NCBI RefSeq assembly: GCF_017104565.1
Contig: NZ_JAAGPD010000077.1
Location: forward strand, 1-33,061
Direction: 5' to 3'
Source of the DNA: Paraburkholderia sp. Tr-20389
GTDB taxonomy: Bacteria > Pseudomonadota > Gammaproteobacteria > Burkholderiales > Burkholderiaceae
Length of the DNA stretch: 33,061 bases
Shown here: piece after piece, positions 1 through 33,061 of the stretch
How the letters are laid out: each line of letters opens with the position of its first letter
How positions within the stretch are numbered: the first letter of the stretch is position 1
Notes under the pieces: model-generated
What the model was told of the DNA's origin: nothing
Databases searched by the model: none
The model's input: only the letters and a program-made list of their open reading frames with translations
Program-made: the position numbers and the translations under genes

Positions 1-170
1 TGCCGAGCGGTCCGCCGTTCCCGCACGATTGCCCGCGTTGGAGCGATCCGCCGTCGACGCGCGGTTGCCCGCGTTGCCGCGATCGGCTGTTGCCGCGCGG
101 TTGCCCGCATTAGCGCGATCGGCCGTGCCTGCTCGATTGCCCGCACCTGCGCCGGCGCGGTCAGCCGTGT
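1..170. repeat. 36-bp tandem repeat inside the DUF3300 gene
   Basis: The core GATTGCCCGC/GGTTGCCCGC recurs at 27, 63, 99 and 135, an exact 36-bp period, and continues towards the window edge. It encodes the 12-residue repeat NRAxTADRxNAG on the minus strand. Copies differ mainly at the codon after T/S positions. The period is a multiple of three, so copy-number change would keep the frame. It is protein-coding and not a CRISPR array. Confidence 0.85.
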
Positions 171-1131
171 TGGCGCGCCCGCCCGCGGCGGTATCGCGAC
201 CACGAAAATCGGACCGTCCTTCGGCACCGGGCACATTGCGCGAATACTTCTCGCGACTCGCGTTGTCGCGGTAAGCGACGCCCTGGCGATGGCTTCCGTC
301 GTGCTGCCAGCGACCGCCCTGGACCTTGGTCCGGTCGAAGTTGCGATCGATGTTGGCGGCCTTGTTGACGTTGATGTTGACGTCGCCACCGCCCCAGTTG
401 CAGTTGCTGAAGATCGCGCCCGCGGCAGCGAGCCCGACACCCCACGCGAAGCCCGTCGCCAGCGCCGCGCCCGGATAATAGGCGGGAGGCGGCGGCCAGT
501 AAGTGGGCGGATAGGCCGGATAGCTCCACGCGCCATACACGACGGTTGGGTTATAGGCGGGCACGTAGATCACCTGCGGATTCGCAGGCTCGACCTTGAT
601 GATCGTCTCGCCGCCGGCGGGCGGTTGCTCGACGACCACGTTCTGCTGCTCGTTCGATTTCAGGTTGCCGGAATCCTTCGCGCGCGCCCGCAACCGCTGC
701 ACGGCGGCGAACACGTCTTTCTGCTGCGCGAGAAACGCGTCGCCGAGCTTCTGCGTCCAGTCGAGCTTGTCGTTCATCGGCTCCAGGATTTGCGGGAACG
801 CGACCATCGATTTGACGCTGACATCCCAAGGCTCTTTTTCGACGGCCTTCACGGCGGCATCGCCTTTCACGTTCGGATTAGCTTTGACCCAGCGCGCCGC
901 GTGCACGATTTCCAGCGGATAGGTCGATGCCATCAGCACTTGCGACAACACGGAATCGGGATATAGCGCGATGGGTGCGACGAGCGCCTCGATCTCTTCC
1001 GGCTTGAACGGTTCGGCGGGTGGCGCAGCCGGTTGCTGGGTTTGAGCGCGTGCGCTGCCGACACCCAACATGAGCGCGACGAGCAACCACAGGCACAGCG
1101 TGTAGACCCGTTGCAGATTGCGTGTGGACAT
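1..1131 (-). CDS. DUF3300 domain-containing secreted protein (3' end outside window)
   Basis: The frame is open from an ATG at 1131 to the window edge (377 codons, no stop), so the C-terminus is missing. The start has an AAGGAG site six bases upstream. Residues 1-29 form a signal peptide ending in SARA, so the protein should be exported. Residues of about 41-240 match my recollection of DUF3300 (EEIEALVAPIALYPDSVLSQ, then PQVIYVPAYNP), followed by a Tyr/Pro-rich stretch and a short Gly/Ala-rich hydrophobic segment (222-241). From about residue 318 the chain becomes a low-complexity 12-residue repeat of the form NRAxTADRxNAG. The family has no assigned biochemical function that I know of. An envelope role is an inference from the signal peptide. 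The family call is secure; the function is unknown. Confidence 0.85.
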   Translation of the reverse strand, partial: MSTRNLQRVYTLCLWLLVALMLGVGSARAQTQQPAAPPAEPFKPEEIEALVAPIALYPDSVLSQVLMASTYPLEIVHAARWVKANPNVKGDAAVKAVEKEPWDVSVKSMVAFPQILEPMNDKLDWTQKLGDAFLAQQKDVFAAVQRLRARAKDSGNLKSNEQQNVVVEQPPAGGETIIKVEPANPQVIYVPAYNPTVVYGAWSYPAYPPTYWPPPPAYYPGAALATGFAWGVGLAAAGAIFSNCNWGGGDVNINVNKAANIDRNFDRTKVQGGRWQHDGSHRQGVAYRDNASREKYSRNVPGAEGRSDFRGRDTAAGGRANTADRAGAGAGNRAGTADRANAGNRAATADRGNAGNRASTADRSNAGNRAGTADRSA

Positions 1132-1236
1132 GGCCGCTCCTTCAGACGAAAGAACAGGTATCCGAACTGACCGGACCTGTCGTGACTGACGGCAAACTGG
1201 AAATGTCTTGTGTTGGAATGCGGCTTCGACTCTATA

Positions 1237-1252
1237 GGATGTTAGAACATCC
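1237..1252. promoter_or_regulatory. Palindrome upstream of the DUF3300 gene (candidate operator)
   Basis: GGATGTT and AACATCC are perfect 7-bp arms around a two-base spacer. The site lies about 105 bp before the DUF3300 start, where a repressor or activator could act. No regulator is identified. Confidence 0.35.
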
Positions 1253-1359
1253 TTGCCTGAAGTGATGCAAATACTCGGCCTGCTTGCGGTGAATGCAAGC
1301 GCCGGCATCGGATGAAGTACTTAAGAACCGGTTGAGTAAGGCTCGCGGTGGATACGCAG

Positions 1360-1378
1360 CGAATCGCCTGGCGATTCG
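1360..1378. repeat. Inverted repeat, 9-bp arms
   Basis: CGAATCGCC and GGCGATTCG are perfect arms around a single T, about 110 bp beyond the stop of the cytochrome fusion gene. It may stabilise or end the transcript. There is no T-run on either side. Confidence 0.4.
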
Positions 1379-1407
1379 ATAGCGGGGTGCGTTGCAAACA
1401 TCGAATC

Positions 1408-1461
1408 AATGCGTGGACGCGGCGCGCGTCGACGGAAATCGTCACGGCCGGCCCACGCATT
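1408..1461. repeat. Long-loop inverted repeat after the cytochrome gene
   Basis: AATGCGTGG (1408-1416) and CCACGCATT (1453-1461) are perfect 9-bp arms. The loop contains a second dyad, GACGCG and CGCGTC. It begins about 25 bp after the cytochrome gene stop, so a role at the transcript 3' end is plausible but unproven. Confidence 0.35.
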
Positions 1462-1484
1462 CGATATCAGCGATCAGATGGCCT

Positions 1485-2711
1485 TCACTTGCCTGCGTTG
1501 AGTTTCATCGTGGAGGCGCGTGCGTCGTCGGCCGTCATCTTCGCGCCGCCCGCGTGATACCCGTTCGAATAGAGCAGGAACGCCATGATGTCCGCGTAAT
1601 CCTGATCCTTCATCTTGCCGGGCTTGTCCGCGGGCATGTTCGTCGACAGGTAGGTGAACACGCCGCCTATCGTCAGATGCGCATTCGATGCCGGCGCGAA
1701 CGCGGGCCCTTGCAGCGCAGGCGCCGTCACGCCTTGCAACTGTGCGCCGTGGCATTTCGCGCACGCGGCCGAATAGAGCTGCTTGCCATGCGTCGCCTGC
1801 GCCTGATCGAATGACGGCGCGCCGCCTGCGTCTGCAGCGACTTTGACGAAGCGGCCTGCATGGTCCGCGTTCGCTGTTGCGAGCAACGCATGTTGCGCAA
1901 CCGCGCGAGATGCAGCAGGACCGTCGCGATAGCGCGCGGCGTCGTCGTTGGCGGTGGCGTCGAGCGCGTGCGCGGGCATCGCCCAGTCGTGCGTCAACGC
2001 GACGAGGCGGCCATCGCCCGACAGCTTGTCGAGCGCTGCGTCGATCCGTTGCCGCATCCCTGCCGTGCGCGGACCGAATGCGAACACGAGTTGCCAGTCC
2101 GCATAAGGCGAGTGCGCGGCAGCAACCGTGAAGTGACGTTGCGGATGCGCGCGCTGATAGGCGACGACGGCCGGATACCAGACGATCGCGCGCTGCGCCT
2201 GCCCCTTCGCGACGGCCTCGACGGTCAACGCCGACGTGTTCTCCAGATGAAGCTTCACGCTCGGCTGCTGCACGGCGATCAGTTGCGCGGGGCTCGCGTA
2301 GGTCGCCGCGACGGTGTTCTTCGCTGCGTCCTGCGGATTGGCATCGGGCGCTTCGATGCTCACGTAGCCCGCGCGCAGATAGCCGCGCGAGAACTGCAGC
2401 TTGCTGTTGGAGCCGTCGGCGATCGTCGAGCGCGGAAAGCCTGCGATCACGTCGCACTCACGCGCGAGTGTCTTGTCGAGTTCCTTCAGCGAGACGCCGT
2501 CGTCGTCGCCATCGCCGATGCCGTGTTTGACGATCGTCGCAGCGATGCCCGCCTGCGCAAACGCATCGCGCGCGACAGCTTCATCCAGCGATGCAGACGG
2601 ACTGCCAGGAAAAGTACAGACCTTCACGGCCGCCGTCGCGTGAACGGACGTGAGCGCGACACAGGCAGCAAGCACGCTTGCCGCAGGAATACGATTGAGA
2701 GAGTGGTTCAT
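1485..2711 (-). CDS. MxaJ/XoxJ-like periplasmic binding domain fused to cytochrome c
   Basis: The 408-residue protein probably accepts electrons from the neighbouring quinoprotein dehydrogenase in the periplasm. Residues 1-28 are a signal peptide. Residues of about 29-285 resemble the quinoprotein-associated periplasmic substrate-binding family (MxaJ/XoxJ type). Residues of about 300-385 are a class I cytochrome c with haem motif CAKCH at 317-321 and a likely axial methionine at 359 (STNMPADKPG). In known methylotroph clusters these are usually two separate proteins, J and G. The gene starts 71 bp after the dehydrogenase stop on the same strand, so co-transcription is likely. I chose the ATG at 2711 because the signal peptide follows at once. 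The start has only a weak ribosome site. The haem domain is certain; the J-like assignment is from family memory. Confidence 0.85.
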   Translation of the reverse strand: MNHSLNRIPAASVLAACVALTSVHATAAVKVCTFPGSPSASLDEAVARDAFAQAGIAATIVKHGIGDGDDDGVSLKELDKTLARECDVIAGFPRSTIADGSNSKLQFSRGYLRAGYVSIEAPDANPQDAAKNTVAATYASPAQLIAVQQPSVKLHLENTSALTVEAVAKGQAQRAIVWYPAVVAYQRAHPQRHFTVAAAHSPYADWQLVFAFGPRTAGMRQRIDAALDKLSGDGRLVALTHDWAMPAHALDATANDDAARYRDGPAASRAVAQHALLATANADHAGRFVKVAADAGGAPSFDQAQATHGKQLYSAACAKCHGAQLQGVTAPALQGPAFAPASNAHLTIGGVFTYLSTNMPADKPGKMKDQDYADIMAFLLYSNGYHAGGAKMTADDARASTMKLNAGK

Positions 2712-2782
2712 TTCAAGGCGTCCGGAAAGAGCGGGACACGCGCGATGCGAGGCATTCGCTGCGCGTCCCGGTTCTGCAAAGA

Positions 2783-4510
2783 TCACGAATGGTTGAGCGC
2801 GAACACGTACAGCGTTCCGCCGCGCGGCACCTTGTCGGCGGCCTTGGCCATCGGGCCGCCCCAGATCGGATTCGCGCCGCCGTAGCCCGCCAGCACCGCG
2901 ACATATTCCTTGCCGTCGATCTCGAACACGGACGGCTGTGCGATGATGCCGCTCGCGAGCTTCGGGCTTTGCCACAACACCTTGCCGGTCGAGACGTCGA
3001 ACGCGTAGAGGTGTCCATCGAGCGAGCCGCTGAACGCGAGGCCGCCCGCCGTCGTCGCTACGCCGCCGTTCCACGGCAGCTTGCTCCAGTGGCTCCAGAT
3101 CTGCTTGCCCGTGTTGACGTCGATGGCTTGCAGCTCACCATAGCCCTTGCTGCCGGGCTCGGGCTTGATCTCGAAGCCTTCGCCGAGATACGGCAGACCT
3201 TCCATGTACGTGACCGATTTACCCGACAGCGACATGCATGCATGCAAAGTGGGGATGATCGCGATGTGCTTGTCCGCGTCGTAGGAAACGGACCACCAGT
3301 TCTTGCCGCCGAGGAAGCTCGGGCAGGTCTCGATCGTCGTGCCCGTCTTCGGATACTTCGATTCGTCCTGCACGGGCTTGCCGTCCGCCGTGTAGCCGGT
3401 GACGGAGGTGGCCTTCACGAACGGGCGCGCATAGATGAGCTTGCCGTTGCTGCGGTCGATTGCGTGGAAATAGCCGTTGCGGTCCGCGTGAATGATCGCG
3501 TCATAGTCCTTGCCGTCGTACTTGATGTTCGCGAGCACGGGCGTGTTGACGCCGTCGTAGTCCCACGTGTCGTGACGCGTGTACTGGTAATGCCATTTGA
3601 GGTTGCCCGTTTTCGGATCGAGCGCGAGCAGCGAGTCCGAATAGAGGTTGTCGCCGGGACGAAGATCGGCGAGCCACGGTCCTGGATTGCCGACGCCCCA
3701 ATAGAGCGTCTTGCTGTCCGGGTCATATGTGCCCGTCAGCCACGCCGGTGCGCCGCCATGTTCCTGCATACCGTCGGGCCACGTATTGCCGTTCGGCTCC
3801 TTCGCGCCGGGCACGGTGTAGCGCTTCCATTGCACGTTGCCGTTCTCGGGGTCGAGCGCCGCGATGAAGCCGCGCGCACCATACTCACCGCCCGAACTGC
3901 CGACCACGACCGCGCCGTCGAGTGCGAGCGGCGCAAGCGAGAACGCGTAGCCCGTGGCCGGCTCGAACATCGCCTTCTTCCAGACCACAGCGCCGCTTTG
4001 CGCGTCGAGCGCGACCACTTCGCCGTTCAGCATCGCGATATACACGTTCTTGCCGTACACCGCGACACCGCGATTCACGACATCGCAACAGGCATTCTTG
4101 AAGGCTTCGGCGCCGAGCTTCGGTTCGTACTTCCACAGTTGCTTGCCGGTGGCTCCATCGAATGCATAGACGTTGTCCTTGGGCGTCGACACGAACAGGT
4201 AGCGGCCGTTGATGATGGGCGTCGCTTCGAAGCCTTGCTGAAGGTCCGCGGGAAATTTGTACGCCCATGCCTGCTTCAGGTTCTTCACGTTCGACGTGTC
4301 GATCTGCTTGAGCGGCGAATGCGCCTGACCGTTATACGTACGGTAATACGTGAGCCAGCCGGGATCGCTTTGCGCCGACGTGAGCCGGTCGTAGGTCACG
4401 GGAGGATAGTCGGCCGCGGCGGTTGCCGTCGCGGGCTTCAGACTGATTGCCGCCACGACGCCCGCGACGAGCATCGCGAGCCGCGTGGCCGAAGCCGGAC
4501 TTGTCTTCAT
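2783..4510 (-). CDS. PQQ-dependent alcohol dehydrogenase, lanthanide type
   Basis: This 575-residue periplasmic quinoprotein should oxidise an alcohol to an aldehyde and pass electrons to cytochrome c. A signal peptide (residues 1-32) precedes an eight-bladed PQQ propeller with repeated W-motifs (LDAQSGAVVWK, STGKVLWQSP). The vicinal disulfide is Cys141-Cys142 in ACCDVVNRG. Metal ligands appear as Glu209 (SSGGEYGARG) and Asn275 (GVGNPGPW). WDYDG at 316-320 supplies catalytic Asp317 plus Asp319, two residues on. That second Asp marks XoxF/ExaF/PedH enzymes that use lanthanides, while calcium-type MxaF has Ala there. The ATG has an AGGAGA site, and a sigma-54 promoter lies about 100 bp upstream. 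The substrate is not determinable; methanol, ethanol or other primary alcohols are possible. Confidence 0.93.
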   Translation of the reverse strand: MKTSPASATRLAMLVAGVVAAISLKPATATAAADYPPVTYDRLTSAQSDPGWLTYYRTYNGQAHSPLKQIDTSNVKNLKQAWAYKFPADLQQGFEATPIINGRYLFVSTPKDNVYAFDGATGKQLWKYEPKLGAEAFKNACCDVVNRGVAVYGKNVYIAMLNGEVVALDAQSGAVVWKKAMFEPATGYAFSLAPLALDGAVVVGSSGGEYGARGFIAALDPENGNVQWKRYTVPGAKEPNGNTWPDGMQEHGGAPAWLTGTYDPDSKTLYWGVGNPGPWLADLRPGDNLYSDSLLALDPKTGNLKWHYQYTRHDTWDYDGVNTPVLANIKYDGKDYDAIIHADRNGYFHAIDRSNGKLIYARPFVKATSVTGYTADGKPVQDESKYPKTGTTIETCPSFLGGKNWWSVSYDADKHIAIIPTLHACMSLSGKSVTYMEGLPYLGEGFEIKPEPGSKGYGELQAIDVNTGKQIWSHWSKLPWNGGVATTAGGLAFSGSLDGHLYAFDVSTGKVLWQSPKLASGIIAQPSVFEIDGKEYVAVLAGYGGANPIWGGPMAKAADKVPRGGTLYVFALNHS

Positions 4511-4611
4511 CGTTGTCTCCTGTCCCATCGAAGATGGTTGTGGGTGAGTTATCGGTGCGACGCCTGTCAGCAGCGCTACGTCGGCGTGTGTGAAGGCGGC
4601 GGGCTCGTAAA

Positions 4612-4627
4612 GGCAAGTCGCATGCCA
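4612..4627 (-). promoter_or_regulatory. Sigma-54 (-24/-12) promoter of the alcohol dehydrogenase
   Basis: On the minus strand the site reads TGGCATG-CGAC-TTGCC. It matches TGGCACG-N4-TTGCW at all invariant bases, with GG and GC ten bases apart. The expected transcript start is near 4602, giving a leader of about 90 nt before the dehydrogenase ATG at 4510. An enhancer-binding activator is encoded nearby (5821-7809). Confidence 0.75.
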
Positions 4628-4816
4628 TTGTTTGGCTATCCTTGCGAATCGGCGTGTGTGCAGTCGAATCGATGTGCATGCGCTGCAATTGCGCATTGGG
4701 AGGGCACGTGTGGCGTGTTGCATCGTGGAGCAGTGGACAGTACGCCTGTTGCCCTATGTGACACCACGACATGTGACGCGCCTCGATATCGCGCGGCACG
4801 CATGTCATGGGTTCGA

Positions 4817-4832
4817 TGGCACGCTTCTCGCA
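4817..4832 (+). promoter_or_regulatory. Sigma-54 (-24/-12) promoter of the small unknown gene
   Basis: The site reads TGGCACG-CTTC-TCGCA. The -24 half is a perfect consensus. The -12 half differs at one base (C for T) and keeps the invariant GC at the correct ten-base distance from GG. Transcription would begin near 4844, about 64 nt before the ATG at 4908. Confidence 0.65.
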
Positions 4833-4907
4833 CATTGCATGGCGACGTAGAGCACGCGCGATACGCATGCTTCTTCGTCGTATCGTCAATCAGCGAGTGC
4901 GAAAGTC

Positions 4908-5147
4908 ATGAACAGTTTGCGGGCGATGGTCGAACGATGGCTGGCGCATATGCCGCCGTGCGAAGTCAGCTTTGCCAGATTCGGATGCGAAGGCGGCGGA
5001 CGCCGCTGTCATGTGCGTGTGGACGTGCATCGCCCCGAAGGCGATCTCGCGATTCACTTCTTTCGGCATTGCGACGGTATGTGGCGTGTGTTTCCGCCTG
5101 CGGCCGTGCCGGTCGCGATGCGTGTCTTCACGACGCTCGGCGACTGA
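4908..5147 (+). CDS. Small unknown protein inside the PQQ/alcohol dehydrogenase cluster
   Basis: I do not recognise this 79-residue protein. It has balanced composition, no signal peptide and no membrane segment, so it is probably cytoplasmic. It contains four cysteines (18, 27, 34, 55) and several His/Arg residues (RRCHVRVDVHRPEGD, IHFFRHCDG). Three signals argue that the gene is real: a near-consensus sigma-54 promoter 75 bp upstream, a strong hairpin 12 bp after the stop, and its position between pqqD and the dehydrogenase. The ribosome site is weak (GCGAAAG). It should be expressed together with the quinoprotein genes. A role in metal or cofactor handling or in regulation is speculation. 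Confidence 0.6.
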   Translation: MNSLRAMVERWLAHMPPCEVSFARFGCEGGGRRCHVRVDVHRPEGDLAIHFFRHCDGMWRVFPPAAVPVAMRVFTTLGD

Positions 5148-5159
5148 GGTTCGCCGTAT

Positions 5160-5191
5160 CCGGATATGAGCCTGTCCTCAGGTTCATCCGG
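5160..5191. terminator. Hairpin between convergent small gene and pqqD
   Basis: Outer arms CCGGAT/ATCCGG and inner arms GAGCCTG/CAGGTTC (one G-T pair on the plus RNA) enclose a TCCT loop. It lies 12 bp after the plus-strand small gene and 18 bp after pqqD on the other strand, so it can separate the two convergent transcripts. There is no long T-run. Confidence 0.6.
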
Positions 5192-5209
5192 CGTCGTTGT
5201 GTGCGTCTC

Positions 5210-5491
5210 TCAATCGACCCATCCGCGCTGCCGCGCGTGATCGATGAACTGGTACACGTCCGTCGCGAGACCGGACGCATTGAAGAGCGTTTCGAGTTCG
5301 CCGATGATGTCGTCGAGTTCGCGTGTGCCGTCGCAACGCGTGAGAATTTCTCCCGCACTCGGGTTGAGTTTCACCGTGCCCTCCGGATACAGCAGCACAT
5401 ACGCGCTCTGCACGGGCTCCCACTGAAGCCGGAACAGTTCACGTAGCCTCGGGCGCTCGCTCGCACCGGCGTTCGCAGACGTCGGAATCAT
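5210..5491 (-). CDS. pqqD: PqqD, PQQ precursor peptide chaperone
   Basis: PqqD binds the PqqA peptide and presents it to the radical-SAM enzyme PqqE in PQQ biosynthesis. The 93-residue product carries the usual family body from RPRLRELFRLQWEPVQ to the C-terminal HARQRGWVD, with the PEGTVKLNPSAGEIL segment in the middle. Starting at the ATG at 5491 gives the usual family length. A TTG at 5563 would add 24 residues but would place a strong RNA stem-loop inside the coding region, so I rejected it. The gene lies 79 bp after pqqA on the same strand. No pqqB, pqqC or pqqE follows, so the rest of the pathway must be encoded elsewhere or be missing. The ribosome site is weak. Confidence 0.92.
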   Translation of the reverse strand: MIPTSANAGASERPRLRELFRLQWEPVQSAYVLLYPEGTVKLNPSAGEILTRCDGTRELDDIIGELETLFNASGLATDVYQFIDHARQRGWVD

Positions 5492-5522
5492 GGCGGTGGG
5501 TCTCGTCGGGTGGTATGTATGC

Positions 5523-5554
5523 GCCGTCGCACGTTGCGGGCAACGCGCGGCGGC
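5523..5554 (-). promoter_or_regulatory. Stem-loop between pqqA and pqqD
   Basis: CGTTGC/GCAACG around GG extends to a 15-bp stem with one mismatch and one G-U pair in the minus-strand RNA. It begins 16 bp after the pqqA stop. In other pqq operons a hairpin after pqqA raises pqqA transcript over the downstream genes. The same role here is an inference. Confidence 0.55.
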
Positions 5555-5570
5555 GGGCTTCAACGTGAGG

Positions 5571-5645
5571 TCAGCGGTTGGCGATGTACATCGTGATTTC
5601 GAAACCGAAACGCAGATCCGTATAAGCGGGCGTCGTCCACTGCAT
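5571..5645 (-). CDS. pqqA: PqqA, PQQ precursor peptide
   Basis: This 24-residue peptide is the substrate for PQQ. Its glutamate and tyrosine side chains are cross-linked by PqqE and become the cofactor. The required pair is present with the invariant spacing, Glu16 and Tyr20, in GFEITMY. The length and the start [16 protein letters not shown] match known PqqA peptides. The ATG has a CAGGAGA site seven bases upstream. A sigma-54 promoter at 5706-5721 would give a leader of about 50 nt. The gene is followed by a stem-loop and pqqD, and is preceded on the same strand by the AcoR-like activator gene. Confidence 0.95.
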
Positions 5646-5705
5646 GGCTGTCTCCTGGATGGTTTGCCGAAGAACCGCGTATGAGCCGCGGTCCGGGCGA
5701 TTTAA

Positions 5706-5721
5706 CGCAAGCTCCATGCCG
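5706..5721 (-). promoter_or_regulatory. Sigma-54 (-24/-12) promoter of pqqA-pqqD
   Basis: On the minus strand the site reads CGGCATG-GAGC-TTGCG, with the invariant GG and GC ten bases apart and an intact TTGC. Transcription would start near 5696, about 50 nt before pqqA. It sits in the 175-bp gap after the activator gene. Confidence 0.7.
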
Positions 5722-5785
5722 GAAAAGATTCGAAGGATATGCGAGAGATTCTCAGTGAACAGGGTGTCCAGATTCGGAGCACAGG

Positions 5786-5812
5786 TGTTGCAAAACTCAA
5801 CAGCGCGCAACA
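5786..5812. promoter_or_regulatory. Candidate upstream activator site (TGTTGC dyad)
   Basis: TGTTGC (5786-5791) and GCAACA (5807-5812) are inverted copies 15 bp apart, 65-105 bp upstream of the pqqA -24/-12 promoter, the usual position for an enhancer-binding activator. The same hexamer occurs in the other two intergenic regions of the cluster (4716, 4747, 7836). Binding is inferred. Confidence 0.4.
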
Positions 5813-5820
5813 GCACAACG

Positions 5821-7809
5821 CTAGTCGTTGCCACGCGACTCCGCGCCCGCGCACAGCGAAGGCATCTTGCGATACACCGTGTTGCGCGAGATCCCGAGCG
5901 CCCGCGCAGCCGCTGACACATTGCCGTTGTGCCGCGCGACGGCCGCCGCAATCGCGGACGCCTGCACGTCCTGCAGCCGCGTGCCCTGTAGCGGCAACGG
6001 CGAGCCCGCCGGTGCAGGAGCGCGCGCTGCGCTGCTGCGCAGATCGTCGAAGAAGTCTTCGGGCAGGTGCTCGCGTCTGATTTCGCCGTCGTCGTCGATC
6101 ATCGCGGCCGCCGTGCGCAGCAGATTGCACAGTTGCCGGAAGTTGCCGGGCCACGCGCATTGCTCGAACAGCGTCATCACGTCGTCGGCGACGCTGAGCG
6201 GCGGCGCACCTTCCGTTTCGTCGCACGGCACCAGTTGCAGCATCCGCTCGATCACGGCGGCGAGATCGGTGCGGTCGCGCAGCGGCGGAAGTTTGACGAC
6301 GAGACCGTTCAAACGGTAATACAGGTCCTCGCGGAACCGGTTCTGCACGATCATCTCGCGCAAATTGCGGTGCGTCGCGCAAATGACGGCGATATCGACG
6401 GGAACGGATTTGCTGGAGCCGAGCGGATCGACGACGCGCTCCTGCAGCACGCGCAGCAGACGCACCTGCAACGGATACGGCATGTCGCCGATCTCGTCGA
6501 GAAACAGTGTGCCGCCGTTGGCTTGCAGCAGCTTGCCCACCGCGCCTTTGCGGCGCGCGCCCGTAAAGGCGCCTTCCTCATAGCCGAACAGCTCCGACTC
6601 GATCAGATTTTCCGGTATCGACGCGCAATTGACCGCGATGAACGGTCCCGCGCGGCGCGGCGAATCGTTGTGGATGGCCTGTGCGAGCAGTTCCTTGCCG
6701 GTGCCCGTTTCGCCAGTGATCAGAATCGGAATGTCCTTGCCGATCACCTTGCGCACCTTGGCGATGACGGCGGAAATTTGCGGATCGCCCGTGTTGAGGC
6801 AATCGAGCCGCGATGGCGCAGTGGCGGAAACGGGGGCCTTCGCCGGCTGGGCGCGCGCTGCGGCGGGGCGCGTGCTGACGACTGCGTCGCTGGGCCAAGA
6901 GCCTTCGCTGGCGAGCGTCGTCCGGCGAAACTCGACGCTTGCGCAAACGACCGTGCCATTGTTCAGATCGAGCGTAATGTGATGGCCCTGGCTCGCACGC
7001 AGGCGCTCGATCAGGTGCGGCGTGGTCAGCCCGAACAGCGACGACAGTGTGTGTGCGCGCATCGCGGCAAGCGGCAGCCCGACCTGAAACTGCGCGCTGC
7101 GATTCGCGGACAGAAAGCGGCCGTCGCACGTGAAGGCCATGATGCCTTCCATCAGCGTGCCGAGAAACTCCGGCCGGCCATGAAATGCGATCTGCAGCGT
7201 GTTGCGGAAGGTGTTTGTAAACAGATGGTTTTCGATCATCTGCACGGACATCTTCGCGAGCGCCATCGTGTGTTGATGGTAGCTGCGGTGATCGCCCGTC
7301 ACGTCGAGCACGCCGACCAGATCGCCATACGGATCGAGAATCGGCACGCTGGAGCATGTGAGGAAGCGATTGGCGGCCAGATAGTGTTGATCGCCGTGCA
7401 CGACGGTTGCGGTGCGCTCGGCGATCGCAGTGCCGATTGCGTTCGTGCCTTGCCGCTCTTCGGCCCAGTTGGCGCCTGCCTTGAGCGCGACCTTCTCGGC
7501 GCGCCGCAGAAAATCGTCGTCGCCGATCGAATGAAGAATCAGGCCTTCGGCATCCGTCAGCACGATCATGCTTTGCGTGTTCGCGATCTGCTCGCGCAGC
7601 GTTTCCATCACAGGCGTCGCGTGAGCGCACAGCACGCGGTTCTGTTCGAGCTTCATCCGCAGCTCGCCGTGCGTGAGCACGTCGTAGTCGGGGCACATCG
7701 ACGCACTGAGTCCGAACGTTTCCGACCTCTCGTGCGCTTTCTGGATCGACGGAGTGAGCCAGCCGCTCTCTCGGCCTGTCAGTGATCCGATGGTCTGGGC
7801 TTCGCGCAT
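5821..7809 (-). CDS. Sigma-54-dependent activator, AcoR type (GAF/PAS, AAA+, Fis HTH)
   Basis: This 662-residue enhancer-binding protein uses ATP to open sigma-54 promoters. An N-terminal GAF-like sensor region (about 60-195, with [12 protein letters not shown] and FLTCSSVPI) is typical of AcoR-type regulators of alcohol and acetoin metabolism. A PAS-like region follows at about 205-300. The AAA+ domain has Walker A GETGTGKE (366-373), the sigma-54 contact loop GAFTGA (413-418) and Walker B LFLDEIGD (435-442). A Fis helix-turn-helix occupies 612-650. I chose the ATG at 7809 for its GGAGGAGACA site; an in-frame start further upstream lacks one. Three -24/-12 promoters lie in the next 3.2 kb and the gene directly precedes pqqA, so control of the quinoprotein genes is the natural inference. 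The signal is unknown. Confidence 0.93.
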
Positions 7810-7945
7810 TGTCTCCTCCGGTATCGTGCCGGTCGTGTTGCCGGCATCGTGGAGTGAGTTCAAAAGCAAGACCCGCGCCATTGGTCTGCCTGTTAGCTAC
7901 ACGAAAGGATGCGTGGCGGCAGGCACATTCGGCGAGAATCGACAC

Positions 7946-8869
7946 ATGAGCACGCGCGACACTGCACATCGAACGATCACCTGCGACGGTCACACGGTTG
8001 CCTATACCGTGCATGGCGCGCCTGACGGCGAGCCCGTCGTCGTCTTGCATGGCGGACCCGGAAGCGGCAGCAACTCAGGCGCGTTACGTCTCTTCGATCT
8101 CGCTCGCTTTCGTGTGGTGATGGTGGATCAACGCGGCACGGGTGCATCGACGCCGCGTGGAAGCGTTCGCCATAACGACACACGCCATCTGATCCGCGAT
8201 CTCGAAGCGATACGTGCGCAACTGGGCATTGCGCGTTGGGGCGTGGTCGGCGGCTCGTGGGGCGCGGCGCTCGCGCTTGCTTATGTGGGAACGCATCACG
8301 CGTCGGTGAGCGGTGTGGTGTTGCGCGGCCTCTTTCTCACGACGCAGCGTGAAGTGCGGCGCCTGTTCGTGACGTCGCGCTCGCGTGCGCCGAATGCGTG
8401 GCACGAGCTGATGCAGGCGACACGATGCGAGCGAGCATCGTCTCTGCCATTTGCCTGCATGCGGTCGATGCGGACGCGAACGCATCCACGCGCCGATGCT
8501 GTCGCTGCTGCATGGCGTGCCTACGAGAACGCGATATTGACGCAGTCATCGTCGCGTTCAAGGCCGAATCGCCGCGCCGACGCGCCGACAGCGAAGTACC
8601 GTATTCAGGCTCACTATCTGATGCACGATTGCTGGCTCGGCGAGCGGCGCTTGATGACGCTCGCGAAGCGCGCCGCCGCAGCGGGTGTCGCGATACATGC
8701 GCTACATGGCGCACGCGATCCCGTGTGTCCGCCCGACAATCTGCATCGGTTGATGCGCGCGGTGCCTGCCGTGCAGGGCAGATTCGTCGATGCGGGGCAT
8801 CTGGCGTCGGAGCCTCGTCTTGCGGAAGCCCTTGTCGACGCCATCGCGGCAGCGTTCCTCGCCCGGTAA
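7946..8869 (+). CDS. Proline iminopeptidase-like alpha/beta hydrolase (S33)
   Basis: The 307-residue protein has the hallmarks of prolyl aminopeptidases, which release N-terminal proline from peptides in the cytoplasm. The oxyanion motif HGGPGSG is at 35-41 and DQRGTGAS at 61-68. The nucleophile is Ser104 in GGSWGA. The triad is completed by Asp258 (ARDPV) and His285 (AGHLAS). There is no signal peptide. The gene is transcribed away from the sigma-54 activator with 136 bp between starts, and ends 10 bp from the convergent RHH gene. The ATG at 7946 has a weak GGCGAGA site. Related S33 hydrolases act on esters or amides, so substrate identity is moderate. Confidence 0.85.
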   Translation: MSTRDTAHRTITCDGHTVAYTVHGAPDGEPVVVLHGGPGSGSNSGALRLFDLARFRVVMVDQRGTGASTPRGSVRHNDTRHLIRDLEAIRAQLGIARWGVVGGSWGAALALAYVGTHHASVSGVVLRGLFLTTQREVRRLFVTSRSRAPNAWHELMQATRCERASSLPFACMRSMRTRTHPRADAVAAAWRAYENAILTQSSSRSRPNRRADAPTAKYRIQAHYLMHDCWLGERRLMTLAKRAAAAGVAIHALHGARDPVCPPDNLHRLMRAVPAVQGRFVDAGHLASEPRLAEALVDAIAAAFLAR

Positions 8870-8879
8870 AGTGACGACG

Positions 8880-9155
8880 CTAACTGTCCTGATCGGCGAA
8901 CAGATCGCTGAACAGATCCGGCGTGACATCGCGCTCCGCTTCCTTCGCGGGCAACGTGCCGTCACGGACCTGCGCGAGCACGGCGGGCGGCAGCCATGCT
9001 TCTTCCATCGCGGCCATGCCGTTTTCGATCAACTGCTGCAGGAAGAACGATTGACGGCGCCCGGTGGCGTCTGCCAATAGCCTCAACCTGCGCTCGATCG
9101 CGGGATCCACCCGCACTGCGACTACCTTCAGCTTGTTTTCGGCGGTTCTTTTCAC
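8880..9155 (-). CDS. Ribbon-helix-helix protein, antitoxin-like, no toxin beside it
   Basis: This 91-residue protein has an N-terminal RHH (CopG/Arc-like) DNA-binding segment, about residues 10-52: VVAVRVDPAIERRLRLLAD, then a helix ending NGMAAMEE. The acidic C-terminus (VTPDLFSDLFADQDS) resembles a toxin-binding tail. The start is a GTG at 9155 with a well-placed AGGAG six bases upstream. A typical antitoxin overlaps or adjoins a ParE/RelE toxin gene. Here the next gene downstream is convergent and the upstream neighbour encodes a secreted PXPV protein, so no toxin partner is visible. It may be a solitary regulator. Confidence 0.75.
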   Translation of the reverse strand: MKRTAENKLKVVAVRVDPAIERRLRLLADATGRRQSFFLQQLIENGMAAMEEAWLPPAVLAQVRDGTLPAKEAERDVTPDLFSDLFADQDS

Positions 9156-9342
9156 CGCATGCTCCTGTCGATAATACTTTGCGCGGTGCTTCTACCACGG
9201 AGCTCGGCAGGATTGCAATGGTTTCTTTGCAGGGCGGTGCGATTTGCGGAGAGGTTCGGAGCGATCAGGTCCTGAAGGAATGCAGATTATCCGCGTGTGT
9301 TTGTCGCTGATCGCCGCCGAAGCTCATCCGTTGACGGCGGAT

Positions 9343-9621
9343 TCAATCGTCGTCGTCATCGTGATGATGATGCCAGCCGCGATGACGGCCATGATCGTGC
9401 CATTCGCGCGGGTCGCGATAGCCGTAGCCATCGCCGTAATAGACGGGTGCAGGTGCATAGACGGCGGGCGGCGGAGGCGCGTACACGACAGCGGGCGCCG
9501 GCTCGACATAGACGGGCGCGGGCAAGCCAAAGGTCACGCCGACATCGACGTGCGCGGATGCCGCCGTCGATGCGCCGGCGGCGACCAGACCTGCTGCGCA
9601 AATGAGTGTGAGGCGTTTCAA
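9343..9621 (-). CDS. Secreted PXPV-repeat protein with His/Asp-rich tail
   Basis: The 92-residue product begins at a TTG (9621) with GGAG seven bases upstream. An ATG further upstream would put a long hydrophilic leader before the signal peptide. Residues 1-28 form a signal peptide ending ASA. The mature part has Pro-x-Pro-Val units (PAPVYVEPAPAVVY, PAPVYY), and the last 20 residues are His/Asp-rich, ending HHHHDDDDD. The family is common in Burkholderiaceae and has no known function. The tail could bind divalent metals, but this is only inferred from composition. Confidence 0.75.
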   Translation of the reverse strand: MKRLTLICAAGLVAAGASTAASAHVDVGVTFGLPAPVYVEPAPAVVYAPPPPAVYAPAPVYYGDGYGYRDPREWHDHGRHRGWHHHHDDDDD

Positions 9622-9739
9622 CGTAGGTCTCCGTTCGGGGCGTGTGCAGATAAAGGCCATTCGATGGCGAATGTCGGGCATTGTAGGAACGCAGTCGTTC
9701 TCATGTTGCATCCGTCATGTTGCGTCTGTAACGGGTAGT

Positions 9740-9766
9740 AACCGCCTGCCACATGCAGGCGGTTTC
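9740..9766 (-). terminator. Hairpin after the glycine-zipper gene
   Basis: AACCGCCTGC and GCAGGCGGTT are perfect 10-bp arms around a five-base loop, 12 bp beyond the stop of the minus-strand gene at 9777. The U-run is only two bases, so termination may be partial or assisted. Confidence 0.6.
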
Positions 9767-9776
9767 ATGCTTGCGA

Positions 9777-10508
9777 TCACGAAGCCGTGAGCGTGTCGCC
9801 GGATACGTGCACGCGCTGTCCGATCTGCACCTGCGGCTGTGTCGCGTAGGTGAAGTTGCGATAGCTGCCGTCCTGCATGCGAACCTGCACCTGATAGCTC
9901 GTCTGCTTGCGTACCGCGTGTTCGATGCCGTTGCCCGCGAGACCGCCGCCCACTGCGCCTGCGATGGTGGTGAGGATGCGTCCGTGTCCGCCGCCGAACT
10001 GATTGCCGATCAAACCACCCGCGACCGCGCCGCCGACTGCGCCGAGTCCCGTGGTCGGCTCCGACGTTTGCACAGGGTTGATCGAGACGACTTCACCCGC
10101 ATAGGGATCGGCGGCAACCTGGCGTGTGCCCGCCGATTGCGTGTCACTGCCGTTCGCGTATTGCGGTGCGGGCGCGGCGTGCGGCTTGTATGCGTGATGT
10201 ACCGGCCGCGGCGCAGCGGGTGCCGTTTGCTGTACGACGGGTTGCGCGTTGCTGGTTTGTTGGACCGTGCCCGTTTGCTGGGCCGTGGTAGTTGCTGGCT
10301 CGACGGCCGCGAGCGGCGCGCTGGCGGCCTGCACGGCGACGGGCGCGGTCTGCGCAGCGGGCGGCTGCACTGCATGCGACACAGGCAAGATGCCTGTGAT
10401 CGCGGCGACACCCGTGACGCTGGCGAGGATCACGGACACCGCCGCACCCGCGATCAAGGGATGGATACGGCTACGTTGCGGCATGCTGTTCGTGACATTG
10501 GTATTCAT
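9777..10508 (-). CDS. Glycine-zipper 2TM domain membrane protein
   Basis: This 243-residue envelope protein has one N-terminal hydrophobic segment (about 16-40). An Ala/Gln/Pro-rich linker (45-145) follows. A glycine-zipper hairpin occupies about 154-195 (GAVGGAVAGGLIG, then AGAVGGGLAGNGIE), followed by a SlyB/PcpB-like C-terminal domain with YQVQVRMQDGSYRNFTY. Family members sit in the outer membrane or periplasm and are often linked to envelope stress. This one lacks a lipobox and appears anchored by its N-terminal helix. The ATG at 10508 has GGAG upstream. The gene appears to be a single transcription unit ending in the hairpin at 9740-9766. Confidence 0.85.
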   Translation of the reverse strand: MNTNVTNSMPQRSRIHPLIAGAAVSVILASVTGVAAITGILPVSHAVQPPAAQTAPVAVQAASAPLAAVEPATTTAQQTGTVQQTSNAQPVVQQTAPAAPRPVHHAYKPHAAPAPQYANGSDTQSAGTRQVAADPYAGEVVSINPVQTSEPTTGLGAVGGAVAGGLIGNQFGGGHGRILTTIAGAVGGGLAGNGIEHAVRKQTSYQVQVRMQDGSYRNFTYATQPQVQIGQRVHVSGDTLTAS

Positions 10509-10633
10509 GGCGGGCTCCACGGTGTGTGTGCCTGCAATAACGCCGCTCGAATGACGGCGGTGCACGCGCCGCCGCAACGGCTTTGTAAGCAGTTGTAGCG
10601 CGTGCCGGACGCCGCGTATCGCGCTTTATGTGC

Positions 10634-10978
10634 TCAGCAAAAGCGCTGCGCGAGATCGTAGATCAACAGAAAGACACAACCTGTATCGCTTCGGAAGCCG
10701 TTTTCCACTGTTCCCGCTTCTGCGATGCCTACCCAACCGGGCAACAGACGCTGCCCGTTCTGCACGGCCTCGCCCTCGAGCATGTAGATGAACTCGGGTC
10801 CCGTGTGCAGATGGTTGGGGAACACCGTCCCCGGTTCGAAACGCACGAGTTGCATCGCGCGTCCGTTGGCCTTGCCGAGATTCTTGATCTGCACGCCGCT
10901 CGCACAGGCCGATGGTGTCCAGGGGAGCGCCTGCGCATCGGCGGATGAAAAGCGCGGTGCGGCCGGTTGCGGGTTCAT
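10634..10978 (-). CDS. ChrR-like cupin domain protein
   Basis: The 114-residue protein is a single cupin barrel of the ChrR C-terminal type. The metal-binding motif is present (His56, His58, Glu62 in NHLHTGPEF), preceded by LVRFEPGTVFP and followed by YMLEGEA. In ChrR this domain is part of an anti-sigma factor that senses singlet oxygen. Here the N-terminal zinc anti-sigma domain is absent, so the protein is more likely a stand-alone metal-binding enzyme or sensor. The ATG at 10978 has CAGGAGA upstream. It is divergent from the DUF4096 protein gene, with 128 bp between starts. Confidence 0.8.
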   Translation of the reverse strand: MNPQPAAPRFSSADAQALPWTPSACASGVQIKNLGKANGRAMQLVRFEPGTVFPNHLHTGPEFIYMLEGEAVQNGQRLLPGWVGIAEAGTVENGFRSDTGCVFLLIYDLAQRFC

Positions 10979-11106
10979 CTCGTCTCCTGTTCGTTTGTGC
11001 GCCGTCGCGGCGAGCCCGGCCAGGGATTTCCTGACACGAGATTCAGCCGGCTCCCCTTCGAGGCCGATCCGAATCCTGACTGCATCAAAGATTACGTCGT
11101 GGGTCA

Positions 11107-11949
11107 ATGGTTACCGTAGCCGATGTGCGTAGCAAGCTGGAGGAGGGGATGCAGTTCGAAGAACTTTCCAACGAAGAGTGGTCGCTGGTTGCGCCGGCGC
11201 TTTGTGCACCGCCGCCTGCCGGCATGATGAAGCGCGGCCGTCCGCGCATCCGGCCGCGCGTGCTTGCCAACGCGGTGTTGTGGGTGTTGACCACAGGTGA
11301 GTCGTGGGCAAGGCTGCCCGCGCACTATCCATCGCAGCCTACGTGCCGATGCCGCTTCGAAGAGTGGCGGCACGACGGCAAGCTCGCCGAGATGATCCGC
11401 ATCCTCAGCGACAGGGGACGCTGCTTTTCATACGTCCCCGATGTGCCGAACGCAATCCCAAAGGCGAGGCCGAAGCGCGACACCCACGTGAATGACGAGC
11501 GCGGCCTGCCTCGCGTGGTCTGGCGAAGTCAGGCTTCCTGGCAGACGCCTGCGGCCGATACAGGCCGTCGCTTCGCCTCAGTTGCACCAGCCGTTCCAAT
11601 CGCGCCAGCTGAGCCGGAACCTGCCGTGATCGAAGAGCCCGTCCGCGGGCCTCAACGCGACACGTCGAATCGGGCGTTCTGGATGGGACTCGCGGCGAAG
11701 GGTTCGCGCGTGACCGACGACAGAGGCTACGTCGTATACGTCGCAGCCGATCCCGTACCCGACGCGATGTTTCGCGGCTGGACGGAGATCACGCGGGAAG
11801 GCCGGCGCGTCGCGCGATCCGGCCTCGTGGGTCCGAAGTTCGGTGCGCCGGAGGCAGCCATGCAATGGGCGCTCACATGGGCGCGTCGCTGGATCGAGCA
11901 GCACGGCGTGCGCTTCGAATTCGAATTGCTCCACAGGGCGGCGGATTGA
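11107..11949 (+). CDS. DUF4096 (transposase-derived) domain fused to an unknown C-terminal domain
   Basis: The 280-residue protein begins with the DNA-binding N-terminal region of IS5-type transposases. Residues of about 15-105 contain FEELSNEEWSLVAP, KRGRPRIRPRVLANAVLWVL and CRFEEWRHDGKLAEM. The DDE catalytic domain is absent. Instead there is a Pro-rich linker and a second domain (about 190-275: YVVYVAADP, FRGWTEITREGRRVARSG, AMQWALTWARRWIEQHG) that I do not recognise. No terminal inverted repeats or target duplications flank it, so it looks like a domesticated regulator or DNA-binding protein. The first ATG (11107) has no ribosome site. An in-frame ATG at 11149 follows GGAGG by five bases and may be the true start. 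Confidence 0.75.
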   Translation: MVTVADVRSKLEEGMQFEELSNEEWSLVAPALCAPPPAGMMKRGRPRIRPRVLANAVLWVLTTGESWARLPAHYPSQPTCRCRFEEWRHDGKLAEMIRILSDRGRCFSYVPDVPNAIPKARPKRDTHVNDERGLPRVVWRSQASWQTPAADTGRRFASVAPAVPIAPAEPEPAVIEEPVRGPQRDTSNRAFWMGLAAKGSRVTDDRGYVVYVAADPVPDAMFRGWTEITREGRRVARSGLVGPKFGAPEAAMQWALTWARRWIEQHGVRFEFELLHRAAD

Positions 11950-12136
11950 TGCACGCAGCCTTTGCGCGTGATCCAGAACGCATTTCGCACCAGTTTCGAG
12001 CGGTTTATGACGTTTCCTGAAACTATGAGTTGGTCGATCGGGTGTTTATCCGCAAGGCCGACACTCCTAAACTGTTTTCAACGCAACGAACAAAACAGTT
12101 CGAAGCATCCGAAAACAAATCCTGGAGGTAATGATC

Positions 12137-12457
12137 ATGAAATCGCTCATCAAGGCTGTCGCAGTTGCTGCTGTCCTCGCTGTTCCCGTCATGTCATTCG
12201 CGCAATCCAGCCAGCCGGTGACCCGTGCTCAAGTCCGCGCCGAGCTGGTGCAACTGGAAAAAGCAGGCTACGTCCCGTCGAATAGCAACGATACGCAATA
12301 CCCGGCCAACATCCAGGCCGCGCAAGCGAAGGTCGATGCTGCCAACGGAATCGCGAATAGCGGTGTCGGCGGTGTGGCGGATGGCTCGTCGCAAGGTGGC
12401 CAACGTGCTTCGTTTTCTGCCAGCTCGTACTCGGCACCCGTCTTCGAACATCACTGA
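12137..12457 (+). CDS. DUF4148 domain-containing secreted protein
   Basis: The 106-residue product has a signal peptide (1-22, ending SFA) and the DUF4148 core VTRAQVRAELVQLEKAGYVPS, then YPANIQAAQAKV. The family is abundant in Burkholderiaceae, is periplasmic or secreted, and has no known biochemical role. I chose the second ATG (12137), because GGAGG lies eight bases upstream of it but only two before the first ATG at 12131. The gene ends before a large hairpin shared with the convergent PAP2 gene. Confidence 0.88.
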   Translation: MKSLIKAVAVAAVLAVPVMSFAQSSQPVTRAQVRAELVQLEKAGYVPSNSNDTQYPANIQAAQAKVDAANGIANSGVGGVADGSSQGGQRASFSASSYSAPVFEHH

Positions 12458-12503
12458 TGCATCGGGCGCCGGCGATTACGCCAGCGCAGCAGATGGATCG
12501 TAA

Positions 12504-12548
12504 AGACCGCGACATGCGCCGTCATTCGACGGAACGCAGTCGCGGTCT
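12504..12548. terminator. Large nested hairpin between convergent DUF4148 and PAP2 genes
   Basis: Outer arms AGACCGCGAC/GTCGCGGTCT (10 bp) enclose TGCG/CGCA and CCGTC/GACGG around an ATTC loop. In all 19 bp are paired with only single- or two-base bulges. It is flanked by short A and T stretches, so it can act in both directions. It lies 46 bp after the DUF4148 gene and 24 bp after the PAP2 gene. Confidence 0.75.
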
Positions 12549-12572
12549 GTTCTTTCGGGCGCGAGGTTTTGG

Positions 12573-13175
12573 CTATGTGCGCATCCATCCGCGCGCAATC
12601 GGCCACGACAGCAGCTTGCGATACACGAGGATCGTCACATCTGTCACTGCGCTTCCCGCGAGCGACCAGAGCGGCTTCACGAGGATATACGCGACGCATG
12701 CAATCAGAACGGCGCCCGCCATATCGAACGGAAAGTGCACGCCGATGAACACGCGTGCCCACGCAACCGCGAGTCCGGCAACGAGCGTGAGCAAACCGGC
12801 CCAACGCATGCGCGCCAGCAGCAAGGTCAACGCGATGCACGCGAAGACCGTACCGTGATCGCTGGGAAACGACGAATCGGGCGCGTGCTCGATGAACGTA
12901 TGACCCAGCCCGATCATGAACGGCCGTGGATGCATCCATGCAAGGCCGATGATCTGATTGAACCCAAGCGCAAGCAGCGTGACGCAACACGCGTGCAACG
13001 CGGCTACGCGGCTGTCCCGGTTGCCGGATAGCCAGAGCACCGCGAGCACGAGCGGAACGAGATAGATCACATAGTCGGCGATACCTGACGCGACGCCGAT
13101 TTGCCAGCGAGGCGTCGAGGTCGTCGCGTTGATCGTGAGGAAGAGTGCCTGGTTGAACGCTTCGAGTGAATTCAT
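12573..13175 (-). CDS. PAP2-family membrane phosphatase (undecaprenyl-diphosphatase-like)
   Basis: This 200-residue inner-membrane protein carries the PAP2 catalytic signature: HPRP at 82-85, PSDHG at 104-108 and R141-x5-H147-x3-D151 in RVFIGVHFPFD. There are about five hydrophobic helices, and the active site should face the periplasm. The arrangement and length resemble BcrC/YbjG enzymes, which recycle the cell-wall carrier lipid by dephosphorylating undecaprenyl pyrophosphate. The lysine expected seven residues before the motif-1 arginine is replaced by glycine. Other lipid phosphates remain possible substrates. The ATG at 13175 has no strong ribosome site. Confidence 0.85.
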   Translation of the reverse strand: MNSLEAFNQALFLTINATTSTPRWQIGVASGIADYVIYLVPLVLAVLWLSGNRDSRVAALHACCVTLLALGFNQIIGLAWMHPRPFMIGLGHTFIEHAPDSSFPSDHGTVFACIALTLLLARMRWAGLLTLVAGLAVAWARVFIGVHFPFDMAGAVLIACVAYILVKPLWSLAGSAVTDVTILVYRKLLSWPIARGWMRT

Positions 13176-13262
13176 GCGGTGATCGTGCGGGCATCAAGCC
13201 CTGTAGAAAGCGGTCATCACGATCGTACCGGTAGAACCTTATGTCACGCTTAGGGTGTCCGC

Positions 13263-13613
13263 TCAGGCAGGAGAACCGCTGTCTTTCAACGTGATGACAA
13301 TGCCGTCTTCGACCTGACGCAGCGGGAACGTCGTCAGGCACAGCGCGCGGCTGGCCGGCGAGCAGCCGGTCAGCAGATCGAACGGGAGGCCGTGCGCGGG
13401 ACAACGCAGCACGCTCCCTTCGAGGCGACCAGTCAATAGCGACGCACCGTTATGCGGACAGGCGTCGTCGATGGCGCGCAATTCTCCGTCGATGTTGAAC
13501 AGCGCGATGCATCGGCCCTCGACGAATACGATTTTCCGTTGACCGGGCGCGAGTTCGTCGGCCCGGCAGACACGATGTTCGAGTGTCGTTTCCATTTCGA
13601 TCGGCATGTCCAT
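13263..13613 (-). CDS. Rieske [2Fe-2S] ferredoxin-like protein
   Basis: The 116-residue protein is a single Rieske domain. The cluster ligands are in CPHNG and CPAHGLPFD, giving the C-x-H ... C-x-x-H pattern. Such small proteins pass electrons to oxygenases or act as the small subunit of a nitrite reductase or dioxygenase system. The ATG at 13613 overlaps the stop of the preceding hydrolase gene (TGATG), indicating translational coupling; two in-frame ATGs downstream are possible alternatives. It is the last gene of the minus-strand operon that begins at 19632. No Rieske oxygenase large subunit is visible in the window, so its electron acceptor is unknown. Confidence 0.85.
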   Translation of the reverse strand: MDMPIEMETTLEHRVCRADELAPGQRKIVFVEGRCIALFNIDGELRAIDDACPHNGASLLTGRLEGSVLRCPAHGLPFDLLTGCSPASRALCLTTFPLRQVEDGIVITLKDSGSPA

Positions 13614-14197
13614 CAGCACGGTGCGTGAGCCGGTTCGCGGCTGAGTTCGGCAACCAGTTCGACGGCACGCGGCCATTCGCCGTATCCCGAAGCCGGATTC
13701 AGATGACCGACGGCGCCTGCGTGAAGCAGGCGGCTTCCCCAATCCTGCGCCATGCCCGCAACACGTTCGAAACGCGCGAGGGGATCGTTGGTGCTGGCGA
13801 CGACGATGCTCGGAAACGGCAGAGGTTCGCGCGGTATCGGAAGCCAACCGTTTTCGCGCAACGCGTCTTGCGTCGGGTAACCTTCGGGCAGCGGCGTTTC
13901 CAGATCGACGGGTGTCGCAAGCAGCGCACCCTTGATCTGCCGATGATGCTGCTGCGCCCAATGCACGGTGATCATCACGCCGGCGCTGTGCGCGACCAGT
14001 ACGACGGGGCCATCGATCTCACGCAGCGCGGCATCGAGCGCCGCGACGCGCGCGGCGCGGCTGAGCTTGTCATGTTCCAGAGGCGCGACGGCGCGTGCGT
14101 TCGGCAGCGCGCGTTGCAGCAGCGTCTGCCAGTGCTCTTCTACGTGATCCCGCAGTCCGGGCACGATCAATACGGTTGGCGTCGTTGAGGATGTCAT
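13613..14197 (-). CDS. RBBP9/YdeN-family serine hydrolase
   Basis: The 194-residue protein belongs to the RBBP9/YdeN alpha/beta hydrolases. The nucleophile is Ser71 in VAHSAG, the acid Asp138 in STNDPLARFE, and the base His165 in VGHLNPASG; the N-terminus TVLIVPGLRDHVEEHW is typical. The protein is cytoplasmic and the natural substrates of the family are poorly known. I chose the ATG at 14197, which has AAGGA nine bases upstream. Another ATG at 14221 overlaps the transporter stop (ATGA) and is also possible. Its place between a transporter and a Rieske protein suggests ester or lactone hydrolysis in the same pathway. Confidence 0.82.
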   Translation of the reverse strand: MTSSTTPTVLIVPGLRDHVEEHWQTLLQRALPNARAVAPLEHDKLSRAARVAALDAALREIDGPVVLVAHSAGVMITVHWAQQHHRQIKGALLATPVDLETPLPEGYPTQDALRENGWLPIPREPLPFPSIVVASTNDPLARFERVAGMAQDWGSRLLHAGAVGHLNPASGYGEWPRAVELVAELSREPAHAPC

Positions 14198-14217
14198 AGT
14201 GGTCAGTCCTTCGTGTT

Positions 14218-15543
14218 TCATTCGGTTGCGAGAGCGGTACGCGCGGGTTCGACGCGTTGCAGGCCGCGTGCGTAGTAGTGCATGCCGATCGTGAACATCA
14301 CGGTCGCCAGTGCGGCCGCGAGCGGCACGAGCTGCAATGCGCCAGGCAAGCCGATGCGGTCCGCGACATAACCCGTCACGAGCGGGCCGGGCGCCATGCC
14401 CAGCAGGTTGTTCACGAGCGTCAACGTGGCGAACGCGGGCGCATGGATCGAAGGCGGCGTGAGGTTGGCGACCATCGCGCCAGCCGGTCCCGATGTGCCC
14501 GCCACGACGAAGATGCCCGCGCCGAGCAGCACGAATTGCAGCGGGCCTGCCTGCAACTGAAAGCCGATACCGAGCAGCACGAGCGACATCACGCAATAGA
14601 CGATCGCCGTCATCCATTTGCGCTCGGGGTGTCCCTTGCTGAACCGGTCCGTCACGATGCCGCACACGATCATCCCGACGCCGCCGAGCAGCAGGAAACC
14701 TGCTGCCGTGACGGCTGCCTTGTCGGCGGGCATGCCGTAGTAGCGGTTCAGGAAGCTCGGCATCCACGCCAGCACCGACGCCATGATGAAAAGCTGCAAC
14801 GCGCTGCCGATGTACGCGCACACCACCGAAACGGTCGAGAAAAGCCCGCGCAGCGTCGCGCGAAAACTCGGGCGCTCAGCCTTGTTCGTGCGAGGCGACA
14901 CGGCGACGTCGTTGCGCCGGAGTGCAACGCGCTTCTCCGTGACGATCATCATGTACGCGCACACCAGCACGATGCCGAAGCACGCCATCGCGCCGAACGA
15001 CCAGCGCCAGCCGAGATGCACGGCCACCACGCCGCCGAACGCCATGCCGAACACGGAGCCGAACGCGCCGCCTGCCATGAAGGCGCCCGTCAGCGTCGAG
15101 CGCAGATGCGCGGGGAAGATGCTCAGGATCAGCGCGATACCCACGCTGCCATACGCGGCCTCGCCGACACCGACCAGCGCGCGTGCCACGAGCATTTCGC
15201 CGTAGCTGGTCGCAATCGCGCAGCCGAGCGTCGCCGCGCTCCACAGCGCGGCCATCACGACGATGCTCTTCACGCGGCCCCAGCGATCCGCCAGCACGGA
15301 CAGCGGAACGGTCAACACGCCGACCATCAGCGCGACGACGCCGCTCAGCGACCCGAGTTGCGTGTCGCTGAGTCCCCACGCCGTCTTGAGCAACGGAAAT
15401 ACGGCGTTGAGCACCTGTCGCGACATGTAGTCCGACAGCAGCAGTCCGAAGGTCAGTGCAAAAACGATCCACGCGTACGCGCGCGTACCTGTGCGCGCGG
15501 GGACGTCTTCGTGTGCATCGGGATCGACATCGTGGATAGGCAA
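14218..15543 (-). CDS. MFS transporter
   Basis: The 441-residue protein has about twelve hydrophobic helices and the MFS signature between helices 2 and 3 (LADRWGRVKS). It probably imports the substrate of the surrounding catabolic genes, driven by protons; organic acids are likely for this type. A TTG at 15543 with GGAGGAG six bases upstream is the best start. An ATG at 15660 would add a hydrophilic leader unrelated to transporters. The gene lies 167 bp after the BKACE gene in the same direction, with two hairpins in the gap. Confidence 0.85.
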   Translation of the reverse strand: MPIHDVDPDAHEDVPARTGTRAYAWIVFALTFGLLLSDYMSRQVLNAVFPLLKTAWGLSDTQLGSLSGVVALMVGVLTVPLSVLADRWGRVKSIVVMAALWSAATLGCAIATSYGEMLVARALVGVGEAAYGSVGIALILSIFPAHLRSTLTGAFMAGGAFGSVFGMAFGGVVAVHLGWRWSFGAMACFGIVLVCAYMMIVTEKRVALRRNDVAVSPRTNKAERPSFRATLRGLFSTVSVVCAYIGSALQLFIMASVLAWMPSFLNRYYGMPADKAAVTAAGFLLLGGVGMIVCGIVTDRFSKGHPERKWMTAIVYCVMSLVLLGIGFQLQAGPLQFVLLGAGIFVVAGTSGPAGAMVANLTPPSIHAPAFATLTLVNNLLGMAPGPLVTGYVADRIGLPGALQLVPLAAALATVMFTIGMHYYARGLQRVEPARTALATE

Positions 15544-15576
15544 GATTGTCTCCTCCGTTAGCGGGCGTTGCGTGCT

Positions 15577-15597
15577 CCGCGCGCACGATGCGCGCGG
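15577..15597 (-). repeat. Intercistronic hairpin, BKACE to MFS
   Basis: CCGCGCGCA and TGCGCGCGG are perfect 9-bp arms around CGA, 34 bp before the TTG start of the transporter. It could pause transcription or protect the upstream mRNA from 3' decay. Confidence 0.45.
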
Positions 15598-15625
15598 GCC
15601 CGTCTCTTCGAGCCGTGCGTCGGAT

Positions 15626-15681
15626 GACGCCGGCCCTGCCCCGGAATGGGTCTGTTTCACTCGACGCCAGGGTCCGGCGTC
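15626..15681 (-). repeat. Second inverted repeat after BKACE gene
   Basis: GACGCCGG (15626-15633) and CCGGCGTC (15674-15681) are perfect 8-bp arms with a 40-base loop, about 30 bp beyond the BKACE stop. It may reduce transcription into the transporter gene. Confidence 0.35.
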
Positions 15682-15710
15682 TCCTCAGCCTTGCGTCAGT
15701 ACAGCATGCG

Positions 15711-16763
15711 TCACGCGGCCAGCGGCAGGTTCTTTTGTCCCTGCTTGCGGTTCGGCGCCATGCCGTTCGCGGCGAGCGTCTCGTCGGCGTCACGGTATTG
15801 CACGCCGATCCGGTAGATGTCGCGCGCTTCCTTGCCGCTCGCGATTTCGCGGCCCAGTTCGCGCGCGATGCGCACCGTCTGCTCGATCTGCTGCACCGAG
15901 GTCATGCGGTTGCCGTGCTGATCGATGATCGTGTCTTCGATGCCGCAGCGCGGATGCAGACCCATCGCCAGCGCCATCGTGTTGAACGGCAGCACGTTCT
16001 TCAGCAGCGACTCGGCCGTCAGCGTGCAGCCGTTCGGCGCACGATGAATGAAGTTGAAGAAGTTGAACGGGTTCGGACCGTCGAAGCCGCCGCCGATGCC
16101 GATCCACGTCAGGTTCAGCGGACCCGTGTACACGCCCTTGCGGACCAGCCGTTCAAGCGTTTCGAGCGCGTGCATGCCCGTCAGCTGGAAGTGCGGCTGA
16201 ATGCCCGATGCCTGCAGACGGCGCAGATGCTCTTCGACCCATGCCGGACCGGCGGGCACGGTCATCTCGCTGTACGCGGCCTGGTACGCCGGATTCGCGA
16301 GCGAGGTGCCTGCGAGGTATTCCGGATACAGCAGTTCCATGATGTTCATCTGCGTCGTGTTGATCGCGACGGTGACCTGATCGGGCTTCGGATCGAGTTC
16401 GGCGAGCATGTGACGCGTGTCGTCGGACAGCCACTTGGCGGCCTCGCCATCGCTTTCCGGCGCGAACGAAATGGAGCCGCCCACCTGGATGATCATGTCG
16501 GGCACTGCGGCGCGCACGCCGGCGATCAGCTCGTTGAACTTCGACAGACGCTTCGAGCCCTTGCCGTCGAGTTCGCGCACATGCAGATGCAGCACCGTGG
16601 CGCCTGCGTTGTAGCAGTCGACGGCCTTCTGGATCTGCTCTTCCATCGTCACGGGGATGTCTTCGGGGAAATCTTCCGGCATCCATTCGGGCCCGTACGG
16701 CGCGACCGTGATCACCACCTTGTCCTGATGCTCCGGGTGCAGCGAGTCGTCGAGAAATTGCAT
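15711..16763 (-). CDS. Beta-keto acid cleavage enzyme (BKACE, DUF849)
   Basis: Enzymes of this family cleave a beta-keto acid with acetyl-CoA, giving acetoacetate and a new CoA thioester, as in lysine fermentation (Kce) and carnitine breakdown. The 350-residue product has the zinc motif HLH at 59-61 (VLHLHVREL) and the conserved VITVAPYGPEW start. A typical late segment, TWIGIGGGFDGPNPFNFFNF, is followed by HPRCGIEDTI. It is somewhat longer than Kce. The ATG at 16763 has TGGAGGA upstream. The substrate cannot be read from sequence. Together with the dioxygenase, oxidoreductase and acyl-CoA synthetase genes it suggests a catabolic route for an acid. Confidence 0.9.
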   Translation of the reverse strand: MQFLDDSLHPEHQDKVVITVAPYGPEWMPEDFPEDIPVTMEEQIQKAVDCYNAGATVLHLHVRELDGKGSKRLSKFNELIAGVRAAVPDMIIQVGGSISFAPESDGEAAKWLSDDTRHMLAELDPKPDQVTVAINTTQMNIMELLYPEYLAGTSLANPAYQAAYSEMTVPAGPAWVEEHLRRLQASGIQPHFQLTGMHALETLERLVRKGVYTGPLNLTWIGIGGGFDGPNPFNFFNFIHRAPNGCTLTAESLLKNVLPFNTMALAMGLHPRCGIEDTIIDQHGNRMTSVQQIEQTVRIARELGREIASGKEARDIYRIGVQYRDADETLAANGMAPNRKQGQKNLPLAA

Positions 16764-16795
16764 TGTCGTCCTCCAGGTATGTACGTGTTCGATCC

Positions 16796-16812
16796 GCCCG
16801 TCGTCGACGGGC
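16796..16812 (-). repeat. Intercistronic hairpin, TauD-type gene to BKACE gene
   Basis: GCCCGTC and GACGGGC are perfect 7-bp arms around GTC in the 96-bp gap, about 33 bp before the BKACE start. It may be a processing or pausing site. Confidence 0.4.
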
Positions 16813-16859
16813 TATCGGAAATGAATTTGGTTACGGCGATTGAGTGCGGTTTGGTGCGC

Positions 16860-17708
16860 TTAGAACGGCACGTCGCCAACGATTCCCGCGCGTTCCATCT
16901 TGCGATGACACGGTGGGTAATCCATCACCGCATAGTGCTGCGTGCTGCGGTTGTCCCAGATCGCGATGCTGTTCTTCTGCCAGCGCCAGCGCACCTGGTA
17001 CTCGGGCACGTACGCCTGGCTCACGAGATAGTTGAGCAGCATGCTCGCGCCGGGATTGGCGTCCTGGCCGAAGCGCACGCGCTCGGGCGTGTGATAGTTG
17101 GTGAAGTGCGTCGTGAAGGCGTTGACGAACAGCACCTTCTCGCCGGTTTCGGGATGCGTGCGGACCACGGGATGCTCGGCATCCGGATACTGCGCTTTCA
17201 GTGCATGGCGCTTTTCGATCGGCATCGCGGCGCCGAAGCTCGCTTCGATGCTGTGGCGCGCGCGCAGATCGGCGATCTGCGTCTTCACGTGCTCGGGCAG
17301 GTTCTCGTACGCGAGCACCATGTTCGCCCACATCGTGTCGCCGCCGACGGGCGGGCATTCCACGCAGCGCAGCACGCAGCCGAACGGCGGCGCGGCGCGC
17401 CAGGTGGCGTCCGTGTGCCACGCGTTCTCGTAGCGGTCGTTCGGCTGGTCCGGCGTCTTGTAGATGCGCACGAGGCCGGGATGATCGGGATCGCTGCCCG
17501 CGATGGGGTGATCTTCGAGTTCGCCGAAACGCCGTGCAAACGCGACGTGCTGGGCGCGCGTGATTTCCTGGTCGCGCAGGAACAGCACGCGATGCTTCAG
17601 CAGCGCGGTGCGAATCTCGGCGAACAGGCCGTCGTCATGCACGGCGTCGGCGAGATCGACGCCCGTGAGTTCGGCTCCGATGGAACAGGTCAGCTGTTCG
17701 ACACGCAT
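16860..17708 (-). CDS. TauD/TfdA-family 2-oxoglutarate/Fe(II) dioxygenase
   Basis: The 282-residue enzyme should hydroxylate its substrate using oxygen, Fe(II) and 2-oxoglutarate in the cytoplasm. The iron triad is His98 and Asp100 (WHTDATW) with His258 (DNRSTQHYAVMDY), and the 2-oxoglutarate-binding arginine follows in the C-terminal CHRKMERAGIVGD. Members act on taurine, 2,4-D, alkyl sulfates and other small acids; which applies here is unknown. Its start lies one base after the stop of the quinone oxidoreductase gene and its ribosome site (GGGAGA) is inside that gene, so the two are co-translated. Confidence 0.92.
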   Translation of the reverse strand: MRVEQLTCSIGAELTGVDLADAVHDDGLFAEIRTALLKHRVLFLRDQEITRAQHVAFARRFGELEDHPIAGSDPDHPGLVRIYKTPDQPNDRYENAWHTDATWRAAPPFGCVLRCVECPPVGGDTMWANMVLAYENLPEHVKTQIADLRARHSIEASFGAAMPIEKRHALKAQYPDAEHPVVRTHPETGEKVLFVNAFTTHFTNYHTPERVRFGQDANPGASMLLNYLVSQAYVPEYQVRWRWQKNSIAIWDNRSTQHYAVMDYPPCHRKMERAGIVGDVPF

Positions 17709-17709
17709 G

Positions 17710-18693
17710 TCAGTCTCCCTGAACGACGAAAATCGACGAACCCGTGGTCTTGCCCGCTTCGAGATCGCGATGCGCCTGCACGGCGTCGTTCAGCTCGTAG
17801 CGCTGGTTGATCTCGATCTTGATACGGCCGGCAGCGACGTGCCCGAACAGTTCGCCCGCGAGTTCGGCCTTCTCGGCCGGATCGGCGATGTAGTCGGCGA
17901 GCGCGGGGCGCGTGAAGAACAGCGAGCCCTTGATCGCAAGCTGCATCGCGTCGATCGGCGGAAACGCGCCCGACGACGTGCCGACGCCGACCAGCAGACC
18001 GCGCCGCTTCAGCGAATCGAGCGAGGCCGACAGCGTGTCCTTGCCGACGCTGTCGATCACCACGGGCACGCCGACACCGTCCGTGAGTTCGCGTACGCGT
18101 TTCGCGACGTCCTCACGTCGATAGTAGATGATGTGATCGCAACCGTGAGCACGCGCGATCTCGGCCTTCTCTTCCGTCGATACCGTGCCGATCACGTTGA
18201 GCCCGAGCAGCTTCGCCCATTGGCTCACGATCAGACCGACGCCGCCCGCTGCCGCGTGCAGCAGGAACGTATCGCCGCGTTTCCACTGATAAATGCGCCG
18301 CATCAGATACGCCGACGTCAGGCCGCGCATCGTCATGGCCGCTGCCGTTTCGAACGGAATCTCGTCGGGCAGATGAATCAGGCAGGCGGCAGGCAGTACG
18401 CGCTCCGATGCATAGGCGCCGAGCGGGCTGCCGGTGTAGGTGACGCGATCGCCCGGCTTGAAGTCCGTCACGTTGTCGCCGACGGCTTCGACCACGCCCG
18501 AGCCTTCCATGCCGATGCCCGACGGCAGTTTCGCCGGATAGAGGCCGGTGCGGAAATAGATGTCGGCGAAGTTCAGGCCCACGGCCGCGTGACGCAGGCG
18601 CACTTCGCCCGGACCGGGTTCGGCGCGCTCGACATGTTCCCAACGAAGGACTTCCGGCGAGCCGGTTTCATAAAAGCGGACTGCACTTGGCAT
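17710..18693 (-). CDS. NADPH:quinone oxidoreductase (zinc-independent MDR family)
   Basis: The 327-residue protein is a medium-chain reductase of the quinone oxidoreductase type. Hallmarks are the N-terminal GLNFADIYFRTGLYP, the GMEGSGVVEAVG segment at 61-72, and the dinucleotide-binding AAAGGVGL at 147-154. There are no structural zinc cysteines. It reduces quinones or activated double bonds with NADPH. The ATG at 18693 has GGAGACA upstream and lies 12 bp after the stress/hemerythrin fusion gene, so it belongs to the same operon. It may act on a pathway intermediate such as an enone, but the substrate is not evident. Confidence 0.92.
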   Translation of the reverse strand: MPSAVRFYETGSPEVLRWEHVERAEPGPGEVRLRHAAVGLNFADIYFRTGLYPAKLPSGIGMEGSGVVEAVGDNVTDFKPGDRVTYTGSPLGAYASERVLPAACLIHLPDEIPFETAAAMTMRGLTSAYLMRRIYQWKRGDTFLLHAAAGGVGLIVSQWAKLLGLNVIGTVSTEEKAEIARAHGCDHIIYYRREDVAKRVRELTDGVGVPVVIDSVGKDTLSASLDSLKRRGLLVGVGTSSGAFPPIDAMQLAIKGSLFFTRPALADYIADPAEKAELAGELFGHVAAGRIKIEINQRYELNDAVQAHRDLEAGKTTGSSIFVVQGD

Positions 18694-18705
18694 GCTTGTC
18701 TCCTG

Positions 18706-19632
18706 TCATGCTCGCGAGCTGCGAAGCTCGCCGATGGTGTGTTCAAGGTTCGTGGATGGCGCGACGACTGCGAGTGCCGCGCCGATTTCCTGCCAGTCCG
18801 CATCGCTGAGATAGCGGCGCGCGGCGGGCAGGATGACGCCTTCTTCGCGTCCCATGTGCTCCCAGACGAACTGGGCGCAGGTCTGCAACTGCTGTTCGAA
18901 GCACGCTGGCGGAAGCTCGTCTTTCGCCGCTGCGCGGGCGCTGTCGATCAGCGCGTCGAGCAGGCGTACTTCATGCCGATGCTGGTGTTCGAGTTCGTCG
19001 AGTTCGGCGTCGAACGCGGAGGTGCGTTCGCGCAGCCGCGAGAACACGCACGCATCCTTGCCCGGCCGGTCGCGCAACGACTGCACGTTGCGCAGCGCAG
19101 CGACGATCGAATCCATCGCGACTGCGCCGGAAGGCTCGCCGCGCGAGACGGCCGCGCGCATGTTGCACAGCAACGCGTGAAGCTGCGCACCGGTTGCGCG
19201 ATGCTGGCCGAGCAGCTTGCCGATCACCAGATCGGCCACGCGATGCCGCTGCGCGGTACACATCAGCACGGGCATACCACACGAGGCGAACGCGTCGCCG
19301 GCATCGCGCTGGCGCATGAGCCACGGCGCATCGGCGGATGCGCACAACAGGTCGCAACCCTGGGCGCGCGCCAACTCGACGACGATCTCGAGCGCGAAAC
19401 CGCTTGTGTGCGCCACGGCGCGCGGCGCGCAAGCGCACGGCACGCCTTGTGCGCGGGCGGCTGCTTCGGCTTTGGCGAGCCGTTCCGCTGCGCGGTTTTC
19501 GGCGGACGCTTCACAGCACGCGTCGAAAAAAGTGACGCGCGCGCCGATCGACCTCGCGAACTCGAGCGCGTGCCCGACTGCTTCGATTGCCGCGTCGGTG
19601 CCGCCTACGGGGACGAAAAAATGACGATACAT
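18706..19632 (-). CDS. Universal stress protein domain fused to hemerythrin HHE domain
   Basis: The 308-residue protein joins two domains that are usually separate. Residues of about 1-128 are a UspA-like fold (HFFVPVGGTDAAIEAVGHALEFARS, then DLLCASADAP and MPVLMC). Residues of about 130-285 form a hemerythrin-like four-helix bundle with likely iron ligands His130, His144, the EHQHRHE cluster (215-221), His259 and Glu263/264. The HHE part should bind a di-iron centre and could sense oxygen or nitric oxide. It is the first gene of the minus-strand operon, divergent from the LuxR-type regulator. I used the ATG at 19632; a GTG at 19641 is possible. It may protect or tune the iron-dependent dioxygenase encoded downstream. 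Confidence 0.85.
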   Translation of the reverse strand: MYRHFFVPVGGTDAAIEAVGHALEFARSIGARVTFFDACCEASAENRAAERLAKAEAAARAQGVPCACAPRAVAHTSGFALEIVVELARAQGCDLLCASADAPWLMRQRDAGDAFASCGMPVLMCTAQRHRVADLVIGKLLGQHRATGAQLHALLCNMRAAVSRGEPSGAVAMDSIVAALRNVQSLRDRPGKDACVFSRLRERTSAFDAELDELEHQHRHEVRLLDALIDSARAAAKDELPPACFEQQLQTCAQFVWEHMGREEGVILPAARRYLSDADWQEIGAALAVVAPSTNLEHTIGELRSSRA

Positions 19633-19718
19633 GGCGTCCACTAGCTTGCTTGAAGGGGGCGGCGAAGCAGACGGGCATTGCCCGCCATCGACTTGAACTG
19701 CATGATTGGCCTCGCTCG

Positions 19719-19730
19719 CAATATCTATTG
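19719..19730. promoter_or_regulatory. Dyad in the divergent promoter region
   Basis: CAATA and TATTG surround two bases, in the most AT-rich part of the 241-bp gap between the Usp/hemerythrin gene and the LuxR-type regulator. It is a candidate operator or promoter element for either gene. A second dyad, CGGGC/GCCCG, lies at 19672-19684. Confidence 0.3.
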
Positions 19731-19873
19731 AAGGCTATGGTAGTGAGGGAGGGGCATCGAAACCCCACTCGCCAAGAGGGGGGGACTGTGTGCGCCCCTG
19801 GCCGGGACTCTCCGGCTTTGCGCTGGCGCGGCGCTCGCGTAAGCTGTTTCGTATCCCGACCGATAATGCCCCA

Positions 19874-22573
19874 ATGGCAACGACCCATAACGGCGACGCC
19901 GACACCGAGCTGGTTCTGAAGACCATCGCGCCGCGTGCGCCGCAGCATCTGTTGACGCGCGCGCGTCTTGGCGTCGACGAGCCGCGTCTGCGCAATCTGC
20001 AGGTTGCGCTCGTTCAGGCGCCCGCGGGCTACGGCAAGACGTCCTTGCTTGCGCAATGGCGGCGCGAACATCTGGCTCGCGGCGTGGCCGTCGCGTGGCT
20101 GTCCGTCGACGAGCGCGACGACGCGCAGCGCTTTCTGCTCGGGCTCGTGCACGCGGTGCGCACCGGCTGTGCGCGTCCCACCTTCGGGCGGCTCGTGCTG
20201 AACAGCCCGGCGGCGCCGTCGCGCGAACTGGAAGGCATCACCGCGTGGCTCGCCGAGGTCGCGCAGCTTTCGCTCGAAGTCGTGCTGATTGTCGACGAAG
20301 CCGAGCGGCTGCCCGCCGCAGGTCTGGCCGCGCTCGCTTATCTGCTGCACAACGCGCCGCAAAATCTGCGCGTGGCGGTGGCGGCGCGGCGCGGTCTCGA
20401 CGACGCGGCGGGCGATCTGCTCGCCTACGGCGCGGGCGAAATGATCGGGCCGGACCTGCTGCGCTTCCGGCTCGACGAGGCGATTTCGCTGATTGGCGAG
20501 CGCTTCGGCGCCCGCGTCGAAGCGGACGTGTGCGCGCGGCTTTTCGAACTGTCCGATGGCTGGCCGCTCGGCCTGCAACTCGCGCTGGCAGCGATGGCGC
20601 GCGCCGACGATCCGCGCCGGGCGGCGCAGGCGTTGTCGGCCGATCATGGCGGCTTGCGCGATCACCTCGTCGTCGCGCTGATCTCGAAGCTGTCGCCCGA
20701 CGACGATGCGTTCCTGACGCGCATCAGCGTCGCCGACCGGCTGCATCCGCAACTGTGCGAAGCGCTGACGGGCGACAGCGGCGCGCCTGAGCGCCTCGCG
20801 CGGCTGGTGCGCGACACGCCCGTCTTCATCGCGAGCGAAGACAGCGCGTGGTGCCGGCTTCACGTGCTGGTGCGCGACGTGCTGCGAGGACGGCTCGCCG
20901 CGTTGCCCGACGCCGAGCGCGCGGACCTGCACGCGCGCGCGTCGGCATGGCTCGCCGCGCACGGCATGCTCGACGAGGCGGCGCGCCACGCGCATGCGGC
21001 AGGGCAGCATCAGGTCGCTTACGATCTCGCCGAACGATGCCTGTACGACGCCGTGAAGAAAGGCAGCCTGTCGGCAGTGCGCGACTGGCTCGAATTGCTG
21101 CCCGAGGACGAACTGGAGCGCAGGCCGCGTCTGCGTCTTGCCGCCGCGTGGGTGCTGGCGCTCAGCGAGCGTCACGACGAGGCCGAACGCCAGGTCGAAC
21201 GGGTGCTCGCCGATCCCGACGCTGCGCCTGAACTGCGCTACGAATGCGCGTTGATCCTCAGCGCGGCCGCGTACTATGCCGACGAGATCGACCGTTTCGT
21301 AACGCTGTTCGAGCCGTGGCTGGATGCCGAGCCGCCCGCCGGATCGTGGCTCGCGCAGATTCAGGCGAACCGTCTTTCGGCGCTCGCGATTCTTCAGGGC
21401 GAGCCCGCACAGGCGCGGCGCTTCCAGCAACAACTCGCGCCGCGCAACGAAAACGGGGCGGGCACCGGTTACGTGATCCGCTGGGGCGATCACACGATCG
21501 GCTTCAGCTATCTGCTCGAAGGGCAGTTGAGTCTGGCGGAATCCGTGCTGATGCCCGCGCTCGCCAGCGCCGAAGCCGATCTTGGCCGGCGCCATCCGCT
21601 GACCTGCATGTTCGCAGCGATGTGCGCGGCGCTGTGCTACGAAACCGATCGCATCGAGCAGGCAGCGGCCTTGCTGGCGAACCGGCTCGACGTGCTGGAG
21701 CGCGGCGGCACGCCGGAAATGATGATGCTCGCGTATCGCACGGCGGCGCAGATCGCGGCCGTGCAGGGCGTCGAGCATCGCGCGCTCGATCTGCTGGAGG
21801 CCATGCACGCGATGGGCGTCTCGCGCCATATGCCGCGTCTGTGTGTCGCGAGCCTCGCGGAGCAGGTGCGCATGCACGCTGCTCGCTATCGCGCGCAAAC
21901 GTGCGAGGCGCTGGCTGGGCGGATTGACGAAATCGTCGCGCAGGAGGCTGCGCATCACGGGCCGCTATGGGGCAGGCATGTCGCAATGTTGCAGGCCTTG
22001 TCACACGGATATGCGGCGATCGCCGCGCGACGCTGGACGCAATCGCTCGATACGCTTGCCGTCGCGCTCGAACATGCCAACGCGATGAAACTCGGCCGAT
22101 ACCGGATCGAGATCATGGTGCTGCGCGCGTTCGCGCTGGAGCAAACCAGCGAGCAAGGCCGGCCGCTGTTGCTCGAAGCGATGAATCTGGCCAGCACGTT
22201 CAGTCTGACGCGCGCGCTCGCCGATGCACATCCCGCGATCGCAGACTGGATGCGGCGCGTCGCCGAAGAAGAAGCCAATGCGGGCCAGCCCGTTCACGCG
22301 ATGCCCGCGCCGCGCGTCGTCCCCGTGCCGGCGCGCGCCGCAGCCGGCGCGCCGCGCGCGGTGCCGAGCGTCGTCCTGACGCCGAAGGAGCGCGAGATCC
22401 TCGAATTGCTCGGGCGCAGCCTGTCGAACAAGGAGATCGCACTTGCGATGTCGGTCGGCGAGGAGACCGTCAAGTGGCATCTAAAGAATCTGTTCGGCAA
22501 GCTCGACGCGAGTTCGCGCAAGCACGCCGTGCGTCGCGCGCTCGTTCTTGGGCTGCTGGAAGGCGCTCAGTAG
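19874..22573 (+). CDS. MalT-like LuxR-family transcriptional regulator
   Basis: This 899-residue regulator has the layout of MalT/LAL proteins. The N-terminal ATPase has Walker A at 49-57 (APAGYGKTS) and a Walker-B-like VVLIVDEAERL. A long helical TPR-type sensor region of about 450 residues follows. The C-terminal LuxR helix-turn-helix is at 833-899 (LTPKEREILELLGRSLSNKE, then VKWHLKNLFGKL). Such proteins bind ATP and an inducer and then activate nearby operons. It is divergent from the BKACE/dioxygenase operon and upstream of an acyl-CoA synthetase gene, so it probably controls both. The ATG at 19874 begins the conserved part; the ribosome site is weak, and the in-frame extension upstream does not resemble the family. 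Confidence 0.92.
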   Translation: MATTHNGDADTELVLKTIAPRAPQHLLTRARLGVDEPRLRNLQVALVQAPAGYGKTSLLAQWRREHLARGVAVAWLSVDERDDAQRFLLGLVHAVRTGCARPTFGRLVLNSPAAPSRELEGITAWLAEVAQLSLEVVLIVDEAERLPAAGLAALAYLLHNAPQNLRVAVAARRGLDDAAGDLLAYGAGEMIGPDLLRFRLDEAISLIGERFGARVEADVCARLFELSDGWPLGLQLALAAMARADDPRRAAQALSADHGGLRDHLVVALISKLSPDDDAFLTRISVADRLHPQLCEALTGDSGAPERLARLVRDTPVFIASEDSAWCRLHVLVRDVLRGRLAALPDAERADLHARASAWLAAHGMLDEAARHAHAAGQHQVAYDLAERCLYDAVKKGSLSAVRDWLELLPEDELERRPRLRLAAAWVLALSERHDEAERQVERVLADPDAAPELRYECALILSAAAYYADEIDRFVTLFEPWLDAEPPAGSWLAQIQANRLSALAILQGEPAQARRFQQQLAPRNENGAGTGYVIRWGDHTIGFSYLLEGQLSLAESVLMPALASAEADLGRRHPLTCMFAAMCAALCYETDRIEQAAALLANRLDVLERGGTPEMMMLAYRTAAQIAAVQGVEHRALDLLEAMHAMGVSRHMPRLCVASLAEQVRMHAARYRAQTCEALAGRIDEIVAQEAAHHGPLWGRHVAMLQALSHGYAAIAARRWTQSLDTLAVALEHANAMKLGRYRIEIMVLRAFALEQTSEQGRPLLLEAMNLASTFSLTRALADAHPAIADWMRRVAEEEANAGQPVHAMPAPRVVPVPARAAAGAPRAVPSVVLTPKEREILELLGRSLSNKEIALAMSVGEETVKWHLKNLFGKLDASSRKHAVRRALVLGLLEGAQ

Positions 22574-22664
22574 GCGTCTGTTGTCCCGCCATGCGCTGAA
22601 GTGCCGCAGCACGTCATCGGCATCGTCCACGGCGCACAAGCCCCGGCTCCGCTCTATTCTCCAG

Positions 22665-22697
22665 AACCCACCCCCTCCCGCCTGGGGGGGTAGGGTT
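22665..22697 (+). terminator. GC-rich hairpin after the LuxR-type gene
   Basis: AACCCACCCCC pairs with GGGGGTAGGGTT over 11 bp with one bulged A. The short trailing T stretch is interrupted. It lies 91 bp after the regulator stop and 77 bp before the acyl-CoA synthetase start, suggesting the two genes are separate transcripts. Confidence 0.5.
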
Positions 22698-22773
22698 CGT
22701 TCACGTTTCGTACTCTCGCTTTCATTGTGCCGCTCATCCGGGCGGCGCCGACTTCCACCAACGGGAGCCATTC

Positions 22774-24435
22774 GTGCGAGTAACCGAGACGCCCGACCAC
22801 CTGATGACCACCGCTGCCTCCGCCTACGCCTATCCGCTGCTCGTCAAGCAATTGCTCGTCAATTCGCTGAGCGTGTCCGCCGATCAGCAGATCACCTATC
22901 GCGGCGACCTGCGCTACACCTTCGCCGATTTCCGCCGACGCGTCGGCCAGCTCGCCAATGCACTCGCATCGCGCGGCGTGCGCGAGGGTTCGACGGTCGC
23001 GGTCATGGACTGGGACACGCATCGCTATCTGGAAAGCTACTTCGCGATACCGATGATGGGCGCGACGATCTTCACCGTGAACGTGCGCATTTCGGCGCAG
23101 CAGATCGCGTACACGTTGAACGACGCGCGCGCCGAAGTGCTGATCGTCAATAGCGAGTTTCTGCCCGTCGTCGAATCGATTCGCGGCGAACTGAAGCACC
23201 TGCGCGAGGTAATCGTCGCGAGCGACGACGCGACGCTGCCTTCCACTTCGCTGGACGTTGCCGGCGAATACGAACAGCTCGTGTCGTCGATGCCGGACGA
23301 TTTCGTGTTCGAGGACTTCGACGAGAACACGCGCGCCGCGATCTTCTACACGACAGGCACGACGGGCGATCCGAAGGGCGTGTGCTACAGCCATCGGCAG
23401 ATCGTGCTGCACACGCTCGCCACCGCGATGACGCTCTGTTCGCCGCGCACGGGCCAGCGTCTGCATCGCGATGACGTCTACATGCCGATCACGCCGATGT
23501 TCCATGTGCTCGCATGGGGCATGCCGTATATCGCCGTGATGCTCGGGCTGAAGATCGTGCTGCCGGGACGCTATCAACCGGAGACGCTGCTGCATCTGAG
23601 GAAGACCGAACGCGTCACCTTCTCGCATTGTGTGCCGACCATTCTGCAAATGCTGCTCGACGCGGCGGCGCGCGATTCGCAAGACCTGTCGGGCTGGACG
23701 ATGATCATCGGCGGCTCGGCGCTGTCGCCGACCTTGTGCCGTGCAGCGCTCGAACAGGGCATCGATGTGTTCGCAGGCTATGGCATGTCGGAGACGGGGC
23801 CGGTTGCGGCGCTGTCGCAGTTCGCGCCGGACGTCGAGGCTGTCGGCATCGACGAATCCGTGCGCAGGCGCTGCATGACGGGCCGGCCCGTGCCGATGGT
23901 CGAGCTGCGCGTCGTCGATGCGCAGATGAACGACGTGCCGCGCGATGGCCGCGCGCAGGGCGAGATCGTGTTGCGCTCGCCGTACCTGACGCCCGGTTAT
24001 CACAACCAGCCGGAAGCATCCGAAGCGTTGTGGGCAGGCGGCTATCTGCATACGCAGGACGTCGCCGTGATGACGGCGGATGGCTACGTGCAGATCGTCG
24101 ACCGCATCAAGGACGTGATCAAGACGGGCGGCGAATGGGTGTCGTCGATCGAGATCGAGGCGCTCATCAACGAACTGAACGACGTCGAGGAAAGCGCGGT
24201 GATCGGTGTGCAGGACGAACGCTGGGGCGAACGTCCGAAGGCACTGATCGTATTGCGTCCACACGCGACACTCGATGCGCACGACGTGCGCGCGCATCTG
24301 CTGGGCCACGCCGCCGCGAAACGCATCAGCCGCTATGCGGTGCCCGAGGCCGAACGCGTGATCTTCGTCGCCGCGATTCCGAAGACGAGCGTCGGCAAGA
24401 TCGACAAGAAGCTGCTGCGCCAACGCTTCGAATGA
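22774..24435 (+). CDS. Acyl-CoA synthetase (fatty-acid--CoA ligase, AMP-forming)
   Basis: The 553-residue enzyme activates a carboxylic acid to its CoA thioester with ATP. The AMP-binding P-loop TTGTTGDPKG is at 193-202. FAGYGMSETGPV, the GGYLHTQDVA hinge region and DRIKDVIKTGGEWVSS follow, and the catalytic lysine is Lys542 in SVGKIDKK. Overall it resembles medium-chain ligases of the AlkK type. I chose the GTG at 22774, which has GGGAG six bases upstream; an ATG at 22804 is the alternative. The gene follows the MalT-like regulator and may supply the CoA ester for the neighbouring catabolic operon. Confidence 0.93.
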   Translation: MRVTETPDHLMTTAASAYAYPLLVKQLLVNSLSVSADQQITYRGDLRYTFADFRRRVGQLANALASRGVREGSTVAVMDWDTHRYLESYFAIPMMGATIFTVNVRISAQQIAYTLNDARAEVLIVNSEFLPVVESIRGELKHLREVIVASDDATLPSTSLDVAGEYEQLVSSMPDDFVFEDFDENTRAAIFYTTGTTGDPKGVCYSHRQIVLHTLATAMTLCSPRTGQRLHRDDVYMPITPMFHVLAWGMPYIAVMLGLKIVLPGRYQPETLLHLRKTERVTFSHCVPTILQMLLDAAARDSQDLSGWTMIIGGSALSPTLCRAALEQGIDVFAGYGMSETGPVAALSQFAPDVEAVGIDESVRRRCMTGRPVPMVELRVVDAQMNDVPRDGRAQGEIVLRSPYLTPGYHNQPEASEALWAGGYLHTQDVAVMTADGYVQIVDRIKDVIKTGGEWVSSIEIEALINELNDVEESAVIGVQDERWGERPKALIVLRPHATLDAHDVRAHLLGHAAAKRISRYAVPEAERVIFVAAIPKTSVGKIDKKLLRQRFE

Positions 24436-24563
24436 CGAAGTTGTTTTGAAGCAGTCAGGCTTGCGAGCGTAGACGGCGACTGCATGAAGCGTTTCAAGGA
24501 GCGCAGTGTGTGCAGTCCGCGCGACGCCCGCGCGCAGCGAGAGTATCCTTTCGGTGAACTTGC

Positions 24564-24589
24564 AAAAGACGGCACATGTGCCGTCTTTT
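24564..24589 (+). terminator. Perfect 26-bp palindrome before the AraC gene
   Basis: The 13-bp arm AAAAGACGGCACA is followed directly by its exact complement, ending in CTTTT. As RNA it forms an 11-bp stem with a CATG loop and a short U-tail, which fits an intrinsic terminator for the acyl-CoA synthetase 128 bp upstream. Its end is only 29 bp before the AraC ATG, so it could instead be an operator or attenuator. Confidence 0.7.
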
Positions 24590-24618
24590 AGCAAAATGCC
24601 GAAGAAGGATGGTGCTTC

Positions 24619-25626
24619 ATGGATGCGGTCTCCGACGTGCTGCGCGTCGTGCGCCTGGGCGGCGCGGTTTATCTTCACGCCGAACTGACGGCGCCGTGGA
24701 GCCTGATCGGTCACGCGGATCAGGCGTTGTGCACGGCGTATCTGCCGAGATCGGACCGCATCGTCTCCTATCATCTGATCACGGAAGGAAGCTGCTGGGC
24801 GCGGCTTCCCGATTCGTCTGATCCTGCCATCCGAGTCAGTGCCGGCGAACTGCTCGTCGTGCCGCAAGGCGAGGCGCACATCATGGGCAGCGCGCTCGAT
24901 ATTCCTCCCGTGCCCGCCGGGCCGCTGCTCGAAACTCAACTAGCGACGATGCCGGGCGAAGTGCTGAATCTCTCGCACGGGGGAGGCGGCGCGCCGACGC
25001 GGATCCTGTGCGGCTTTCTCGCATGTGACGACGCGCTCACCAATCCCGTGCTCGGTTCGCTGCCGCGACTCTTCAAGGTCGATGTGCGCAACGATCCGCA
25101 ATCGGCATGGATCGAGGCTTCATTGCGCTATGCCGCCGAAGAAGCGGCTCAACGGCGTGCAGGCAGCGCCATCGTGCTCTCGCGTTTGTCGGAGTTGCTG
25201 TTCGTGTGGGCGGTGCGGCGCTGCATCGACGAACTACCCGACGATCGCAAGAACTGGCTTGCGGGTGTGAAGGACCGCTTCGTCGGCCGCGCGCTGTCGA
25301 TACTGCATGCGCAACCGGCCTACGGCTGGACCGTCGACGAACTGGCCCGCAAGGTCGGCCTGTCGCGCTCCGCTTTCGCACAGCGCTTCAGCGACCTGCT
25401 AGGGCAACCGCCAATGCAATACCTTGCGCGCTGGCGCCTGATCGTCGCGGCGCAGGAACTGTCGTATAGCAGCAAGGCGATTGCAGCGATTGCCGAAGAG
25501 GTGGGCTACGAATCGGAATCGGCGTTTCATCGCGCGTTCAGACGCGAGTTCGGTCAACCACCTGCTGCGTGGCGCAAGCGTCACAGCCAGGTGACGGGCG
25601 CGGAGGTTCTGGCAGCGAGCCAGTAG
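24619..25626 (+). CDS. AraC-family regulator with N-terminal cupin
   Basis: The 335-residue protein has an N-terminal cupin-type ligand domain (about 8-115, with YHLITEGSCWARL and SAGELLVVPQGEAHIMG). Two AraC helix-turn-helix motifs lie at the C-terminus (about 225-325, with WTVDELARKVGLSRSAFAQR and IAEEVGYESESAFHRAFRRE). It should respond to a small molecule and control nearby or distant genes. The target is not evident: the gene behind it is convergent and the SDR starts 1 kb away. AAGGA nine bases before the ATG at 24619 supports the start. The perfect palindrome just upstream may be an autoregulatory site. Confidence 0.92.
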   Translation: MDAVSDVLRVVRLGGAVYLHAELTAPWSLIGHADQALCTAYLPRSDRIVSYHLITEGSCWARLPDSSDPAIRVSAGELLVVPQGEAHIMGSALDIPPVPAGPLLETQLATMPGEVLNLSHGGGGAPTRILCGFLACDDALTNPVLGSLPRLFKVDVRNDPQSAWIEASLRYAAEEAAQRRAGSAIVLSRLSELLFVWAVRRCIDELPDDRKNWLAGVKDRFVGRALSILHAQPAYGWTVDELARKVGLSRSAFAQRFSDLLGQPPMQYLARWRLIVAAQELSYSSKAIAAIAEEVGYESESAFHRAFRREFGQPPAAWRKRHSQVTGAEVLAASQ

Positions 25627-26102
25627 CGCGCAAAGTCCAGCAGAAGATGACTACTGTGCAGCGCATGCAGCACGCGGCGGCGCGTTCGTGCTCTGCGCGT
25701 GCCGCGTGTCGCTGTCAGAGTGGGGCTCATGCGCCTCGACGTTTGCATCGGCGTCGCATGCAGCGCACTAAGCTCGCTTGCCATTGCGTGGATCAGGCGA
25801 CGCAGCGCGGCGTGCCATGCAAGCGGATCGAGTATCCGGGTGCCGCGCAGCGACTTGAGCAGCGAGAGAGCGGTGCTGAGTTCGCGCATATGTCGGCCGT
25901 GGTCGTTGTTCAACTGACGCGCGGCCGCGAAGCACACATCCCATCCGACATGCGTGTGCACATGCAGTAACGCGAACAGCAACACGGGCGGCAGGAGCGC
26001 AAGGCTCTCGCGCATCAGCGGGTCGCTGTGCAAGTGCGCGAGCAGTCGAGCATGTGAATCATCGCTGAGGGAGCGTCGTTGCAAGTCCGTCCGGTGATGC
26101 AT
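25581..26102 (-). CDS. Unknown His-rich protein
   Basis: I do not recognise this 173-residue frame. The case for a gene is the ATG at 26102 with a perfect AGGAGG seven bases upstream and a sensible first two-thirds: a hydrophobic stretch LLPPVLLFALLHVHTHVGW at about 38-56, then helical LRRLIHAMASELSAL. The last third is Arg/Thr-rich and less convincing. The stop lies 46 bp inside the convergent AraC gene, an unusual tail-to-tail overlap. It may be a small membrane-associated protein. Confidence 0.5.
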   Translation of the reverse strand: MHHRTDLQRRSLSDDSHARLLAHLHSDPLMRESLALLPPVLLFALLHVHTHVGWDVCFAAARQLNNDHGRHMRELSTALSLLKSLRGTRILDPLAWHAALRRLIHAMASELSALHATPMQTSRRMSPTLTATRGTRRARTRRRVLHALHSSHLLLDFARYWLAARTSAPVTWL

Positions 26103-26639
26103 GACAAGGCCTCCTGTTACGCAAGGTGTCGCGGATTCTCCTCGCCGATGGCGCGTGATGCGTCGCGCCTGACCACGGCGATGGAACTGGCTGCACACCC
26201 TGACTTCACAAGACCTTGCTGCCCGACGTTGTTGAACGCGCTTGCTGCAACAGATGATTCATGGTGCTCGATGCCGTCTCGAGATTCACTATGAGGCAAC
26301 ATGCATCGATGACCCTTGCCCTCGCGTCGCGCCTCTTTATCCGATCGTCCATTTTTGTTGTGCGCGGCGAGCCGACTTTGCCTCGCGTCCGTTGCGGTTT
26401 GCCGCGCGTCGTGCGTTGCACGGTGCCTTGCGGTTCGCGTCGATTAAAAGGAATGCCTACATGCTTGCCAGAAGCGATCGCACGCCGCATGCATGGCGAT
26501 GCGCTCACGCACACCTCGACGATTGACGCGAGCGTGCCTTGCGACAACACTGTTCGTCGTGCGCGTCGTCGGTCGCAAATGCATGCGTGACGGCGCGCGC
26601 TTTCGATGAACCTGGACCTGCGTTGGGAGCGCGTACTTC
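26103..26639. other. Gene-free interval before the SDR gene
   Basis: In this 537-bp stretch I find no frame with a ribosome site and protein-like composition. The longer open frames on both strands are Arg/Ser/Cys-rich. It includes an AAAAGGA followed eight bases later by an ATG (26461) that opens only 21 codons. The promoter of the SDR gene is presumably here but I cannot point to it. Confidence 0.5.
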
Positions 26640-27341
26640 ATGAACAGCTTGGACGGAACGATCGTCGCGATTACAGGCGCCTTTGGCAATCTCGGTCTCG
26701 TGACGGCGCAAGCGCTCGCGGAGCGCGGCGCGAAGGTCGCGTTGATCGGCAGAGGCAAGCCTCCGGCGAAACTGCCTTCCTCGCTCGATCAGGCGTGTGT
26801 CGTAAGCGGCACTGATCTCGCGGAACGCGACGCGGCCCAACGCGCGGTCGATTCGATCGCGAGCCAACTCGGTGGTCTGAATGCGCTCGTGAATGTTGCA
26901 GGCGGCTTCAGCTGGGAGTCGATCGCCGACGGCAGCGCCGATACCTGGGAGCGCATGTTCGATGTGAACGTGAAGACGACACTGAACGCGTCGAAGGCGG
27001 CGCTGTGGCATCTGACGCGAGCGGCGGGCGGACGGATCGTCAACGTGGGCGCGATGGCGGGCCTGAAGGCGGGCATGGGAATGGGCGCATATGCCGCGTC
27101 GAAGGCGGGCGTGATGCGTCTCACGGAAGCACTCGCCGAAGAACTCAAAGACAAAGGCGCGACCGTGAACGCGATCCTGCCCAGCATCATCGACACGCCG
27201 CAGAATCGCGCGGACATGCCCGATGCCGATTTCACCCGTTGGGTGACGCCGGAACAGATCGGCGCGGTGATCGCGTTCCTGCTGTCGAAGGAGGCGCAGT
27301 GCATCACGGGCGCGCTAATTCCCGTTGCAGGCCGGGTGTGA
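26640..27341 (+). CDS. Short-chain dehydrogenase/reductase with replaced catalytic serine
   Basis: The 233-residue protein is a classical-size SDR. The cofactor motif TGAFGNLG is at 12-19, NVAG at 85-88 and the catalytic Tyr151/Lys155 in AYAASKAG. The position 13 residues before Tyr151, normally the catalytic serine, is Ala138 (IVNVGAMAG). A few SDR subgroups carry NVGA or NIGA here, so activity may be altered rather than lost. GGAG ten bases before the ATG at 26640 supports the start. The substrate is unknown, and it appears to be a single-gene unit. Confidence 0.88.
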   Translation: MNSLDGTIVAITGAFGNLGLVTAQALAERGAKVALIGRGKPPAKLPSSLDQACVVSGTDLAERDAAQRAVDSIASQLGGLNALVNVAGGFSWESIADGSADTWERMFDVNVKTTLNASKAALWHLTRAAGGRIVNVGAMAGLKAGMGMGAYAASKAGVMRLTEALAEELKDKGATVNAILPSIIDTPQNRADMPDADFTRWVTPEQIGAVIAFLLSKEAQCITGALIPVAGRV

Positions 27342-27374
27342 CGGCTGCCAGCATTTTTTAGACATTACTAAAGC

Positions 27375-27392
27375 CTGTCAAACATATTTCAT
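27375..27392 (+). promoter_or_regulatory. Pho-box-like direct repeat before the PhoX-like gene
   Basis: CTGTCAA and ATTTCAT lie four bases apart, the 11-bp spacing of the Pho box (CTGTCAT-N4-CTGTCAT), with 6/7 and 5/7 matches. A weak third half, ATTTCCT, follows after another four bases. TAAAGT at 27403-27408 is at the right distance to be the -10. The start codon is 80 bp further on. PhoB control under phosphate starvation is inferred. Confidence 0.5.
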
Positions 27393-27436
27393 AATCATTT
27401 CCTAAAGTAGCGCGTCATACCGGCGCGCCGTGGACT

Positions 27437-27472
27437 GCCTGATCCAGGCGTGGACTGGTTGTTGAGTCAACC
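27437..27472 (+). repeat. Two small hairpins in the PhoX leader
   Basis: GCCTG/CAGGC (27437-27449) and GGTTG/CAACC (27457-27472) are adjacent dyads in the leader just before the start codon. CGTGGACTG is also repeated directly 20 bp apart (27429, 27449). The leader has no Shine-Dalgarno sequence, so RNA structure may influence translation. Confidence 0.35.
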
Positions 27473-27487
27473 AACCCATCCCCAACA

Positions 27488-29482
27488 ATGGATCACAAGA
27501 ACATGGCGCAGCCCCTCGACATCTCACGCCGCAAGGCCCTCAAGATCATTGCCGGCGCACCGATGCTGCCGCTCGGCAGCGCGGCCGCGGCTTCGCTGCT
27601 CGCGGCGTGCGGCAGCGGCAACGATCACGCGGCCAGCACCACGCCCGCCGTGTCGACGGCTGCCTTCACGGCGGCGTCGTTCGGCGGCATGGCTGCGCCG
27701 TCGCTGGCCGACGCCGCTGCGATGGCGACGACCACGGTCGCCTCGACGCTGACTGCGCAGTTCAGCGACGGCAGCAGCCGCACGTACAAGCTCGCGTACC
27801 AGCCGTTCTTCATCACGGGCGACACGGTGTCCAACACGACGGGCGGCACGATCGTCGCGGGCGGTTATTTCGACATCAATAACCAGCCGATCATCGACCG
27901 CTCGGTGGCCGGCAAGGAGCGCCAGTTCTTCTCCGATTGCCCCGACGGAACCTCGCTGATCCGCCTGGACAAGCCGACCGTGAAGGGCGTGAAGGGCAAC
28001 CCGGTGTTCGCCGTCGTGCAGTTCGAATACACGACGCGCGACCAGACGCAGACGACGGCAGGCGACATGTACGGCAAGCTGCCGTCGCCGATCGCGGTGC
28101 TCACGCTCGATCAGGATCCGGCGACGGGCAAGCTCACGCTGGTCAGTTATTCGAATGTCGATACGTCTGGCGCGCATGGTCTGTGGATCACGTGCGGCGC
28201 GAGCCTGTCGCCGTGGAATACGCACCTGTCGAGCGAAGAGTACGAGCCGGACGCCGCAACGATCGCGACGAATACACAGTTCCAGGCGTATAGCCAGAAC
28301 CTGTACGGCAGCACATCGACGGCGCGCCCGTATCACTATGGGCATTTGCCGGAAGTCACCGTGAATCCCGACGGCACGGGCACGGTCAAGAAGCACTACT
28401 GCCTGGGCCGTATCTCGCACGAGCTGATTCAGGTGATGCCGGACAAGCGCACCGTGCTGATGGGCGACGATGCGACCAACGGCGGCCTCTTCATGTTCGT
28501 CGCCGACAACGAAGCGAACCTGTCCTCGGGCACGCTGTACGTGGCGAAGTGGGCGCAAACATCGTCGGCGGGCGCGGGTTCCGCGACGCTCACGTGGCTC
28601 AATCTCGGCCACGCGACCAGCGACGAAATCGAAGCGCTCGCCAACACGCTGACCATCACGGACATCATGGACATCGTCACCGACGAGTCCAATCCGCCCA
28701 CCGATCCGACCTACACGCGGATTCACTTCGGCGGCAAGTTCAACTGGATCCGCATCAAGTCGGGTATGGAGAAAGCGGCCGCGTTCCTCGAAACGCACCG
28801 CTACGCCGCGTTGCGCGGTGCGAGCATGGGCTTCACGAAGCTCGAAGGCACGACCGTCAACGCGAAGGACAAGATTCTTTACTCGGCGATGTCGCAAATC
28901 ACGTCGTCGATGGTGCGCGGCAACGCGCATTCGACCGACATCGCGCTCGACAAGGGCATTTCGTCGGGCGCCGTCTACGCGCTGAACATGAAGGCCGGAC
29001 AAAGCGACCTGGGCGGCGCGGCCATCAACAGCGAATGGGTGCCCGTCGACATGAGCGCGCCCGCCGCGCTCGTCGGCGAAGACCTGGCGACGGCGGATAG
29101 CCTCGGCAACACGGCGAACGCCGACAAGATCGCGAACCCAGACAACCTCAAGTTCTCGGAGAAACTGCGCACGCTCTTCATCGGCGAAGACAGCGGCATG
29201 CACGTGAACAACTTCCTGTGGACGTACCACGTCGACACGAAGACGCTGTCGCGCATCCTGTCGTGCCCGGCGGGTGCGGAGTCGACGGGGCTGCATGCCG
29301 TCGACGAAATCAACGGCTGGACGTACATCATGAGCAATTTCCAGCACGCGGGCGACTGGACGAGTTTGCACGCGAAGGTGCAGACGACGCTCGATCCCCT
29401 CGTGCGCGCCAATTACAAGGATCGCTTCGGCTCGGCGGTCGGCTACCTGACGGCGGACCCGACCTCGATCAAGCTCGCGTAA
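27488..29482 (+). CDS. PhoX-like (DUF839) phosphatase, Tat-exported lipoprotein
   Basis: The 664-residue protein belongs to the PhoX/DUF839 family, whose characterised members are calcium/iron alkaline phosphatases. The N-terminus has a Tat motif (SRRKALKII, about 13-21) and a lipobox LAAC, so it should fold with its metals in the cytoplasm, cross by Tat and be lipid-anchored. Family landmarks are SLSPWNTHLSSEEY, LGRISHE, VLMGDDATNGGLFMFVA, KLRTLFIGEDSGMH and the final HAVDEINGWTYIMSNFQHAGDW. The ATG at 27488 is used; one at 27503 also precedes the Tat motif, and neither has a clear ribosome site. A Pho-box-like sequence lies upstream and an intrinsic terminator downstream. Enzymatic activity is inferred from family. 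Confidence 0.88.
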   Translation: MDHKNMAQPLDISRRKALKIIAGAPMLPLGSAAAASLLAACGSGNDHAASTTPAVSTAAFTAASFGGMAAPSLADAAAMATTTVASTLTAQFSDGSSRTYKLAYQPFFITGDTVSNTTGGTIVAGGYFDINNQPIIDRSVAGKERQFFSDCPDGTSLIRLDKPTVKGVKGNPVFAVVQFEYTTRDQTQTTAGDMYGKLPSPIAVLTLDQDPATGKLTLVSYSNVDTSGAHGLWITCGASLSPWNTHLSSEEYEPDAATIATNTQFQAYSQNLYGSTSTARPYHYGHLPEVTVNPDGTGTVKKHYCLGRISHELIQVMPDKRTVLMGDDATNGGLFMFVADNEANLSSGTLYVAKWAQTSSAGAGSATLTWLNLGHATSDEIEALANTLTITDIMDIVTDESNPPTDPTYTRIHFGGKFNWIRIKSGMEKAAAFLETHRYAALRGASMGFTKLEGTTVNAKDKILYSAMSQITSSMVRGNAHSTDIALDKGISSGAVYALNMKAGQSDLGGAAINSEWVPVDMSAPAALVGEDLATADSLGNTANADKIANPDNLKFSEKLRTLFIGEDSGMHVNNFLWTYHVDTKTLSRILSCPAGAESTGLHAVDEINGWTYIMSNFQHAGDWTSLHAKVQTTLDPLVRANYKDRFGSAVGYLTADPTSIKLA

Positions 29483-29571
29483 CGGCAACGCTTGCGGCGA
29501 TCCCCACGGGTCTCATCGCGGGGAATTTGATGACGCTTCGGGCTGGACGGAAGGCACGGTTCGCGGGCGAT

Positions 29572-29715
29572 TCATCGACCCCTCTCAGGAGGGGTTTTTT
29601 TATTGGCGCAGACCTTCTTGCAGCGCCGGTACTCCTTGTGCCATTCGGCGATCTTCGCTACGACGCTCGCCAGAATGCCGAGCGCTCCAACTGTTTCTAC
29701 GAAAGCGGAAAGCAT
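29572..29715 (-). CDS. Very small hydrophobic/basic peptide
   Basis: This frame encodes 47 residues: a hydrophobic N-terminal helix (about 3-26, SAFVETVGALGILASVVAKI) followed by a strongly basic tail with two cysteines (KEYRRCKKVCANKK). The ATG at 29715 has AGGAG six bases upstream, much better than chance. The 3' end overlaps the intrinsic terminator of the phoX-like gene on the other strand. The shape fits small membrane proteins, including type I toxin peptides, but no family is recognised. Confidence 0.5.
   Translation of the reverse strand: MLSAFVETVGALGILASVVAKIAEWHKEYRRCKKVCANKKTPPERGR
29578..29602 (+). terminator. Intrinsic terminator after the PhoX-like gene
   Basis: ACCCCTC pairs with GAGGGGT around a TCAG loop and is followed by seven T residues. 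It lies 96 bp after the phoX-like stop. On the opposite strand it falls inside the last codons of the small peptide gene. Confidence 0.85.
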
Positions 29716-29966
29716 ATGTGTCTCCTGGTTCCGAGGCGAGGGCGACGGCTTGCGAGTGCAGACTAAGTCCGCTGCGGGCCCGTCACAATCTGGAAGTTCC
29801 AAAGCCAGATTTCGCCTTTGCCGAAGCGTGGTGTTCGCGCGCCGGCATTCAGAAGGACGATTGATGCTGTTCGAATTGAAGCGCGCACGGATGCAGGCGG
29901 AACACTTCCTCACCGCTTCTTTCACGCGAGCGCGCAAGTCGGTCGGGTCTGTCAGTATTGACGCCG

Positions 29967-30305
29967 ATGCGGCGCAAGCACCGTGGGCGTGCCGAACGCG
30001 CCGCCGACCATTCGACAGCTTCGCCGGCGCAGTCAAACGACGACGAACGCGCCGAAAAGGATTCGGCCCACGTGGAAGAGTTTTTCGTATCGAGAGCGAG
30101 CGCCGTCGAGCGCGTCATCCTTGCCCGGCGCTCGCTCATGAGGGAGATGGACGGCGCGAGCGCGGGTGCCTTCGCGCTCAGCCAGGGACCTTCGCTGCTC
30201 GACAAGCTCGAGCAACTGCTGTTCGATGTCCGCGCGGGGCGCGTATCCGATTTCATCATGCCCTCGCTGAACAGCAAGGTACGCATACTCGTGATGACCG
30301 ACTAG
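29967..30305 (+). CDS. Hypothetical protein, possibly frameshifted at its 5' end
   Basis: The 112-residue frame from the ATG at 29967 is protein-like in its second half (EEFFVSRASAVERVILARRS, then LLDKLEQLLFDVRAGRVSDFIMPSLNSKV) but has no ribosome site. In another frame, 29864 opens with an AAGGA-preceded ATG (MLFELKRARMQAEHFLTASF...) that stays plausible until about 29975 and then becomes Arg-rich. A single frameshift near 29970-30000 would join the two into one protein of about 147 residues. Either a sequencing error, a true pseudogene or a chance frame could explain this. I recognise no family. Confidence 0.45.
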   Translation: MRRKHRGRAERAADHSTASPAQSNDDERAEKDSAHVEEFFVSRASAVERVILARRSLMREMDGASAGAFALSQGPSLLDKLEQLLFDVRAGRVSDFIMPSLNSKVRILVMTD

Positions 30306-30439
30306 CGCGCCGCTTCGCGGGCCCGTCGGATCGAGAAAAAAGAATCACAACAGTGACATCGCGACGTACACCGAATGCCGCCGGCCGGCCAGTCGGATGC
30401 ATCCCAACGCAATCGTAAAACTGAGCGGAACCTCGCAAT

Positions 30440-30467
30440 TTGACATTCCGCACTTAACATTTACGTT
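30440..30467 (+). promoter_or_regulatory. Weak sigma-70-like promoter before the MHYT-GGDEF-EAL gene
   Basis: TTGACA at 30440-30445 is a perfect -35. The best -10 at the proper distance is TACGTT (30462-30467, 16-bp spacer), a poor match. It lies in the AT-richer part of the 266-bp gap. Confidence 0.3.
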
Positions 30468-30571
30468 CAGCTGTCGATAAACCGTACTTCACTTACCTCT
30501 TTCCGCGGATAACGGACTGCTTCACTCATCGAAGTCCGGCAAGCGGTCGAGGGAACATTCTGGGGGCTCTT

Positions 30572-32656
30572 ATGTTACAGGGCAGCTACAACAGTCTCCT
30601 CGTGCTGTTCTCGCTCCTTGTCGCGGTTTTGGCTGCGTACACCTCGCTCGAAATGGCGGGCCGCATCACGACGGCGACCGGCCGGTCCGCGCGTTGGTGG
30701 CTGACGGGCGGCGCATTCGCGATGGGACTGGGTATCTGGTCGATGCACTTCGTCGGCATGCTCGCGTTCAGCCTGCCGATCCGGCTCGGCTACGATCCCA
30801 TCGTCACACTGCTGTCGCTGTCGATCGCGGTGGCGTCGTCGGCGTTCGCGCTCTGGCTCGTGTGCCAGGAGACGCTGCCCGCCGGACGGCTGGCGAGCGG
30901 CGCGGTGCTGATGGGCCTCGGCGTCGCGGGCATGCACTACACGGGTATGGCCGCGCTGCGCATGGAGCCGGGCATCGTCTACGACTTGCCGCTATTCGCG
31001 CTGTCGATCGTCATCGCCATCGCCGCGTCCGGCGTTGCACTAAAGACGGCGTTCAGCCTGCGCCACAACTCGCGCCGCATGCGGCCGCTGCGCGCGGGCG
31101 CGGCGATCGTAATGGGTCTCGCGATCGTCGGCATGCACTACACGGGTATGTCGGCGGCGGGCTTTCCGGCAGGCAGCCTGTGTGCGGCAGCGACGGAGGG
31201 CGTGAACAGCGCGTGGCTCGCCCCCGTCATCATCATCGTGACGCTCACGGTGACGACCGTCGCGCTGACGATTTCCGTGCTGGAAGACCTGCGCCTCGAA
31301 ACGGAGAATGCGGCGCTCACCCGTTCGCTCGCGGAAGCCAATCAGGAACTCGGCTATCTGGCTTTGCACGACGCGTTGACCAAGCTGCCGAACCGCGTGC
31401 TGCTGGAGGGCCGGCTCGAAGAGGCGCTGGCCAGGGTGCGCTCTGACGGCGGCGAATTCGCGCTGATGTTCATGGATCTCGACGGCTTCAAGGTGGTCAA
31501 CGATGCCTACGGCCATCAGGTGGGCGACCGGCTGCTGGTGCAGGTGGCCGAACGGCTCGCATCAGCCATGCGCGGGAACGACACGGTGGCGCGCGTCGGC
31601 GGCGACGAGTTCGTGCTGCTCGTACCCGACGAGGGCAGAGCGGGCGCGACGACGATTGCCGGCCGGCTGCTCGCGGCCGTCGGCGCGCCGTTCGATGTCG
31701 ACGGCCACGACTTGCGGATTTCGACCAGCATCGGCATTGCGATGTGTCCCGCCGACGGCGCGTTGGTGCACGACGTACTGATGCACGCCGACGCCGCGAT
31801 GTATCACGCGAAGGCGATGGGCCGCAACGCGCATTGTTTCTTCGACGCGTCGATGAACGAGAACATGCAGGGCCAGTTGCAGCTGACCCAGGATCTGCGT
31901 GCGGCCGTCGAGCGCAACGAACTGGTGCTGCACTATCAGCCGCAGTTCGCCGCGCCCGATGGACCGATCACAGGCGTCGAGGCGCTCGTGCGCTGGGTGC
32001 ATCCGAAACGCGGCATGATCGGCCCCGATGAATTCATTCCGCTCGCCGAGAAGACGGGCCTGATCGTGCCGATCGGCGAATGGGTGCTCGACGAAGCGTG
32101 CCGCCAGGTCCGCGAATGGCTCGATTCGGGTGCGTGCGACTGGAACGTCGCCGTCAACCTGTCGCCCGTGCAGTTCAGCCACCCGCAGCTGACGGCGCTG
32201 GTGCGCGACACGCTGGCGCGGCATCGCGTCGATCCGCGTCACCTGACGATCGAAGTGACCGAGTCGGCCGCGATGCGCGACGTCGACGCAAGTCTGCGCA
32301 TTCTGCAAACGCTGCATGAGATGGGCGTGCGTATTTCCATCGACGATTTCGGCACCGGCTATTCGAGCCTGATGTACCTGAAGCGGCTGCCCGCGAGCGA
32401 GCTGAAGATCGACCGCGGTTTCGTGCGCGAGCTTGCGCACGACGCGGAGGATGCCGCCATCGTGTCGTCCGTTGTCGCGCTCGGACAGACGCTCGGGATC
32501 GACATCGTCGCGGAAGGCGTCGAGACCACGACGCAGAAGGAGTTTTTGACGCGGCTCGGCTGCAATTCGCTGCAAGGCTTTCTGCTCGGACGGCCGGTTC
32601 CGGCTGCGGACCTGGACGCGCTTTCGCGGGAGTCTGCGCAGGCGAGCGTGTCGTGA
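30572..32656 (+). CDS. MHYT-GGDEF-EAL cyclic-di-GMP turnover protein
   Basis: This 694-residue inner-membrane protein both makes and breaks the second messenger cyclic-di-GMP, judging by intact motifs. Residues of about 5-240 form a seven-helix MHYT sensor with SMHFVGM, GMHYTGM and GMHYTGM, thought to bind a metal and sense oxygen, CO or NO. The GGDEF domain (about 260-425) has GGDEF at 343-347 and an intact inhibitory RxxD at 334-337. The EAL domain (about 440-685) has EALVRW (470-475), NLSPVQ, DDFGTGYSSL, the lysine in ELKIDRGF and AEGVET, so neither catalytic domain looks degenerate. The ATG at 30572 follows a GGGGG tract. It controls the motile/biofilm switch in relatives; the specific output here is unknown. 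Confidence 0.95.
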   Translation: MLQGSYNSLLVLFSLLVAVLAAYTSLEMAGRITTATGRSARWWLTGGAFAMGLGIWSMHFVGMLAFSLPIRLGYDPIVTLLSLSIAVASSAFALWLVCQETLPAGRLASGAVLMGLGVAGMHYTGMAALRMEPGIVYDLPLFALSIVIAIAASGVALKTAFSLRHNSRRMRPLRAGAAIVMGLAIVGMHYTGMSAAGFPAGSLCAAATEGVNSAWLAPVIIIVTLTVTTVALTISVLEDLRLETENAALTRSLAEANQELGYLALHDALTKLPNRVLLEGRLEEALARVRSDGGEFALMFMDLDGFKVVNDAYGHQVGDRLLVQVAERLASAMRGNDTVARVGGDEFVLLVPDEGRAGATTIAGRLLAAVGAPFDVDGHDLRISTSIGIAMCPADGALVHDVLMHADAAMYHAKAMGRNAHCFFDASMNENMQGQLQLTQDLRAAVERNELVLHYQPQFAAPDGPITGVEALVRWVHPKRGMIGPDEFIPLAEKTGLIVPIGEWVLDEACRQVREWLDSGACDWNVAVNLSPVQFSHPQLTALVRDTLARHRVDPRHLTIEVTESAAMRDVDASLRILQTLHEMGVRISIDDFGTGYSSLMYLKRLPASELKIDRGFVRELAHDAEDAAIVSSVVALGQTLGIDIVAEGVETTTQKEFLTRLGCNSLQGFLLGRPVPAADLDALSRESAQASVS

Positions 32657-33061
32657 CGCAAGCGTTTGCCGCTGCGATGTGTTGCGCGGATGCCGAAACG
32701 GCCGGCGTCTTTCGTCTGAATGTTCGGTATCCCACATAGCCGCCCGCGCGGGTCGGAGATACTCTGCTTGCGCACGGGGGAAGTTTGCGCGGTACGCGAT
32801 AATTCGAAAGAGGCGAAGGGTTGTACGGTCGGCAAAGTGTGAGCGCCACGCGGCGCGAACCTTTGCCGAATGTCTAGCCTTCCGGCGCCGTCAGGCGACC
32901 TGGGCCTTCAAAACTACAGCATGAGCGCCGGCCTTGGCCGTAATGCCGTTCAGTTAAGGTCTCTTTTGAGGACTCGAACGGTATAACGAAACGGTCTGGA
33001 CTTGACGGCCCGAGCGCAAGAGCGCCCGGGCCGTTTTTCGTTGATAAGTTGCTTGAGCCGC
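32657..33061. other. Gene-free right end with terminator
   Basis: In the last 405 bp I see no credible protein gene or tRNA. Open frames are Arg-rich and lack ribosome sites. The interval ends with a strong intrinsic terminator (33005-33038) that lies 348 bp beyond the preceding gene. Confidence 0.5.
33005..33038 (+). terminator. Intrinsic terminator with no obvious gene in front
   Basis: ACGGCCCGAGCGC pairs with GCGCCCGGGCCGT over 13 bp with one mismatch, around an AAGA loop, followed by five T residues. It could end a long 3' tail of the cyclic-di-GMP gene or a small RNA transcribed from 32657-33004. Confidence 0.8.

What the first reader, a model, noticed from the sequence alone, without database searches (positions are those of the whole stretch)
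4612..7809. A compact sigma-54 circuit controlling quinoprotein alcohol oxidation
Three -24/-12 promoters (4612-4627 minus, 4817-4832 plus, 5706-5721 minus) keep the invariant GG-N10-GC. Each stands directly before a gene of the cluster: dehydrogenase, small unknown protein, pqqA. A sigma-54 activator of AcoR type with intact GAFTGA lies beside them. Enzyme, electron acceptor, cofactor precursor and an unknown protein would thus be induced together.
Basis: partly seen in the sequence, partly recalled or inferred. Interest (0 to 1): 0.72.

Follow-up and report, generated by a model that had tools for sequence, protein, structure and literature searches.

The report
Sigma-54 regulon for rare-earth-type alcohol oxidation
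A soil and plant bacterium appears to switch on a rare-earth-type alcohol-oxidising enzyme, its cofactor peptide and the switch protein itself from the same special kind of promoter, and the pattern is conserved in dozens of related gene clusters although the genes have been shuffled and replaced.

Summary
The three -24/-12 sites are real. Singly they are not beyond chance genome-wide (110 strict matches, reversed pattern 170). But among 74 related loci a site stands before the dehydrogenase (73/74), pqqA (66/66), an aldehyde dehydrogenase (16/16 scorable), a TonB receptor (17/23) and the small gene (6/6), even where genes are moved or replaced; shuffles and random windows give 1-6%.

The small gene is peripheral: in relatives its promoter drives a TonB receptor, aldehyde dehydrogenase or TonB-ExbBD. 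Sigma-54 control of a quinoprotein dehydrogenase has a precedent in Azospirillum. No expression data were available, so control by RpoN and by this activator is inferred.

The parts
2783..4510 (-). PQQ-dependent alcohol dehydrogenase, methanol/ethanol family, lanthanide-type (HDTWDYDGVN)
   Evidence: TIGR03075 568.9 bits, cut-off 480.05; best PDB sequence matches 6zcw/6zcv; D-x-D in 72/72 readable fetched orthologues
1485..2711 (-). fused substrate-binding-like (MoxJ-like) plus c-type cytochrome (CAKCH), 71 bp after the dehydrogenase, rarely with a sigma-54-like site of its own
   Evidence: TIGR03871 weak (19 bits, cut-off 212), Cytochrome_CBB3 over cut-off; site >=6 before it in 2 of 73 places
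4908..5147 (+). 79-aa protein of a Burkholderiaceae family without a Pfam or NCBIfam model
   Evidence: no hit; 12 copies in own genome at E<=0.001; predicted helix plus four strands, pLDDT 70.8
5210..5491 (-). pqqD
   Evidence: TIGR03859 over cut-off
5571..5645 (-). pqqA (24 aa)
   Evidence: TIGR02107 over cut-off
5821..7809 (-). sigma-54 activator, GAF + AAA+ (GAFTGA) + FIS HTH
   Evidence: Pfam, translation
4612..4627 (-). -24/-12 promoter of the dehydrogenase
   Evidence: 73/74 loci score >=7 of 8 within 300 bp
4817..4832 (+). -24/-12 promoter of the small gene (TonB receptor, ALDH or TonB-ExbBD in relatives)
   Evidence: small 6/6, ALDH 16/16 scorable, TonB receptor 17/23
5706..5721 (-). 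-24/-12 promoter of pqqA-pqqD
   Evidence: 66/66 loci score >=6; moves with pqqA
   Evidence: 59/63 scorable loci >=6, 57/63 >=7
4714..4734 (.). enhancer (UAS) copy 1 between the divergent dehydrogenase and small-gene promoters
   Evidence: 17.9 bits
4745..4765 (.). enhancer copy 2, 31 bp from copy 1
   Evidence: 13.4 bits
5763..5783 (.). enhancer copy 1 upstream of pqqA
   Evidence: 14.3 bits
5784..5804 (.). enhancer copy 2 upstream of pqqA, 21 bp from copy 1
   Evidence: 22.8 bits
7810..7819 (-). regulator ribosome-binding site GGAGGAGACA, antisense to RF02278 sRNA seeds
   Evidence: 9-11 nt perfect complement in 7 of 7 sRNA matches, five of them over the family cut-off
4514..4521 (-). dehydrogenase ribosome-binding site AGGAGACA
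   Evidence: 7-9 nt complement in 7 of 7
5649..5656 (-). pqqA ribosome-binding site AGGAGACA
   Evidence: 7-9 nt complement in 7 of 7

Best explanation
This is a reduced local copy of a sigma-54 regulon for periplasmic alcohol oxidation found in Paraburkholderia, Caballeronia, Burkholderia and Trinickia. The GAF-AAA+-FIS activator binds, probably as cooperating dimers, to two palindromic sites upstream of each structural promoter. On sensing an alcohol or its aldehyde (inferred) it contacts sigma-54 polymerase at the -24/-12 sites through GAFTGA and fires the dehydrogenase plus its fused binding-protein/cytochrome, pqqA-pqqD, and the small gene. A further -24/-12 site before the activator gene, mostly without this enhancer, suggests positive feedback or input from another activator. 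The dehydrogenase is of the lanthanide type; in relatives the same kind of promoter drives a TonB-dependent receptor (ligand unknown: metal, metallophore or PQQ), an aldehyde dehydrogenase, TonB-ExbBD and, downstream of pqqA, pqqBCDE. A sigma-54 site before an fhcB-like gene, with this enhancer in some genomes including this one, may tie in formaldehyde oxidation. Shared ribosome-binding sites antisense to RF02278 sRNAs suggest a post-transcriptional brake. Shown: sequences, positions, conservation, controls. Inferred: binding, inducer, lanthanide use, sRNA action.
For: Sites scoring >=6 of 8: ADH 73/74, pqqA 66/66, ALDH 16/16, small 6/6, TonB receptor 17/23, regulator 59/63, against JG 2/73 and pqqD 0/64; first-order shuffles 1-4%, random windows of the same loci 1-6%. 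Site columns carry 1.4-1.55 bits against 0.1-0.6 in flanks. The pqqA site stays with pqqA when it lies on the other side of the dehydrogenase. Enhancer: a matrix trained on pqqA regions finds 72/73 ADH regions against 1/219 shuffles, and one trained on ADH finds 62/66 pqqA regions against 4/198. The four best hits in 33 kb are the four in this cluster. Of 92 other strict sigma-54-like sites in the genome one has an enhancer hit >=9 bits within 260 bp. Commonest spacings 21, 31-32 and 40-41 bp. Lanthanide aspartate 72/72. fhcB-like gene: 30/30 loci with a 7/8 site. GGAGACA at 65-83% of starts of regulator, pqqA and ADH against 9% (34/383) elsewhere.
Against: No expression, binding or mutant data. 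Loci are related and some genomes supply two or three, so counts are not independent. The regulator's promoter mostly lacks the enhancer (6 of 59 at >=9 bits; 7 or 11 of 59 with the cross-trained matrices), so autoregulation is unproven. The enhancer >=12 bits stands before the fhcB-like gene in only 11 of 30 loci, and that scan had no control of its own. The matrix is not rare enough alone: a first-order null gives 0.37 hits >=13 bits per 33 kb and once reached four in 200 trials. The TonB receptor has no site in 6 of 23 loci (in three of these the small gene with its site lies ahead of it), and its reversed control is 17% at >=6, 0% at >=7. Eleven pqqA spacings are 35 bp, off the helical repeat. 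Lanthanide use rests on one residue pair. GGAGACA is also a good Shine-Dalgarno sequence.
Confidence: 0.85

Rival explanations
1. The promoters are sigma-54 dependent, but the enhancer is read mainly by another activator (for example the 52% identical paralogue at C37:61352), and the neighbouring regulator controls something else.
For: A second close activator exists in the genome, with an enhancer-like hit of 12.6 bits just before it; the local regulator gene itself mostly lacks the enhancer.
Against: 65 of 74 loci hold the regulator within about 9.2 kb of the dehydrogenase through several rearrangements; that is best explained by a regulator-target pair.
Confidence: 0.1
2. The dehydrogenase is a calcium enzyme and the TonB receptor has nothing to do with lanthanides (it could take up a siderophore, heme or PQQ); the regulon is for ordinary alcohols only.
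For: Only sequence supports lanthanide use. The window has no TonB receptor; the 66% identical one at C54 matches siderophore, heme and PqqU receptor models, all below their cut-offs.
Against: D-x-D in 72/72 readable orthologues as in 6zcw/6zcv (HDGWDFDGVN), while 1flg, 1kv9 and 1kb0 have S or T there.
Confidence: 0.12
3. The sites are a chance or ancestral resemblance; real control is by sigma-70 and a two-component system as in Pseudomonas ped/exa.
For: Pseudomonas uses PedS2/PedR2 and AgmR (PMC12997753, passages); single sites are not beyond chance genome-wide.
Against: Selective conservation of site columns, co-movement with pqqA, enhancer pairs, sigma-54 activator next door.
Confidence: 0.04
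4. The small ORF is not part of the circuit (an ORF left where a TonB receptor or ALDH was lost).
For: In most relatives the plus promoter drives other genes; 12 copies in this genome, one of them here; its leader has no GGAGACA.
Against: Conserved as protein (83% in L190; 26 invariant columns in 6 sequences); locus-linked copies group together in a short-alignment tree (89/89 support, under the tool's own star threshold); promoter kept in 6/6.
Confidence: 0.25

Closest known systems
[quoted passage not shown] 2017; only its title seen, in the reference list of PMC12826043)
   Same: a quinoprotein alcohol dehydrogenase under sigma-54
   Different: there the named partner regulator is LuxR-type; here a GAF-AAA+-FIS activator with palindromic enhancers at several promoters, pqqA included, and a site before its own gene
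BmoR, Thauera butanivorans (PMC8899819 passages; PMC6366067 start of abstract)
   Same: alcohol-responsive sigma-54 activator with a distant UAS
   Different: BmoR drives an alkane monooxygenase promoter and its own gene is described as having a constitutive promoter; no sequence comparison made here
Pseudomonas ped/exa clusters with PedS2/PedR2 and AgmR (PMC12997753 passages)
   Same: lanthanide-type dehydrogenase, ALDH and PQQ genes co-regulated
   Different: two-component and LuxR-type control; the only sigma-54 regulator in the passages seen is CbrB, distal to the cluster
BP2158 / BCAM2365-type FIS sigma-54 regulators under S17 or bdhR1 sRNAs (PMC11722255, a preprint, passages)
   Same: FIS-family sigma-54 regulators with leaders matching the RF02278-type seed; for BP2158 a sigma-54 promoter about 75 bp before the ATG
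   Different: the BP2158 regulon is stated there to be unknown; orthology to the window regulator not tested
Mdh2-Mdh2J-Mdh2G of Methyloversatilis (PMC5023235 passages)
   Same: PQQ dehydrogenase next to a binding protein and a cytochrome c
   Different: here the last two are fused; sequence identity to Mdh2 not tested
Insect-associated 38-40 gene region of Burkholderiaceae (PMC9088363, PMC7397029 passages)
   Same: PQQ synthesis, formylmethanofuran dehydrogenase genes, a sigma-54 Fis regulator
   Different: in this genome comparable genes lie on C54 (pqqBCDE, fhcB-like), not in the window; that C54 is that region is inferred

Membership tests
sigma-54 (-24/-12) promoters | GG-N10-GC with TGGCAYR and YTGC context | tested here: met
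   consensus recalled, not from a call; pqqA site starts with C
sigma-54 (-24/-12) promoters | selective conservation of the element at orthologous genes | tested here: met
sigma-54 (-24/-12) promoters | transcription needs RpoN and an activator | not testable with these tools
   no expression data
sigma-54 enhancer-binding proteins | AAA+ domain with GAFTGA, FIS-type HTH | tested here: met
AcoR/DhaR-named regulators | passes a curated family cut-off | tested here: not met
   DhaR 283.5 bits against 551; none of the 25 families shown (of 28) reached its cut-off; no AcoR model among them
lanthanide-dependent PQQ alcohol dehydrogenases | second Asp two residues after the catalytic Asp | tested here: met
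   the rule itself is recalled
lanthanide-dependent PQQ alcohol dehydrogenases | activity with Ln3+ | not testable with these tools
   needs purified enzyme
MDH2 methanol dehydrogenases of Burkholderiales | clusters with reference Mdh2 sequences | not tested
   no reference sequence in hand; key paper not held
RF02278 sRNA targets | perfect seed complement at the RBS | tested here: met
RF02278 sRNA targets | motif enriched over other genes | tested here: met
   65-83% against 9%
RF02278 sRNA targets | repression in vivo | not testable with these tools
   no data

The most novel reading that the evidence does not exclude
Burkholderiaceae run lanthanide-type alcohol oxidation, from outer-membrane uptake of metal or cofactor through PQQ synthesis and aldehyde removal to formaldehyde oxidation, as one self-amplifying sigma-54 regulon read through paired palindromic enhancers and held in check by RF02278 'toxic' sRNAs that block the leaders of the activator, the dehydrogenase and PqqA together. 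Ten literature searches here turned up no sigma-54 lanthanide regulon; none of them was aimed at the sRNAs.
Probability: 0.4. Interest if true: 0.78.

Novelty: new variant of a known kind. Interest (0 to 1): 0.64.

Why it matters
It gives a testable regulatory logic for rare-earth-type alcohol oxidation in a large group of plant- and insect-associated bacteria. It yields an exact enhancer sequence to scan for further members. It offers candidate targets for an sRNA family. It may link the dehydrogenase locus with formaldehyde-oxidation genes of a region discussed as an insect symbiosis island.

Tried and rejected
Single-site significance: rejected as an argument. Function of the small protein: no Pfam or NCBIfam hit, one of six relatives at E 0.072 to a glycolipid-binding model, no PDB sequence hit; model pLDDT 70.8 and no Foldseek match with E <= 0.001, best E 0.16; left unnamed. 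Enhancer before the regulator: mostly absent. Enhancer at 92 other strict sigma-54-like sites: one hit, at C35:18228 before a gene that I read as Crp/Fnr-like from its translation, not by a family search; 1.5% of random 260-mers have such a hit, so this is about chance. Those 92 are of 108 non-window strict matches: ten were not listed and six listed ones were not fetched. The second PQQ dehydrogenase at C19:17342 (37%; family model over cut-off; also WDYDG): no enhancer in L116. The second pqqA at C54:3454 has TGGTACGACAGTTGCA but no enhancer in L264. Rfam scan of the window: nothing at gathering score.

Rows dropped before counts: two small-family matches at locus ends (L206, L210), two of 18 aldehyde dehydrogenase and two of 65 regulator matches whose upstream stretch was cut by the locus end; regions without a scored site were not searched for the enhancer. 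The enhancer matrix was trained on ADH, pqqA, TonB-receptor and ALDH regions without the window and L190, so its counts on those sets are not independent; cross-trains. A first tally of GGAGACA starts missed the regulator's spacing and was redone; one search counts ATGs, so a gene can count more than once. Reversed window sequence gives enhancer scores up to 10.2.
Full report
What is there. The window (G000:C75, a 9.0-Mb genome in 129 contigs) is closest, among the plasmid records searched, to Paraburkholderia phymatum STM815 in its dehydrogenase (97.9%). Reading leftwards from 7.8 kb lie a sigma-54 activator (5821-7809 minus), pqqA and pqqD (minus), the small ORF (4908-5147 plus), the dehydrogenase and a fused binding-protein/cytochrome gene.

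Chance. The strict pattern TGGCAYRNNNNYYGC occurs 110 times in the genome and its reversed control 170 times, so one site proves nothing. In the window, sites with at least 7 of 8 scored positions number three, all in this cluster, against 0.8 expected from a first-order null; the pqqA site scores 6, as do four sites elsewhere (null for >=6: 7.4).

Conservation. Dehydrogenase orthologues at E <= 1e-200 occur in 107 of 398 genomes of the family, 7 of 25 genera. Seventy-three named loci were fetched from genome contigs (records titled Paraburkholderia, Caballeronia, Burkholderia or Trinickia, a few genomes twice or three times) and analysed with the window as the 74th. Best sites at >=6 of 8 with GG and GC required: dehydrogenase 73/74 within 300 bp; pqqA 66/66 within 150 bp; aldehyde dehydrogenase 16/16 (of 18, two cut by the locus end); TonB receptor 17/23; small gene 6/6 (of 8, two at locus ends dropped); regulator 59/63 (57 at >=7; of 65, two cut); binding-protein/cytochrome 2/73; pqqD 0/64. 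The one dehydrogenase miss (L197) has its site 375 bp upstream, seen in L149, which matches it in contig length and position. Controls: first-order shuffles 1-4% and random windows 1-6% at >=6; reversed sequences 0-6% except the TonB-receptor set (17% at >=6, 0% at >=7). Site columns carry 1.4-1.55 bits on average, flanks 0.1-0.6. The loci are related, so these are not independent trials. The stronger argument is that the pqqA site follows pqqA to the other side of the dehydrogenase (L148-L151). Likewise the plus promoter is retained while the gene behind it differs: TonB receptor, aldehyde dehydrogenase, TonB-ExbBD or the small gene. Of the six TonB receptors without a site, three (L224, L231, L258) lie behind the small gene, which has one.

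The full regulon and the reduced one. In loci such as L229, L234 (Burkholderia) and L224, L254 (Trinickia) the cluster holds pqqABCDE, regulator, TonB receptor, dehydrogenase and fused cytochrome, and in the Trinickia ones an aldehyde dehydrogenase with its own site. The window keeps only pqqA-pqqD here. In this genome pqqC lies at C54:16347, pqqD and PqqE (over cut-off) with a PqqB-like ORF beside it, and a TonB receptor 66% identical to the L171 one at C54:20528, before which the relaxed scan of L186 showed no such site. That receptor scores below cut-off with siderophore, heme and PqqU models, so its ligand is open. The small protein has 12 copies in this genome and occurs in 140 of 299 family genomes. 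The copies linked to this promoter group together with moderate support on few columns (89/89), so it is probably a real but peripheral member.

Enhancer. Hexamers GTGTTG, TGTTGC and GTTGCA stand out upstream of the dehydrogenase, pqqA and TonB receptor but not upstream of the regulator. The refined 21-bp palindrome GGTGTTgCA-N3-TGcAACACC is found at >=9 bits within 230 bp upstream of the site in 73/73 dehydrogenase, 62/66 pqqA, 17/17 TonB-receptor, 16/16 aldehyde dehydrogenase and 6/6 small-gene regions (the last overlap the dehydrogenase regions), but in 6/59 regulator regions (shuffled 3/59). Cross-trained: from pqqA, 72/73 dehydrogenase regions against 1/219 shuffles, 17/17 TonB against 0/51, 16/16 ALDH against 2/48; from the dehydrogenase, 62/66 pqqA regions against 4/198; for the regulator 7/59 and 11/59 against 1/177 and 6/177. 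Most regions hold two copies at >=6 bits (67/73, 60/66, 15/17, 16/16, 6/6). Centre spacings are mostly 31-32 bp (dehydrogenase), 21 (pqqA), 32 (TonB receptor), 31 or 40-41 (ALDH), close to two, three or four helical turns; eleven pqqA pairs at 35 bp and a few others do not fit. In the window the four best hits are 4714-4734, 4745-4765, 5763-5783 and 5784-5804; a first-order null gives 0.37 hits >=13 bits per window, at most four in 200 trials. Among 92 other strict sigma-54-like sites in the genome one has an enhancer hit.

Chemistry. The dehydrogenase passes the PQQ methanol/ethanol family cut-off; its best PDB sequence matches are 6zcw and 6zcv, which I recall as PedH. It carries HDTWDYDGVN, and all 72 readable fetched orthologues carry WDYDG: 37 HDTWDYDGVN and 35 with N or G in place of H; the 73rd, L262, is truncated. 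The alignments show WDFDG in 6zcw/6zcv and S or T at the second position in 1flg, 1kv9 and 1kb0. That the second aspartate marks lanthanide enzymes is recalled knowledge. In this genome an fhcB-like gene at C54:9748 (formylmethanofuran dehydrogenase subunit B model, 186 bits, E 6.5e-55, below the cut-off of 328) has CGGCACGGACCTTGCT and an enhancer of 15.8 bits upstream. Relatives of it occur in 36 of 200 family genomes. All 30 loci scanned, this one included, have a 7/8 site near the extrapolated start, 11 of 30 with an enhancer >=12 bits; that scan had no control of its own. This suggests that formaldehyde formation and removal may be coupled in some genomes.

The regulator. It lies within about 9.2 kb of the dehydrogenase in 65 of 74 loci. 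Close relatives (E <= 1e-150) occur in 34 of 250 genomes of the order, 25 of 121 genera. Of 29 such loci (L085-L113), 14 have a PQQ dehydrogenase (7), an aldehyde dehydrogenase (5) or a pqq gene (2) within about 1.5 kb; 15 have none of these. None of the 25 NCBIfam families shown reached its cut-off, so 'AcoR type' is a description, not a membership.

Small RNAs. PMC11722255 (preprint, passages) reports that the FIS-family sigma-54 regulator BP2158 is directly repressed by sRNA S17, has a sigma-54 promoter sequence about 75 bp before its ATG, and that three B. cenocepacia FIS regulators match the target site of this seed, as for the related bdhR1 (RF02278). The present genome has five RF02278 members over the cut-off and two weaker ones. 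Their seeds are perfectly antisense to the ribosome-binding sites of the regulator (9-11 nt), dehydrogenase (7-9) and pqqA (7-9); pqqD, the small gene and the cytochrome gene have longest matches of 4-7 nt anywhere in the sRNA. Across the loci GGAGACA marks 67/89 regulator, 68/104 pqqA and 63/76 dehydrogenase ATGs, 10/19 TonB-receptor and 9/19 ALDH ones, against 34/383 other GGAG-preceded ATGs.

Literature. Ten searches of the open-access library listed no paper whose title or abstract start describes this regulon; most subscription journals are missing from it, and only parts of the papers named here were seen. A sigma-54-controlled quinoprotein dehydrogenase is known in Azospirillum (title in the reference list of PMC12826043). 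The Pseudomonas ped system uses other regulators, and P. putida KT2440 lacks LutH, the lanthanide TonB receptor of M. extorquens (PMC12997753 passages). Burkholderiales MDH2 is mentioned in PMC7356819 (passages). The symbiosis-region papers (PMC9088363, PMC7397029; passages) describe PQQ genes and, in the first, formylmethanofuran dehydrogenase and a sigma-54 Fis regulator in one region.

Verdict. It is a new variant of a known kind; its strongest new points are the shared enhancer, the site before the regulator, the lanthanide-type enzyme and the predicted sRNA layer.

Noticed in passing
G000 C18, C23, C29, C58, C32, C77, C19, C22, C25, C6 (L061-L071): The small protein belongs to a Burkholderiaceae family without a Pfam or NCBIfam model, with 12 copies in this genome and 18 in another (G051), also on Cupriavidus plasmids.
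   Followed up: partly
C54:3454 (L264) and window 5571-5645: Two intact 24-residue pqqA genes; PMC9088363 (passages) calls the roughly 100-bp pqqA of the insect region a fragment, but the family model itself is only 21 positions long.
   Followed up: partly
C19:975392-975425 (L026): A second fhcB-like gene (45%) has a full-scoring sigma-54 site (TGGCACATGAGTTGCT) near its start, without the enhancer.
   Followed up: partly
C37:61352-63262 (L187): A paralogous activator (52%; GAF, AAA+, FIS domains) with an enhancer-like hit of 12.6 bits just upstream of its own gene.
   Followed up: partly
window 7946-8869 plus: A prolyl-aminopeptidase-like hydrolase (below the model's cut-off) beside the regulator; a similar ORF lies between TonB receptor and regulator in L174, and P. 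largidicola has one annotated pip at the same place.
   Followed up: no
window 1-400: Repeated NRA-TADR-type motifs in the C-terminal part of the first minus-strand protein.
   Followed up: no
C35:18228 (L284): One further sigma-54-like site with an enhancer-like hit (13.5 bits) before a gene that reads as Crp/Fnr-like; may be chance.
   Followed up: partly
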